Both the position numbers and the translations under genes were made by a program. A stretch of 64,000 nt of DNA. Origin: Acetobacter estunensis (GTDB lineage Bacteria; Pseudomonadota; Alphaproteobacteria; Acetobacterales; Acetobacteraceae). Shown in pieces: positions 1 through 64,000 of the stretch. Each line of letters begins with the position of its first letter. Position 1 is the stretch's first letter. The stretch covers positions 1 to 64,000 of the forward strand of contig NZ_WOTH01000014.1 of the NCBI RefSeq assembly GCF_011516945.1. The letters are read 5' to 3'. The notes beneath the pieces are model-generated. The model saw only the letters and a list, made by a program, of their open reading frames with translations, was not told the origin of the DNA and ran no database searches.

Positions 1-64
1 GAACAATCAGAGACCATTCTTCGTCGCTGATATCAGACGGATATGGTTTGCGTGCAGTATTCAT
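1..64 (-). CDS. IS4/IS5-type transposase, N-terminal fragment (runs off the left edge)
   Basis: On the minus strand an ATG at 64 opens a frame that reaches the window edge without a stop. Its 21 codons include RKPYPSDISDEEWSLIV. This closely resembles the conserved start of IS4/IS5-group transposases (DUF4096-type N-terminus, usually YPTDLTDEEWALI). Only the N-terminus is visible, so completeness and IS subgroup cannot be judged. No clear ribosome-binding site precedes the ATG, and an upstream in-frame TTG at 79 is a possible alternative start. The element's terminal inverted repeat should lie within roughly 100 bp to the right, but I could not fix the boundary. The family call rests on motif recognition of a short peptide. 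Confidence 0.72.
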   Translation of the reverse strand, partial: MNTARKPYPSDISDEEWSLIV

Positions 65-456
65 CAATCTGTTCTGCAACACTCACGCCAGAAAGTACAT
101 AACACCCTTTAGGTCGGCTGCGCGGGCCGTGTCGTTCAGGGCGAGAGAGAAAAGAACCGCGTACATAATCCTGCTGCGCTGCATACCTAACTCATTTCGA
201 TGCCGGCTTCTGCTTGCAGGAGGAGCAGGGTTTGGCGTTGAGAGTGATAATGAGAATGAGTTGCGTCCGTAACTGCGTTCGAAAGCCCCTTCAAGTGACG
301 AGTTTCGTCTTGGCCCAAACGCAAGCGGATTCCGCCTGATCGCCTAATCTCGGGATGCAGACGGTCCAATTGTGCGGTCAGTGATGTGGGTGTTTTTTAT
401 GTGTTTGGGGGAAGCAATGAGGCCACAACGCGGATCGCGGCGTGACGAGCCCGTAT
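65..456. other. Gene-free stretch beside the IS end
   Basis: About 390 bp carry no convincing gene on either strand, since the open frames are short and show no family resemblance. The left part must contain the end of the insertion sequence. The only recognisable signal is a Fur-like run at 246-260. The rest may be the remains of a promoter region or gene displaced by the insertion. Confidence 0.5.
246..260 (-). promoter_or_regulatory. Possible Fur box remnant
   Basis: The plus strand reads GATAATGAGAATGAG, two tandem hexamers close to the GATAAT unit of Fur boxes. The minus strand reads CTCATTCTCATTATC. No gene start follows on either strand within the window before the IS transposase. If real, it may be a Fur-controlled promoter whose target lies left of the window or was cut off by the insertion. 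The third hexamer is poor. Confidence 0.3.
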
Positions 457-1236
457 CTATGTGTGTGATGTGGACGATGAATTTAAGCGCAGCGTCCGGG
501 GCGCGACCCCGAAGGTTCGATGGAACATGGTGCTGAAGCTGCTGGCATTGTCATAACCGAGATCGAATGCAACCTGTGCGATCGGCTGGCCCGCCGCGAT
601 GCGTGACGCCGCTTCGATCACCCGCACCCTGCGACGCCACGCTGCAAAACCCATCCCCATTTCCTGTTGAAAGAGGCGGGTGAAGGTGCGCCGCGCCATA
701 CCGGCTTCACGCGCCCAATAATCAATATCGTGGCAATCCCCCGGTTGAAGAGTAATGGCTTCGCACACGCGGCGCAGTCGGGAATCTGATGGGAAAAGCA
801 GACGATTCGCGATTCGGGGTGCGCGTCCGATTTCATCGACCAGAAGCCGGGCGATGGCCGACATGCGCTCGTCCATGGTGAACTCGAACCGCATGGCGAT
901 GATTTCGTCTATAAGACCTCGGATCAGGGTGGAAGCCTCAAACATCTTGAAGGGCAGGTCGGTGCCCGAGAGACAGGAATCGACATAGACGACCTGAAAC
1001 ATCAGGTCGGTGCGGCAGTTCACCTGATGAAGGGTATTGGCGGGAATCCACATGCCTTGACCGGGGCGGAGCACGAAACTGCCATCCAGCGTGTTAACCG
1101 TCACACTGCCCGCCAGAAATATCGACAATTGCGCTCGGTCATGCGTGTGGAACCCGTCCACAAAACCGCCGATGTAGCAATCTTCGAAACCCACGATGGG
1201 CGGTGGCTGAGGGGGAAGGTCCGCTGTGCGCTTCAT
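457..1236 (-). CDS. AraC-family transcriptional regulator (cupin sensor plus AraC HTH)
   Basis: About 259 aa. The N-terminal half is a cupin-like AraC ligand-binding domain (GFEDCYIGGFVDGFHTH and RPGQGMWIPANTLHQV). The C-terminal 100 residues are a double helix-turn-helix, with MARRTFTRLFQ and GQPIAQVAFDLGYDNASSFS followed by FHRTFGVAP. This layout resembles the NimR/YeaM branch, whose members often control an adjacent efflux gene, but no such target is present here. The frame extends upstream to a GTG at 1341, but that codon lies inside a perfect dyad (1319-1353). I therefore prefer the ATG at 1236, which gives the usual family start just before LPPQPPPIVGFE. The ligand is unknown. Confidence 0.85.
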   Translation of the reverse strand: MKRTADLPPQPPPIVGFEDCYIGGFVDGFHTHDRAQLSIFLAGSVTVNTLDGSFVLRPGQGMWIPANTLHQVNCRTDLMFQVVYVDSCLSGTDLPFKMFEASTLIRGLIDEIIAMRFEFTMDERMSAIARLLVDEIGRAPRIANRLLFPSDSRLRRVCEAITLQPGDCHDIDYWAREAGMARRTFTRLFQQEMGMGFAAWRRRVRVIEAASRIAAGQPIAQVAFDLGYDNASSFSTMFHRTFGVAPRTLRLNSSSTSHT

Positions 1237-1318
1237 GACGCGATGATCGCGTTGGACGAACTCTCGAATGCTCGACTGACGTTTGCCGTCAGATCCATGA
1301 ACACAGGCGCACGCCCCA

Positions 1319-1353
1319 TATGATAATCCCCTGTTAGCCACAGGATTATCATA
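1319..1353. repeat. Perfect 11-bp inverted repeat upstream of the AraC gene, operator candidate
   Basis: The arms TATGATAATCC (1319-1329) and GGATTATCATA (1343-1353) are exact inverted copies with a 13-bp spacer. The dyad lies about 80 bp upstream of the AraC start at 1236, in an AT-rich region. The arms also contain GATAATC, similar to half a Fur box. It could be an autoregulatory site for the AraC protein, an iron-responsive operator, or a hairpin in the leader. Confidence 0.5.
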
Positions 1354-1400
1354 CGAACTTTGTGGTCAGGATATTGAGACTAATTTTTTCTTGAATCTAA

Positions 1401-1433
1401 CCATCTAATTTTATTGAAAATAAAATCAGATGG
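1401..1433. repeat. AT-rich hairpin between tRNA-His and the AraC gene
   Basis: CCATCT plus ATTTTAT on the left pairs with ATAAAAT plus AGATGG on the right, with one mismatch and a five-base loop. It lies about 80 bp downstream of the tRNA-His 3' end on the minus strand. No clean T-tract follows on either strand, so it is at best a weak processing or termination structure. Confidence 0.35.
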
Positions 1434-1511
1434 CCAAAAACAAAGGCATGACGCGCTTTGGATTTGTGCGCTCTATCTGAACACTCAGTGTCTTGATTTT
1501 AGGGAAAATGC

Positions 1512-1588
1512 TGGGGCGAACGACGGGGATTGAACCCGCGACAACCGGTACCACAAACCGGCGCTCTACCAACTGAGCTACGTCCGCC
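1512..1588 (-). tRNA. tRNA-His (anticodon GTG)
   Basis: The minus strand folds as a full cloverleaf. The acceptor GCGGACG pairs with CGTTCGC, the D arm contains GCTCAGTTGGTAGAGC, the anticodon loop is TTGTGGT with anticodon GTG, and the T loop is TTCAATC. The histidine-specific extra G(-1) at 1588 faces discriminator C73. The 3' CCA is encoded in the DNA at 1514-1512. Confidence 0.97.
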
Positions 1589-1602
1589 ACACAGCGAGCG
1601 CA

Positions 1603-1631
1603 CACCTAAAATAAAGCTACCGACACGTCAA
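1603..1631 (-). promoter_or_regulatory. Putative promoter of tRNA-His
   Basis: On the minus strand TTGACG (1631-1626) is a good -35 element. At 17 bp spacing the -10 position reads TAGGTG, and an AT-rich TTTATTTTAG overlaps it. The tRNA starts about 15-20 bp downstream. The -35 is convincing and the exact -10 is not. Confidence 0.4.
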
Positions 1632-1721
1632 CACCGATCTGCATCGGAGGGATGATTTTTTCTGTTCTGGAGCGTCTCCAGCGTAGTGAACGGTCAGTGG
1701 AAAAAGGGTGAAGTCGAGATC

Positions 1722-1755
1722 TTGACAGGAAATGAAATTGAGAATAATTCGCAAT
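1722..1755 (+). promoter_or_regulatory. Promoter with overlapping Fur box for the TonB receptor
   Basis: TTGACA at 1722-1727 is a perfect -35 box, and AATAAT (1743-1748) or TAATTC (1745-1750) can serve as -10. Covering the -10 is a 19-bp dyad, ATTGAGAATAATTCGCAAT (1737-1755). Its core TGAGAATAATTCGCA (1739-1753) matches 12 of 14 defined bases of the 7-1-7 Fur consensus TGATAATNATTATCA. This predicts iron-dependent repression. It also places the real translation start downstream, at 1801. Confidence 0.72.
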
Positions 1756-1800
1756 AAATGGTTTGACACAGTTTTTTCATGTCATGAAAGAAATGGGGCA

Positions 1801-4173
1801 ATGAGCGTTTCCTCTCGGGATGGTCGGGTTCATCTGGTGCCGCTTTTTGCGGGTCTTGCGCTTTCGTGTTCGGGAGTATGGATGCCGGCAGAAGCGGCCG
1901 TGGGCGAGGATGCCACGGACCCGCGAGATGTGCCTGTTGCTCCCAAGAAAGTCTCCAGCAAGGCGGCTCACTCAAAGGGCACGCACGCACATGATGAGAC
2001 GGTTCCGGGCACTGATACGTCTCCCGGCTCGACACATGTGGTTGTGACCGGCAGTCGGATGAACATCCTGCATGAGTCCGTCGGCCTTGCTCGAATACCT
2101 CATGATGTCATGCACACGCCCCAGTCCATCAATGTTGTGCCGCAGCTTCTGATGGAACAGCAGAATGTGAAGTCTCTTGATGAGGCATTGCGAAATGTTC
2201 CCGGTATTACGGCATCGGTGGGTGAGGGTGAGGGAGGTATGTCAGGGGATCAGTTCCTGATCCGTGGATTTCAGGCACAGAACGATATTTATGAAAACGG
2301 TCTGCGTGATTTCGGTGTCTATTCCCGTGACAGCTTCAATTACGATCATGTGTCCGTCATCAAAGGGCCGTCTTCAGAAGTGTTCGGTAATGGCACGACC
2401 GGTGGTGCCATCAATATCGTGACCAAGACGCCGCATGCCGGATCATCTTATCAGGCGAATTTCTCTGGTGGCTCGGCGCAGTATTATCGCGGCACTCTCG
2501 ATATTAATCAGCAGATCAACGAAACGACAGCGGCGCGCCTGACCGCAATGGGCAATGAAAACAATGTCAATGGGCGCGATTACATCTATTCGCATCGTTG
2601 GGGTATTGCCCCGTCGATCACGTTCGGTCTGAACAAGAAAATTTCTTATACTGTCGAATATTTCCATCAAAATGATAATCGTATCCCTGATTATGGTGTG
2701 TCGGTGGTCACCAAGCCGGGGTCTTCCGTTGGAAAGCCCATTACGGAATACGGCGTGAACCGGAAAAACTGGTATGGCACGACGTTTGATCAGGATAATG
2801 CCAGCACGGATATGCTCAGCGGTCGTTTAACGGCAAAAGTCGCGCCGTGGATAACGCTGTACAACGACACTCGGGGCGGTATTTATCACCGTTATTACTC
2901 GGCGTCGCAGTCAACTTGCGGCACGGCCTGTACAAACGATTTCTTCTCTGGAGATGCAATAGCCGCAACGACCACTCGAAATGGCGGTCTTGGCGGTCCT
3001 AATCCCTATCGTCAGAGTGACTGGTCCTTTCAGGATGTGTTTTCTGCAACGGCTGAGGTCAATACAGGCAAGATTCATCATGAGATTATTTCCGGATTCG
3101 ATATCGAGCATGTCGAGGATCATCGGAAAAGTTATGTCTATAACCAGACCCGAACGGGAACGAGCCTGCTCAATCCGTCCGCGACGGTTGCAGGTCTGCA
3201 GCGTTTAAACTGCAATCAGGCGCCTCAAAATCTCGCCAACCTTCCCGATGGAGTGGGCAGAAAATGTTACAAGGACGGTGCCGCGACAGATATCGGCTTT
3301 TTTCTCTCGGATCGTGTGCAATTGGTGAAATGGTTTTCCATCAACGCCGGATTCCGACTGGATCATTGGTACAGTTCGTACGCGGCAACCGGCGGTGTGT
3401 CTTCTACACCTGATACCCACATCAATCAGTCCCAGACGACGGTCAATCCGAACGTGAGCCTGATGTATACGCCCAATGATGACCTGATGGTCTATTTCAA
3501 CTGGGCTGAATCCACTACGCCGACCAGTTTGTATGTGACCAACAGCAATACGCCGTACCAGGCAAATTCGCATTATGCGCCCGAGCGTAGTCGGTTGTAT
3601 GAAATTGGTGCGAAGTACAATGCTTTTCAGGGACGTATGGGATTTACGGCCGCTCTGTTCCGTCTGGAAAAGAATAATTCCACCATTACGGATCCAAGTA
3701 CGGGAGATGTGTCCGCGTCTTCGGACAAACAGCGCAATCAGGGGTTGGAACTCAGTGCGTCTGGAAACATCACACGCAACTGGAGTGTGATCGGCACGTA
3801 CGCCTTTTATGACAGCCGTACCACGGGTTCCCTCACGGCTGCGGATGTGGGTAAGCGGATTCAATATGTTCCAAAAAATTCGGCAACACTCTGGACGACA
3901 TACACGATCGGTCGGGACACCGAGCATAACGTGACGTTCGGTGGTGGCATCACATGGCGCGAGCGCGTGTGGCTGGACGCTGCCAATACCGCCAGAGTTC
4001 CGGCGAATGTGACGTTCGATGCGATGGTTTCGCACACTATTGGCAAGAACTGGCGGCTGGCCATGAATGGCTACAACCTCGCCAACAGGCTGAATTACAG
4101 TAACCTGTTCACCAATCGCGTTACGCCGTCGATCGGACGCTCGTTCCTTTTCAACGTGGCGGCGTCTTACTGA
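1801..4173 (+). CDS. TonB-dependent siderophore receptor (Fiu/BfrD-like)
   Basis: About 790 aa, an outer-membrane ferric-siderophore transporter that takes energy from TonB-ExbB-ExbD. A signal peptide spans residues 1-33 (hydrophobic LVPLFAGLALSC, then AEAA). A VVVTGSR box follows a His/Ser-rich spacer. The plug lies at about 100-210 (TPQSINVVPQ, LRNVPGITASVGEGEGG, FLIRGFQAQNDIYENGLRD, GNGTTGGAINIVTKTP). The rest is a 22-strand-type barrel ending in an aromatic residue (NVAASY). The plug most resembles catecholate receptors such as Fiu. An upstream ATG at 1732 is in frame, but it lies before the Fur-box promoter core, so 1801 is preferred. No tonB, exbB or exbD gene is in the window. The substrate is inferred. 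Confidence 0.93.
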   Translation: MSVSSRDGRVHLVPLFAGLALSCSGVWMPAEAAVGEDATDPRDVPVAPKKVSSKAAHSKGTHAHDETVPGTDTSPGSTHVVVTGSRMNILHESVGLARIPHDVMHTPQSINVVPQLLMEQQNVKSLDEALRNVPGITASVGEGEGGMSGDQFLIRGFQAQNDIYENGLRDFGVYSRDSFNYDHVSVIKGPSSEVFGNGTTGGAINIVTKTPHAGSSYQANFSGGSAQYYRGTLDINQQINETTAARLTAMGNENNVNGRDYIYSHRWGIAPSITFGLNKKISYTVEYFHQNDNRIPDYGVSVVTKPGSSVGKPITEYGVNRKNWYGTTFDQDNASTDMLSGRLTAKVAPWITLYNDTRGGIYHRYYSASQSTCGTACTNDFFSGDAIAATTTRNGGLGGPNPYRQSDWSFQDVFSATAEVNTGKIHHEIISGFDIEHVEDHRKSYVYNQTRTGTSLLNPSATVAGLQRLNCNQAPQNLANLPDGVGRKCYKDGAATDIGFFLSDRVQLVKWFSINAGFRLDHWYSSYAATGGVSSTPDTHINQSQTTVNPNVSLMYTPNDDLMVYFNWAESTTPTSLYVTNSNTPYQANSHYAPERSRLYEIGAKYNAFQGRMGFTAALFRLEKNNSTITDPSTGDVSASSDKQRNQGLELSASGNITRNWSVIGTYAFYDSRTTGSLTAADVGKRIQYVPKNSATLWTTYTIGRDTEHNVTFGGGITWRERVWLDAANTARVPANVTFDAMVSHTIGKNWRLAMNGYNLANRLNYSNLFTNRVTPSIGRSFLFNVAASY

Positions 4174-4218
4174 TACGGCAGATGAAAGGTCATGGCATGA
4201 CTGTTCAGGCGATCGCAC

Positions 4219-5103
4219 ATGAAACGATGGCGAATTAGCAAAAGGATATCTTCCGCGTCCCTGCCGGATTTTATGATGGCAATCCGCAAGCGAGCCTGGG
4301 ACGGAGACGTCGCGGCTCAGGTGCAATGGGGCGACATTCTGATGAGTGAAGCCTGCGGTCCACCGGAGCCGGCGCGCGCGAAGCAGTGGTACGATATTGC
4401 GGCGCTGCGCGGCTATGGACCCGCTCTGAATATGGTGGGCCGGTGTTTCCAATTCGGCTGGGGCTGTGACAAGGACTTGCAGGAAGCGGCGCGTTACTAC
4501 GAAGCCGCCGGACAGGCGGGCGATATGTGGGGGATTTACAACCTCGGCATTCTGACCATGCGGGGCATCGGGATGCAGGCGGATCTGAAAGCCGCACTCT
4601 CTCTGTTTCGTCATGCTGCGGACAATGGGCACGCAAAATCCATGAACCTTGTTGGGCGGTTCACGGAAGAGGGTTGGCATACTCAGCGTAATCGCGAGAT
4701 GGCCATTGAGTGGTATCGCCGTTCAGCCGAGGGCAGCGATTACCGGGGGCAGCACAACTACGCCACCGTACTCCTCGATCAGGAAAAAAGAGAAGACGCT
4801 CTGGAATGGTGGCGCAAAGCGGTTGAAGAAGCCACGTCCGACATTCTTCTGGCCATGCGTGGGCACTTGCTTCGGCTTGGCGAACAGGGCGATGCAGCAC
4901 TGCTTGCCAGAACAGAAGAACGGCTTGGGGCGATGCACATTCCCCGTGTCGTACTGGAGGATAATGCCCGAGAGGCGTTATCCCCGCGCGATGCGGTCTC
5001 TCAACCGTGTCACGGCCTGCTCAAGGATGTCGGGTTTCTTGCAGAAAGCGAAACGGACGAGGTTGCGGGGTGGCGGACCACCAGCGGCGTCGTAGAACGC
5101 TGA
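4219..5103 (+). CDS. Sel1/TPR-like repeat protein
   Basis: The 294 aa contain four to five Sel1-type repeats, helical pairs such as YGPALNMVGRCFQFGWG, MWGIYNLGILTMRGIGM and AIEWYRRSAEGSDYRGQHN. No signal peptide is visible. It lies 45 bp after the receptor gene and is probably cotranscribed. Sel1 proteins commonly accompany Fiu-type receptors, usually together with a PiuC/YbiX Fe(II)-dependent dioxygenase, but no dioxygenase is present here. Repeat homology seems to end near base 4950. The last 42 codons (4978-5103) are antisense to the 3' end of the convergent aminotransferase gene. The original stop may have been lost, perhaps together with the dioxygenase gene. Family assignment is good and the biochemical role unknown. 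Confidence 0.8.
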   Translation: MKRWRISKRISSASLPDFMMAIRKRAWDGDVAAQVQWGDILMSEACGPPEPARAKQWYDIAALRGYGPALNMVGRCFQFGWGCDKDLQEAARYYEAAGQAGDMWGIYNLGILTMRGIGMQADLKAALSLFRHAADNGHAKSMNLVGRFTEEGWHTQRNREMAIEWYRRSAEGSDYRGQHNYATVLLDQEKREDALEWWRKAVEEATSDILLAMRGHLLRLGEQGDAALLARTEERLGAMHIPRVVLEDNAREALSPRDAVSQPCHGLLKDVGFLAESETDEVAGWRTTSGVVER

Positions 5104-6213
5104 AACGGGGATCAGGGCGACGCCCGCTTCCTGTGTCATGCGCTTGCACCACGCGATATCGTCCTCACCCGGCTGCACGATGGAGCCGAGTCTACTGATG
5201 TCAGCAGTGAGAAAATAGGTGCCGTGACACGGCAGCACGTCAAAGCCGATCTCACGCAGACCGCTCGCCAGAATATCGCGACGCAGCCGCATGTCGTCGG
5301 CAAGCATTGTGAAATAGGACGTGTCCTGCTCAAGCCCTGCGGCGACCGCGCGCTGGAGATTGGGGGGCGTGGCGAAAGTCAGGTTTTGATGCGCCTTGGC
5401 GACGACAGAGGCGAGGGGGGCTGATGCGGTGATGTAGCCCACCTTCCAGCCAGTCATGGAGAAGCTTTTGCCCGCACTTCCGATGCGGAGGCAGCGGTCG
5501 CGCATGTTCGGCAGGGTCATGAGCGGAATATGCGGCGCGCCGAATGTCAGGTGTTCATACACCTCATCACAGATGGCGTAGGTGTCATGCTGCGCAACCA
5601 GACCTGCGATGAAGTCCAGCTCTTCCCGCGTAAACACCTTGCCGGTGGGGTTCATCGGAGAGTTCAGCACGATGGCTTTGGTCTTCGGACCGAAGGCGGC
5701 GGCCAGTTCCTCGCGGGGCAGGCTCCATTCGGGCGGCGTGAGACGCACCAGCCGGGGCACGGCGCCGAGCAGCCGGATGATGGGCAGATAGGTGTCATAG
5801 GCCGGTTCGATGACCACAACTTCGTCACCGGGCTGGAGCAGGGCGGCTAAGCAGGCGGCCAGTGCCTCCGTGGCGCCGGATGTCACCACAACTTCGCGCG
5901 CGGCATCGATGATGAGGCCGTGGAACCGGCTGTTGGAGCGTGTCACCGCTTCGCGCAGTTCAGGCAGGCCGGTGAGGGGCGCATACTGGTTGCGCCCGTC
6001 AAGGAGGCTGGCGGCGGCCACTTCGGCCAGATGCCGTGGTCCTTCGGTGTCGGGAAAGCCCTGTCCGAGATTGATGGCGCCATGTTCGGAGGCCAGGGCG
6101 GACATGACGGTGAAGATGGTCGTGGGCAGTGAGGAAAGCTGGGAATTGAGCGTCTTCACGGCGGTTTCCGGCGCAGAATGATGAAGGGGCTGCATCTTCC
6201 GGTCGGCAGACAT
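4978..6213 (-). CDS. PLP-dependent class I/II aminotransferase
   Basis: 411 aa, fold-type I aminotransferase. Visible motifs are GQGFPDTEGP and NQYAPLTGLPELREAV at the substrate entry, TSGATEAL for phosphate binding, NSPMNPTGKVF, CDEVYEHLTF, and SAGKSFSMTGWKVGY with the PLP lysine. The pattern fits the group of methionine/kynurenine aminotransferases and DapC-like N-succinyldiaminopimelate aminotransferases, and substrate cannot be assigned from sequence. The frame starts at ATG 6213, with an in-frame ATG at 6195 as an alternative. It is divergent from glnB and converges on the Sel1 gene with a 126-bp tail overlap. Confidence 0.9.
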   Translation of the reverse strand: MSADRKMQPLHHSAPETAVKTLNSQLSSLPTTIFTVMSALASEHGAINLGQGFPDTEGPRHLAEVAAASLLDGRNQYAPLTGLPELREAVTRSNSRFHGLIIDAAREVVVTSGATEALAACLAALLQPGDEVVVIEPAYDTYLPIIRLLGAVPRLVRLTPPEWSLPREELAAAFGPKTKAIVLNSPMNPTGKVFTREELDFIAGLVAQHDTYAICDEVYEHLTFGAPHIPLMTLPNMRDRCLRIGSAGKSFSMTGWKVGYITASAPLASVVAKAHQNLTFATPPNLQRAVAAGLEQDTSYFTMLADDMRLRRDILASGLREIGFDVLPCHGTYFLTADISRLGSIVQPGEDDIAWCKRMTQEAGVALIPVSAFYDAAGGPPPRNLVRFAFCKKPDILEQAVTRLRDRIARG

Positions 6214-6242
6214 GAGATCGCGGAATACAGCACGCTACATAA

Positions 6243-6797
<555 letters not shown>

Positions 6798-6910
6798 GAC
6801 TGTGCCCCACAGGTTTTTCATTGTGACGCTTCCTTGCGGGAGTGTCCCAGTGATGGATGGTGTCAACCGGGGTGTCGCGTCGCGACATCCATAATTCAGG
6901 CAAGGACGAC

Positions 6911-8353
6911 ATGGCCAAGAAAGAAACGGGTGCGAAGAGCGCTTCGGAGGCTATTGCTCGGGTTTTCGAGCTTATCAACGAGAACTCCGTGGAAATGGTG
7001 GACCTGCGTTTCACGGATCCGCGTGGCACCTGGCACCACACGACGCAGTACATCACGACCATTGAGGAAGACACCTTCACCGAAGGTTTCATGTTCGACG
7101 GTTCCTCGATTCCGGGCTGGAAGGCCATCAACGAGAGCGACATGGTGCTCATGCCGGACGCATCCAGCGCCGTCATGGACCCGTTCTCGGCCAAGCCGCA
7201 GCTTATCCTGATCTGTGACATCGTCGATCCGGCCACCGGCCAGCTCTACAACCGTGATCCGCGTTCGACCGCCAAGCGCGCCGAGCAGTATCTCCAGTCC
7301 ACCGGTCTGGGCGATACGGCGTTCTTCGGTCCCGAGGCCGAGTTCTTCGTTTTCGACAACGTCCAGTTCGGCACCGGCCCCAACTATGGCAAGTACCAGC
7401 TCGACAGCATCGAAGGACCTGATGCATCCCTGAAGGCCTATCCGGAAGGCAATCTCGGTCATCGTCCAGCTGTAAAGGGTGGTTACTTCCCCTGTGCGCC
7501 GGTGGACAGCGAGAGCGACCTGCGCGCCGAGATGCTGACGACCATGGGCGAGATGGGTCTGCCCATCGAGAAGCACCATCATGAGGTGGCGCAGTCCCAG
7601 CACGAGCTTGGCACGAAGTTCGACACGCTGGTGCGTTCGGCCGACTTCATGCAGATCTACAAGTACTGCGTCCACAACGTGGCCGTGTCCTACGGCAAGT
7701 CGGCTACTTTCATGCCGAAGCCGATCTTTGGCGACAACGGATCGGGCATGCATGTCCATCAGTCCATCTGGAAGGGCGGCAAGCCGACCTTCGCTGGCAA
7801 TGGCTATGCCGATCTGTCCGACACGGCGCTGTATTATATCGGTGGCATCATCAAGCACGCGAAGGCTCTGAACGCTTTCACGAACCCGTCCACCAACTCC
7901 TACAAGCGTCTGATCCCGGGCTTTGAGGCTCCTGTGCTGCTGGCCTATTCGGCCCGTAACCGTTCGGCTTCGTGTCGTATCCCGTATGCGACGAGCCCCA
8001 AGGCCAAGCGCGTCGAGGTCCGCTTCCCCGATCCGACCGCCAATCCCTATCTGGCGTTCTCGGCCATGCTGATGGCGGGTCTGGACGGCATCAAGAACAA
8101 GATCCACCCGGGCGATGCCATGGACAAGGATCTGTATGACCTGCCGCCGGAAGAACTGAAGCAGATCCCGACGGTTGCGGGCTCCCTGCGCGAAGCTCTC
8201 GAATCCCTTGCGGCCGATCACGAGTTCCTGCTTGCGGGCAACGTGTTCACCAAGGACCAGATCGAGAGCTATATCGAACTGAAGTGGAAGGATGTGTATC
8301 GTTTTGAGCACACGCCGCACCCGGTCGAGTTCGAGATGTACTACTCCGTCTGA
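6911..8353 (+). CDS. glnA: Glutamine synthetase type I
   Basis: 480 aa, condenses ammonia and glutamate to glutamine with ATP and forms a cytoplasmic dodecamer. Motifs seen are [17 protein letters not shown] (the Asp-50 latch region), [42 protein letters not shown], and the ATP-site segment [13 protein letters not shown]. The adenylylation loop DLYDLPPEE carries the target tyrosine (residue 409 by my count), so activity should be controlled by GlnE. ATG 6911 follows an AAGGA-like site. A longer frame to 6857 adds residues not found in the family. A hairpin terminator follows at 8382. Confidence 0.98.
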
Positions 8354-8381
8354 TTTCGCTTTTTGCAAAACGGACTATGTG

Positions 8382-8407
8382 GAAACGCGGCCCTCGGGTC
8401 GCGTTTC
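8382..8407 (+). terminator. Rho-independent terminator after glnA
   Basis: GAAACGCG (8382-8389) pairs exactly with CGCGTTTC (8400-8407). The inner GCCC/GGGT bases extend the stem, and TTCGTTT follows. It lies 30 bp after the glnA stop and before the nuclease start. Confidence 0.6.
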
Positions 8408-8466
8408 TTCGTTTGAGGGGGAGCCGTGTTTACGGTTGGGTCAGGATGCGGGCACATCCTTCCTTC

Positions 8467-9225
8467 ATGACAATGCGCGTGTTTGCTCTTCTTGCTGTTC
8501 TTTTTCCGCTTTCGGTTCACGCAGCCTGTCCGGAACATTTTGCGGGAGGCGTGCCGCCGTCGTCCACCATGCCAGTGGTGGAATTGTGCTCTCAAATTTT
8601 CGCCGTCGGATATGCCCCGGCCGATCATGAGGCGCTTTGGAGCGCTGAGCATCTGACGGCTGTGAGCATCGCTCAGGCAGAGCACCTGCATGGACGTGGC
8701 CAGTTTCATGAGGATTTGCGCCTGCCGGTCGAACAGCGCTCGGAGCCCTACGATTACAAACGTTCAGGCTGGTCGCGGGGGCATCTCACACCTTCAGGAG
8801 ACGCGCCCACTCGCGCTTCACGCGAGGAGACGTTTGCGCTTTCCAACATTGTTCCGCAGGCGACCCGGCTGAACGAAGGAGCGTGGAGCCATATCGAGAT
8901 CAATGTGCGGCAACTGGCGAGACAGGCAGGAGAGGTGCATGTCGTGACAGGACCAGCGTTTCGCGAAGGCATGGGACGGATAGGGGCCGATCATGTGCGC
9001 GTGCCGTCTTCATTGTGGAAGGCGGTGTATGTGCCCTCACGACACGCTGTGGCGGTCATCGTGTGCAAAAACATCAAGCCATTTGTGTGCAATGCCGTGG
9101 GGCTGGAGTCTTTGTCGCGGGTAACGGGCATCGATCCTTTTCCCGGGGTTCCGGCAGAGAACAGGAAACGGATGGCGCAACTGGAACGCAAGTTATTGAG
9201 TTCGATTACCCGTCACAAGGATTAG
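8467..9225 (+). CDS. Secreted DNA/RNA non-specific endonuclease (beta-beta-alpha-metal family)
   Basis: About 252 aa from ATG 8467, with ATG 8473 as an alternative. A signal peptide (VFALLAVLFPLSVHA) ends at CPEH, so the enzyme is probably periplasmic or extracellular and cleaves DNA and RNA non-sequence-specifically. The catalytic region reads WSRGHLTPSGD, where the usual first residue of the DRGH motif is Ser; the His is present. SNIVPQATRLNEGAWSHIE supplies the metal-binding Asn and the family E helix. A longer frame to 8377 adds a segment before the signal peptide and overlaps the glnA terminator. It stands alone, between glnA and the convergent corC operon. Confidence 0.88.
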   Translation: MTMRVFALLAVLFPLSVHAACPEHFAGGVPPSSTMPVVELCSQIFAVGYAPADHEALWSAEHLTAVSIAQAEHLHGRGQFHEDLRLPVEQRSEPYDYKRSGWSRGHLTPSGDAPTRASREETFALSNIVPQATRLNEGAWSHIEINVRQLARQAGEVHVVTGPAFREGMGRIGADHVRVPSSLWKAVYVPSRHAVAVIVCKNIKPFVCNAVGLESLSRVTGIDPFPGVPAENRKRMAQLERKLLSSITRHKD

Positions 9226-9285
9226 ACCGGACGGCGTGATGAAGACATTCAACTTCTGCGAAGGTAGGAGGTAAGAAAGAGAGGT

Positions 9286-10212
9286 TTACTCCTCCTTCTT
9301 GCCTTCTTCTGCTTCCACCGCCGGTTTGCGCACGCGCACCTTGCGGATATGTCGCGCATCTGCGTCCAGAACCCGGAACACAAAGCCGCTTTCATGCGTC
9401 AGCACTTCACCGCGTGTCGGCACATGCCCGGCCAGTCGGAACACCAATCCACCGATCGTCTCGATCTCGGCTTCGCGTTCGGCTTCCGTCAGGATCGGGC
9501 CGATCTTCTCCTCGAACACTTCGACCGGACAGCGGGCGTCCACATCGAAGGAGCCATCGGGCCGCTCCACGATCATGTCAGCCTCAGGCTCATCATGTTC
9601 GTCGGAGATATCGCCCACGATGGTCTCGATCAGGTCCTCAATGGTCACCAGCCCGTCGATCCCGCCATATTCGTCGATCACGAGCGCAAGATGCATATGC
9701 CGCTGGCGCATCATCAGAAGCAGATCGAGGACCGGCATCTGCGGGGCGATCATGAGCGGCTGACGCAGCAGCGGATCGAGGCTGAAGGCCTCGCTCGTGC
9801 CGACATAGGCGATCAGATCCTTCACATGGATCATGCCGATGATGTCATCGAGTTGTCCGCGATAGACCGGCATGCGGGAGTGGTTTTCGCGGCGCATCAT
9901 GGCCAGTGCGTCATCGCGGCTGATATCGGCCGGCATGGCCACGATGTCGGCGCGTGGCACCATCACGTCGTCAGCGCTCGTTTCGCGCAGGCGCAGGATG
10001 TTGGCGATCAGCGCGCGTTCCTGCCGGTCCAGTTCGGGCGCTTCATCGCCGTTGTCGCCGGCCTCGGCAGCTTCCTGCACGAGAGCCGCGATGGAGTGAC
10101 GGACGCCCTGCTGCTCGCGCTTGCGGCCCAGAAACGAAAAAAGACCGCGCTTGTGACGCCCATTGGAAGACTCGTCGCCAGAGGTGGAGACATTCTGCTC
10201 TGTGGTGCTCAT
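9286..10212 (-). CDS. corC: CorC/HlyC-type CBS-domain transporter-associated protein
   Basis: 308 aa, soluble, without membrane spans. After a charged N-terminus there is a CBS pair ([37 protein letters not shown], then [28 protein letters not shown]), followed by a C-terminal CorC_HlyC domain ([20 protein letters not shown]). Proteins of this type are linked to Mg/Co efflux or to membrane partners, and the precise role is unproven. The ATG at 10212 overlaps the ybeY stop as ATGA, indicating translational coupling in the miaB-phoH-ybeY-corC chain. The C-terminus ends in a Glu/Lys tail. Confidence 0.92.
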
Positions 10213-10793
10213 ATGCGCGGCTTCCAAGGGTTGGGGACGCCGAGCGTTGCGAGAACGCGCGTCTCTTCCATTTCCATGCGGCGGGCTTCCCCGGCCTGAT
10301 GATGATCGTGTCCGCCCAGATGCAGGATGCCATGGGCGATAAGATGGGCCAGATGCTCGGCCACCGGTTTGCGGGCGGCCTGAGCTTCCCTGCACACCGT
10401 CTCGAAGGCGAGTATGATCTCGCCGCCCGGAAGACCGGGGGCGGGCGGCTCGAATGTCAGCACATTGGTGGGTTTGTTACGCCCGCGATGGCGGTCGTTG
10501 AGCCGCTTCACCACCCGGTCCGAAGACAGCACGATGCTTTCAGGTGGAGCGAGCGGCGCCCCTCCCGGGGTGCGTCCGCGCAGACTCGCGGCGCAGGCAC
10601 GGCGGACCAGACGCTCGACGGCGGGGACGACACCCCGCCACCTTCTGTCCTCGACGATGATCTCGGGATCATCGCTGCTGTCCACATGATGCATCCCCCA
10701 GTCGAAGGGGGAGAAAAAAGACCCGTTTCCGTGGGAAGGGTCGGGATCGGCCCCGGCGCTCTCGGCGCGGGTGCGGCTACTGGGCGGTTCCAT
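10209..10793 (-). CDS. ybeY: Endoribonuclease / rRNA maturation factor YbeY
   Basis: 194 aa, a zinc-dependent endoribonuclease for 16S rRNA 3'-end maturation and ribosome quality control. The zinc motif [16 protein letters not shown] (three His) and the strand TNVLTFEPP are intact. ATG 10793 is preceded by GGGAG at good spacing and lies within the last codons of phoH (17-bp overlap). A later ATG at 10694 would remove the proline-rich first 33 residues but lacks a well placed site. Neighbours phoH and corC are the classic partners. Confidence 0.94.
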
Positions 10794-11916
10794 TGTTCTC
10801 CCGGCGGAACCTGCTGTTGTGGGAGGACTCCCGTTCCGCCGTCTTCCTGTCATCATACGCCTCGACAATGCGGGCGACCAGCCTGTGCCGCACCACGTCG
10901 TTGGCGTCAAAACGATTGACCGCGATGCCCTGCACACCTTCGAGTGTTTCCAGCGCGTCACGCAGCCCGGAGGTGGTGCCTGATGGCAGGTCCACCTGGC
11001 TCAGATCACCCGTCACGACCATGCGGGTGCCATTGCCCATGCGGGTGAGGAACATCTTCATCTGCGCGGGCGTGGTGTTCTGCGCTTCATCGAGAATGAC
11101 ATAGGCGTGGGCCAGCGTACGTCCCCGCATGAAAGCGAGGGGTGCGACTTCGATGTCACCGGTGGCCATGCGGCGCGTGACCTGTTCTCCGGGCATCATG
11201 TCATGCAGGGCATCATACAGGGGGCGCAGATAAGGATCGATCTTGTCCTTCATGTCGCCGGGCAGAAAGCCCAGACGCTCACCGGCCTCCACGGCGGGGC
11301 GGGAGAGGACGATACGATCCACCTGTCCGGACTGGAGCATGGCGACGGCCTGCGCCACCGCCAGATAGGTCTTGCCCGTACCGGCCGGACCTACGCCAAA
11401 GACCATCTCGTTGCGGGCCAGCATCTCCATATAGGCGGCCTGACCGGGAGAGCGCGGTTCGATCGCGCCGCGCCGTGTGCGGATGGCGGGGAGGTCGTTG
11501 ATAAGCAGGCGTGGGCCATGGGAGCGCGGGGGCGTTTCGGTCACGGCAGGAGCCTCCGCAGGCGCCTGCTCACGCAAGGCGGCGTGGATGTCGGACAGGC
11601 GGATGGCGGCGTCGATTTCGGCGGTGTCGATAGCGGTTCCGCGTTCGAGCTTGCGGTACAGCGTTGTGAGCGCGGAGTGGGCGAGGGCGGTGCGCCCCGG
11701 TTGTCCCGTGATGGCGATCCGATTGCCCCGGCAGGCCAGTTTTATCCCCAACGCCTCTTCCATGTGGCGCAGATGTCGGTCGCGATCCCCGACCAGTTGC
11801 GCCAGCAGGGCGTTGTCTCCGAACTGGAGGGTCGTCGTTTTCGACGTGTCCTTGCCGGAGAGGTGAGAGGCGCCCCGGTGGGCGTGCGAGGTTGGGGATG
11901 CGTTGGGCTGGGTCAA
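10777..11916 (-). CDS. phoH: PhoH-family ATPase (PhoL type)
   Basis: About 379 aa. N-terminal KH-like region, then a P-loop ATPase domain with [16 protein letters not shown] (Walker A), [22 protein letters not shown] (Walker B), GDLSQVDLP and sensor residues. It is thought to act with YbeY in RNA metabolism. No ATG lies near the true start. I chose TTG 11916, whose TTGA overlaps the miaB stop and which has GAGGAG upstream; GTG 11928 is an alternative. The long in-frame extension to 12039 runs inside miaB and is unlikely to be translated. Confidence 0.93.
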
Positions 11917-13328
11917 GCGGGCACACACTCCTCGACAAGATTGCCGACCAGCGAATTGCTGAGTCGTTGTGTGATCAGCACAGGACGGATCGTGCCAACC
12001 AGATCGGCCGGTCCATCGACATGGACCGGCTGAAGCCACGGAGACCGTCCGACCATCTGGCCGGGCTTGCGGCCATGTCCCGTGAACAGCACGGGAGCCA
12101 CATCGCCTATGACGGAATCGTTGAATGCGTCCTGCTGCTCGCGCAGCAGCGCCTGCAGGGCATAGAGGCGCTCATCCTTGAGGGCCTCTTTCACCTGCAA
12201 CGGCGCACCCGCCGCCGGGGTGCCGGGGCGAATGGAATATTTGAAGGAGAACGCCTGCGCGAATCCGACATCGCGGATCAGTTGCATGGTCGCTTCGAAA
12301 TCCGCATCCGTTTCGCCCGGATGTCCGATAATGAAATCCGAGGAAAGGGCGAGGTCGGGACGTGCGGTCCGCAGGCGGTCCACCAGCCGGCGGTAGTCAT
12401 CGGCCGTATGTCCCCGGTTCATGGCGCGGAGAATGCTGTCCGAACCGGATTGCACGGGCAGATGCAGAAACGGCATCAGGGCGGGCAGATCGTGGTGGGC
12501 GGCAATCAGATCGTCGCCCATGTCGCGCGGGTGGGAGGTGGTGTAGCGGATGCGTTCCAGACCCGGAATCTCCGCTAACGCGTAAGCCAGTTGGGCGAGC
12601 GCCCATGTGCCGCCGTCCGGTCCTTCGCCGTGATAAGCGTTCACGTTCTGACCGAGCAACGTCAATTCCCGCACGCCACTGGCCACGATCCGTCGCGCTT
12701 CCGCCAGCACGGAGGCCACGGGACGGCTGGCCTCCGCGCCGCGTGTGTAGGGCACGACGCAGAAAGAGCAGAACTTGTCACAACCTTCCTGCACGGTGAG
12801 GAAGGCTGTGACGTTTTCAACGGTCTGCGGTGCTTCCGCTTCGGGCAGGAAGTCGAATTTCTGCTCTGCGGGGAAATCCGTCTCAATGACGGAGCCACCG
12901 GCGCGTGCGGCCTTGGCCACCATCTCCGGCAGGCGGTGATAGGTCTGCGGCCCGAGCACGATATCCACGTAAGGTGCGCGCTTGAGAATCTGCTCACCCT
13001 CGGCCTGCGCCACGCATCCCGCCACAGCGAGGACTGTCTTGCGTCCCTGTGCCTCGCGCTCGTCCTTGATGAGTCGCAGACGCCCCAGTTCCGAAAACAC
13101 CTTTTCCGCTGCCCGGTCGCGGATGTGGCAGGTGTTGAGAATGATCATTTCGGCCGCTGCCGGATCCGCCACGGGCGTGTAGCCCAACGGACGCAGAACG
13201 TCGGTCATGCGGGCGCTGTCATAGACGTTCATCTGGCAGCCCCACGTGATCATGTGCAAGCCACGGGGCGACGCCTTGGCGTCCGGCAGAGGAGAGGGGG
13301 CGGTTGTCGGGGCGAAATCGGTCGTCAA
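11913..13328 (-). CDS. miaB: tRNA-2-methylthio-N6-dimethylallyladenosine synthase
   Basis: 471 aa, a radical-SAM methylthiotransferase modifying i6A37 in tRNAs that read UNN codons. The N-terminal UPF0004 domain has [22 protein letters not shown] and [10 protein letters not shown] (three cluster cysteines). The radical SAM motif is [32 protein letters not shown] and FIIGHPGET follow, and a TRAM domain closes the protein ([18 protein letters not shown]). It heads the overlapping chain with phoH, ybeY and corC. Confidence 0.97.
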
Positions 13329-13526
13329 GGGTCAGGCTCGTTCCGGCACGCCGCCGGACCATTCCGGGCGACGGGACGGAGGAATCCCGACAGATGGCGT
13401 GCGGGTCAAGAGCGCGTGCCCGCAACACCGATAAAACCGGGTGGACAGGAGTGGGGTGCGGGCATGGCGGCGCCTCTCCTCTGTCTGTAGTGGCTCAGCG
13501 GTCATGTGCGACCTCCGATAACCTCA

Positions 13527-14660
13527 TCAGGCAAAGGATGGACGGCTTTTGTCAAGTGTATCGGAGGCATCCTCACGTTTCCGTGATTCTTCGGATGGTC
13601 CCCTCAGGCGCGCCTCCCATTGGGGCGCATCCGGGACGTCGTTCTGGCGCAGTTGCGCCGCACCTTGGGTGACGGCGCGCCATGTAGCCTGTGCCAGCGC
13701 CTTCCGACTCGGGAAATCTTCCGGATCGAGCGGTGGATGCAGCAGCACGGACGCGCGCAGGGAACGCCATTGGGCGAGTTGCCACACATGGGGTCCAAGA
13801 TCCATGTCACCATACCACGCAAAGACAGGACGACGCGCCCTGCCGATGGGCAGACCGTCGATACGGTCATAGACCAGCGAGACGGGCTGGATCAGCGGCG
13901 TCATTCCCGAAGGGAAGGTCTCACCCATTTCGGACGGGTCTACGCCCCGCAGACGCGGCGGCTTGGCAATGGCGAAGAAGGCGGACATGAAGGGCAGCAC
14001 GCGCGAGCCGTCGGACGAGGTGCCTTCCGGGAACAGTACCAGATTGTCGCCTTCGGCCAGCCGCGAGATCATCTCGTCACGCTCGCGGCCTGTGGAATTG
14101 CGCTGTCGGCTGACAAATATGGTGCGACCGATCTTGGAAATGAGCCCCATGACCGGCCAATTTTCGATGTCGCCTTTGGCCACGAAAACAGAAGGCAGGA
14201 TGGTGCCCAGCACCGGCACGTCGAGCCAGCTTGAGTGGTTGGAGATGTAGATCACCGGGCGTTCGCCCTTCGCGCGGGCACGCTTTCCACCAAAGCCACC
14301 GGCGCGGCGGCCGATGGTGTTGATCTTCAGCGACAGGCAGCGGCACAGGACACCCCAGATCACGCGGGTCCAGCGGATCTTGGCAGTGCCCGGCACGAGC
14401 AGCAGAACGGCTTCGAATCCCACCGAGAGAGGAACCCAGACGGCGATCGCACTCAGTCTGAGAGCCGCACGCAGGCGACGGCCGCGACTTTGGGCGGCCT
14501 GTTTGCGCTCCAGGGCGTCGGCCCGGTCGAGTTCGCGGGCATCGACGCGGAAAGGCGGTATGCGTCTCTTGAGAAACGGCTGGGCGGCCGTGTGGCTACT
14601 GGCCGCGCACATACGCTTCTCCATGGAGGGATGAGGATGACGGAAACATGGCTGTTTCAT
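13527..14660 (-). CDS. plsC: 1-acyl-sn-glycerol-3-phosphate acyltransferase (PlsC-like)
   Basis: About 377 aa, an inner-membrane acyltransferase making phosphatidate or a related lipid. The catalytic motif NHSSWLDVPVLG (HX4D type), the glycerophosphate-binding FVAKGDIENWP and the motif LFPEGTSSDGSRVLPF are all present. A hydrophobic segment (LSAIAVWVPLSVGFEAVLLLVPG) anchors the N-terminal part. The start is uncertain: ATG 14660 has a weak GAGG, ATG 14624 and an upstream codon at 14714 are also possible. It is divergent from tamA and precedes miaB by about 200 bp, in the usual acetic-acid-bacterial order. Confidence 0.88.
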   Translation of the reverse strand: MKQPCFRHPHPSMEKRMCAASSHTAAQPFLKRRIPPFRVDARELDRADALERKQAAQSRGRRLRAALRLSAIAVWVPLSVGFEAVLLLVPGTAKIRWTRVIWGVLCRCLSLKINTIGRRAGGFGGKRARAKGERPVIYISNHSSWLDVPVLGTILPSVFVAKGDIENWPVMGLISKIGRTIFVSRQRNSTGRERDEMISRLAEGDNLVLFPEGTSSDGSRVLPFMSAFFAIAKPPRLRGVDPSEMGETFPSGMTPLIQPVSLVYDRIDGLPIGRARRPVFAWYGDMDLGPHVWQLAQWRSLRASVLLHPPLDPEDFPSRKALAQATWRAVTQGAAQLRQNDVPDAPQWEARLRGPSEESRKREDASDTLDKSRPSFA

Positions 14661-14888
14661 AGCCTCAAACAACAAAAGCGGACAATGTGGAGAAGCGAAA
14701 CAAAAAATCGACATATATCATGACCAGAACCCGACATTCAGGGGTCGCGCCGAAGAGCGGATGTGTTCATTAAGAGGCGGATGGAAGAGCCTGTTGTCTT
14801 CTTGCGGGTGAATCGGATGGTTGCGGAACGGGAGGCACGGGCTGTCATTTCCCGAATGGCGCCAGCACGTTCATTGCGCGGAGCCGCC

Positions 14889-16841
14889 ATGCAATCGGTG
14901 CGGGTTCTGGCTGTGCTCGTGGCGGCGGGACAACCGGTGCTGGGGGCCGACTCCTCTTCCACATCCGGCAAGGGGGGCGCAGACCCCAAGGGTGTGGTGT
15001 CTCCGGCCGGTCTGCCCTACACGACAAAGATTGATCCCACGGGCAACAGCGATCTCGATGCCGCGCTGACCTCATCTTCCGACCTGCTCTCGCTGCAAAA
15101 GACGCACGCTGTCGGTCCGTTTGCGCTGGCGGGTCGAATCCGCAACGACTACGCGCGTTTGACCACTGCGCTGGAAAGCTTCGGCTATTACGATGGACAG
15201 GTCACGATCACGGTGTCTCGTCCGAAAGGGGCGAGTACGTCGGTGCAGGCGTCCATGGACGGACAGGACATCGGCCTGCCGCTCTGGCTGGCCTCATTGC
15301 CCACCAGTGAAACACTGACGATTGCCATCAAGGCAAAGACCGGCCCGCTTTATAAACTTGGCGCGGTGCAGACAGTCGCGGCCGATCACAAGACGCCCGT
15401 TGTGCTGACACCTCCACAGCAGCAGGCATTCGGTCTGAAAACCGGTGCGCCGGCAGTAGCGTCCGATGTGCTGGCGGCGGGAAACAATCTTGATAATGCC
15501 CTCCAGGAAGAGGGCCACCCACTGGCGAAAGTGGATATTCCCACGGCCTTTCTGCGTCCCACGACACACACGCTGGATCTGCTTTATCCCATCACGATCG
15601 GGCCGAAGGCCGATATCGGACCGATCGGTCTGACGGGACTGGACTACACCAATCCGCGTTTCGTGCGCAGACGGATGACGGTGAGTTCGGGGCAGCTTTA
15701 TCAGCCCTCCAAAATCGAGGCGGCGCGTCAGGATCTGGCTTCACTGGGCATTTTTTCCAATGTGGGCGCGAAAAGCCCCGACAAGCTCGCCCCCGATGGC
15801 TCCATGCCGCTGACCTTCACCTTCAAGGAAGCCAAGCGTCACACGGTTGGCGCGGAAGTGGGCTATTCCACGGATCTTGGCGGTCGTGTGGGTGGGACAT
15901 GGACGCATCACAACCTGTTCGGCAATGCCGAGCGGTTGAAGCTGACAGCGCTGATTACCGGCGTTGGCGGCACGGCGCAGCAAGGATTGGGCTATGACGT
16001 ATATGCCGATCTCTTCAAACCCGATTTCCCCGGACGACACCAGAACGCCAGCTTCCGGCTGGAAGGCATCCGCCAGCTTTTCTATTCCTACCGACAGACC
16101 GCTCTGATCGCGCGTGCGGGCATCGTGCGGCAGCTCAGTCGTCGATGGAACATGTCCTATGGACTGGCTGGTGAGCAGGAAAAGATCGACCAGTTCGGGG
16201 TGACGCGCTCCTATACGCTGGTGTTCGCACCCATCAGCCTGAACTATGACAGTACGGATGTACCTTCGCCATTGGCTCCCGCGACCCATGGCGTGCGTGT
16301 GTCTCTCAGCGGCACGCCGTCGGCTTCTTTCGATCATGGCACGACCTTTTTTGCGCTGTTGCAGGCCAATGCTTCGACGTATTTCGATCTGGCCAATCTT
16401 GGTATTTCCGCGCCGGGACGCAGTGTTTTCGCGTTCCGTGGCATTGTCGGCAGCGTGCAGGGCGCGTCCACTTATGACATTCCGCCCGACCAGCGGTTGT
16501 ATGGCGGCGGCACGGCGACCATTCGCGGTTATCGTTATCAGGGGGTGGGGCCGCAGTTTCCCCACAGCAAATACGCTATCGGCGGCACCTCGCTAGACGC
16601 GGGGACAGTGGAGTTCCGGCAGCGTTTCTTCAAGAACTGGGGCATGGCCACGTTCGTCGATGCGGGGCAGGTCGGTTCGGGCAGCGCGCCATTCACCGGA
16701 ACCGTGCGTGTCGGCGCGGGCGCGGGGGCGCGGTATTTCACTCCCATAGGCCCGGTGCGCGTCGATGTGGCCGTGCCGCTCAACCGTCCCCCACGTGGCG
16801 ACAAATGGGAACTCTATATCGGTCTGGGAGAAACATTCTGA
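14889..16841 (+). CDS. tamA: Translocation and assembly module protein TamA (Omp85 family)
   Basis: About 650 aa. A signal peptide is expected at residues 1-20 (VRVLAVLVAAGQPVLGADS). POTRA domains occupy roughly 30-300, and the C-terminal 16-strand Omp85 barrel starts near HTVGAEVGYSTDLGGRVGGTW. RLYGGGTATIRGYRYQGVGP is the conserved L6 VRGF/RGY-type motif, and the protein ends in GLGETF with terminal Phe. With TamB it inserts or exports outer-membrane proteins. ATG 14889 is chosen because GGAG lies five bases upstream and a signal peptide follows. Longer in-frame starts (14763, 14856) would bury it. The stop overlaps the tamB ATG (TGATG). Confidence 0.93.
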   Translation: MQSVRVLAVLVAAGQPVLGADSSSTSGKGGADPKGVVSPAGLPYTTKIDPTGNSDLDAALTSSSDLLSLQKTHAVGPFALAGRIRNDYARLTTALESFGYYDGQVTITVSRPKGASTSVQASMDGQDIGLPLWLASLPTSETLTIAIKAKTGPLYKLGAVQTVAADHKTPVVLTPPQQQAFGLKTGAPAVASDVLAAGNNLDNALQEEGHPLAKVDIPTAFLRPTTHTLDLLYPITIGPKADIGPIGLTGLDYTNPRFVRRRMTVSSGQLYQPSKIEAARQDLASLGIFSNVGAKSPDKLAPDGSMPLTFTFKEAKRHTVGAEVGYSTDLGGRVGGTWTHHNLFGNAERLKLTALITGVGGTAQQGLGYDVYADLFKPDFPGRHQNASFRLEGIRQLFYSYRQTALIARAGIVRQLSRRWNMSYGLAGEQEKIDQFGVTRSYTLVFAPISLNYDSTDVPSPLAPATHGVRVSLSGTPSASFDHGTTFFALLQANASTYFDLANLGISAPGRSVFAFRGIVGSVQGASTYDIPPDQRLYGGGTATIRGYRYQGVGPQFPHSKYAIGGTSLDAGTVEFRQRFFKNWGMATFVDAGQVGSGSAPFTGTVRVGAGAGARYFTPIGPVRVDVAVPLNRPPRGDKWELYIGLGETF

Positions 16842-19800
16842 TGGCCGCTACAACGCCGGATGCTCCTAAGCCCCGTCGCTCTCTGCCGCGCCGTATCGCC
16901 AGAGGCGTCGGCTTTGCAGCGGGTGGTGTCGCGGGTCTTGTGGCGCTCACGCTGGGCGTGGTGCTGGTGGGGGCCAATGTCGATCCCGGCCGACATTTCA
17001 TTGAGCGGCAGGTCGCGTCGCTCACGGGCAATACAGTGGTGGTCAACGGCCTGTCAGGGCGTTTTCCGGACGCGCTGCACATAGCCCGCATTGAGTTGCG
17101 CGACACCAAAGGCACCTGGTTGACGCTGGAGAATCTGACGCTCGACTGGTCACCACTGCGCATGGTGGGGAAAACCGTGCGGGTTGATGCGCTGAACTTC
17201 GACAGGCTGGCCATTCCACGTCTGCCTGTGTCGGACAGCACGAAAAAAACCACTTCCAGCGGCCCCACCAAAACCGGCTTGGCCATCGACCTTCGCCATG
17301 TGAACGCACGCCGGATCGAGGTGGGCGCATCGCTGGCGGGTCTGCCCGCCGTGTTCGCGCTGGAAGGTCATGCCAGCGTGCCGGAATTGGACGCGCTGCT
17401 GAATGGCCTTTCGTTTCAGAAGTTGCCGCGCGCGGATGTGCTGATCGACCTCAAACGGCTGGACGCAACAGGCGCGCTGAAAGTCGCGGCAACAACCGAC
17501 AGTCGGGCGCTGGCGCTGGATCTGTCTGTGCAGGATGGCGTGGACGGCATTGTCGCCAGTCTGAGCCACATGCCGGAACTGGCCCCGGTGACGCTCGATC
17601 TACATCTCAAGGGGCCGACAAGCGCGGCGGCGCTGGATCTGAAAGCGGCAGCTGGGGCGATCACCGGCACCATCAATGGCAAGCTCGATCTTCTGGCCAG
17701 CACAGCGGATGTAACGGCTGCCGTGAATGCGCCTGCGATGACGTTGAGCAACAGCGTAAGCTGGGCGTCCATTGCACTTGCCACGCATCTGACCGGAGCG
17801 TGGACCGCGCCTGCCGGCACGGGCAAGCTCACGGTGCGGCAACTGGTGGCCGGTGGAGCGCAGATCGGCACGCTGGACGCGAATTTTGACGGCACGGATA
17901 ATGGTGTTCCGCAAGATCGGCTGCATCTTGCGGCGGTGGCGGATGGGGTGCGTATTCCGGGTGGAAGCCCGACGCTTCTGGCGGCCGCCCCGCTGAAACT
18001 CGATGCCACTTACGCTCCGCATGCGCCAACACGGCCTGTTGTGGTGAATCTCTCTCATCCACTGGTTCAACTCGATGCCAATGCGGACACACTTCCTGCT
18101 GTGAAGGGCAATGCGAAGCTGAATCTGCCGGATCTGGCGCCGCTGGCGGCCGTGGGTGGGCAAAAACTGAGTGGGCATGCCGATCTTGCGGCGGATTTCG
18201 CGTTGCCGGATGCCAAGGGCGATACGACAACGGCCGCCCTTTCGGGCAATATCGCGGTGTTGGGCGGTCTGGCGCAGGCCGTGGGGCTGATTGGCAAAGA
18301 CGGAAAGCTCGCGGCGCATGCGACTTTGCGCAAGACGGGCGATGCAGCGTCCGGGCAGGCACAGGACATTCGGCTCGACAGTTTCACGCTCGATGGGCGC
18401 ACCCTGCATCTTGTGGCGGGAGCGCACGCGGTCGCGAAAGATGGCAAGACGACTCTGGACGATACGAAGGCCACGCTGAACCTGACCGATCTGGCGGCAG
18501 CACTCCCCAGTTTGCGCGGCACGGCGGCGCTGGATCTCACGGCGTCCGGTCCGACGGACGATCTGGCCGCTAAGGCGCATCTGACCAGCGATTTCGGCAC
18601 GGCCACAATGCCCAAAGGGCCGCTCACCCTCGATCTGGACGCGCAGCATGTGCCGTCCGCCCCACAGGCGCATCTGACGGCCAGCGGCAAGCTCGACCGC
18701 GCGCCGCTCACGCTGGATGTTTCGGCGGCGCAGGACAAGGACGGCAATCGACACGTCGAGATCGCGAAGCTCGACTGGAACAGCGCGCAGGGGGCCGGAA
18801 AACTCGATCTTCCCGCTGGCCGCAAGATCCCGCTCGGCAATATTGATCTTCGGATCAAACGGCTGGCGGATCTGAAGAACCTGATCGGTCAGCCCATCAG
18901 TGGCGCGCTTGTGGCGGAATTGGGCACGACGGCGGCCAATGGCACGGCACCCGTGAAGGCCACGATCAATGTCAGCGGGGATGTGGCCGTCTCCCCCTAC
19001 CGTGTGGGCGCGCTCAAGCTGACAGGCTCGGTGCTCGATCCGGAAGGTTCACCCAGCGCCGATCTGGCGCTCACGCTCGACCGTGTGGCCGCGCCTTCCA
19101 TTGCGGGCAGTCTGCGCGCGACCGTGAAGGGGCCGCAGACCGCGTTGGCAACACAGGCGCAGGCCCGTTTTTCTGAACTGTATGGCGCGCCGGGGATGCT
19201 CGATCTCGCGGCTGTAGCGGACATTCCGGGCCAGAAAGTGCGCGTAACGCGACTTGCCGCCACCGCGCGCGGTGAGGATGTACGACTGCAGGCACCTGTC
19301 ACGGCCTCTTGGGGCAAAACGATGGGCGTGGATCATCTGCGGGCCACGGTGGCGCCGCCGGGCGTGCCAGTGGCCTCCATCGACGCGGCAGGAACCATCA
19401 AGCCCGCGCTGGCGCTCACGGTGTCGCTGAGGAATGTAACACCTGCGTTGGCAAAGCCGTTTGCGCCGACGCTCCGTGCGGCAGGTACGGTGTCGGGCGA
19501 TGCGAAATTGTCCGGCACACTCGCGGCTCCAAAAGGGCATGTTCAGCTTACCGGACGTGGGCTGAAAATGCTGACAGGCGATGCGGCGGCGCTCCCCCCG
19601 GCTCAGATTGACGCGACGGCGGATCTGGGGGGAACGAGTGCTCGTATCGATGCGCGCGCCAGTGCGGGTAGCAAGGCGACTGTGCAGGCCAGCGGCACGG
19701 TGCCCACGTCCAGCACGGGAGCCATCGCGGTGCAGACACGCGGGCAGGTGGATCTCTCACTGGCCAACGGCATGTTGGGGGCCAGCGGCCGTCAGGCGTT

Positions 19801-21043
19801 GGGGCAGCTTGCCTTCGACATGAATGTGCGGGGAACGATGGCGCGTCCCACCGCCACCGGGACTATCACGTTGCACAAGGGCGATGTGCAGGATTTCGCG
19901 CAAGGGTTTCATCTGGGCAATATCGAGTCCACGGTGCTGGCGCAGGGCGACAGCCTGACCATCCAGTCCTTCACCGCGCAGGCGGGCAAAGGCACGATGG
20001 GGCTGACGGGCAATGTGGGCCTGTTCCGCCCCGGCATGCCGGTCGATCTGCATCTCGTGGCGGACAAGGCGCAGCCGGTGGCGAGCGATCTGCTGACGGC
20101 CATCATGAACGCGGACATCACGGTGAAAGGGCAGGCGGACACACGACTGGATGTGGCAGGCGGGATCGATCTTCCCAAGGTGGAGGTGAACATCCCCAAC
20201 TCCATGCCCAGTTCTGTCGCGACGTTGAACGTGGTGCGCCCGGGTGAGAAGCCACCGGCTCCGGAAGCGGCAACCTCCACACGTGTGATCGGTCTGGATC
20301 TGAAGGTGAAGTCACCGGGTGAGTTCTTCGTGCGCGGGCATGGACTGGACGCGGAAATGGCGGGCCTTCTGCATGTCGGCGGCACGGCGGCCACGCCATC
20401 CATCACCGGCGGCTTCAACATGCGGCGTGGAATGTTCAGTCTGGGCGGCATCACGCTGAACTTCACCGAAGGGCATGTCGGCTTCGATGGTACCGGCGTG
20501 AGTCACAAGCTCGATCCGACACTCGATTTCACGGCGGAGCGCAATGCCAACGGGCAGACCGCGATGCTGAAGGTGGGCGGCTATGCCAGCGATCCGAAGA
20601 TTACGTTCGCATCGGTGCCATCCCTGCCACAGGACGAGATTCTGGCCATGCTGCTTTTCGGGACGGATGTGCATTCGCTTTCCACCACCCAGAAGGCCGA
20701 ACTTGGTGCCGCGCTTGCCACGCTGGCCGGTGGCGCGGGTTTCGATCCGCTGGGCACGATACGCAAGACGCTGGGACTTGATCGTCTCGCGGTTGGCGGT
20801 GGCTCGGGCGTGGGCAATGGCGGTGCCAGCATCGAGGCTGGAAAATACGTGATGAAAGGCGTGTATGTGGGCGCCAAGCAGGCAACGTCCGGCAGCGGCA
20901 CGCAGGCGCAGGTGCAGGTGGACCTCACCAAGCATCTCAAGCTGAACACGACGGTGGGAACGGGCGGAAACGTGACGGGTTTCACCACGCCCGAGAACGA
21001 TCCGGGCAGCAGCGTCGGTCTGATCTGGCAGTATAGCTACTGA
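16841..21043 (+). CDS. tamB: Translocation and assembly module protein TamB (DUF490)
   Basis: 1400 aa. A single N-terminal membrane helix (GFAAGGVAGLVALTLGVVLVGA) is followed by a very long region of short beta-strand repeats rich in LDL, GTL and LTG units, as expected for the beta-taco fold that spans the periplasm. The C-terminal DUF490 domain (FNMRRGMFSLGGITLNFTEGHVGFDG, then DEILAMLLFG and LGLDRLAVG) contacts TamA. ATG 16841 overlaps the tamA stop and has GGAG at 16827. AsmA-like proteins of this size are also implicated in lipid transport to the outer membrane. The stop abuts the rppH stop at a TGATCA sequence. Confidence 0.94.
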   Translation: MAATTPDAPKPRRSLPRRIARGVGFAAGGVAGLVALTLGVVLVGANVDPGRHFIERQVASLTGNTVVVNGLSGRFPDALHIARIELRDTKGTWLTLENLTLDWSPLRMVGKTVRVDALNFDRLAIPRLPVSDSTKKTTSSGPTKTGLAIDLRHVNARRIEVGASLAGLPAVFALEGHASVPELDALLNGLSFQKLPRADVLIDLKRLDATGALKVAATTDSRALALDLSVQDGVDGIVASLSHMPELAPVTLDLHLKGPTSAAALDLKAAAGAITGTINGKLDLLASTADVTAAVNAPAMTLSNSVSWASIALATHLTGAWTAPAGTGKLTVRQLVAGGAQIGTLDANFDGTDNGVPQDRLHLAAVADGVRIPGGSPTLLAAAPLKLDATYAPHAPTRPVVVNLSHPLVQLDANADTLPAVKGNAKLNLPDLAPLAAVGGQKLSGHADLAADFALPDAKGDTTTAALSGNIAVLGGLAQAVGLIGKDGKLAAHATLRKTGDAASGQAQDIRLDSFTLDGRTLHLVAGAHAVAKDGKTTLDDTKATLNLTDLAAALPSLRGTAALDLTASGPTDDLAAKAHLTSDFGTATMPKGPLTLDLDAQHVPSAPQAHLTASGKLDRAPLTLDVSAAQDKDGNRHVEIAKLDWNSAQGAGKLDLPAGRKIPLGNIDLRIKRLADLKNLIGQPISGALVAELGTTAANGTAPVKATINVSGDVAVSPYRVGALKLTGSVLDPEGSPSADLALTLDRVAAPSIAGSLRATVKGPQTALATQAQARFSELYGAPGMLDLAAVADIPGQKVRVTRLAATARGEDVRLQAPVTASWGKTMGVDHLRATVAPPGVPVASIDAAGTIKPALALTVSLRNVTPALAKPFAPTLRAAGTVSGDAKLSGTLAAPKGHVQLTGRGLKMLTGDAAALPPAQIDATADLGGTSARIDARASAGSKATVQASGTVPTSSTGAIAVQTRGQVDLSLANGMLGASGRQALGQLAFDMNVRGTMARPTATGTITLHKGDVQDFAQGFHLGNIESTVLAQGDSLTIQSFTAQAGKGTMGLTGNVGLFRPGMPVDLHLVADKAQPVASDLLTAIMNADITVKGQADTRLDVAGGIDLPKVEVNIPNSMPSSVATLNVVRPGEKPPAPEAATSTRVIGLDLKVKSPGEFFVRGHGLDAEMAGLLHVGGTAATPSITGGFNMRRGMFSLGGITLNFTEGHVGFDGTGVSHKLDPTLDFTAERNANGQTAMLKVGGYASDPKITFASVPSLPQDEILAMLLFGTDVHSLSTTQKAELGAALATLAGGAGFDPLGTIRKTLGLDRLAVGGGSGVGNGGASIEAGKYVMKGVYVGAKQATSGSGTQAQVQVDLTKHLKLNTTVGTGGNVTGFTTPENDPGSSVGLIWQYSY

Positions 21044-21538
21044 TCAGACGAGGTGGGCGAAGTCCCGCACGATCTGTTCATAGACAGGTTTCTTGAAGCC
21101 GACGTTTAGAAGGGGGAGTTGCGCGAGTGGCACCCATTTCCACGCATCGAACTCCTGATGCTTCTGAAGATCGAGGCGGATTTCGGTTTCAGCGCCTGTA
21201 AAGCGCAGAGCGAACCATTTCTGCGTCTGTCCCCGATAACGTCCTTTGAGCGCCTTGCCGATCAGGTCGGCTGGAAGATCGTAGGACAGCCAGTCCGGGC
21301 GTTCTTCCAGCAGGGTAAGAGATGTCATGCCTGTCTCTTCCTCGACTTCACGGAAGACAGCGGTCTCAGGGGCTTCATGCGCGTCGATGCCGCCTTGTGG
21401 GCACTGCCATACACCTTCATCCGGGCCTCCGCCTGCACCGGGCATATCGGTGCGGCGGGCGACGAAAACGGCCCCCACAGAGTTGAGGATGACGGCTCCG
21501 ACATTGCGGCGATAGGGAAGGGAAGCAGGATCTGTCAT
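21044..21538 (-). CDS. rppH: RNA pyrophosphohydrolase (Nudix)
   Basis: 164 aa, removes pyrophosphate from 5'-triphosphorylated RNA (or diadenosine polyphosphates), starting mRNA decay. The Nudix box is complete: GGIDAHEAPETAVFREVEEE, then TG. YRRNVGAVILN at the start and the C-terminal KKPVYEQIVRDFA match the family. ATG 21538 (MTDPASLPYRRN) is used rather than an in-frame codon at 21586, which overlaps the deacetylase gene. Last gene of the gpmI-envC-ctpA-deacetylase-rppH series. Confidence 0.95.
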   Translation of the reverse strand: MTDPASLPYRRNVGAVILNSVGAVFVARRTDMPGAGGGPDEGVWQCPQGGIDAHEAPETAVFREVEEETGMTSLTLLEERPDWLSYDLPADLIGKALKGRYRGQTQKWFALRFTGAETEIRLDLQKHQEFDAWKWVPLAQLPLLNVGFKKPVYEQIVRDFAHLV

Positions 21539-21563
21539 GCTCGTTTTCTTGCGCAATGTGGGC

Positions 21564-22841
21564 TTAGGGCGATGCTGGCGGGGCATCAGGAGGTGGAAGA
21601 GGGGTAGCCGTCACGGCTGATCCGTGGCGCGAAGGTGGAGAAGACGTGTCCTTCACCGGAGTCGGAACTGGCCCTGCAGGCGTAACTGGATGCCCTTCCG
21701 TGGAAAGGGCGCCGTTGGAGGTCCGGTTGCACAGTGAACTGACCGGCACAAGCGTTACGTCACGCCCGGTCAGTGTGTGGGTCCATTCTTCCAGACGCTG
21801 GAGAAGAACCGGACGCATCGGACCGGCAATGGCGATGGCTGTGCCGTTTTTCTTTGCCAGTTCCACCAGATGAGCAAGCTGCCCGTCGATTCCCGTGCTG
21901 TCGGCGTTCGTGTCCATGGACAGTGTCGCATCTCCCCCCATGACGGGGCCGATGCGCTGGGCGCCCGGTGTGGCGTTGAGGTAGAGCAGTCCGCGCTGGT
22001 CGAGAGTTTGGGCGACCATGGAAAAGTCAGGTGACTGCGCGTAGGCATCCCCATCCAGCCCCGAGAAGGCGTTCGTCACGCCAACATAGCCATCGAAACG
22101 TGACAGGGACCAGTTCAGATTGTCCTGATCGGCTTTTGAAGAATGATCGTAGCCGAGGGCTTTCGGGCCTTCATCGTCCAGAGGTGCGGTGGAAGGCTGC
22201 ATGGGCAGGGAGAGGAAAATCTCATGTCCAAGTTCATGCGCGCCATCGAACAGCGATGTCTTGGCCGGTGCGTAGGCAGGGATGGCAAAGGAGATGGAAG
22301 ACGGCAGATCCTGCACGGCCTCGCGTGAGAGATCGTCGGAAAGCCCGAAGCCGTCGAGCAGGATGGCAATACGGGCATTGCCGGGCGGGACGGCAGGCAC
22401 CGCCGCGGCATAGACCTTGCGCGGCAATTCTCCGTTGGGGCCGCGTTTGGGAAGGTTGTGCCCCGGTTCACCGGCGACGGGCTCCAGCATATTTGCCTGA
22501 GGTAAAGCGACAGGAATTGTGCCGGGCGGGACATTGAATGACGATGCCGGAGGTGTTTCCGGTGCCTCGGCAGGCGCGGACGATGCTTTTTCGGGAGTCG
22601 CAGCCGACGGTGGCGCAGGAGGTGGCGCGTTACTGGCAGCGTTCTGAGCGACAGCAGGTTGCGCGCGCGGCGCCACCGTCAGACGGTCACGATGCAACGC
22701 CGCCCATTCCTGAAGGCCGATCGCGCCCAACAGGGCAAGCAGCGACGCTCCACCCCAGAAACGAACAAACAGACGACCGGAAGGAGGCAGTCGGCGCCAC
22801 AGCCCCGGCGGGATATCCGGAGCAGTGGGCGGCTGGTGCAT
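21564..22841 (-). CDS. Divergent polysaccharide deacetylase family protein
   Basis: About 425 aa. One membrane helix at residues 26-43 (VRFWGGASLLALLGAIGL), a Pro/Ala-rich linker to about 120, then a NodB-like fold typical of the divergent deacetylase family: ARIAILLDGFGLSDDLS, LPSSISFAIPAYAP, GHEIFLSLPMQPS and GLLYLNATPG. The canonical Asp/His metal set is altered, and enzymatic activity is not established for this family. Members occur beside envC and ctpA, suggesting a cell-wall role. ATG 22841 lies 20 bp after the ctpA stop; GTG 22856 is a possible alternative. Confidence 0.87.
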   Translation of the reverse strand: MHQPPTAPDIPPGLWRRLPPSGRLFVRFWGGASLLALLGAIGLQEWAALHRDRLTVAPRAQPAVAQNAASNAPPPAPPSAATPEKASSAPAEAPETPPASSFNVPPGTIPVALPQANMLEPVAGEPGHNLPKRGPNGELPRKVYAAAVPAVPPGNARIAILLDGFGLSDDLSREAVQDLPSSISFAIPAYAPAKTSLFDGAHELGHEIFLSLPMQPSTAPLDDEGPKALGYDHSSKADQDNLNWSLSRFDGYVGVTNAFSGLDGDAYAQSPDFSMVAQTLDQRGLLYLNATPGAQRIGPVMGGDATLSMDTNADSTGIDGQLAHLVELAKKNGTAIAIAGPMRPVLLQRLEEWTHTLTGRDVTLVPVSSLCNRTSNGALSTEGHPVTPAGPVPTPVKDTSSPPSRHGSAVTATPLPPPDAPPASP

Positions 22842-22860
22842 GTCGGGCGAAGACACGTCG

Positions 22861-24318
22861 TTAATGGGAGGCCTCGTTCTTGGCAGGAGTGGTGGTGGGT
22901 GCCGGCGGCAGGGAGGCAACCGGGTCCGGTGCGGGAACTCCGGCCATGCTGCGCACAAGGCGCAGACCTTCCTGAAGCTGGAAGTCAGTTGCTGGCTTGG
23001 TGATGTCGAAGGTCGGCCAGTTTGCGGGCGGCTCATGCGGAATGGAGGCCGAGAGCGCGGGCAGGTCGTTGCGTGCAGGTGGTTTGGTCTGGTTGCCCCC
23101 CTGATTCTTCAGGATGTGGGACAGATCCGCCTCACGAATGCTGAAGACCGGATCTTCACGGCTTTCCTTGACCACGATGTCCGGTGCAATGCCCAGTCCC
23201 TGAATGGAACGGCCGGAGGGCGTGTAATACCGCGCTGTCGTCAGGCGGACGGCGCCGTTCCCCGGAATGGGCATGATGGTCTGCACCGAGCCCTTGCCGA
23301 AGCTCTTGGTGCCGATCAGCACGGCGCGGTGATGATCCTGCAACGCGCCGGATACGATCTCACTGGCAGACGCTGAACCGCCGTTGATGAGCACCACGAT
23401 GGGCAGGCCGTCCGTGGCGTCAGTGCCCTTGGCGTCCCAGCGCTGGCTGTCCTTGGGGTGACGCGCCCGCGTGGAGACGATTTCACCGCTGGGGATGAAG
23501 AAGGACGAGACGTCGATGGCCTGTGTCAGCAGACCCCCCGGATCGTTACGCAGATCGAGAACCAGTCCGCCGGTCAGCTTGCCGCCCGCCTTGCGCTTGA
23601 GTTCGGCATAGGCCTTGCGCAGTTCTTCGGCCGTGTCCTCAGTGAACTGCGGAATCCGGATGTAGCCGGTCTTGTCGTACAGTTCGGCCTTCACGGCTTC
23701 GATACGGATGATTTCGCGTGTCAGCGTGACGATGATCGGCTTGGTCGTCTTGGCGCGAATGATCGTCAGAGTAATCTTGGTGTCGGGCTTGCCGCGCATC
23801 TTCTCGACGGCGTCATTGAGCGGACTGCCGTCGATGTTGTGCCCGTCGATGGCCACGATGTAGTCGCCAGGCTTGATGCCGGCCTTCCACGCGGGTGTGC
23901 CGTCAATGGGAGAGACGACGCGCACATGCCCGTCCTCACCCTGCACTTCCAGCCCCAGACCGCCGAACTTGCCGGAGGTCTGCACCTGCATGTCCGCATA
24001 CTGCTTCTCGGTCATGTAGGAACTGTGCGGATCGAGTCCGCTGAGCATGCCGTTCAGCGCATTGGTGATGAGTTCGCGGTCCGAGACCGGCTCCACATAG
24101 TTGGCGCGGACCAGATCGAAGATGCTGCCGAAGAGTGTCAGCAGGCGATAGGTTTCGGCGTGGTTGCCACTGTCCTGTGCGGGAGTGGAGGGGGCCGCCT
24201 CGGCATGGGCGACGGGGATGAGGACGCCAGTGGCGCCAACTGTCGAGACAACCCCCGGGGCCGCCATGATTCCCGACAGGAAAGCGGCTCCGAACAGCAG
24301 GGCGTTGCGAAACGTCAT
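22861..24318 (-). CDS. ctpA: Carboxy-terminal processing protease (S41 family)
   Basis: 485 aa, a periplasmic serine protease. Signal peptide (LLFGAAFLSGIMAAPGVVSTVG to VAHAEA), then NALNGMLSGLDPHSSYM, a PDZ domain (GLGLEVQGEDGHVRVVSPIDG, GIKPGDYIVAIDG), and the S41 catalytic core with GGSASASEIVSGALQDH (Ser) and GTKSFGKGSVQT (Lys dyad). CtpA-type enzymes degrade cell-wall hydrolases or process exported proteins. The start at 24318 follows GGAGGAG. Downstream of envC, it may control hydrolase levels in the periplasm. Confidence 0.95.
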   Translation of the reverse strand: MTFRNALLFGAAFLSGIMAAPGVVSTVGATGVLIPVAHAEAAPSTPAQDSGNHAETYRLLTLFGSIFDLVRANYVEPVSDRELITNALNGMLSGLDPHSSYMTEKQYADMQVQTSGKFGGLGLEVQGEDGHVRVVSPIDGTPAWKAGIKPGDYIVAIDGHNIDGSPLNDAVEKMRGKPDTKITLTIIRAKTTKPIIVTLTREIIRIEAVKAELYDKTGYIRIPQFTEDTAEELRKAYAELKRKAGGKLTGGLVLDLRNDPGGLLTQAIDVSSFFIPSGEIVSTRARHPKDSQRWDAKGTDATDGLPIVVLINGGSASASEIVSGALQDHHRAVLIGTKSFGKGSVQTIMPIPGNGAVRLTTARYYTPSGRSIQGLGIAPDIVVKESREDPVFSIREADLSHILKNQGGNQTKPPARNDLPALSASIPHEPPANWPTFDITKPATDFQLQEGLRLVRSMAGVPAPDPVASLPPAPTTTPAKNEASH

Positions 24319-24503
24319 TGTAAGCGGTCTCCTCCGCCGGCCTCGCAGCAAGCCAGCCGTCCTTCTTTCAGCTCGAATCGTTCCGGTCAGACCGCATGAT
24401 CGGGTCAAGGTCTTACCAAATCGGATACGAGGTTCTTAGCGGCAATCGCGCCGGTGGAAAACCGTTGCCGATCCATCAATTCGCAACCGGCCTGTCGGAA
24501 GGG

Positions 24504-25856
24504 TCACAGAGAGGTCGATGGATCGACGGGTTTGGTGCCGCGACGGAGTTGCACGAGCAGGGTGGGAGAGCCACTTGCGGGCATCGCGCCGACCGCAGCA
24601 CCGCGTGCCAGCGATTGTCCTGTCGCGACGTTGAGCGACCCCAGACCGCCGAGCACGAAACGGTAACCACGTCCACAGTTGAGAATCAGCATCTGCCCGT
24701 AGCTGCGAAAAGGAGAGGCGAATTCCACCGAGCCCGAGCACGGGGAGCGCACGCTCGCGCCAGCAGCGGTGGCATAGGTGTTGCCGGAGGCCGGTCCAGC
24801 CTCCGTCCGCTCTCCCCATCCGCTGAGAAGTCGTCCGGCGACGATGGCGTTGCTGCTTTGGCGGCCTGATGAATGGACGGGCGGGAGAGAGGCGGCGGGA
24901 GTGGACACGGACCGGGCGCGCGCCGCGGCGGCTGCCGCTTCGCGTTTCCGGCGCTCACGCTCAGCCTGTTCCGCTTCTCGCTGGAGTTGGGCCATTGCCG
25001 CGGATTCTGTCGCCACGATATGCGCGAGTTCAGCCTGAAGCTCCCGGTTGCGACGGGCCTCATCGGCTGAACGGGACGCGGCTTCTCTCGCTGCGGCGTT
25101 TGAGCGTAGCTGCGCTGCCCGCGCTGCATCGGCCTGTCGCGCCAGAGCGTCCTTCTGCGTGGTCTGGCGGCTCTCGAGTGCTTCGAGATCGTGCTGCTGC
25201 TCCGCAAGGGTGCTGTTGAGTTGGGTAAGTTGCGCCTGATGTGTCCGCAGGGTTTCGGCACGGTTTTCGATGGTGGTGGAAAGACCGCGAAGGACCAGCA
25301 GGCCACGGATCGTGTCATCGGCTGGCAGGGGTTGGGTCAGCAAGGTATCGACAGGATACAGTGAGAGACGCTGGGCCACTGGAAGCACCGGTGCCAGTGC
25401 CTGTGCATCGGCATGAAGTTCGCTTTCCACCTGCCGCCGCTCTTCCTGAAGATCGGACATGCGCGATGTAATATCCTGCATTTTCTCTTCCGTGTCCTGC
25501 AACTGCCCGGCTGCCGTCACAGTCGCGGCGGAAAGGCGGGTGGCACGGGCGCGGTCCTGACTGGCCAGAGCGCTAGCCTGAGCATCGGTTTGCCGCGCAT
25601 TGGCCAGACGCCGCGCTTCCTGCTGCTGTTGCTGGCGCAGCGCGATTTCACGGGCGCGTGCCGCCTCAAGCGCTGCACGGGAGGCGGAGGGTGGCGTGAG
25701 GGACGGATGACGACTTGCGCCATGCCGATGGTGCACAGCGGCCTGCCCCGGATGCCCTGACAAGACGAGGACAAACAGCAGCACGCCGGAGCGCGCGAGC
25801 ATGACCCGCGCCGCTGCCGATGATCTGACGACAGCGTGGCCGGAGAGAGGATTCAT
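24504..25856 (-). CDS. envC: EnvC-like murein hydrolase activator (degenerate LytM domain)
   Basis: 450 aa. N-terminal hydrophobic export segment (LARSGVLLFVLVLSG), long coiled coils (residues about 60-300, rich in Ala, Gln, Arg and Glu), then a C-terminal M23/LytM domain. The zinc positions of active LytM peptidases are absent: the first HxxxD site reads as GNTYATAAGA and the HxH site as VLGGLG. It should therefore act as an amidase activator in cell separation, not as a peptidase. A GTG three bases upstream is also in frame. It follows gpmI by about 50 bp. Confidence 0.9.
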   Translation of the reverse strand: MNPLSGHAVVRSSAAARVMLARSGVLLFVLVLSGHPGQAAVHHRHGASRHPSLTPPSASRAALEAARAREIALRQQQQQEARRLANARQTDAQASALASQDRARATRLSAATVTAAGQLQDTEEKMQDITSRMSDLQEERRQVESELHADAQALAPVLPVAQRLSLYPVDTLLTQPLPADDTIRGLLVLRGLSTTIENRAETLRTHQAQLTQLNSTLAEQQHDLEALESRQTTQKDALARQADAARAAQLRSNAAAREAASRSADEARRNRELQAELAHIVATESAAMAQLQREAEQAERERRKREAAAAAARARSVSTPAASLPPVHSSGRQSSNAIVAGRLLSGWGERTEAGPASGNTYATAAGASVRSPCSGSVEFASPFRSYGQMLILNCGRGYRFVLGGLGSLNVATGQSLARGAAVGAMPASGSPTLLVQLRRGTKPVDPSTSL

Positions 25857-25908
25857 CACGCGCGCAGGTTCTCGCGACGTGGAGAGACTGACAAGCTGGA
25901 AAGTTGTT

Positions 25909-27444
25909 TCAGTGTTCGATCAGGGATGTTCCGGTCATGGCCTTGGGCTGGGGAAGTCCCATCAGTTCGAGCAGGGTCGGGGCCAAATCCGCCAGACGCC
26001 CGTGACGCAGCTTCACGGTCTTCGCGCCCACCAGAACGCACGGTACCTCATTGAGTGTGTGGGCCGTGTGGGGCGCGCCGGTGTCGGGGTCTTTCATGGT
26101 CTCGCAGTTGCCGTGATCCGCCGTGGCGATGAGAGCGCCTCCTTGGCGTTCGACGGCTTCAACCAGACGCCCAAGTCCGGCGTCCACCGTTTCCACCGCC
26201 TTGATCGCGGCGGACAGGATGCCGGTGTGCCCCACCATGTCCGGGTTGGCGTAGTTCAGGACGATCAGGTCGTAATTTCCACTGTCGATGGCTTCCACCG
26301 CGCGGTCCGTCAGTTCCGGTGCCGACATTTCGGGTTGAAGATCGTACGTCGCGACCTTGGGGGAGGGGACAAGGATACGGTCTTCGCCCTCGAACTGCGT
26401 TTCGCGACCGCCGTTGAGAAAGTAAGTGACGTGCGGATATTTTTCCGTCTCGGCCATGCGGAGCTGCTTTTTGCCGGCTTCCGCCACAACATCGCCCAGC
26501 AGATCGCCCAGTTCCTGCGGCGGAAACAGCACGGTGATGAGTTCCGCCAGCGCGTCACTGTAACGTGTCATGCCGACAGTGGCGCGGAACTGCTTCACGG
26601 TCTTGCGGATAAAGCCAGAGAAGTTCGGATCAATCAACGCGGTGAGCAGTTCGCGGATGCGGTCTGCGCGGAAGTTGAAGGACAGAATGCCATCTCCGTC
26701 TTTCGCTCCTGCAAAGCCATTGATTACGGTCGGGATCACGAATTCGTCCGACACATCTTCGCTGTAGGCCTGTTCCAGAACCGCCAGAGGTGAAGCGGCG
26801 CGCGGACCTTCAGCGGCTGTGATGACGTCATACACCTTTGAGACCCGCTCCCAGCGGTTGTCGCGGTCCATGGCGTAATAGCGCCCCGAAACCGTGGCGA
26901 TCTGCACTTCCGGCGGCAGTTCGTCCATGAGGCGTCGCAGATACTCCAAGCCGGAGCGGGGCGGTGTGTCGCGTCCATCGGTGAAAATATGCAGAGCGAC
27001 CGGAACTCCGGCCGCCGTCAGAATCCGCGCGAGAGCTACGGCGTGGTCCTGATGGGCATGAACACCGCCCGGAGAGATCAGTCCCATGAGATGGACCGTG
27101 CCCCCGGACGTTTTCATGGTGTCGATGAACGTCCCCAGCACGGGGCTGGCGGCAAGACTGCCGTCGCGGATAGCGCGACCGATGCGCGGAAGTTCCTGCA
27201 TGACGACGCGGCCCGCGCCGATATTGAGATGCCCGACCTCGGAATTGCCCATCTGACCTTCGGGAAGACCCACATCCTCACCACTCGTATCGAGAAACGT
27301 GTGCGGGGCTGTGGCCCAAAGCCGATCGAAGGTGGGTGTGGCCGCAAGACGCACGGCGTTGTCGGAGTCATCCTCGCGCCAGCCGAACCCATCGAGAATG
27401 ACGAGCATGACGGGGCGTGGTGTGGTGCGGTCAGAAACGGGCAT
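25909..27444 (-). CDS. gpmI: 2,3-bisphosphoglycerate-independent phosphoglycerate mutase
   Basis: 511 aa, interconverts 3- and 2-phosphoglycerate using two Mn ions. Visible are VMLVILDGFGWRE (metal Asp), GQMGNSEVGHLNIGAGR (catalytic Ser), GGVHAHQDH, FTDGRDTPP, RYYAMDRDNRWER, NFRADRIRE, NYANPDMVGHTG and ATADHGNCE. ATG 27444 (MPVSDRTTPRP) is preferred over a frame extending to 27516. The gpmI-envC-ctpA order is standard in Alphaproteobacteria. Confidence 0.97.
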   Translation of the reverse strand: MPVSDRTTPRPVMLVILDGFGWREDDSDNAVRLAATPTFDRLWATAPHTFLDTSGEDVGLPEGQMGNSEVGHLNIGAGRVVMQELPRIGRAIRDGSLAASPVLGTFIDTMKTSGGTVHLMGLISPGGVHAHQDHAVALARILTAAGVPVALHIFTDGRDTPPRSGLEYLRRLMDELPPEVQIATVSGRYYAMDRDNRWERVSKVYDVITAAEGPRAASPLAVLEQAYSEDVSDEFVIPTVINGFAGAKDGDGILSFNFRADRIRELLTALIDPNFSGFIRKTVKQFRATVGMTRYSDALAELITVLFPPQELGDLLGDVVAEAGKKQLRMAETEKYPHVTYFLNGGRETQFEGEDRILVPSPKVATYDLQPEMSAPELTDRAVEAIDSGNYDLIVLNYANPDMVGHTGILSAAIKAVETVDAGLGRLVEAVERQGGALIATADHGNCETMKDPDTGAPHTAHTLNEVPCVLVGAKTVKLRHGRLADLAPTLLELMGLPQPKAMTGTSLIEH

Positions 27445-27542
27445 GGGGCGGACCTTTTTTATGGTTCTTATTGGGACTGAATATGACACTCCCGGTCCGC
27501 CCTTCCAACCCGCCATGCGGCATCATGCCGCGGGGCAGGAAC

Positions 27543-27740
27543 TCATTCCACCTTGTCGTCCTTGCCATCGGAGGCAGGGGGATGAACGCAGTCATTCGCG
27601 CCCGTGACCTGACCGGAGCCCGGCGCGTCACTGGCGGGGAAACTGTCCTCGCTGTTTTCGTCCACGACATGCTCCTGTCCTTTGCTGGATGAGGAAACGC
27701 CGCAGGTGGGGGGCTGCTTCTGTGGTGTGTCTTCGGACAT
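27543..27740 (-). CDS. Small acidic protein with SFPASD motif
   Basis: 65 aa, hydrophilic and acidic, no signal peptide. VDENSEDSFPASDAPGS matches the recurrent (E/N)xSEESFPASDPP motif of short uncharacterised alphaproteobacterial proteins. GGGAGGA lies five bases before ATG 27740, the strongest evidence of translation. A PTCG segment in the N-terminal part adds one of two cysteines. It is divergent from msrB. Function unknown. Confidence 0.75.
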   Translation of the reverse strand: MSEDTPQKQPPTCGVSSSSKGQEHVVDENSEDSFPASDAPGSGQVTGANDCVHPPASDGKDDKVE

Positions 27741-27929
27741 GGTGTCCTCCCTTGAAGCTTGAGGAGCCTGTCCCTTCAACGCCGGTGCCTCTCACCCGTT
27801 CACAGCAATGGGGAGGAGAAAGATCACAAGGGTGTGACAGATGCGCGTTGCCATGCTCCAGCGGCAAGGTGCGTTATGGAACAAGGTGAGTTTCTGGCTC
27901 CGCCATCCGGTTTTGAAAGGAACATTGTC

Positions 27930-28337
27930 ATGACCGACACATCACGTCCGGCTCCCGTATGCGGGACGCTCACGCCCGAGCAGGCCTACATCCTACGTGA
28001 GCATGGAACCGAACGCCCGGGATCGAGTCCGCTGAATTTCGAGAAGCGTGAAGGGGTCTATCGCTGCGCTGCCTGCGGCACCCCGCTGTTCTCGTCCGCG
28101 ACGAAATATGAGAGCGGCAGCGGATGGCCTTCTTTTTTCGCACCGCTACCCGATGCTGTGGAAACCACCACCGATACGTCGCATGGAATGGTGCGCACGG
28201 AAGTCCATTGCGCGAAGTGCAAAGGGCATCTTGGGCATGAGTTTCCCGATGGGCCGGAGCCGACCGGTCTGCGCTATTGCATGAATGGGCTGGTGCTGGA
28301 CTTTCAGCCGATAGATGCCGACAACGCGGCATCCTGA
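27930..28337 (+). CDS. msrB: Peptide-methionine (R)-S-oxide reductase
   Basis: 135 aa, reduces methionine-R-sulfoxide in proteins. Zinc cysteines are C46/C49 (CAAC) and C94/C97 (CAKC). The catalytic Cys117 lies in RYCMNG, with [12 protein letters not shown] and [11 protein letters not shown] around the active site. ATG 27930 (MTDTSRPAP) is the family start; the in-frame extension to 27759 overlaps the divergent small gene. The stop is 28 bp before upp, so the two are probably cotranscribed. Confidence 0.95.
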
Positions 28338-28365
28338 TGCACAGCTTTACCTGTCTGGAGACTGT

Positions 28366-29013
28366 ATGACCGCCTTCGTTCTGCCTTCGTCCGTGACCGT
28401 CGTCGATCACCCGCTGGTGCGACACAAGATGGGGCTGCTTCGTGATGTCCGCACACCCACGGCGCTGTTCCGTCTGCTGGCGCGGGAACTCAGCCTGCTG
28501 CTGACCTATGAAGCGACGCGCAATCTGGCGCTTGAAACGGTGGAGATCGACACACCGCTGGAGCCGATGCAGGCCGAGCGTCTGTCGGGGAAAAAGCTGT
28601 GCTTCGTCTCAATCCTACGCGCGGGGAATGGGATTCTCGATGGAATGTTGGATCTCGTGCCGTCCGCGCGCGTGGGGCATGTGGGGTTGTTCCGTGATCC
28701 GCAGACACTTCGGCCTGTCGAGTATTACCTCAAACTGCCGGACGACTTGGTGAACCGGGACTGCATCGTCGTGGACCCGATGCTGGCCACGGGACACAGC
28801 GCGGTGGCGGCCATCGACAGCGTGAAGAAGGCGGGAGCGAAGAACGTCGTGTTCGTCTGCCTGTTGGCCGCGCCGGAGGGCGTGGAATGTCTCACGCAGG
28901 CACATCCAGACGTGAAAGTCGTCACTTGTGCAGTGGATCGCGGGCTGGACGATCATGGGTATATCCGGCCCGGTTTGGGAGATGCGGGGGATCGGCTGTT
29001 CGGGACGAAATAA
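28366..29013 (+). CDS. upp: Uracil phosphoribosyltransferase
   Basis: 215 aa, makes UMP from uracil and PRPP (pyrimidine salvage). [16 protein letters not shown] is the family segment near the substrate, [16 protein letters not shown] is the PRPP-binding loop, and [27 protein letters not shown] is the uracil-binding C-terminus. GGAG at 28357 supports ATG 28366. The gene ends directly at the hairpin terminating the opposing flagellin operon. Confidence 0.97.
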
Positions 29014-29038
29014 AAAAAGCGCCGCGGAAGGGCGGCGC
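29012..29038 (-). terminator. Terminator of the flagellin/flaF operon
   Basis: GCGCCGC (29019-29025) pairs exactly with GCGGCGC (29032-29038) across a six-base loop. On the minus strand the stem is followed by seven T, so it ends transcription after flaF. It touches the upp stop codon. On the plus strand no T-tract follows. Confidence 0.85.
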
Positions 29039-29068
29039 AACATTGAAATCCGGAAAAGGGAAAGACTG

Positions 29069-29491
29069 TCAGGCGGAGACGAGCTTGAAATCTGCTGGCA
29101 GGACCGATGTGTTCGTCGGAGCAGCCGTCGCAGTTTGCGCCGGAGCGTTCTGCTGGGCGCGAAGGCCGTCGAGAATGTCCTGATTAACGCCAAGCAGCGG
29201 CTTGAGGCCGATGTCGTGCAGCATGGCGCGAATGCAATAGCGCGTGGCCCAGACACCGAGTTTCGTGAGATCGCCGCGCAGAATGTCGGACATGCCGTTG
29301 TTGTCGATTGCGACTTCGCGGAGGACGGCGGACCAGAGCTTCTGGTTCATGGACAGGGCATGAAGGCGGCTTTCCTGATCTTTCGCGTTTTTCAGCAGCG
29401 CGATGGCCTGACCGAAGGCCATGATGTCCACCTCACGCGGTGCCATGGTGGCTGCGGTGCTGCGGTTATAGCGTTGGATGCCGTAATTCAT
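29069..29491 (-). CDS. flaF: Flagellar biosynthesis regulator FlaF
   Basis: 140 aa, soluble, alphaproteobacterial FlaF family, needed for flagellin synthesis or secretion and acting opposite to FlbT. Family features are YNRSTAATMAPREVDIMAFGQAIALLKNA and LWSAVLREVAIDNNGMSDILRGDLTKLG. The tail is Ala/Thr-rich. It lies after the flagellin gene, separated by a terminator hairpin that may limit read-through. Confidence 0.93.
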   Translation of the reverse strand: MNYGIQRYNRSTAATMAPREVDIMAFGQAIALLKNAKDQESRLHALSMNQKLWSAVLREVAIDNNGMSDILRGDLTKLGVWATRYCIRAMLHDIGLKPLLGVNQDILDGLRAQQNAPAQTATAAPTNTSVLPADFKLVSA

Positions 29492-29499
29492 GAAACCCC

Positions 29500-29536
29500 C
29501 AAAAAAAGAAGGGGATCAGGAAAAATCCTGATCCCC
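29500..29536 (-). terminator. Terminator between flagellin and flaF
   Basis: GGGGATCAGGA (29511-29521) pairs exactly with TCCTGATCCCC (29526-29536) with an AAAA loop. The minus strand continues with TTCTTTTTTT. It follows the flagellin stop by about 8 bp and should make flagellin mRNA much more abundant than flaF mRNA. Confidence 0.85.
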
Positions 29537-29544
29537 ACTTGCCC

Positions 29545-31176
29545 TTAGCGGAACAGCGAGAGAATGTTCTGCGAGGACGACTTGGCGATCGACAGCGTGG
29601 AGATCGCAAGCTGCTGCTTCGTCTGAAGCGAGGTCAGCTTGGCGCTTTCCGCCGCCATGTCCGCGTCCGTCAGAGCGCCCACGCCGTTCGTCAGCGCGTC
29701 GCTGAGGTTGGACGTGTACGTCTGCAGACCCGTGATCTGGTTGCTGTAGTTGCCCAGCGTCTGGGCCTTGGAACTGATCGTCGTGATAGCGCTCTGAAGA
29801 GCGGTGACCGCCGTAGAGACACCACTTTTGAGACCGATAGCCAACTGGTCAATAGCCGAACCTGCGGAAGTCGAGAAGTCAGAGACTGTGGTGCCTGCGT
29901 CGGTAGCTGTCGTTTTGACAGATTGCCCGCCAATACTTCCTGCGGTTATAGCGGAAGTAGAGGTGAGTTTTCCTGTCGAAGTGTTATAAGAGACAGCGCC
30001 GTTTGTCGCAGTAGAAAGAGCTGAAAGTGCATCTTTGACGGTGGCACCGGTGGCAAGTTTAATACCAACATTTCCAGTGCCGGTGACGCCATTTGTCAGC
30101 GTTGCCGTTGAAGATACAAATTCGTAAGTGGTACCCCCAACAGTGACTTTATCACCTGCAGATGTTCCGCTGCCATCGCCAAGTGTGACGGCACTTTCAT
30201 CGCCTGTACTGCCACGTGTGATGGTCGCAGAGTTGACCGCCGCACCGGAAGTCATTGAAATTTCACCGGAGCCAGCGCCCACAGACAGAGACCCATCGCT
30301 GTTGAGCGTGGCACTCACTCCTGCGCCGTTCATTGCGCTGACAAGTGCGGACATGGCCGACTTCACAGACGAACCAGCATCAACAGATACGGCGATATTA
30401 CCGTCAGTGCTTACGTTGTCTCCTGTTGTGACAAATTCGAAAGTTTTGCTACCAACAGTTACTAATGTTCCTGCCGAACCCGTCGTCGTTCCACTGGAAT
30501 CGGTCGTCGTCGTCCCAAATGTAATATCGCTGCTGGTCAGTGCGGAGGTATCAATGTGTGCCGTATTGGCGGACGTCATGTTGGCGTAAATGCTCTGCGT
30601 GGATTTTTCCACCGTTGAGCCCGCCGACGAGTCAGACGTAAGCCCCAGCGCATCGACGAGCGTGGTGCTGCTTCCCGACATTGTGCTGAAAGTCTGAGTC
30701 GCGCCCTGAAGATTTGTCAGCGTATTGAGAGTGGTGCCGTTATAGGCATTGGTTGCATCGCTACCGCTGGTCAGCAGATTGACGCCATTGAATGTGGCAT
30801 TGCGTGCATAGGTGTTGACAGAGTCGAGTGCGCTCATGATCTGAGAGGCCATGGCATTGGCGTCGATACCCGTCTGTCCCGACTGCGTGACAGTCGCCTG
30901 CAGCGTTTGAAGCGTAGACGTAATACGATCAACGGCTGAGGTTGCTGTCGCTACCGTTGAAGCGCCAAGGGACAATGAATCACTAACCGCGGATAGACCG
31001 TTGATATTGCCTGTCATGGACGCACCGATGGCATACACCGCCGGATTGTCGGCCGCATTACTGACTTTCTGACCCGTCGAAATGGTGTTTTCGGTGTTGG
31101 TCAGATCATTGGTCGTTGCATTGAGGTTCTCAAGGGCAACGGCCGCAGCGGCATTGGTGTTGATCGAAAGAGACAT
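29545..31176 (-). CDS. Flagellin
   Basis: 543 aa, filament subunit. The N-terminal D0/D1 part (residues 1-140) has SINTNAAAAVALENLN, LTNTENTISTGQKVSNAADNPA and NATFNGVNLL. The C-terminal part (about 430-543) has LQTYTSNLSDALTNGVGALTDADMA and ends in SSSQNILSLFR. The central variable region is enlarged and carries two related units at residues 236-310 and 341-415. That region uses more AT-rich codons than its surroundings. GGAG lies about 10 bases before ATG 31176, just after a perfect leader hairpin. It is probably exported by a flagellar type III system encoded elsewhere. Confidence 0.96.
   Translation of the reverse strand: MSLSINTNAAAAVALENLNATTNDLTNTENTISTGQKVSNAADNPAVYAIGASMTGNINGLSAVSDSLSLGASTVATATSAVDRITSTLQTLQATVTQSGQTGIDANAMASQIMSALDSVNTYARNATFNGVNLLTSGSDATNAYNGTTLNTLTNLQGATQTFSTMSGSSTTLVDALGLTSDSSAGSTVEKSTQSIYANMTSANTAHIDTSALTSSDITFGTTTTDSSGTTTGSAGTLVTVGSKTFEFVTTGDNVSTDGNIAVSVDAGSSVKSAMSALVSAMNGAGVSATLNSDGSLSVGAGSGEISMTSGAAVNSATITRGSTGDESAVTLGDGSGTSAGDKVTVGGTTYEFVSSTATLTNGVTGTGNVGIKLATGATVKDALSALSTATNGAVSYNTSTGKLTSTSAITAGSIGGQSVKTTATDAGTTVSDFSTSAGSAIDQLAIGLKSGVSTAVTALQSAITTISSKAQTLGNYSNQITGLQTYTSNLSDALTNGVGALTDADMAAESAKLTSLQTKQQLAISTLSIAKSSSQNILSLFR
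29932..30471 (-). repeat. Divergent tandem repeat in the flagellin variable domain
   Basis: Unit A (residues 236-310) and unit B (341-415) share the pattern VTVGxxTxEFV, GNxxxxxxxGxxVKxAxSALxxAxNG and a closing beta segment. Examples are GTLVTVGSKTFEFV against GDKVTVGGTTYEFV, and VKSAMSALVSAMNG against VKDALSALSTATNG. They lie 105 residues apart. This suggests duplication of one surface-exposed domain. Confidence 0.65.
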
Positions 31177-31193
31177 GTTGGATTTTCTCCATT

Positions 31194-31222
31194 GGGTTCA
31201 CTGCATTTTTCGCAGTGAACCC
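31194..31222 (-). promoter_or_regulatory. Hairpin in the flagellin mRNA 5' leader
   Basis: GGGTTCACTGC (31194-31204) and GCAGTGAACCC (31212-31222) form a perfect 11-bp stem. The minus-strand loop is GAAAAAT. The stem lies between the flbT stop and the flagellin ribosome-binding site, whose GGAG starts only a few bases after it. No T-tract follows, so it is not a terminator. In Caulobacter, FlbT acts through the fljK 5' untranslated region, which makes this a candidate FlbT target. Confidence 0.6.
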
Positions 31223-31250
31223 ATGAAACGGCGGAAATCCTAAGCTTGGG

Positions 31251-31682
31251 TTAATGCTCCTGAGATTCGTCCGAAAAAATGGACGATGCCGCCTGTTTCA
31301 ATACGGCGTCCTCATGTCGCACGACGCGTCGGGCAAGGCGGATGGCCTTGTAATAATCGCCCGCCAGTGTGGCTTGCATGGCTTCCGTCAGCAGGAACTT
31401 TGCGTGCGCGGACGTGGTCTCCTGCATGAACGTCGCGATGTGCAGACTCGCTTCCGCCAGTGCGGTGACACGCTCTTCCGGCGTGCCGACATAGGCCGTC
31501 TGGAGTGCGTAATAGATCAGTCGTGCCGGAGTCGTGGCTTCATCGGGTGGCATGATCTGGCGACCGAAGAGGAAGTTTGCTCGGTTGGTCAGCCGGATCT
31601 GCGCGGGGGTGAGGAAATGAATCCCCGCGCCATTGATGATCATCCGGTCTTCGGCTTCGAGTCGGATTCCCAGTCCCGCCAT
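31251..31682 (-). CDS. flbT: Flagellar biosynthesis repressor FlbT
   Basis: 143 aa, post-transcriptional regulator that in Caulobacter destabilises flagellin mRNA until the hook is complete. Family features are LRLEAEDRMIINGAGI-like residues near the start (IRLEAEDRMIINGA), NRANFLFGRQIMPPDEATTPARLIYYALQ-type segment and YKAIRLARRVVRHE near the end. It directly precedes flagellin on the same strand. TAAACTTT and GCCGATAG occur upstream (31739-31720) but with wrong spacing for sigma-28. Confidence 0.92.
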   Translation of the reverse strand: MAGLGIRLEAEDRMIINGAGIHFLTPAQIRLTNRANFLFGRQIMPPDEATTPARLIYYALQTAYVGTPEERVTALAEASLHIATFMQETTSAHAKFLLTEAMQATLAGDYYKAIRLARRVVRHEDAVLKQAASSIFSDESQEH

Positions 31683-31745
31683 TTTCGGTCTCCTGTCGGC
31701 GTGTTTCGCTACGACGGGACTATCGGCAGGGAAAGTTTACAGGGT

Positions 31746-31771
31746 GTTATCGACTCGGGCGGGGCGATAAC
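31746..31771. repeat. Inverted repeat between ilvA and flbT
   Basis: GTTATCG (31746-31752) and CGATAAC (31765-31771) are perfect 7-bp inverted arms with a 12-bp GC-rich spacer. It lies after the ilvA stop and about 64 bp upstream of flbT. No T-tract is present, so an operator upstream of flbT or a weak stem after ilvA is equally possible. Confidence 0.35.
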
Positions 31772-31786
31772 CTCGCAACGCTTCGT

Positions 31787-32983
31787 TCAGGCGCGGCGCA
31801 CCACGTAGTGCTCGCGCAGGGCTTCGGTGATCTGCTCGGCGTGTTGCGGATCGCGCGCCTCGATCATCACTTCCAGTTCGGCGGCCTGCACCGAGGGGGC
31901 CGCGAACAGGCGCTGATGCGAGACCTCGATGATATTGCCGCCCGCCTCACCGATGATGCGTGAGATGTCGGCCAGAACGCCCGGGCGGTCCGGGATTTCC
32001 ATGACAAGCCGCAGCAGTCGTCCGTCACGCAGCATGGCGCGCAGCAGCGTGTTAGCGAGGATGCGCGTATCGATGTTGCCGCCCGAAACCGGCAGCCCTA
32101 CGCGCTTGTCCTTGAACTGGGAGGAATGGCTCATCACGGCGGCGAGTCCCGCCGCCCCCGCGCCTTCAGCCACCTGCTTCGCACCTTCGGACATCAGGGT
32201 GATGGCGTTTTCGACCTCACGCTCCGAAACCACCAGCACCTGCGACACAAGCTGCTGGATCACCTCATACGGGCGGCGGCCGATCTGCATGACGGCGATG
32301 CCTTCCGCGATGGTGGCTCCACCCGGAGGCATGATCTCGGGGCCGGGGAACTCGGCAAGCGAGGAAAAGCTTTCCACCTGCACGCCAATCAGTTCCACCT
32401 CGGGGCGCATGGCGCGGGCGGCAACGGCACAGCCCGACAGAAGGCCGCCGCCGCCGATGGGGACGACCAGCGCGTCCAGTGGGCCAGCGTCTTCCAGCAT
32501 TTCCAGCGCGCAGGTGCCTTGGCCCGCCATGACGGCGTCGTCGTCATAAGGGGGGATGAAGACGCGCCCCTCGCGCTGTTGCAGATCGCGGGCGAAGAGG
32601 GAGGCTTCCGTGAAATTGTTGCCTTCCAGCACGACGCGTGCACCCCAACTCGCGGTGCGCGTCACTTTGCTGGCGGGGGTGAAGCGCGGCATCACGATCA
32701 CGGCGTCGATGCCAAGCAGGCTGGCGTGACGCGCTACACCCTGCGCGTGATTGCCCGCCGAGACGGCGATCACGCCGCGCTCACGTTCTTCCGGTGTCAG
32801 CAGCGCGAGACGGTTGGCCGCTCCACGCTCCTTGAAAGATCCCACGGCCTGGAGATTTTCCAGCTTGAGCGTAATGTCCGCGCCGGTCGCCAGAGAAAGC
32901 GAGTGGGAGGGGATGGTGGGCGTGCGGAGCACGTGCCCCCGTATCCGCTGGGCTGCGGCCGTGATGTCCTCGAACGTGATCAC
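31787..32983 (-). CDS. ilvA: Threonine ammonia-lyase (threonine dehydratase)
   Basis: About 398 aa, PLP enzyme converting threonine to 2-oxobutanoate for isoleucine synthesis. KLENLQAVGSFKERGAANRL contains the PLP lysine, SAGNHAQGVA the substrate loop, and VPIGGGGLLSGCA the phosphate loop. A single C-terminal ACT domain (LVMEIPDRPGVLADISRIIGEAGGNIIEV) suggests allosteric control. I prefer GTG 32983 (VITFEDITAAAQRIRG as in homologues). A second GTG at 33034 would overlap greA by 41 bp. It lies 10 bp after greA. Confidence 0.93.
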   Translation of the reverse strand: MITFEDITAAAQRIRGHVLRTPTIPSHSLSLATGADITLKLENLQAVGSFKERGAANRLALLTPEERERGVIAVSAGNHAQGVARHASLLGIDAVIVMPRFTPASKVTRTASWGARVVLEGNNFTEASLFARDLQQREGRVFIPPYDDDAVMAGQGTCALEMLEDAGPLDALVVPIGGGGLLSGCAVAARAMRPEVELIGVQVESFSSLAEFPGPEIMPPGGATIAEGIAVMQIGRRPYEVIQQLVSQVLVVSEREVENAITLMSEGAKQVAEGAGAAGLAAVMSHSSQFKDKRVGLPVSGGNIDTRILANTLLRAMLRDGRLLRLVMEIPDRPGVLADISRIIGEAGGNIIEVSHQRLFAAPSVQAAELEVMIEARDPQHAEQITEALREHYVVRRA

Positions 32984-32993
32984 GTATCGGCTT

Positions 32994-33467
32994 TCAGGAA
33001 TAGATGACGGAGACGATCTCGTAGGTGCGGTCACCGCCCGGCGCGGGCACGGAGACAGAATCGCCCAGAGATTTACCGATCAGCGCCTTGGCGAGCGGGG
33101 AGGAGATGGAGAGCAGACCCTGCTTGATATCGGCCTCGTGCATGCCGACGATCTGATAGGAGGACTCTTTCTCCGTTTCTTCGTCGATCAGTTTGACGCG
33201 CGCGCCGAATTTCACCTGATCGCCCGACAGGGTGGAGGGGTCGATCACCTCGGCGGTGGAGATGATTTCCTCAAGTTCCTGCAGGCGTCCCTCGATGAAG
33301 GACTGACGTTCGCGCGCGGCGTGATATTCCGCGTTTTCCGAAAGATCCCCGTGTTCGCGGGCTTCGGCAATGGCGCGGATGACGGCGGGGCGTTCGTCGC
33401 TTTTGAGGCGGCGAAGCTCCTCCTCAAGGCGTTGCAGGCCAGCGGCGGTCATCGGAGTCTTCTGCAA
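32994..33467 (-). CDS. greA: Transcription elongation factor GreA
   Basis: 157 aa, rescues backtracked RNA polymerase by stimulating transcript cleavage. The N-terminal coiled coil has [19 protein letters not shown] and acidic tip residues ([14 protein letters not shown]). The C-terminal FKBP-like domain has [18 protein letters not shown] and ends VSVIYS. The family start (M)QKTPMTAAG is here encoded with TTG at 33467, preceded by GAGG; ATG 33452 would drop five residues. Confidence 0.95.
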
Positions 33468-33587
33468 GGTGGCAATCCTCGGTACCGGAAACACGGAAAA
33501 GAGGCCGAAGAGCGTATGCCCTCCGGCCATGGGACGTCATGGCCTCACCGAGACCGGCGTCTGCCGGAGAGCAGGCGCCGTCTGACG

Positions 33588-36842
<3,255 letters not shown>

Positions 36843-36844
36843 GA

Positions 36845-38050
36845 TCAGTCCTCTGTCTCGGCCGGGTCGGAACCCAGGGCGCGGATGCGGTGAAGATAGT
36901 TTTCGAAAAGCGGAACGGTGAAGGCGGTCACGCCGTGCGACGGGCTGTAGACCATGCCCTTGCGCACGAGCGCGTTGCGGATGGGCGCGACCGTCTGTGT
37001 GCGGGCGTCCATCTGAGCCGCGATTTCGCGGGAGCGGTGCGCACCGGGGCCAAGATCGGCCATGGCGAGGCAGTATTCCCGCTCGCGTGGGGTGAGGCGT
37101 TCATAACGCATGCGAAAGAAGCCACCGTCGAGCGAGGTGAGCGACACTTCGGTCGCCACGCTGATGTCGCCCACGAGGATGCGGTCGCCATGCGCCACAT
37201 TCCACGCGTGATAGGCCCACTCCTGAAGGAAATAGGGATAGCCCTGCGTGATGCGGATCACTTCGTCCACGGCATCCGACGTGAAATCCACGCCCTCGCG
37301 CTCGGCGGGGGTGTGCAGCGCGTCGCGGCACTCTTCGGCTGTCAGTGGACCGATGGCCGGAAATTCGAACAGCCGCTCGGCATAGGACTTCGTCTGCCCC
37401 ACCAGTGTGATGACATGCGGCAGACCGGCTCCGGCCAGCACCACGGGCAGGCCTTCGCGCATGACACGGTGCATGGCCATGATGAGCGCACCAAGATCCT
37501 TTTCCGGCAGGTTCTGGATTTCGTCGATAAAGAGCGCGACACCGGTATGCCGTGACTGCGCGGCATGGCCGAGAGCCGCGATCATGTCAGGCAGGTCGAT
37601 TTCGAGATCACCCGTGTCGGCCGTTCCACGTTCGGGCTCCACATCCAGTTCGATGACGAAGCCCAGCGGATGATGGATACGCAGGCCACTGGCGAAGCTC
37701 TTGAGCACACGCAGGCCACGTTTAACCTGCACGGTCACGGCACCGAGTCGATCCAGTTCCAGCAGCATCCGGCGCAGATGCGGCGCAAGCTGCGTACCGA
37801 GCGGCTTGTCCTCCTGCGCTTCAATGAAACAGGTCAGGAAGCCTGCGCTGCGCGCAAGCTGCTCGACGCGGCCAAGGATAACGGTTTTCCCCACGCCCCG
37901 CAGTCCGGTCGCGATAAAGCTGCGTGCGCTCTTGCCGCTAAGCGCGCGCTGCAAGGCGATTCCGGCCTGCGTGAACAGCTCCTGCCGTCCCGCCAGTTCC
38001 GGGGGCGAAGCCCCGGCGCCGGGCACATAGGGATTACGAACGGGGTCCAT
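36845..38050 (-). CDS. AAA-type ATPase with C-terminal winged-helix-like region, between carA and carB
   Basis: 401 aa. Walker A is GLRGVGKT (residues 49-56) and Walker [10 protein letters not shown] (about 171-179). Sensor-type [10 protein letters not shown] and [17 protein letters not shown] residues follow ([16 protein letters not shown]). The C-terminal 100 residues ([29 protein letters not shown] to [13 protein letters not shown]) look like a winged helix, as in Orc1/Cdc6-like and archaeal-type AAA ATPases. No signal or membrane helix. It is packed between carA (10 bp) and carB (2 bp) on the same strand, so it is cotranscribed. I do not know its function; a regulatory or nucleic-acid-binding role is inference. 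Confidence 0.85.
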
Positions 38051-38060
38051 GAGGGAGGAC

Positions 38061-39479
38061 TCAGGCCGCCTTCGTGTGCTGGTCGATCAGGGCGACGAAC
38101 CGCTCGAACAGGTAGAAGCTGTCGGACGGACCGGGGCTGGCCTCGGGGTGATACTGCACGGAAAACGCTGGCAGCGTGTCGGAGGCGATGCCCTCGTTCG
38201 AGCCGTCGAACAGGCTTACATGCGTGACGCGCACATCGTTGGGCAGAGAGTGGGCGTCCACCGCGAAACCGTGGTTCTGGCTGGTGATTTCCACGCGCCC
38301 GCTGGCGATGTCTTTTACCGGCTGGTTCGCACCGCGATGGCCGCGTTCCAGCTTGTAAGTTTTCGCGCCCAGCGTGAGAGCTAGAAGCTGGTGGCCAAGG
38401 CAGATGCCGAACACGGGCACGCCAGCGTCCAGAACGCCACGAATGGCGGGCACGGCGTAGCTGGCGGTCGCGGCCGGATCACCGGGACCGTTGGAAAGGA
38501 ACACGCCTTCCGGCTTGAGGGCGAGGATTTCGTCGGCTGAAGTCGTGGCGGGCACGACTGTCACGTCACAGCCCGCTGTGGCGAGGCAGCGCAGGATGTT
38601 GCGCTTGGCACCATAGTCCACGGCCACCACGCGGCGACGCTTGGCGGGCAGGGGCTTCGTGGTGGACGGCCATTCCCACACGCCTTCCGCCCATGTGTAG
38701 GGCTTGGCGCAGGTGACGGTCTTGGCGAGGTCCATACCTTCCAGACCGGGCCATGCGGCAACGGTCTTCCGGGCTGCGGGAAGGTCGATCTTGCCGTTAA
38801 TGACCGGAACGATCATTGCGGTCTGTGCACCGTGATCGCGGATACGCAGCGTCAGGGCGCGCGTGTCCACGCCGCAGATTCCCGGCACGCCACGTTCCTT
38901 GAGCCATGCGTCGAGGCTCTCGGTGGCGCGCCAGTTGGCGGGTGCTGTGAGATCCTGCTTGACCACAAGGCCTCGCGCGGCGGGTTTGGTCGCCTCATTA
39001 TCCTGTGCATTCGTGCCCACATTGCCGATATGGGGGAACGTGAAAGTGATGATCTGGCCCGCGAATGACGGGTCCGTCAGTGTTTCCTGATAGCCGGTCA
39101 TGCCAGTGGAGAAGCAGATTTCACCCAGACTTTCGCCATTTGCGGGGGCGCCGAAGCCAATGCCCCACAGGACGGTGCCGTCGGCCAGAACGAGAGCCGC
39201 CGTGGCGTTCTCCGGGACTTCGGTGGAGGCTGTGCCACTCTGTTCGGACATGGTCGGTTTCCGCGTCTGGGGGTCGGAGGTTGGGGAGGAAGAGGCATCC
39301 GAATGCAGATCATCGAGCGACAATCCGGCGGCCCGCGCCACAACGGGCCAGTGCTTGGGCGGGATCGCCCGCGCCTGACGCCATTTACGCACGGCCTCGG
39401 TGCCGACGCCGGTAAGGGTGGCGATCTTCTCGGGACCGCCGACACGTTCGATGATATCGTCCACGCTCAACAGAGGCAT
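38061..39479 (-). CDS. carA: Carbamoyl-phosphate synthase small subunit with N-terminal HTH extension
   Basis: 472 aa. The glutaminase core begins near residue 90 (AALVLADGTVLWGIGFG). It has EICFSTGMTGYQETLTDPSF, a complete class I amidotransferase site (FGICLGHQ with the Cys, and QYHPEASPGP), and SNGPGDPA. Ahead of it lie about 76 extra residues: a Cro/YdaS-like helix-turn-helix (SVDDIIERVGGPEKIATLTG, then VGTEAVRKWRQARAIPPKHW) and a Ser/Pro/Thr linker. ATG 39479 has an excellent AGGAGG upstream, while the conventional carA start at ATG 39251 has a weak site. Translation as a fusion is therefore favoured, though internal initiation is possible. I recall such a domain being named at CarA N-termini in this family, unchecked. 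Confidence 0.95.
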   Translation of the reverse strand: MPLLSVDDIIERVGGPEKIATLTGVGTEAVRKWRQARAIPPKHWPVVARAAGLSLDDLHSDASSSPTSDPQTRKPTMSEQSGTASTEVPENATAALVLADGTVLWGIGFGAPANGESLGEICFSTGMTGYQETLTDPSFAGQIITFTFPHIGNVGTNAQDNEATKPAARGLVVKQDLTAPANWRATESLDAWLKERGVPGICGVDTRALTLRIRDHGAQTAMIVPVINGKIDLPAARKTVAAWPGLEGMDLAKTVTCAKPYTWAEGVWEWPSTTKPLPAKRRRVVAVDYGAKRNILRCLATAGCDVTVVPATTSADEILALKPEGVFLSNGPGDPAATASYAVPAIRGVLDAGVPVFGICLGHQLLALTLGAKTYKLERGHRGANQPVKDIASGRVEITSQNHGFAVDAHSLPNDVRVTHVSLFDGSNEGIASDTLPAFSVQYHPEASPGPSDSFYLFERFVALIDQHTKAA

Positions 39480-39524
39480 TGCGCTTCCTCCTCTGGTGCG
39501 GTTTCTATCAGGCCGCATGGCGTG

Positions 39525-39579
39525 TGGGAAGAAAATTCCCACATGAAATTGCGGTCAGGGGTTGGGAAATTTCTTCCCG
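39525..39579. promoter_or_regulatory. Two near-identical palindromes in the carA/yqeY intergenic region
   Basis: TGGGAAGAAAATTCCCA (39525-39541) and, in opposite orientation, CGGGAAGAAATTTCCCA (39579-39563) agree at 15 of 17 positions. Each has GGGAA/TTCCC arms, and their centres are 38 bp apart. The first lies 46 bp upstream of the carA start. Paired identical dyads between divergent genes suggest operators. No T-tract follows, so they are not terminators. Confidence 0.6.
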
Positions 39580-39608
39580 ATCCGCCGCCTGAATACTGGA
39601 GATGTCCC

Positions 39609-40082
39609 ATGACCGAGTCCACCAGCCTGCGCACCCGCGTGATGGATGAGACGAAGACCGCGATGAAAGCGGGTCAGAAGGAGCGCGTGGCCGTTCTCCG
39701 CATGATCGGCGCCAAGATCAAGGACGCGGACATTGCCGGACGCGCGCAGGGCAAGGAAGGCTTGTCGGAAGATGAAATCATCTCCGCGCTGCGTGGCATG
39801 GTGAAGTCCCGTCAAGACTCGGTGCGCCTCTACCGTGAGGGTGGCCGTGACGAACTGGCGGCCAAGGAAGAGAGTGAGATTGCGGTCATTCGCGAGTTTT
39901 TGCCGCCCGAAATGGATGATGCGGCACTGGAGGCGGCTGTGAAAGCGGCCATTGCCGAAGCCGGTGCGACCAGCATGAAGGATATGGGCAAGGTCATGGG
40001 GGCGCTGAAAGCGAAGTTCGGTGCCAATCTCGATCTCGGTCGCGCCAATGGGCTGGTGAAGGCCGCACTTTCCGCTGGCTGA
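39609..40082 (+). CDS. GatB/YqeY domain protein
   Basis: 157 aa, cytoplasmic. The GatB/YqeY fold is recognised from MDETKTAMKAGQKERVAVLRMI, IISALRGMVKSRQDSVRLYREGGRDELA and the C-terminal MKDMGKVMGALKAKFGANLDLGRANGLVKAAL. The domain resembles the tRNA-binding tail of the GatB amidotransferase subunit, but function as a free protein is unknown. ATG 39609 (MTESTSLRTRV) is the family start. It lies 15 bp before dnaG, the conserved yqeY-dnaG-rpoD arrangement. Confidence 0.93.
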   Translation: MTESTSLRTRVMDETKTAMKAGQKERVAVLRMIGAKIKDADIAGRAQGKEGLSEDEIISALRGMVKSRQDSVRLYREGGRDELAAKEESEIAVIREFLPPEMDDAALEAAVKAAIAEAGATSMKDMGKVMGALKAKFGANLDLGRANGLVKAALSAG

Positions 40083-40097
40083 GGGTGGCACTGATAT

Positions 40098-41954
40098 ATG
40101 GCGCTTGATTCCGCCTTTCTTGACGAGCTTCGCGCCCGGACACCGATCGTTCCTCTGATCGGTCGGCGCGTGAAGCTCGCGCGCTCAGGGCGGAACTGGA
40201 AGGGGTGCTGCCCCTTCCACGGCGAGAAGACGCCATCTTTCTATGTATATGACGATCATTTCCATTGCTTCGGCTGCGGGGCGCATGGCGATGCGATCTC
40301 CTTCGTCATGCAAAGCGAAGGAAAAGGTTTTCCCGAGGCCGTGGAAGAATTGGCCTCGGCTGCCGGGTTGGAGGTGCCCAAGCCCGATCCGCGGGCGCGC
40401 GAGCAGGCAGCGCGGGCCCGGTCCCTGGGCGATGTGCTGGAGGCGGCCCAGCGCGTGTTTGCTCGCGATCTGCACGAGGCGGGTGGCCGCGCAGGGCTGG
40501 ATTATCTGCGGCGTCGTGGACTGACGGACGCGACAATCGCGTCGTTCGGACTCGGCTGGGCGAGCGAGCGGCGTGGCTATCTGACGGAGGCGCTGAAGGA
40601 GCAGGCGATCACGCCCGAGATGATGGCGGAAGCCGGTCTCATGCGAGTCGATGAGAACGGTCGCGCCAAGGGTGAACTGTTCTGGGGACGTGTGACGTTT
40701 CCCATCCATGACCGGCGGGGCGAACTGGTGTCCTTCGGTGGCCGGACGTTGGGGGACGGTCAGCCAAAATATCTTAACGGTCCCGAGACGGCGCTGTTTT
40801 CCAAAAGACGGCTGCTGTTCGGTTTCGACCGCGCGCGCGCAGCGTTGCGGGCGGTGCGCCCGAAGAATGCGCCGCCTGTGGAACCGGTGGTGGTCGAAGG
40901 CTACATGGACGTGATTGCGTTGCATCAGGCGGGCTTCGTGGGGGCGGTGGCACCGCTCGGCACGGCGCTGACGCCCGAGCAGATGGAAATGCTGTGGCAG
41001 GTCACGCCCGCGCCCATTCTGTGTCTCGATGGCGATGCGGCGGGCCGTCGAGCCGCGGTGAGGGCGGCCGAGACGGCTTTACCGCTCCTTTCGGCGGAAC
41101 GGGGGTTGCGCCTCTGTCTTCTGCCCGAAGGAGAAGACCCGGACAGCCTGCTGCGGGGCAAGGGGCGCGATGTCATGGCGGATGTGCTGGCGGGCGCGAA
41201 GCCGCTGGCGGACATCCTGTTTGATCTGTTGTCGGAAGGAGTGCCCGCGTCGCCCACTCCTGAGCAACGGGCGACGTTGCGGCATCGGTTGGTGGAGGCA
41301 GCGGGAAAAATTCCCGATAAGGCGCTGGCGGGTGAATATCGCTCCACGCTTCTGGATCGCTTCTTCAAGACATACCGTTCAGGCGGGCGTCCGGCTGGCG
41401 GCCGTCGCCGGGAGAATGGAAAGACGTTTGTTCCTGCGGTTGATGTCGATCTGGGAACACGCGCGGAGCGTCCGTTCGATGGACGGCGCGCCGGATTGCA
41501 GAAGCTGGCGGATATTGTGATGCGATTTCCAGCGATTGCATCGAGAGTTGGGGATGCGTGGTGCCGACTTGATCTACCGCCGGATCTGTCGGAGTTGCGC
41601 GAAGCCATCCTCTCCTTTGCGGAGGAGGCGGATGATACGCCGGAGAGCGATCTTGCGGCGCGTCTGATGGCGCGGCTGACGGAGGAGGGGTTGCGTGAGC
41701 GCGCGGAGGTCATTCTTCGGGAAGCCTGCAACACACGCCCCCGTGGAGATGAGGCCGTTTTCGGGGATGAAGCCCCCGAGGCGCAGTGGTGGCATTTCTA
41801 TGCGGGCGTCAATCGCGATGGGTTCGAAGCCGACATCGCACGAGATGCGGAAATCTGGGTTGCGCAGGGGATGGACCCGCAGGCATGGGACAGATTGAAA
41901 TCCCGCATCGAGGCATTGCATGCCTTGCGCAGCATGGATGTCGGCTCCATCTGA
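40098..41954 (+). CDS. dnaG: DNA primase
   Basis: 618 aa, makes RNA primers for replication. N-terminal CHC2 zinc finger (GCCPFHGEKTPSFYVYDDHF, then CFGCGAHGD), core with GRVTFPIHDRRGELVSFGGRTL, TOPRIM domain with VVVEGYMDVIALHQAGF and LCLDGDAAGRRAA, and a C-terminal region for DnaB interaction. The EGYMD and DGD acidic residues for metal binding are present. Second gene of the yqeY-dnaG-rpoD block. Confidence 0.98.
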   Translation: MALDSAFLDELRARTPIVPLIGRRVKLARSGRNWKGCCPFHGEKTPSFYVYDDHFHCFGCGAHGDAISFVMQSEGKGFPEAVEELASAAGLEVPKPDPRAREQAARARSLGDVLEAAQRVFARDLHEAGGRAGLDYLRRRGLTDATIASFGLGWASERRGYLTEALKEQAITPEMMAEAGLMRVDENGRAKGELFWGRVTFPIHDRRGELVSFGGRTLGDGQPKYLNGPETALFSKRRLLFGFDRARAALRAVRPKNAPPVEPVVVEGYMDVIALHQAGFVGAVAPLGTALTPEQMEMLWQVTPAPILCLDGDAAGRRAAVRAAETALPLLSAERGLRLCLLPEGEDPDSLLRGKGRDVMADVLAGAKPLADILFDLLSEGVPASPTPEQRATLRHRLVEAAGKIPDKALAGEYRSTLLDRFFKTYRSGGRPAGGRRRENGKTFVPAVDVDLGTRAERPFDGRRAGLQKLADIVMRFPAIASRVGDAWCRLDLPPDLSELREAILSFAEEADDTPESDLAARLMARLTEEGLRERAEVILREACNTRPRGDEAVFGDEAPEAQWWHFYAGVNRDGFEADIARDAEIWVAQGMDPQAWDRLKSRIEALHALRSMDVGSI

Positions 41955-42101
41955 AGGAAGTATGGCGGGGAACTGCGGCAGCGTTCAGGTCTTGACTTCC
42001 GGGGCAGGATCGACCACCTCGACGCTGCCTTATTCTTTTGCTGCAGATGAGCCGTTCTGCCTTCCGTTCCCTGGAAGGCGGACAGGGGGGATTTTACGGG
42101 A

Positions 42102-44108
42102 ATGGCGACAAAGACGGCTGCCGGGACTGCTGCGACCTCAGGTGACCAGGACGGTGACAATACGCTCCTCGATACCCGGTCTGGCGCCGTCAAACGCCTG
42201 ATCGCGAAGGGGCGTGAGCGTGGTCACATCACGTTTGACGAACTGAATGCGGTCCTTCCGCAGGATCAGATGTCCTCCGAGCAGATCGAGGACGTGATGG
42301 CCATTCTCTCGGAGATGGGCATTCAGGTCGTTGAAGGTGAGGAGAACGAGGACGCGGAAACTCCAGCCGCCAAGTCGTCCACGTCTTCCTCCTCGTCTTC
42401 CGATGATGAAGAGGAAGACGAGGAGGAAGAGGAAGAAGCTGAACCAGCCGAGGCTGGCACCAGCGCTTCCGGCAATGTCAGCGAAAATCTGGGACGTACG
42501 GACGATCCTGTGCGTATGTACCTCCGTGAGATGGGTTCGGTGGAACTGCTCTCGCGTGAGGGCGAGATCGCGATTGCCAAGCGCATCGAGGCCGGTCGCA
42601 ACGAGATGATCGGGGGGCTGTGTGAAAGCCCGCTGACCTTCCGCGCCATCATTTCGTGGCATGAGCGCCTGAAGGTTGGCGACATGCTTTTGCGCGATAT
42701 CGTCGATCTGGAGGCGATGCAGGCCGAGCAGAATGGCCCCGAGGTTGTCGCTGAGGGAGAAGAAGGCGAAGAGGCGGCCGAGGAGTCCGATGAGGACGAG
42801 GCGGAGGATGCGGACGCCGCCGAGGGCGAAGGTCCGGGTCTTTCCCTGTCCGCGCTCGAAGAAAAGCTCAAGCCCGACATTCTTGCCCAGTTCGATGAGA
42901 TCGAGCCTCTCTACGAGAAGCTGCAGAAGATGCAGGACAAGCGTCTTGAGGCGCTGGTCACGGGTGGAGAGACAACCGACAAGACCGAGAAGGCGTATCA
43001 GAAGCTCCGTCTGGAACTGGTGGCCAAGGTCGAGCAGGTCCATCTGCACAACAACCGCATCGAGGAACTGGTCATGCAGCTCAAGGAGCTGTTCAGAAAC
43101 CTCAACGCGCTTGAAGGACGGATGCTGCGTCTGGCCGAGAGCTGCAAGATCTCGCGTGACGATTTTCTGCTGAAGTATCGCGGCCATGAACTTGAGCCGG
43201 CATGGATGGAAATGGTTGCCACGCTGCCGGGCAAGGGCTGGAAAAACCTGCTCGCCAAGCATTCCGAGACCATGCAGAATCTGCGTAATCAAGTTGCCGA
43301 ACTGGCACAGGATACGGGTCTGGCGGTGGGCGAGTTCCGGCGTGTCTATGCCACCGTTGGGCGCGGTGAGCGCGATTCCGCGCGCGCCAAGAAAGAGATG
43401 ATCGAGGCGAATCTGCGTCTCGTGATCTCTATTGCCAAGAAATATACCAACCGTGGTCTTCAGTTCCTCGACCTGATTCAGGAAGGCAACATCGGTCTGA
43501 TGAAGGCCGTGGACAAGTTTGAATATCGCCGCGGTTACAAGTTCTCGACCTACGCCACATGGTGGATTCGGCAGGCGATCACGCGCTCGATTGCCGATCA
43601 GGCGCGCACGATCCGTATTCCGGTGCATATGATCGAGACGATCAACAAGCTCGTGCGCACTTCACGCCAGATGCTGCATGAAATCGGGCGTGAACCAGCC
43701 CCTGAGGAACTGGCCGAAAAGCTGGGTATGCCGCTTGAAAAAGTGCGCAAGGTTCTCAAGATCGCCAAGGAACCGATCTCGCTGGAAACGCCGATCGGTG
43801 ATGAGGAAGACAGCCATCTCGGTGACTTCATCGAGGACAAGACGGCCATCATTCCGCTGGATGCCGCAATCCAGACCAATCTGCGCGAGGCGACGACCCG
43901 CGTGCTGGCTTCGCTCACCCCGCGTGAAGAGCGTGTGCTGCGTATGCGTTTTGGCATCGGCATGAACACCGACCACACGCTGGAAGAAGTCGGACAGCAG
44001 TTCAACGTGACACGTGAGCGTATCCGCCAGATCGAAGCGAAGGCGTTGCGTAAGCTCAAGCACCCGAGCCGTAGCCGCAAGCTGCGTTCCTTCCTCGACG
44101 ACAACTGA
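42102..44108 (+). CDS. rpoD: RNA polymerase primary sigma factor (sigma-70)
   Basis: 668 aa. Region 1.1 (residues 25-75) is followed by a strongly acidic Ser/Asp/Glu linker at 80-120. Region 1.2 is [18 protein letters not shown] non-conserved insert is acidic in its first part. Region 2 has [22 protein letters not shown] and [17 protein letters not shown] for -10 recognition. Region 3 ([11 protein letters not shown]) and region 4 ([21 protein letters not shown]) complete the protein. The ATG at 42102 follows dnaG by 147 bp. Confidence 0.98.
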
Positions 44109-44112
44109 TCCA

Positions 44113-44670
44113 ATGGAGCCGACAACGCGGATCGTGGTGGATGTCACCTTTCTCGACATGCCCCATCCGCCGCGGAGGCCGGTTCCCGTTCTGCCCGAAG
44201 GGTGGTGGATCGAGCAGCAGTTCGATCTCTCGGTCGCGGAGTATCGCGCGATCCATGGACGGGTAGGGCGCGATTACTGCTGGTGGATGCGGCAGGTGCG
44301 ATCAGATGCGGATCTGGCTCACATTCTGGCCGATCCCTGCCGATCGATTTTTCTGCTCAAGGAACGCGATGAGGCACGCGGCTTCTTCGAGTTGGAAATC
44401 AAGGCGCCCCGCACCGTCAATCTGGCCTATTTCGGTCTGTTCCCCGAGAACATCGGACGCGGCATCGGGCGGGCTTTCCTGTATGCCGTGGTCGCTGTGG
44501 CTTGGTCGGCCGAGCCCCATCGTCTGACGGTCAACACCTGTACGGCGGATCATCCACGTGCGCTGCCGAATTATCTCGCCGCCGGTTTCCGCATCATTGG
44601 CGTGGTGCGGGAAGAGTGGAATATCCCCGATCGGCTTGGAATGCCCATCCCGGAACGCCTGCGGGCCTGA
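44113..44670 (+). CDS. GNAT-family N-acetyltransferase
   Basis: 185 aa. The acetyl-CoA-binding motif A is visible as [23 protein letters not shown] (the R/QxxGxG/A loop PENIGRGIG), followed by [22 protein letters not shown], typical of motif B. ATG 44113 lies 4 bp after the rpoD stop; earlier in-frame codons lie within rpoD. The substrate is unknown. Coexpression with rpoD is likely from spacing. Confidence 0.88.
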
Positions 44671-44830
44671 GAAAAACCTTGTCTTGCGGGTGCATTCATG
44701 CTTGATGCGCCATCTTCCCTGCTGGCGGCGTGGCATCGCTGCCGGCTATACCCGAGGCGTGTGTCCCTGCGGATGGCGCCATGTTGTGGAACGGTTCGCA
44801 ACGAACGGGTTGAACAATCCGGAGGGCTGA

Positions 44831-45325
44831 ATGCCACTGTACGAAACCGTGCTGATTGCACGTAACGATATCAACCAGCAGCAGGTCGAGGCTATCGCCG
44901 ATATGATCCGCAGCCAGCTCGAAGCTGACGGCGGCTCGGTGAAGAAGCAGGAATACTGGGGACTGCGTTCGCTCGCTTACCGCATCAAGAAGAACCGCAA
45001 GGGGCATTATCTGCTTCTCGGTCTCGATGCGAAGCCCGAGACGATGCGTGAGGTCGAGCGTCTGCTCAGCCTGAACGAAGACGTGCTGCGTGTTCTCAAC
45101 CTGCGCGTGGAAGAGATCGACGAGAATCCGTCGCCGGTTCTGACCCGTAAGGATGAGCGCGGTGAGCGCGGCTTCCGTGGTCCGAAGCCGTCAGGTCGCT
45201 TTGACAGCGGTCGCTCCTCGCGTCGTGGTCCCGAGGATCGTGACCGTGAGGAATATCGTGCCCGTGAAGAGCGCGAGAACAAGGCGCAGGCGGCTCAGGC
45301 CGATGCCCCGGCTGCTGCGGAGTAA
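44831..45325 (+). CDS. rpsF: 30S ribosomal protein bS6
   Basis: 164 aa, binds 16S rRNA with bS18. [24 protein letters not shown] is the standard start. The core ends near residue 100 ([14 protein letters not shown]), and a charged Arg/Glu/Asp tail makes it longer than the E. coli protein. GGAGG lies 4-8 bases before ATG 44831. First gene of rpsF-rpsR-rplI. The 160-bp leader can form a stem with CATCGC/GCGGATG near 44737-44786, the position where S6:S18 leader elements are found, but I could not confirm the motif. Confidence 0.98.
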
Positions 45326-45330
45326 GAGAT

Positions 45331-45606
45331 ATGTCCGACACGAACCAGGTCAATCCGGGCGAGCGCCGTACAGCTGTTGGTGCCCGCCGCCCGTTCTATC
45401 GTCGTCGCAAGTCGTGCCCGTTCTCGGGTCCGAATGCGCCGAAGATCGATTACAAGGACGTTCGTCTGCTCAGCCGCTTCCTGTCCGAGCGCGGCAAGAT
45501 CGTCCCCAGCCGTATCACCGCAGTGTCTGCGAAGAAGCAGCGTGAACTGGCTCAGGCCATCAAGCGCGCCCGTTTCCTTGCCCTGCTGCCCTACGTCGTG
45601 GGCTGA
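45331..45606 (+). CDS. rpsR: 30S ribosomal protein bS18
   Basis: 91 aa, partner of bS6 on the 30S platform. [60 protein letters not shown]-type residues are all typical. It starts 5 bp after rpsF and is 14 bp before rplI. Confidence 0.98.
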
Positions 45607-45620
45607 GGAGAGAAGCGATC

Positions 45621-46217
45621 ATGGCTGCTACAGAAGTCATCCTGCTCCAGCGGGTCGAGCATCTCGGCCAGATGGGCGAACTCGTGAAGGTAAAGCCGGG
45701 CTATGCCCGTAACTTCCTTCTGCCGCAGGGCAAGGCCATCCGTGCGAACGCCGCCAACCGCGCGCGTTTCGATCAGGAGCGCGCTCAGCTCGAGGCCCAG
45801 AACATCAAGCGTCGCGAAGAGGCCGAGCGTCTCTCTGAGCGCATGGAGGGTCTGTCCGTCATCCTGATCCGTCAGGCTGGCGACAGCGGCAACCTGTATG
45901 GTTCGGTCTCCACTCGTGACATCGCTCAGGCGACGACCGAGGCTGGCCTGACCATCACTCGTAATCAGGTGTTCCTGCCGCACCCGATCAAGACGCTGGG
46001 CCTGTACGACGTGCGCGTCGCGCTGCATCCGGAAGTCTCCATTCTGGCGCGCGTCAATGTCGCTCGCTCGAACGAAGAAGCGGAGCGTCAGGCACGTGGT
46101 GAAGTCATCGGTCTCGATGACGAAGAGGAAGAAGAAGCCGAGCCGACAATTGCCGGAGTGACCGGCGAGATTGTCGAGACGGCTGAGCCTGCGGAAGGGG
46201 AAGAGCCCGTCGCCTGA
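45621..46217 (+). CDS. rplI: 50S ribosomal protein bL9
   Basis: 198 aa. N-terminal domain [30 protein letters not shown] is standard, with a long connecting helix and the C-terminal rRNA-binding domain ([25 protein letters not shown]). A Glu-rich acidic tail of about 35 residues extends beyond the E. coli length. A strong terminator follows. Confidence 0.98.
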
Positions 46218-46247
46218 CGGTTTCTCCTCTTTTTCCAAAGGACAGAC

Positions 46248-46282
46248 AAAAAGGCCCGGGCGGTGTGCGCTCGGGCCTTTTT
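46248..46282 (+). terminator. Strong terminator after rplI
   Basis: AAAAAGGCCCG (46248-46258) pairs with CGGGCCTTTTT (46272-46282), and the loop can add GCG/CGC pairs. The T5 run lies at the 3' side, about 30 bp after the rplI stop. Confidence 0.93.
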
Positions 46283-46386
46283 GCGTTGTAGCGGCCGGAC
46301 TTGTTCTGAAGATCGCTGTTGCGGACGTGCATTTCGGGAAGCATCGCCGTATGGGAGACGCAGCGACCCAGCAGAAGGCGGACCCC

Positions 46387-47628
46387 ATGCTCACGACGTC
46401 GATTCTTGATCCCATCCTGTCGCGGTTTATTCGTGAAGGCAGTCTGGACGTCACGTTCGCGGACGGAAAGGTCACACGTTACGAGGGCAGCAAGCCCGGT
46501 CCCCATGCGGGACTGCGTTTTGTGACCAAAGCGGCCGAACGCGGGTTCTTCCTCAATCCCGGTCTTGCGTTCGGGGAAGCCTATATGGATGGCGGTGTTG
46601 CGCCGCAGGGTTGCACGTTGTACGATCTGCTGCATGTCCTGATGCTCAACGCCATGTACTCCTCCGGTCATGTGGGGGAGGCGTTGTCAGCGGCCACGCG
46701 AATGGTCCGCCGTCGCTGGATCCAGTTCAATCCCGAATCCCGTTCGCGCCGTAATGTGGCGCATCATTACGACCTCGATGAGCGGCTTTACCGGCTCTTT
46801 CTCGACCGTGACTGGCAGTATTCCTGTGCCTATTTCCGCACGGGCAATGAAACGCTCAATGAAGCGCAGGACGCCAAGAAACACCACATTGCCGCCAAGC
46901 TGAAACTGGATCGTCCGGGGTTGTCGGTGCTCGACATCGGCTGCGGTTGGGGTGGTATGGCGCTGACGCTGGCACGCGATTACGGAGCTGTCGTGACTGG
47001 GATTACTCTTTCAACCGAGCAGCTTCAGGCAGCGCGTGCGCGGGCGGCGGAAGCGGGCCTGAGCGATCGGGTGCGGTTCGAGCTTCTGGATTACCGGCAG
47101 GTCTGCACACGCTACGACCGTATCGTGTCCGTGGGCATGTTCGAGCATGTGGGCATCGGCCATTACCGGACTTTTTTCGACAAAGTGCGTGACGTGCTGG
47201 CCGATGACGGTGTAGCGCTGATCCACTCCATCGGACGCAATGACGGGCCGGGTACCACCAATCCGTGGATTGCTAAATACATTTTCCCCGGTGGGTATTC
47301 CCCGAGTCTGAGCGAGACGTTCGCGGCCATCGAGCATAGCGGCCTGTGGGTGACGGATTGTGAGGTTTTGCGGCTGCATTATGCCCGCACGATCAGCATC
47401 TGGCGCGAGCGGTTCGCCGCACATCGCGCGGATGCGGCAAAGATCTACGATGAACGTTTCTGCCGCATGTTCGAGTTCTATCTCGCGGGCGCGGAACTGT
47501 CCTTCCGCGTGCAGGGACACATGAACTTCCAGCTTCAGTTGACGCGCAGCATCGACGCTGTGCCGTTCACTCGCGACTACATGGTGGATGAGGAGCGGGC
47601 CGCGCTTGCGCGCATTGCCCGCCCATAG
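46387..47628 (+). CDS. cfa: Cyclopropane-fatty-acyl-phospholipid synthase
   Basis: 413 aa, transfers a methylene group from S-adenosylmethionine to unsaturated acyl chains of membrane phospholipids, often linked to acid and ethanol tolerance. The N-terminal lipid-binding part is followed by the SAM fold: RNVAHHYDLDERLYRLFLD, YSCAYF, VLDIGCGWGGMAL, GITLSTEQ, SVGMFEHVG and the C-terminal MNFQLQLTRS. ATG 46387 (MLTTSILDP) is preferred; ATG 46351 is in frame. Longer starts would run through the rplI terminator. It converges on ubiG with 3 bp between stops. Confidence 0.95.
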   Translation: MLTTSILDPILSRFIREGSLDVTFADGKVTRYEGSKPGPHAGLRFVTKAAERGFFLNPGLAFGEAYMDGGVAPQGCTLYDLLHVLMLNAMYSSGHVGEALSAATRMVRRRWIQFNPESRSRRNVAHHYDLDERLYRLFLDRDWQYSCAYFRTGNETLNEAQDAKKHHIAAKLKLDRPGLSVLDIGCGWGGMALTLARDYGAVVTGITLSTEQLQAARARAAEAGLSDRVRFELLDYRQVCTRYDRIVSVGMFEHVGIGHYRTFFDKVRDVLADDGVALIHSIGRNDGPGTTNPWIAKYIFPGGYSPSLSETFAAIEHSGLWVTDCEVLRLHYARTISIWRERFAAHRADAAKIYDERFCRMFEFYLAGAELSFRVQGHMNFQLQLTRSIDAVPFTRDYMVDEERAALARIARP

Positions 47629-47631
47629 AGG

Positions 47632-48453
47632 TCAGGAACGCGAAAACGCCGCGATGTAATTGACGGCCAGATCCCGGCTTTCGCGCCAGTGATTGCCGAG
47701 TAAGTCGGGCGTCATTCCGGCGGCGTCGTCCAGCCGCAATCCGGCCTTGCGACCGAAGGCCGCGAGTTCGCCCGGTGTGATGAACTTCTTCCATTCATGT
47801 GTGCCTATGGGCAGCAGCTGCATGACGTATTCCGCGCCAATCTTGGCGAAGGCCAGCGCGCGGAGCGTACGGTTCATCGTGGAGATAAAGACATGGCCGC
47901 CCGGCCGGGAAAGTTGCGCCAGCATGGCGACGAAGGCCGCCGGATCCGTGACATGCTCAATGATTTCCAGCGCCACCACAGCATCGAATGTCTCACCTTC
48001 CTCTACCAATGTCTCCGCGCTGCCTACGCGATAGGTGAGGGAACCGGCGGACGCGGGTAGCGGGTTGGCGGCCAGATGCGCACGCGCGGCCGCGATGCCT
48101 TCGGCGGATGCATCCAGTCCCAGAACGTCGTGACCGGCTTGGGCCAGAGCCTCGCTGGCAAGGCCCGCGCCGCAGCCGAGATCCAGCACGCGCAGGCGCG
48201 GCTGCTTGCGGCTGCGAAGAGGCAGGTGACGGTCGATCCAGCCGATGCGTAGCGGGTTCATGGCGTGGAGCGGGCGCATGGGGCCGGTCGGATCCCACCA
48301 CTGGCGGGCCAGCGCGCCGAAGCGGGCGATTTCCTCGGGAGAGACCGAGCCACCATCGGCGTTGTGTTCTGTCGAGACCGGTGTTGGTGTCGCGACGCCG
48401 GTTTCGGACCAGTCTCCGCCATGTGCCGAATGCATGAGAACGAACCCTTTCAT
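47632..48453 (-). CDS. ubiG: Ubiquinone biosynthesis O-methyltransferase
   Basis: 273 aa, SAM-dependent enzyme doing both O-methylations of ubiquinone synthesis. RFGALARQWWDPTGPMRPLHAMNPLRIGWI, VLDLGCGAGLASEALAQAG (motif I), VALEIIEHVTDPAAFV, FISTMNRTLRALAFAKIGAEYVM and GTHEWKKFITPGEL are typical. A second ATG six codons downstream is possible. It is divergent from lysC. Confidence 0.96.
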   Translation of the reverse strand: MKGFVLMHSAHGGDWSETGVATPTPVSTEHNADGGSVSPEEIARFGALARQWWDPTGPMRPLHAMNPLRIGWIDRHLPLRSRKQPRLRVLDLGCGAGLASEALAQAGHDVLGLDASAEGIAAARAHLAANPLPASAGSLTYRVGSAETLVEEGETFDAVVALEIIEHVTDPAAFVAMLAQLSRPGGHVFISTMNRTLRALAFAKIGAEYVMQLLPIGTHEWKKFITPGELAAFGRKAGLRLDDAAGMTPDLLGNHWRESRDLAVNYIAAFSRS

Positions 48454-48665
48454 CTGTCAACGCGGCTGGACGTAAGCCGGGGGCGAGGTTATGTGACGCG
48501 CTTTGCACGCCTTCGCAATGCTTCGTCGTGGCGAACGTCCGGGTTCAGGGACTTTTCTGACGCCACGGACGCTCCACGAAGCTGGCGGATATTTCGGTCA
48601 CGGCGCGCGTGACGGCATAATGGACCGGCGATTCCGTATGTAAACGGGACGGTCGCGGACACGAT

Positions 48666-48686
48666 CCTCCCGGCGGGGCCGGGAGG
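48666..48686 (+). promoter_or_regulatory. Hairpin masking a lysC ribosome-binding site
   Basis: CCTCCCGG (48666-48673) pairs exactly with CCGGGAGG (48679-48686) across a CGGGG loop. The GGGAGG in the 3' arm is the best ribosome-binding site ahead of lysC, at good spacing to GTG 48693. The stem could therefore reduce translation. A full lysine riboswitch is not present. Confidence 0.5.
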
Positions 48687-48710
48687 CGCAGAGTGGAGAC
48701 GGGTTGGATC

Positions 48711-49964
48711 ATGGAGCGCAAGGCAGGCCGGATCGTGATGAAGTTCGGCGGCACGTCCGTTGCCGATCTCGATCGTATCCGGGCAGTGGCCGACCGCGTT
48801 CGCGCGCAGGTCGAAGCAGGAGCACAGGTTGCGGTCGTGGTGTCGGCCATGTCGGGCACCACCAATCGTCTGGTTGGATACTGTGAGTCTCTTTCTCCGC
48901 TCTATGATCCGAGAGAATATGACGCCGTGGTGGCGACCGGTGAGCAGGTGACGAGCGGCCTTCTGGCCATCGCCCTGCAGAATCTGGGGGTGGCGGCGCG
49001 GTCGTGGCAGGGGTGGCAGGTGCCCATCCGCACGGATGAGGCGCATGGCAAGGCCCGCATCGACTCCATCGCCGGCGATGCGTTGATCGCGAGCATGCAG
49101 GCTGGCGAAGTCCCGGTTATCGCCGGTTTTCAGGGCGTGGCGCCGTCCGGGCGTATCACCACATTGGGGCGTGGCGGTTCGGACACGTCGGCCGTTGCCA
49201 TTGCGGCGGCGGTCAAGGCGGATCGGTGCGACATCTATACGGATGTGGACGGCATCTACACCACCGATCCGCGTATCGTGCCGAAGGCGCGCAAGCTTGA
49301 GCGTATTACCTACGAAGAAATGCTGGAATTGGCGTCCGTAGGTGCCAAGGTGCTCCAGACCCGCAGCGTCGAGTTGGCGATGAAGGAGCATGTGCGTGTT
49401 CAGGTGCTTTCCAGCTTTGTTGACCAGGCCCCCGCAGCAGACGGTCGTCTGCCCGGATCGCTGGTGGTAGATGAGGACGAAATCGTGGAACAGGAACTCG
49501 TTACCGGCATTGCCTATTCGCGTGACGAAGCGAAGATCTCGATGCGCCGCATCCCCGACCGTCCGGGTATTGCTGCCGCCATTTTCGGGCCGCTGTCCGA
49601 AAACAACATCAACGTCGATATGATCGTGCAAAGCACGGGTGAAGACGCCTCCACCAATATGACGTTCACCACCAGCAAGACCGACCTGCCGCGTGCGGTC
49701 GCGGTGCTGGAGTCCCTGCGTGACGATATCCAGTATGGTGAACTCGCGACCGACGACGCCGTGACCAAGATCAGTGTCGTGGGTGTCGGCATGCGCTCGC
49801 ACGCGGGCGTGGCCAGCACCATGTTCCGCACCCTGTCCGAGCGCGGCATCAATATACAGGTGATCTCCACCAGCGAGATCAAGGTCTCGGTACTGATCGC
49901 GTCCGAATACACCGAACTTGCGGTGCGGGCCCTACACACAGCCTACGGGCTGGATGCGGCGTAA
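48711..49964 (+). CDS. lysC: Aspartate kinase
   Basis: 417 aa, phosphorylates aspartate, first step to lysine, threonine and methionine. VMKFGGTSVADLDRI, TTLGRGGSDTSAVAIAAA and DVDGIYTTDPRI form the kinase domain. Two C-terminal ACT domains (ISMRRIPDRPGIAAAIFGPLSENNINVDMIVQ; VGVGMRSHAGVASTMFRTLSERGINIQVISTSEIKVSVLI) bind feedback inhibitors. I use ATG 48711 (MERKAGRIVMKFGG). GTG 48693 has the stronger ribosome-binding site and would add six residues. Confidence 0.97.
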   Translation: MERKAGRIVMKFGGTSVADLDRIRAVADRVRAQVEAGAQVAVVVSAMSGTTNRLVGYCESLSPLYDPREYDAVVATGEQVTSGLLAIALQNLGVAARSWQGWQVPIRTDEAHGKARIDSIAGDALIASMQAGEVPVIAGFQGVAPSGRITTLGRGGSDTSAVAIAAAVKADRCDIYTDVDGIYTTDPRIVPKARKLERITYEEMLELASVGAKVLQTRSVELAMKEHVRVQVLSSFVDQAPAADGRLPGSLVVDEDEIVEQELVTGIAYSRDEAKISMRRIPDRPGIAAAIFGPLSENNINVDMIVQSTGEDASTNMTFTTSKTDLPRAVAVLESLRDDIQYGELATDDAVTKISVVGVGMRSHAGVASTMFRTLSERGINIQVISTSEIKVSVLIASEYTELAVRALHTAYGLDAA

Positions 49965-49976
49965 TCGGCAGATTCA

Positions 49977-51050
49977 ATGAGCGACATTTCCACACAATCT
50001 GCGGATTTTACGGACAGCGAACGTGCCGCCGCCCGGTTGGAACTCGATCGTCTGTGGGCGCGGGGAACGGCTTTCCTCGGCACCGAGTTCGCCATTCTTG
50101 GTGGCGCGATGTCGTGGGTGAGCGAGCGTAATCTCGTCGCCGCGATCTCGAACGCCGGAGGATTTGGTGTCATTGCCTGCGGGGCGATGACACCAGAGCT
50201 TCTGGAGGCCGAGATTTCTGGCACGCAGGCGCTGACGAAGAAGCCTTTTGGCGTCAACCTCATCACCATGCACCCGCAACTCGATGAGCTTGTGCAGGTC
50301 TGCCTGCGGGCTGGTGTCGGGCATATCGTGCTGGCGGGAGGCATCCCACCTGCCTCGGCTATTCGGATCGCCAAGGACGGCGGCGCAAAAGTGGTGGCGT
50401 TCGCGCCGGCTCTGGTGCTGGCAAAGCGTCTGATCCGCATGGGGGTGGATGCACTGGTGATCGAAGGCGCGGAAGCGGGGGGGCATGTTGGCCCCGTGTC
50501 GCTGACCGTGCTGGCGCAGGAGATCCTGCCGCATGTGACGGATGTGCCTGTGTTCGTAGCGGGTGGCATTGCCCGTGGCGATGCGATCGTGGGCTTCCTT
50601 GAGCAGGGAGCGGCGGGCGCACAGATCGGCACACGGTTTGCTGCGGCGGAAGAAAGCATTGCCCACCCCAAGTTCAAGGCGGCTTTTGTGCGGGCCAATG
50701 CGCGTGACGCCATGACGTCGGTGCAACTCGATCCGCGCTTTCCGGTCATTCCCGTGCGCGGGTTGGTCAATGAGGGAAGCCGGAACTTCCTCGCGCATCA
50801 GGCGGACGTCGTGCGTCGTGTGCAGGCCGGTGAGCTTGAGAAGGATGCGGCCCAGCTTGAGATTGAGCATTTCTGGGCCGGTGCCCTGCGGCGCGCGGTG
50901 ATTGAGGGAGACGTGGAAAACGGCTCCGTCATGGCGGGCCAGTCCGTGGGGATGGTGAAAACGGTGCAGCCTGTTCGCGAGATCATCGGAGAACTTGTCG
51001 AGCAGGCGGTGACAGCCCTTGCGCATCGGAGCAGCAGACGGGGAAACTGA
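49977..51050 (+). CDS. FMN-dependent NAD(P)H flavin oxidoreductase (nitronate monooxygenase/FabK-like)
   Basis: 357 aa, TIM-barrel flavoprotein. FAILGGAMSWVSERNLVAAISNAGGFGVIACGAM, FGVNLIT, EGAEAGGHVGPVS and VFVAGGIARGDAIVGFLEQGAAGAQIGTRF mark the nitronate monooxygenase/enoyl-ACP reductase II family. Whether it oxidises nitronates or reduces enoyl thioesters cannot be decided from sequence. It follows lysC by 12 bp and overlaps none of its neighbours. Confidence 0.9.
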   Translation: MSDISTQSADFTDSERAAARLELDRLWARGTAFLGTEFAILGGAMSWVSERNLVAAISNAGGFGVIACGAMTPELLEAEISGTQALTKKPFGVNLITMHPQLDELVQVCLRAGVGHIVLAGGIPPASAIRIAKDGGAKVVAFAPALVLAKRLIRMGVDALVIEGAEAGGHVGPVSLTVLAQEILPHVTDVPVFVAGGIARGDAIVGFLEQGAAGAQIGTRFAAAEESIAHPKFKAAFVRANARDAMTSVQLDPRFPVIPVRGLVNEGSRNFLAHQADVVRRVQAGELEKDAAQLEIEHFWAGALRRAVIEGDVENGSVMAGQSVGMVKTVQPVREIIGELVEQAVTALAHRSSRRGN

Positions 51051-51052
51051 GT

Positions 51053-52357
51053 GTGAGCGGGAGCGCCGATGAACGGAACGGACAGGATGCTGCCGGTCCG
51101 GGCGATGGCCCGATGACCGTGGGAGACGTGACGGAGACTGGGCCGGCAACGGAGACCGCTTCCGTGGATCCCGCGAATATTCCATTGCCGGATTTTCACG
51201 CACTCGGCGTAGGGCAGGCGCTTCGCATCCGCCGCGAGAGTTTGGGCTGGGCGCTTCCCGATGTGGCGGAATGGTTGCGAATCCGCGCGGACTATCTGGA
51301 TGCGCTCGAACATAATCGCGCGGACGGCATGCCTGCGGGTTCTTATGCGATTGGTTTCCTGCGGACCTACGCGGCGGCGCTGGGCTTTCCCGCCGAAGAG
51401 ATGGTTCGACGGTTCAAGCACGAAGTACGGGGGGCTGCCCGTAAAGTCGATCTGGTTTTTCCCGCTCCGCCGCCCGAGAGGACCGTTCCCGCAGGCGCGC
51501 TTGTTCTGCTCGGTCTGGTGGTGATCGTGGGAGCCTATGCGGGTTGGTACACGCTCGTCGGCCATGATCCCGTGCCGCTGGAGCGCGTGCCGCCTGTTGC
51601 GAGTGTTATTCCCGGCATGGGCAAGTCCGCGTCTCCCTCGCCACAGATCGCTTCCGTCATGCCGCAGAGCGGTCCATCGCCCTTGCCGCAGGCTCCCTCC
51701 GCCAACACGTCCCCGCCTGCGCCGGTCGCGGCTGGAAACGGAAACATGCCGGCTGCCTCTGTCATGGCGGGGACGTCAGACGCAGATACTTCTCTCCCGG
51801 TCACTACGCAGGCTTTTCCTCCTCAGCCAGTGGATGAGGCTGCTAAACCGGCAGATGCCGCCTCGTCTGCTCCGCCGAGCGATGCACCGGTCATTCGTGC
51901 TGTGGCGGCAAGCTGGGTGCAGGTGCGCGACGGGGAAGGGCACAGCATCTACGATCACATCATGCAGCCGGGCGACACATGGTCCCCGCCGGAAGAGGGC
52001 GGCCCCTTCACTTTTACCGTGGGTAATGCGGGTGGAATCCGGCTGGCGTCAGGCTACATGACGACGGCGCCGCTCGGTCGAAACGGGGCGGTCCGGCGCA
52101 ACATGCCGCTGTCGGCTGAGGCCATTCTCGACGGCACTCTGGCGGCGCCGGCCCCACCGGGAGATGTGCCTCCGCCCGTTCTCCCCGTTGCACATCCCCC
52201 CGATGATGCGGCATCTTCCGAGGCGACGGCGGATGTGCCTCTGCCCCCACCGCCGGTGCGGCCCCGGATGCGTCAGCCGAAAGTCGAGCATCACGAGATG
52301 TCCGCCGATGATCTCAACGCCCGGCAGTTGAAGGGAATGGGAACTGTGCGTCCCTGA
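51053..52357 (+). CDS. RodZ-like membrane protein (HTH, one TM, DUF4115)
   Basis: 434 aa from GTG 51053, just after the preceding stop. A HTH_25-type domain lies at about 53-115 (GVGQALRIRRESLGWALPDVAEWLRIRADYLDALE). One membrane helix is at about 147-170 (GALVLLGLVVIVGAYAGWYTLV). A Pro/Ala/Ser-rich periplasmic linker and a C-terminal DUF4115 domain (AASWVQVRDGEGHSIYDHIMQPGDTW) follow. RodZ links MreB to the cell-wall elongation machinery. Position just upstream of ispG is the usual one. Confidence 0.9.
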   Translation: MSGSADERNGQDAAGPGDGPMTVGDVTETGPATETASVDPANIPLPDFHALGVGQALRIRRESLGWALPDVAEWLRIRADYLDALEHNRADGMPAGSYAIGFLRTYAAALGFPAEEMVRRFKHEVRGAARKVDLVFPAPPPERTVPAGALVLLGLVVIVGAYAGWYTLVGHDPVPLERVPPVASVIPGMGKSASPSPQIASVMPQSGPSPLPQAPSANTSPPAPVAAGNGNMPAASVMAGTSDADTSLPVTTQAFPPQPVDEAAKPADAASSAPPSDAPVIRAVAASWVQVRDGEGHSIYDHIMQPGDTWSPPEEGGPFTFTVGNAGGIRLASGYMTTAPLGRNGAVRRNMPLSAEAILDGTLAAPAPPGDVPPPVLPVAHPPDDAASSEATADVPLPPPPVRPRMRQPKVEHHEMSADDLNARQLKGMGTVRP

Positions 52358-52531
52358 TGACCGGTCCGGATACGGGACATGAATGTCACACAGGCCGGGC
52401 CTGATGGAGCTGTTGCCCTTCCTCTCTGGCTTTTGTCCTGCAAGTTTGGCAGGAAGACCCCAAATTCACGCGCGTGCCGTCCGGCGCGTCTCACTTGGCT
52501 TCGGCCGTCGCCTCGACAGGAGGATTGAACG

Positions 52532-53692
52532 ATGAGTGGCTATCGCCCCTACCAGCAGATCGAGCGCCGCAAGTCGCGTCAGATTCACGTCGGCAAAGTT
52601 GCCGTGGGTGGTGACGCGCCGATCTCGGTGCAGACCATGACCAACACACTGACCAGCGACGCGCAGGCCACGATCGCCCAGATCCGTCGCGCTGAGCTGG
52701 CGGGTGTGGATATTGTCCGTGTTTCCTGTCCCGATGAGGAAAGCACGGCAGCGCTTGCCGAGATCGTGCAGGAAGTGAATGTTCCCATCGTTGCGGATAT
52801 CCACTTCCACTACAAGCGCGCCATCGAAGCGGCGAAAGCCGGTGCGGCGTGCCTGCGCATCAATCCGGGCAATATCGGCAGCGCCGAGCGTGTGCGCGAA
52901 GTGGTCAATGCGGCCAAGGATCACGGCTGCTCCATCCGCATCGGCGTGAACGCCGGTTCGCTGGAGAAGCATCTGCTTGAGAAATACGGTGAGCCGAACC
53001 CCGATGCGCTCGTGGAAAGCGCTCTGGAGCACGCGAAGATTCTTGAAGATCATGACTTCCATGAGTTCAAGATCAGCGTGAAAGCTTCGGATGTGTTCCT
53101 TGCCGTGGCCGCTTATCAGCAATTGGCCGATGCATGTGACCATCCGCTTCACATCGGCATTACCGAGGCGGGCAGCCGCCGTGCGGGCACGGTGAAGTCC
53201 TCCATTGGTCTAGGCAACCTGCTGTGGGCTGGCGTGGGTGACACCATGCGCGTCTCCCTGTCCGCCGAGCCGGAAGAAGAAGTGCTGGTGGGTTGGGATA
53301 TTCTCAAATCCCTCGGCCTGCGTCATCGTGGCGTGAAGATCATCTCCTGCCCATCCTGCGCGCGTCAGGGATTCAATGTGATCCAGACCGTGCAGACGCT
53401 GGAAGACCGTCTGGCGCACATCAAGACGCCTCTTACGCTCTCCATCATCGGTTGCGTGGTGAACGGGCCGGGTGAGGCGCTGATGACCGACTTGGGCGTG
53501 ACCGGTGGTGGATCGGGGCGTCACATGGTGTATTCGGCGGGCAAACAGGATCACACGATCCCGGCGGATTCCATGATCGATCACATCGTCGATCTGGTGG
53601 AAGAACGTGTTGCCAATATCGAAGCCGAGGAAGCCAAGGAAAAGGCGGAAGGCGTCGAGGCCGCGCTGCCGGATCTCGCAAGCGCGAAATAA
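52532..53692 (+). CDS. ispG: 4-hydroxy-3-methylbut-2-en-1-yl diphosphate synthase
   Basis: 386 aa, [4Fe-4S] enzyme of the MEP isoprenoid pathway. [65 protein letters not shown] and [11 protein letters not shown] form the TIM barrel. Cluster cysteines are in [10 protein letters not shown] and [10 protein letters not shown]. The GGAGG before ATG 52532 is clear. A 174-bp gap with a short hairpin at 52434-52452 separates it from the RodZ-like gene. Confidence 0.98.
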
Positions 53693-53698
53693 GCAGTT

Positions 53699-53719
53699 AC
53701 GGGAACGGCAGGCCGTTCC
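53699..53719 (+). terminator. Terminator or attenuator after ispG
   Basis: ACGGGAACG pairs with CGTTCCCGT around a GCAGGC loop just 6 bp after the ispG stop, followed by CTGTTCTT. The T-tract is imperfect, so partial read-through into hisS is likely. Confidence 0.6.
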
Positions 53720-53754
53720 CGTCTGTTCTTACTGTTTCCCCTGAAGTCCGGAGA

Positions 53755-55016
53755 ATGTCCTTGAGCGCCGTTCAGCCAGTACGCGGAACCCACGATCTGA
53801 TCGGTGAGGAGCAGCGGCGTCATGCGCATGTCATTGAGACAGCGCGTCGCATCACGGGCACATACGGCTTTGAGGAATGGTCCACACCGATTTTCGAGGA
53901 CACGGGTGTTTTTGCCCGTTCGCTCGGGGATACCTCGGACGTCGTGTCCAAGGAAATGTACACGTTCACGGATCGTGGTGGTGAGTCGCTTACACTGCGT
54001 CCTGAAGGCACGGCCGCAATTTGCCGGGCACTTGTCACCAACGGTCTGACACAATCGCTGCCGCAGAAGGTGTTCTACGCGGGGCCGATGTTTCGTTATG
54101 AGCGCCCGCAGAAAGGTCGCTACAGACAGTTCCATCAGATCGGGGCCGAATTGATCGGTCCGGCCGAGCCTCTGGCCGATGCCGAGGCGATCGCCATGGG
54201 GCGCGATGTGCTTGAAGCGCTCGGATTGGTGGACGAGGTACGTCTGGAACTGAACACGTTGGGCGATGTGGCCAGCCGCACCGCCTGGCGGGATGCGCTG
54301 GTGGAATATTTTTCGGATTTCCGTGATCGCCTGTCGGAAGACAGTCAGGTTCGGCTGGAAAAGAATCCCTTGCGTATTCTCGACAGCAAAGCTCCAGCCG
54401 ATCAGGAACTGGTGAAAGACGCCCCGACGCTAGAGCGCTATCTCAACGATGAGTCGCGGCGTTTCTGGGACGAACTTCGCAAGTCTCTGGACGCCTTTGG
54501 GGTGGCTTATCAGGAAAACCCACGCATTGTCCGCGGGTTGGATTACTACAGTCATACAGCGTTTGAGTTCGTGACGGCCCGTCTGGGCGCACAGGGCACT
54601 GTTCTGGCAGGAGGGCGCTATGACGGCCTCGTGGCGGAAATGGGCGGTCCCCGGACTCCTGCCATCGGGTGGGCCGGTGGAATCGAACGTCTCGCAATGA
54701 TGCTTGATGACACGCCGGCGGTTGTCGCGCCCGTGGTTGTCATTCCCGCAGGTGATGACGCGCAGATTGCGGCGATTGCTGTGCTGAACCGTTTGCGTGC
54801 AGCCGGTGTGCGTGCGGAAATGGGTTATCGCGGCAATATGCGCAAGCGCATGGAGCGGGCCAACAAGGTAGGCGCGTCTCATGTGGTGATCCTTGGTGAA
54901 GCGGAAATCACCAATGGCACCGTGCAGTTGCGTAACCTTGGGACGGGTGGCCAGATCGAGATTGTGCAGGCCGATCTGGTGGGTGCGATCAGGAGCGATC
55001 GGAGCGGAGAGGCAGA

Positions 55017-55020
<4 letters not shown>
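53755..55020 (+). CDS. hisS: Histidyl-tRNA synthetase
   Basis: 421 aa, class II aminoacyl-tRNA synthetase. [18 protein letters not shown] (motif 1 region), [36 protein letters not shown] (motif 2), [18 protein letters not shown] (histidine site) and [13 protein letters not shown] (motif 3 region) are present, followed by an anticodon-binding domain. The TGA overlaps the prfA GTG (GTGA). Confidence 0.98.
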
Positions 55021-56075
<1,055 letters not shown>

Positions 56076-56131
56076 TCAGCCCTTAACCTTGCGACAAGGT
56101 GCAGTCTTTAGGTTCGAGCCGTATTCATTTC

Positions 56132-59095
56132 ATGAAGGCAGTTCGAGCCGCCGTGCGTCATTCAGGACATGTAGATTATCCGAGGCGTCTTCAGGGAAGG
56201 CGTGCATGGGGTCGAAAGAGAACAGCGCTTTCGATTGCCGCTCTGACACTTGGTGTCTTGCTGGGAGCCGGCACAGGAAACCCGGCCGCCGCTCAAACCG
56301 TGAGGCTGTTCGATGGACAGGGTGGGCTTGGCACATCGGCGGTGCAGGCATTTGCTCAGGACCGGGACGGCTTTTTGTACATAGGTGGCCATGCGGGTCT
56401 CTATGTCAGCTCGGGTGGAGAATTCACGCGCGTCGATGTCGGCGATCATGGAAATCTGACGGATGTGGGCGCCCTTGCAGCCTCGGAGACGTCCGATCAG
56501 TTGATGGTGGTCGCCCATGATGGCGTGTGGTTGCGGGCGGATGGCGCTTTCCGGCATGTGTCTCTGCCGGTGTCTGGCCATCGGATGCGGGTGGCCGCGC
56601 TCGCTCATGATTTTATCGTCATGGATGAGCGAGGTGCGCTCTGGCGTGTGCGGTCCCGGAAAAACGAAGACCCACTCGTTGAACGGTTTGCATTAACTGC
56701 TCCTGGTAATTCTACGCTTGTCGATGATGTGGCTCTGGATGCGTCTTCGCTGGGAAGTCTGGCGGTTCAGGCAGACACGTTGTGGATGGGATGCGGAGGC
56801 GGTGCTCTGTGTCGCGTGCGGAATGGTGCGTTGGTTGTTTTTGGAAAACAGCAAGGTGTACCTGCGGAGACTTGGAGCGCGTTGACGGCCGCTTCCGACG
56901 GAGGAGTTATCGCACGCGGTGCCGCACATTTGCTGCGTATCGGCGCCAAGGACGATGTGCATGCCGAACCTCTTCCCTCCCGTTCCAGTAATGTAGGGAA
57001 TTCCCGGCCTTCTTTCGTCGTCGAAATGCAGGACGGTTCAATGGTGACGTCGATTGGCGAAGCCCTGATGGCCCGTTCGCCGGATGGCGCATGGCGTGAG
57101 ATGGACTCGTTGCCGGGTTATGGGCGGCGGGATGTGACGGCGGCCTTTGTGGACCGTGAAAACGGTTTGTGGCTGGCGGGTGCGGAACGTGGGGTCATGA
57201 GAGTGGCGGGCTTTCCTTTCTGGAAATCCGTCTCGCTGCAGGATGAACACGCTCCCTCCCATGTCAGCATCGTTCATCGAGAAGGAGGCAACGCCGTATG
57301 GCTGGCCGCTTCGAACGGTTTGTTCCGTTATGCGATTTCCGAGGGAGGTGATCTGACAACACCGCTTGCGCATTTCGATATTGACGTAAAGTCGATGGTG
57401 CGCAGCACGGATGGCGCCCTGTGGATTATTGAAAAGAGTGGCACGCTCCTGCGACTGGATGTTCTGACGGGCCGTGTGCAGCGTCTAGCTTCGCTCTCGT
57501 CCCTTACTGGCGCTCTTGACGTCGATAGTGCTGGTCGTCTGTGGATTGGCACGATGACGGGCCTCGTCAGGCTGGATGATCCGGTACATCCGCCTGCCAG
57601 ATTGCCGCGTCCTCTGAGTTTGCGGGATCGGCGCGTCAATGCGCTGTCTCTCGATCAGTTCGGTCGTTTGCTCGTGCTGACCGATACGGTGCTTTTTCGT
57701 CAGAAAGCGGCTGAGGATGTCTTCGATCCGCAAATCGATGTGGAAGAACAGGGCATTGGAGCGGGACGCCTGATGGCGGTCTCGACCAATAACGATGTCT
57801 GGATCGCAGGAGAGCGGGGTGGCGTCCGGAAGGTGACACTTCCTGAGGAAGGAGAGGCGACGGTTACGGGTGCCGATGGCGTGCATGGACAGGGGCTCGT
57901 GCAGGCTTTGTTCCGGGACAGTCGGGGCTGGATATGGATGGGGGGACTCCAGGGGCTGGATATTCTTTCCCCTTCCGGTTGGACGCATATGGATACGAGT
58001 TCGGGACTGACCTCCAACGCGATACTTCCCGGCGCCATAAGTGAGGATGATGATGGAACGATGTGGTTCGGGACCGAGGGCGGGCTTTCCCGTCTGACAG
58101 ATCCTGCGCATCTTCCGGCATTGCCTCAATTGCATACGCGCATCACGTCAGCTCGGCTTGGATCTGTTGATCTGCTTTCCAGACCGATGGATGAGGCGGA
58201 GGGTCATCAGGAGTTGCGGCTGGAATATGTCGCCCCTACTTTTGTGGGGCATGGCAGCCTGCGGTACCATTATCACCTGATGCCGCTGGATGAGGATGAG
58301 CACGAAACTTCGGCCATGTTCGTCACATGGCCGGATATGAAAGGAAAGCAGATTTCCTTCGACGTGCAGGCTGTGGACGTCCTGTATGGGCGTTCTGCCA
58401 CTGCTGCGTCTTTCCATGCGGCTCAGACCAAAGGGGCTTCGTTCACGACCCGTATGATTGTGTGGGGCTTCTGCGGTATTCTTGTCCTGGTCGTGGGAGG
58501 AGTGATTACTTTCAGAGCTGTTGCGGCTGCGCGGCGTCGGCATATCGAGCAGGCCGTGCGGGGACGGACTCGCTTCATGGAGGAAATGCAGGCGCAGTTG
58601 CGTCAGCAATCCCGGGTCGATGTGCTAACGGGCCTGCTCAATCGGCGCGCTGTGTGCGACGAACTGGAGAGTCTGATGAATTCGATCGGACCGGATGATC
58701 TGATGGCAGTGGCTCTTATCGATATCGATCATTTCAAAGCCATCAATGACACGCTCGGTCATCAGGGCGGAGACTTCGTGCTGGAGCAATATGGACACCG
58801 TCTTCGTCAGGGAAGCGGAGTGGGGGCGGTCCCGGGACGTTACGGCGGAGAAGAACTGATTGTGGTGTTTACGTCGTTTCCCTCGGTTCAGGCTCTGACC
58901 ACGCAGGTTGGACGGCTGCATGAGTTGTTGCGCGAACCTCTTGTTTATGAAGGGCATGAGATCATTGTGACATGCAGCATAGGATTGGCTGTGCGCATCC
59001 CGGGCGATACGCCCGGCCGAATCGTGGGACGTGCGGATCGTGCCCTTTACCGGGGCAAGAGGAATGGTCGCAATTGTGTTGTCATGGCTGACTGA
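56132..59095 (+). CDS. Membrane diguanylate cyclase with periplasmic beta-propeller and Y_Y_Y sensor
   Basis: About 987 aa. An export signal (ALSIAALTLGVLLGAG, ending AAAQT) is followed by about 600 residues of repeated propeller blades (DRDGFLYIGGHAGLYV, DSAGRLWIGTMTGLVRL, DSRGWIWMGGLQGLDIL, DDDGTMWFGTEGGLSRL). A Y_Y_Y-type domain follows (LRLEYVAPTFVGHGSLRYHYHL). One TM helix (IVWGFCGILVLVVGGVITF) and a coiled linker lead to a GGDEF domain with DVLTGLLNRRAV, DIDHFKAINDTLGHQGGD and RYGGEELIVVF. The active-site GGEEL is intact, so c-di-GMP synthesis is likely, but I see no RxxD inhibitory site before it. The ligand is unknown. ATG 56132 is preferred over GTG 56099. Confidence 0.9.
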   Translation: MKAVRAAVRHSGHVDYPRRLQGRRAWGRKRTALSIAALTLGVLLGAGTGNPAAAQTVRLFDGQGGLGTSAVQAFAQDRDGFLYIGGHAGLYVSSGGEFTRVDVGDHGNLTDVGALAASETSDQLMVVAHDGVWLRADGAFRHVSLPVSGHRMRVAALAHDFIVMDERGALWRVRSRKNEDPLVERFALTAPGNSTLVDDVALDASSLGSLAVQADTLWMGCGGGALCRVRNGALVVFGKQQGVPAETWSALTAASDGGVIARGAAHLLRIGAKDDVHAEPLPSRSSNVGNSRPSFVVEMQDGSMVTSIGEALMARSPDGAWREMDSLPGYGRRDVTAAFVDRENGLWLAGAERGVMRVAGFPFWKSVSLQDEHAPSHVSIVHREGGNAVWLAASNGLFRYAISEGGDLTTPLAHFDIDVKSMVRSTDGALWIIEKSGTLLRLDVLTGRVQRLASLSSLTGALDVDSAGRLWIGTMTGLVRLDDPVHPPARLPRPLSLRDRRVNALSLDQFGRLLVLTDTVLFRQKAAEDVFDPQIDVEEQGIGAGRLMAVSTNNDVWIAGERGGVRKVTLPEEGEATVTGADGVHGQGLVQALFRDSRGWIWMGGLQGLDILSPSGWTHMDTSSGLTSNAILPGAISEDDDGTMWFGTEGGLSRLTDPAHLPALPQLHTRITSARLGSVDLLSRPMDEAEGHQELRLEYVAPTFVGHGSLRYHYHLMPLDEDEHETSAMFVTWPDMKGKQISFDVQAVDVLYGRSATAASFHAAQTKGASFTTRMIVWGFCGILVLVVGGVITFRAVAAARRRHIEQAVRGRTRFMEEMQAQLRQQSRVDVLTGLLNRRAVCDELESLMNSIGPDDLMAVALIDIDHFKAINDTLGHQGGDFVLEQYGHRLRQGSGVGAVPGRYGGEELIVVFTSFPSVQALTTQVGRLHELLREPLVYEGHEIIVTCSIGLAVRIPGDTPGRIVGRADRALYRGKRNGRNCVVMAD

Positions 59096-59105
59096 AGGTG
59101 TTCGG

Positions 59106-59588
59106 TTAGCTTGTGGCGACGGTGCAGGCGCCTGTCCGACCTGTCGTATGTTGCGCAGTTGCGGGACTGGTCGGATCCATCAGGAAAAAATCGGTAAAAT
59201 CATGCGCACCCATTGCCTGAAAGGTGTGCCCATCCGGTGAATGAAGAGTGCCTTCACTGCTGACCTCCCGTGTGACGGGATGGCCATCTCGTCCCTCAAT
59301 GACGATTTCTCCGCAAAGAGCGTAGGAATGGTCTGCGTGCGTGTCCGATATGTGGATGATCGCCTGCTTTTCGGGCGTGCGGTTGTCGAGTGTAAAGGTT
59401 GCAGCCAGTTCGCCATCTACGTACAGGCGGGATGTCTCGGAGATTTCCTCTCTGGCTTTTCCATCTTCCACCTTGAATTCACCTGCTTGGGCCAGAGTGG
59501 GGAAGAGACTCAGTCCGAATAGCGCCGATATGCAAAAAAATCGGAAGGACGGACGAGGGGAGTGCTTCCGATCGGCCTGTCGTTTCAT
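59106..59588 (-). CDS. Small secreted protein of unknown function
   Basis: 160 aa with a clear signal peptide (FFCISALFGLSLFPTLAQA, cleavage before GEFKVEDG). The mature part is beta-rich and hydrophilic, with YVDGELAATFTLDNRTPEKQAIIHISDTH. It contains two cysteines, which could form a disulfide. The C-terminus is Thr/Ala-rich. It faces the diguanylate cyclase gene with 10 bp between stops and is divergent from prmC. I do not recognise a family; a role in the envelope is only inferred from export. Confidence 0.75.
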   Translation of the reverse strand: MKRQADRKHSPRPSFRFFCISALFGLSLFPTLAQAGEFKVEDGKAREEISETSRLYVDGELAATFTLDNRTPEKQAIIHISDTHADHSYALCGEIVIEGRDGHPVTREVSSEGTLHSPDGHTFQAMGAHDFTDFFLMDPTSPATAQHTTGRTGACTVATS

Positions 59589-59688
59589 GCTGCGGGAACC
59601 TCATGCTGGGGATGGGAAGAGGGTGGGCAATGGCCCGGAAGAGAGTTCTGTATATGGGAAGTTTGATGCGCAGCGGCAACACGGGTTC

Positions 59689-60561
59689 ATGATGGGCAAG
59701 GCTGCTCTGACAGTGGGTGAGGCGATTGCGGCTGCAACCACGCGACTTGCGGTAAAAGCGATTGAGCAGCCGCGACGCGAGGCGCGACTGCTGTTTGATC
59801 TGGCGTCCGGCCATGATGTGCCGTGGCAGCTTGCACACGGTGGCGATACCGTGTCGGACAATGCTGCGTTTGCATATGATGCATTGGTTGCGCGGCGCGC
59901 GGCAGGTGAGCCAATGGCGCATCTGAGTGGACGGCAGGGGTTCTGGACACTAGATCTGGAAGTGTCGGCCGACACTCTCGTCCCGCGTGGCGATACGGAG
60001 ACTCTGATCGAAGCGTTGCTGGATCACCGTCCAGACCGGGAGGCCGCCTACACGTTTCTCGATCTCGGTACTGGAACGGGATGTCTGCTGCTTGCGGCAC
60101 TGAGTGAATATACAGCGGCTTTCGGGATTGGAGCGGATCGCGTCCCCGAAGCGGCTTTGCTTGCGGCGCGGAATGCACGCACGACGGGCTTGGGCCAGCG
60201 GGCGGCGTTCATGGTTTCCCATTGGGATGCGGCTGTGGAAGAGGGGCGTTTCGATGTCATTCTCTCCAACCCTCCCTATATTCCGAGCGACGATATTTCC
60301 GGTCTTATGGTCGAGGTGGCGGCACATGAGCCGGTCAGTGCGCTGGATGGTGGGGCTGATGGGCTGCGGGAATATCGGTATCTGATTCCGGCTCTGCGAC
60401 GACTCCTTGTTCCCGGTGGTTTGGCGGTTATCGAGATCGGCATTGGGCAGCATGAAGATGTGGCACGTCTGGCCCGTGCCGCCGATCTGAAGGTTCTGGA
60501 TATTCGGGCCGATCTGGGACGGATTCCCCGTGCTGTCGTGCTGGAAGCACCCACTGCGTAA
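59689..60561 (+). CDS. prmC: Peptide chain release factor N5-glutamine methyltransferase
   Basis: 290 aa, methylates the GGQ glutamine of RF1 and RF2. The N-terminal helical domain (EARLLFDLASGHDV, PMAHLSGRQGFWTLDLEVSADTLVPRGDTE) precedes the SAM fold (FLDLGTGTGCLLLAAL) and the catalytic NPPY (VILSNPPYIPSDD). ATG 59689 (MMGKAALTVGEA) matches the family start; the open frame extends to 59341 but overlaps the opposite-strand gene. A 100-bp gap separates it from the divergent secreted-protein gene. Confidence 0.96.
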   Translation: MMGKAALTVGEAIAAATTRLAVKAIEQPRREARLLFDLASGHDVPWQLAHGGDTVSDNAAFAYDALVARRAAGEPMAHLSGRQGFWTLDLEVSADTLVPRGDTETLIEALLDHRPDREAAYTFLDLGTGTGCLLLAALSEYTAAFGIGADRVPEAALLAARNARTTGLGQRAAFMVSHWDAAVEEGRFDVILSNPPYIPSDDISGLMVEVAAHEPVSALDGGADGLREYRYLIPALRRLLVPGGLAVIEIGIGQHEDVARLARAADLKVLDIRADLGRIPRAVVLEAPTA

Positions 60562-60849
60562 GGGACGTGTTTTTCATGGGCTATCACTGTGCGATCTACT
60601 CTTGCATGGGACGTCAGAGTGTGGTCAAAAGGCAGCAGAGCGTCTGACGGTTCATCTGAAAACGTGTCTTTTCACGATACGCTTTGTATCTGTCGTCAGA
60701 AATGGTCTCAAGCAGGTTGGCAAGAGTGATTTGCCTGTGCAGTCCTCAGCCCCTCACCCTTGATAAAGCAGACAGCAGGACAATACCGGTCTGACAGGGC
60801 TCGAGCCCGGCAATGGCCGGAAGAGACAGGAAAGTGTCGTGGTAACACC
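60562..60849 (+). other. Intergenic leader between prmC and DUF4167 gene
   Basis: 288 bp without a gene. CGTCAGA occurs near 60611 and 60693, with its inverse TCTGACG near 60641, and GATAC/GTATC arms flank a five-base loop near 60680. These could fold in an RNA leader, but no terminator or known riboswitch is evident. Confidence 0.3.
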
Positions 60850-61272
60850 ATGAATATGAAACGTACGCGCAGCCGTAATCACCGTTCAGGAAGCTCCGGC
60901 GGTGGCTCACGCCAGCAGAACGGGCAGATACCGCTGAACCGTAATCATGTCTTCGACAGCAATGGTCCAGAGGTGCGGGTGCGCGGCACGGCCCAGCAGT
61001 TGTTCGAGAAATATCTTCAGCTCGGGCGGGATGCGACAAGCGGTGGTGATCGGGTGACCGCCGAGGCCTGTTTTCAGCATGCCGAACATTATTTTCGTAT
61101 TCTGAACGCCATGGCTCAGGCGGCCCAGCAGGCCCAGATCGAACGTCAGGAACGGGCGGCCCGTTCCCGTTCGGCTTATCAGCAGGAGAATGGGGGCAAC
61201 AATCTGGCGGATGAACCTCAGCCATCTCCTGACAGGGAAGAGAACGAAGAATCGGCGGCTGCCGTTTCGTGA
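60850..61272 (+). CDS. DUF4167 protein
   Basis: 140 aa, cytoplasmic. A basic N-terminus (MKRTRSRNHRSGSSGGGSRQQNG) leads to the conserved DUF4167 core (FDSNGPEVRVRGTAQQLFEKYLQLGRDATSGGDRVTAEACFQHAEHYFRIL-type residues), then a charged, acidic tail. The basic start suggests nucleic-acid binding, which is unproven. It follows prmC in many Alphaproteobacteria. ATG 60850 is preferred over an in-frame start at 60760. Confidence 0.93.
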   Translation: MNMKRTRSRNHRSGSSGGGSRQQNGQIPLNRNHVFDSNGPEVRVRGTAQQLFEKYLQLGRDATSGGDRVTAEACFQHAEHYFRILNAMAQAAQQAQIERQERAARSRSAYQQENGGNNLADEPQPSPDREENEESAAAVS

Positions 61273-61275
61273 TTT

Positions 61276-61305
61276 AAAAAGGGCATCCCAAGGGATGCCC
61301 TTTTT
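61276..61305. terminator. Bidirectional terminator
   Basis: AAAAAGGGCATCCC (61276-61289) pairs with GGGATGCCCTTTTT (61292-61305). The A-run and T-run make it work for DUF4167 on the plus strand and for the convergent alkene reductase on the minus strand (stop at 61316). Confidence 0.95.
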
Positions 61306-61315
61306 TATTGTGCTG

Positions 61316-62389
61316 TCAGGAGGCGCGCGGATAGTCGAGATAGCCTTCCGTACCCTGTGAGTACCAGGTCTTCATATCGTCAGGAGCCAGCGGAAGATGC
61401 CGCCGGATGCGGTCAGGAAGGTCGGGATTTGAAATGAACGGCCGCCCAAAGCTTATGGCGTCGGCCACGCCGGAATCGAGAGCTTCCTGCGCCAGTTCGG
61501 GTGTGTAATCGGAATTGAGTATCAGGACGCCTTTGAACACTTCGCGGATGCGAGGAGAGAGTTTGGGAACTGTGGTGGCGCCGAATGTTCCGTTCGGCCC
61601 CGGTTCGCGCAGGCCGAGCGACGCGATCCCGAGATCGGACAGCATCTGGGCGGCTGGAAGAAAGACTGCCGCCGGATCGCTGTCATCCACACCCTGAGTT
61701 TCCCCGTTCGGGGAAAGACGTACGCTCGTACGATCCGCGCCGATGGTGGCGATCACGCGCTCAGTGACCTCGCGAAGCAGGCGGATACGGTTTTCCGGTG
61801 ACCCACCGTAAGCATCAGTGCGGTGATTGACGCCGTTGCGCAGGAATTCATCGATCAGATAGCCATTGGCGGCGTGAATCTGCACGCCATCGAAGCCGGC
61901 CGCCATCGCATTGCGCGCCGCTCGCTCGTACGTGTCCAGAAGCCCGGGAATCTCATCCAGCCTCAGGGCACGGGCCTCTTCGTAAGGCTTTTTGCCTTCA
62001 TAGGTGTGCACTTCACCGGGAGCTTTCCCGACTGAGGACGATACCGGTTGCTCGCCCGTTACCGAGGAGTGAACGGCTCGCCCCATATGCCAGATCTGCG
62101 TGATGATGCGTCCACTGGCCTCGTGCACGGCCTGAGTGACGGGCTTCCAGGCTTCGACCTGTTCCTCGGACCATATTCCCGGTGCGTAGGGCCAGCCGAG
62201 TCCCTGCGGGCTGATGCCGGTGGCCTCCGAGACGATCAGCCCCGCACTGGCCCGCTGGGCATAATATTCCGCCATGATGGGGGTTGGGACGTGCTCGCGA
62301 GTGGCACGGCCACGGGTGAGAGGGGCCATGATAATGCGGTTGGGTGCATTGATGGCACCGATACGGATGGGATCGAAAAGGCTGGTCAT
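61316..62389 (-). CDS. Alkene reductase, Old Yellow Enzyme family (NemA-like)
   Basis: 357 aa, FMN oxidoreductase reducing activated C=C bonds or nitro compounds with NAD(P)H. SLFDPIRIGAINAPNRIIMAPLTRGRA, QIWHMGRAVH, GFDGVQIHAANGYLIDEFLRNGVNHRTDAYGGS (catalytic His and Asn) and AISFGRPFISNPDLPDRI are present. ATG 62389 has AGGAGA upstream; the in-frame extension to 62485 runs through the promoter dyad. It is divergent from an ArsR repressor, a common pairing for stress-induced reductases. Substrate unknown. Confidence 0.94.
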   Translation of the reverse strand: MTSLFDPIRIGAINAPNRIIMAPLTRGRATREHVPTPIMAEYYAQRASAGLIVSEATGISPQGLGWPYAPGIWSEEQVEAWKPVTQAVHEASGRIITQIWHMGRAVHSSVTGEQPVSSSVGKAPGEVHTYEGKKPYEEARALRLDEIPGLLDTYERAARNAMAAGFDGVQIHAANGYLIDEFLRNGVNHRTDAYGGSPENRIRLLREVTERVIATIGADRTSVRLSPNGETQGVDDSDPAAVFLPAAQMLSDLGIASLGLREPGPNGTFGATTVPKLSPRIREVFKGVLILNSDYTPELAQEALDSGVADAISFGRPFISNPDLPDRIRRHLPLAPDDMKTWYSQGTEGYLDYPRAS

Positions 62390-62423
62390 GAGGATATCTC
62401 CTGCCTGTTGAGAGGCGATCTGG

Positions 62424-62452
62424 ATCATAGTTCGAAAAAAGTCGAACTTAAA
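62424..62452 (-). promoter_or_regulatory. Promoter of the alkene reductase with internal operator dyad
   Basis: On the minus strand TATGAT (62429-62424) is a good -10 and TTTAAG (62452-62447) a weak -35 at 17 bp. The spacer is filled by the arms AGTTCGA (62429-62435) and TCGAACT (62442-62448), perfect inverted copies. A protein bound here would block RNA polymerase, and the adjacent ArsR protein is the obvious candidate. Confidence 0.62.
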
Positions 62453-62525
62453 GAGGCGCGGTGTTGCATGACGGGAGCGTTTCATTCGCGTATCAGGTGC
62501 AGTCTATAGGGAGTGCCGCAGGACC

Positions 62526-62831
62526 ATGGAGCGTTACGAGCATCCGGCTATCGCAGATGTGGATATCTGTCGGCTGTTTGCAGCCCTGTCGGATCCCGTG
62601 CGGCTGGCTGTGGTGCGGAATCTGGCACGGCACGGCGCTCTCAACTGCGCAGCGCTCACGATGGATCGACCGCGTTCGACCATGTCGCATCATTTCCGGG
62701 TTCTGCGGGCTGCCGGTCTGGTGCGCACAACGGTGAGTGGAACCGAGCATGTGAATGCACTGCGCAAGACCGAGTTGGAAGCCCGCTTTCCGGGGCTTCT
62801 TCGGTTGATTCTGGAAGAGGGCGGCGATTGA
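62526..62831 (+). CDS. ArsR-family transcriptional repressor
   Basis: 101 aa, winged HTH. LFAALSDPVRLAVVRNLARHGALNCAAL, then MDRPRSTMSHHFRVLRAAGLVRTTVSGTEHVNALRKTELEARFPGLL-type residues. Metal-binding ELCVCD is absent, so it probably senses something other than arsenite or heavy metals, possibly through its few cysteines (Cys15 and Cys41). It is divergent from the alkene reductase and likely controls it. Confidence 0.93.
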   Translation: MERYEHPAIADVDICRLFAALSDPVRLAVVRNLARHGALNCAALTMDRPRSTMSHHFRVLRAAGLVRTTVSGTEHVNALRKTELEARFPGLLRLILEEGGD

Positions 62832-63030
62832 CAAATAGAGGCCAGACCCTCTATAGGCCGCTCCCATTGCCGGGAACGTGGACGGTTCGGCTGCCTTGAT
62901 GGGTGTATGCTCCCCGAAGGCGGTAATACGAAACGCGCCCGCTTCGCTCCATTCTGGACGAGGACTACCGGTGCCACGAGCGTACGGGCTGATGCCTGTC
63001 ACGCCGCGAAGATGAAAGCAGAGCGCGCAT

Positions 63031-63648
63031 ATGAGCAAGCGCCTTGAGAGCAAGTACAAGATCAATCGCCGTCTGGGCGTCAACCTGTGGGGCCGCGCGA
63101 AGTCGCCGGTCAACCGTCGTGAATACGGCCCGGGTCAGCACGGCCAGCGTCGTAAGAGCAAGCCTTCGGACTACTCCGTCCAGCTGATGGCGAAGCAGAA
63201 GCTGAAGGGCTATTACGGCAACATCAGCGAGAAGCAGTTTCGCAAGTATTATGAGGAAGCCGTCCGTCGCAAGGGCGATACCTCCGAGAACCTGATCGGT
63301 CTGCTGGAGCGTCGTCTGGACGCCGTTGTGTACCGCCTGAAGTTCGCCATCACGCCGTTTGCGGCGCGTCAGTTCGTCAACCACGGCCATGTGCTGGTGA
63401 ACGGCAAGAAAGTGAACATCCCGTCCTACCTCGTGCGTGAGGGTGACGTGATTGAGGTGCGCGAGAAGTCCAAGCAGCTCGCGGCTGTTCTCGATGCGTC
63501 TCAGACGGGTGAGCGTGATGTGCCGGAATACATGGAAGTCGATCATCGTCAGATGAAGGGTTCCTTCCTGCGCACGCCGAAGCTGGGAGATGTTCCCTAT
63601 CCGGTGCAGATGGAACCGAACCTGGTGGTCGAGTTCTACTCGCGCTGA
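63031..63648 (+). CDS. rpsD: 30S ribosomal protein uS4
   Basis: 205 aa, primary 16S rRNA-binding protein. [38 protein letters not shown]-type start and an S4 RNA-binding domain ([39 protein letters not shown]) are typical of Alphaproteobacteria. It is preceded by a 199-bp leader and followed by a strong terminator. Confidence 0.98.
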
Positions 63649-63691
63649 TTTGGACGAGACGACCCGGCTCATGTGGTCGGGATATTTCTGG

Positions 63692-63722
63692 CGCCGGGCG
63701 GAGATTGTCTCTCCGCCCGGCG
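63692..63722 (+). terminator. Terminator after rpsD
   Basis: CGCCGGGCGGAGA (63692-63704) pairs exactly with TCTCCGCCCGGCG (63710-63722) with a TTGTC loop, followed by TTT. It lies 44 bp after the rpsD stop. Confidence 0.88.
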
Positions 63723-63778
63723 TTTCCATTTCCGGGGCGGGTTGATCCGTCTCAAGCCTTGCAGAAGTGCCGCACGCC

Positions 63779-64000
63779 ATGTCCCAGACGCAATCCGCTC
63801 CCGCCGGTCAGACAGCTATTGCCGATGCCATCGCGCGGCGTCGCACCTTTGCCATTATTTCTCATCCTGACGCTGGCAAGACGACGCTGACCGAGCGCAT
63901 CCTGCGTGCCGGTGGCGCAATTCAGATGGCGGGCAGTGTGCGTGCGAAGGGCGAACGGCGACGCACGCGCTCGGACTGGATGGGCATTGAGCGGGATCGT
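63779..64000 (+). CDS. prfC: Peptide chain release factor 3, N-terminal part (runs off the right edge)
   Basis: 74 codons to the window end. The GTPase start has [20 protein letters not shown] (P-loop) and [15 protein letters not shown], ending near [12 protein letters not shown], all diagnostic for RF3, which recycles RF1 and RF2 after termination. ATG 63779 is preceded by no strong site. The rest of the gene is outside the window. Confidence 0.95.

Follow-up and report, generated by a model that had tools for sequence, protein, structure and literature searches.

The leader of the single flagellin gene in this Acetobacter estunensis genome carries a hairpin with an A-rich loop, which is probably a cis-acting RNA element of the flagellin 5' untranslated region (UTR) whose loop is bound by FlbT, the product of the gene just upstream. 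This interpretation draws on the conservation and covariation of the hairpin, on the bias of its loop towards the sense strand, on its specificity for the leaders of flagellin (and flbT) genes and on its restriction to genomes with FlbT. The stretch analysed, called the window below, comprises 64,000 nucleotides and is part of a 3.45-Mb genome.

The hairpin and its locus

The genes flbT, flagellin and flaF follow each other in this order on the minus strand, and all three were confirmed by Pfam. The flbT stop codon is at 31251 and the flagellin ATG at 31176, which leaves a gap of 74 nt. The features of the locus are:

31251..31682, minus strand: flbT, the candidate regulator (PF07378, 1.5e-25; AlphaFold model with pLDDT 92)
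31240..31254, minus strand: CtrA-like box TTAA-N7-TTAG, a candidate promoter element that overlaps the flbT stop codon and is kept in genus leaders
31223..31228, minus strand: candidate -10 element TTTCAT (TTTATR in relatives), proposed from conserved spacing
31193..31223, minus strand: perfect 12-bp hairpin in the flagellin leader, TGGGTTCACTGC-GAAAAAT-GCAGTGAACCCA (from sequence, shuffles and RNA folding, z -4.25)
31200..31216, minus strand: conserved hairpin core ACTGC-G-AAAAA-T-GCAGT (5 bp, with a G-U pair that closes the A5 loop)
31206..31210, minus strand: AAAAA loop, in columns that are invariant in the genus alignment A4; AAAA/AGAA loops are enriched class-wide
31187..31190, minus strand: flagellin Shine-Dalgarno site GGAG, from sequence; GGAGAAA is invariant in A4
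29545..31176, minus strand: flagellin gene (PF00669, 3.3e-20; PF00700, 1.5e-12), the sole flagellin match in the genome
29069..29491, minus strand: flaF (PF07309, 1.4e-20)

The original prediction of a perfect 11-bp hairpin was right about the perfect pairing but one pair short: the arms of the inverted repeat, TGGGTTCACTGC and GCAGTGAACCCA, occupy 31193-31204 and 31212-31223 and are separated by a 7-nt spacer. Its placement between the flbT stop codon and the flagellin ribosome site was correct, and the sequence agrees with the predicted GAAAAAT loop and, together with a terminator scan, with the predicted lack of a terminator tract, since no T tract lies 3' of the hairpin and the scan does not list it. 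GAAAAAT is the loop on the coding (minus) strand, where a possible G-U pair would close an AAAAA loop.

No such inverted repeat was found in 100 shuffles, that of the hairpin occurs only once in the window, and the leader folds better than all of 200 shuffled versions. However, 2 of 10 64-kb windows simulated with a Markov model also contained perfect short-loop stems of at least 12 bp, and two more perfect short-loop hairpins, of 13 bp, are present in the window (61276-61305 and 63692-63722), which makes the stem by itself no more than moderately surprising. The significance of the hairpin comes from conservation and not from the stem itself. A repeat element was rejected as an explanation, the hairpin being single-copy in both window and genome, and a search for plasmid homologs found none. 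None of ten related loci searched against Rfam 15 gave a match at the gathering cutoff, and the matches of the window were far below it.

The gap between flagellin and flaF contains a perfect 11-bp hairpin (29511-29536, minus strand) followed by TTCTTTTTTT. This arrangement resembles an intrinsic terminator and should restrict read-through from flagellin into flaF.

Conservation within the genus

Alignment A4 comprises 14 genus leaders, that of the window and those of 13 relatives. The nearest named relative found is itself named Acetobacter estunensis, with an FlbT that is 84% identical, and the proposed search of relatives' leaders for compensatory changes revealed a U-A to G-C change in this sister. 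An A-loop hairpin is present in all 14 readable leaders. Each also has GGAGAAAA and, on or close to the flbT stop, the TTAA-N7-TTAG box (in one case TTAA-N7-TTAA), and a TTTATR-like element is present in all except three. Conservation of the stem in close relatives is confined to its inner part: each core pair (columns 35-39) is made by 13-14 of the 14 leaders, but the six that follow outwards by just 4-9. The conserved unit is therefore ACTGC-R-AAAAA-T-GCAGT, and the long perfect stem is peculiar to the window genome. Thus the 12-bp stem singled out originally gives way, as the important unit, to an apical stem of 5-6 bp with its A-rich loop. One leader (L017) has the form CCGG-AAAAAAT-CCGG, in which the stem is changed and the loop retained. 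Covariation within the genus by itself is modest, the observed score being reached by 10 of 500 shuffles.

Flagellin leaders with the exact core occur in 12 of the 15 FlbT-bearing genus genomes, and the other three have a longer loop, a changed stem and a contig end, respectively. Six further copies of the exact core occur in the genus, none of them in a flagellin leader, and five of these come from the 34 genomes without FlbT. FlbT is detectable in only 15 of 49 genus genomes, and flagella are therefore patchy across the genus.

Promoter-like elements and the predicted mRNA start

The consensus for CtrA is TTAA-N7-TTAA. In most of the genus the flbT stop codon forms the first half of the box; in three leaders (L010, L014 and L015) the box lies off the stop codon yet is kept, and in L017 it reads TTAA-N7-TTAA. 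On this resemblance the box may be a CtrA site. Together, the box and the candidate -10 element would place the +1 around 31215-31217, close to the A of ACTGC, where the conserved core has its base, and the hairpin would then stand at the extreme 5' end of the transcript. The outer pairs of the 12-bp stem may thus be upstream of the predicted mRNA 5' end and untranscribed, which would explain why conservation of pairing ends at the core. Relatives with sigma54-driven leaders often have their first A-loop hairpin starting within a few nt of the predicted +1.

Distribution beyond the genus

Hairpins were counted in the last 90 nt of dereplicated leaders, with stems of at least 4 pairs, of which at least 3 are G-C, and loops of 4-7 nt containing AAAA. 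The statistical rules were set after the first examples had been seen, and most of the class-wide matches of the covariance model R1 (see below) and the result for flbT come from other sequences. Hairpins of this kind are present in 36 of 57 Acetobacteraceae flagellin leaders (shuffle mean 2.3, maximum 7) and in 14 of 40 leaders of other FlbT-bearing alphaproteobacteria (shuffle mean 1.1, maximum 5), or 17 of 60 when twenty leaders are added. Background windows from the same loci gave 1.6% for the Acetobacteraceae and 1.9% for the others (p 2e-50 and 1e-15). The stems found in other Acetobacteraceae are GC stems unrelated in sequence to that of the window, for example CCCGC-AAAAG-GCGGG, and flagellin is positioned differently relative to flbT there. 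The adjacency of regulator and candidate target that had been emphasised is thus true of the window but immaterial, as other Acetobacteraceae keep the hairpin without flagellin directly downstream of flbT.

In same-class genomes without FlbT none of 24 flagellin leaders has an AAAA-loop hairpin, a contrast that is confounded by phylogeny because these controls have a different flagellin type. FljK-type flagellins from genomes in which FlbT was not detected give a mixed picture, with incomplete assemblies, and among them those of G087 and G486 bear an AGAA or AAAA hairpin. The hairpin is also missing from some leaders of FlbT genomes, the strict rule finding it in 63% for the Acetobacteraceae and 28% elsewhere, and several multi-flagellin genomes include paralogs without it.

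Among hairpins with Watson-Crick stems, loops with AAAA occur in 47 leaders and loops with TTTT in none, and the element is therefore read as sense RNA and not as a DNA dyad. Counts of G-U versus A-C outside the stems (14 versus 10) were uninformative. Across the examined loci the gene 3' of an AAAA-loop hairpin is flagellin in 44 of 64 cases and flbT in 4 of 64, versus 2 of 20 and 1 of 20, respectively, for TTTT-loop hairpins. Enrichment in flagellin leaders is selective for AAAA/AGAA loops class-wide, and loops of UUCG and GAAA type are absent from those of the Acetobacteraceae.

Tandem hairpins and covariation

Many leaders outside the Acetobacteraceae have two or three copies of the hairpin in tandem. 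One example is the L302 leader (genome G521), in which three consecutive A-loop hairpins are followed by an AGAA hairpin over the Shine-Dalgarno site. Pairing was assessed in the non-Acetobacteraceae set with anchors placed on AAAA alone, without selection for pairing, and 14 of 31 anchors had at least 4 bp around a 5-nt loop; when right arms were re-partnered (500 rounds) the mean was 2.9 anchors and the maximum 7. Alignment A7 of tandem leaders contains the hairpins GGGC-AAAAY-GCCC and GAGC-AAAAY-GCTC and a third, TCC-AGAAY-GGA, that covers the Shine-Dalgarno site. Its covariation score is 0.313 versus 0.111 when shuffled (reached in 0 of 500) and at most 0.125 when slid, and two-sided changes are seen in 7 of 12 pairs. 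A larger tandem alignment (A6) was left out as poorly aligned.

R1, a covariance model of the tandem A-loop leaders, was run over 240 genomes. At E<1e-4 it gave ten matches outside its training set, one of them a near-duplicate of a training leader, and nine of the ten are directly before flagellin starts. The tenth (L305, genome G623) precedes an 81-aa open reading frame that abuts flbT and has no Pfam family; near 1501-1550 of this locus a sigma54-type site is seen together with A-loop hairpins before the same frame. All genomes with these matches have FlbT. Weaker matches are mostly elsewhere than before flagellin, and the window genome, with a single hairpin of the same loop type, gives no match at E 0.01 or E 1.

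Hairpins before flbT

Run over the Acetobacteraceae, R1 gave weak scores, and six of its matches are no more than some 60 nt away from an flbT start codon. Among 68 dereplicated Acetobacteraceae flbT leaders, seven have AAAA loops and seven AGAA loops (p about 1e-6 each), and TTTT, TTCT, CCCC, UUCG-type and reversed-sequence loops showed no enrichment before these genes. A-loop hairpins directly before flbT were seen in L032, L033, L034, L036, L092, L109, L116 and others; none was found before flbT in Acetobacter. Such leaders suggest autoregulation, in which FlbT would control its own synthesis in some relatives. In five other loci (L098, L107, L108, L112 and L131, near 4500) a small gene immediately 3' of flbT (108 aa, MRAYAKSS...) is preceded, at a distance of 8 nt, by the hairpin TCATGC-AAAACG-GCATGG.

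Alternative explanations

An explanation independent of FlbT is that the hairpin is a generic stabiliser at the 5' terminus, shielding flagellin mRNA, which is abundant, from decay that depends on the 5' end. Hairpins of the ompA type are 5'-terminal mRNA stabilisers, and a predicted stem-loop at the mRNA 5' end is what the flagellin leaders would share with them: many sigma54-driven leaders start their first A-loop hairpin within a few nt of the predicted +1, and the promoter-like elements of Acetobacter likewise point to a start close to the core stem. Shielding would not account for a loop sequence kept as A(A/G)AA while UUCG- and GAAA-type loops are missing from Acetobacteraceae flagellin leaders, for tandem copies in relatives or for co-occurrence with a regulator, the hairpin being missing from the FlbT-less flagellin set and found before flbT. 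We consider this explanation unlikely.

The three other explanations are less probable still. The palindrome is near conserved promoter-like elements and its core sequence is nearly fixed in the genus, as would be expected if it served the flagellin promoter at the DNA level, as an operator or as part of the promoter, and the RNA structure were incidental; the strand bias of the loop, the variation of stem sequence by lineage with pairing retained, and the extension of tandem copies to the Shine-Dalgarno site make such a DNA dyad improbable. It is highly improbable that a long GGAUUU/AAAUCC helix encloses the hairpin and acts as a switch by masking the Shine-Dalgarno site: the helix appears when the window leader is folded to minimum energy, but it has no two-sided pair changes (500 of 500 shuffles equal the observed score), and the CtrA-like box overlaps its 5' half, which is thus probably outside the mRNA, upstream of the start. 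That the hairpin terminates or attenuates flbT transcription can almost be dismissed: it does lie 3' of the flbT stop codon in the genus, but the U tract is absent, the terminator scan leaves it unlisted, and such hairpins precede flagellin genes also where flbT is not upstream.

FlbT as the probable ligand

We thus favour an RNA element that is read by FlbT. Its working part would be a short stem displaying an A-rich loop (AAAAA in the window, A[A/G]AA in relatives), and FlbT, encoded just upstream, would most likely bind this loop and hold down translation of flagellin, stability of its mRNA, or both until flagellin can be exported, with repression relieved by flagellin or FlaF acting on FlbT. 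In other taxonomic orders two or three such hairpins follow each other in tandem, the last of them over the Shine-Dalgarno site. The link to FlbT that was originally drawn from Caulobacter and from gene adjacency finds indirect support in conservation, covariation, restriction to FlbT genomes and the hairpins before flbT in relatives. The chances seem to us about even that FlbT reads an alphaproteobacterial RNA code made up of A(A/G)AA-loop hairpins. Single or tandem hairpins would mark the 5' ends of flagellin mRNAs and, in some lineages, the flbT mRNA as well, and the resulting autoregulated circuit would act on translation and couple the synthesis of flagellin to its export. If true, the recognition element of FlbT would be defined. 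The conserved, loop-defined hairpin offers a definite RNA sequence for experiments and a route to predicting FlbT targets in other alphaproteobacteria.

Binding of FlbT to the flagellin 5' UTR has been proposed (Anderson and Gober 2000, as cited in PMC4347634 and PMC3930126), and in Caulobacter its action on this UTR is reported to promote decay (PMC4347634, PMC3930126). In Brucella, FlbT has been proposed to be an activator rather than a repressor, and a 2015 review describes the mechanism as unresolved and does not give a binding motif (both PMC4347634). Our search of the open-licence literature found no earlier description of the A-loop element.

The closest comparison is with the fljK 5' UTR of Caulobacter crescentus, which also belongs to a flagellin of an alphaproteobacterium with FlbT and on which FlbT is reported, in the accounts cited, to act. 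The window differs in having a CtrA-like box and no sigma54 site, one flagellin and no FljJ-type paralog, and the order flbT-flagellin-flaF. The nearest FljK-like flagellin that we examined (genome G493, 61% identical) has two A-loop hairpins in its leader (L290). In Caulobacter the special flagellin FljJ partners FlbT in repression (PMC7591256), a model that cannot apply unchanged to the window genome because it has one flagellin; any protein signal to FlbT would then have to come from flagellin itself or from FlaF.

The CsrA-FliW system of Campylobacter and Bacillus, in which an RNA-binding protein acting on a flagellin leader is coupled to export, is similar in outline, and FlaF-FlbT has been suggested as a possible analogue (PMC4894983). 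CsrA, however, reads GGA motifs, and the GAAAAAT loop of the window is A-rich and without GGA. Homology of FlbT and CsrA is unsupported by profile comparison: a CsrA-like domain at the FlbT N-terminus (LVLELRxGExMIVNG versus LILTRRVGETLMIG) was rejected at an hhalign probability of 0.6%, obtained with only three CsrA sequences.

No relative of FlbT was found in the PDB by sequence, and its fold had no significant Foldseek match. The model (pLDDT 92) has a beta N-domain and a four-helix bundle. This C-terminal bundle can be aligned with FliS flagellin chaperones at Z 8-9.6, but unrelated helical bundles score equally well, so that it gives no more than a hint of likeness to FliS.
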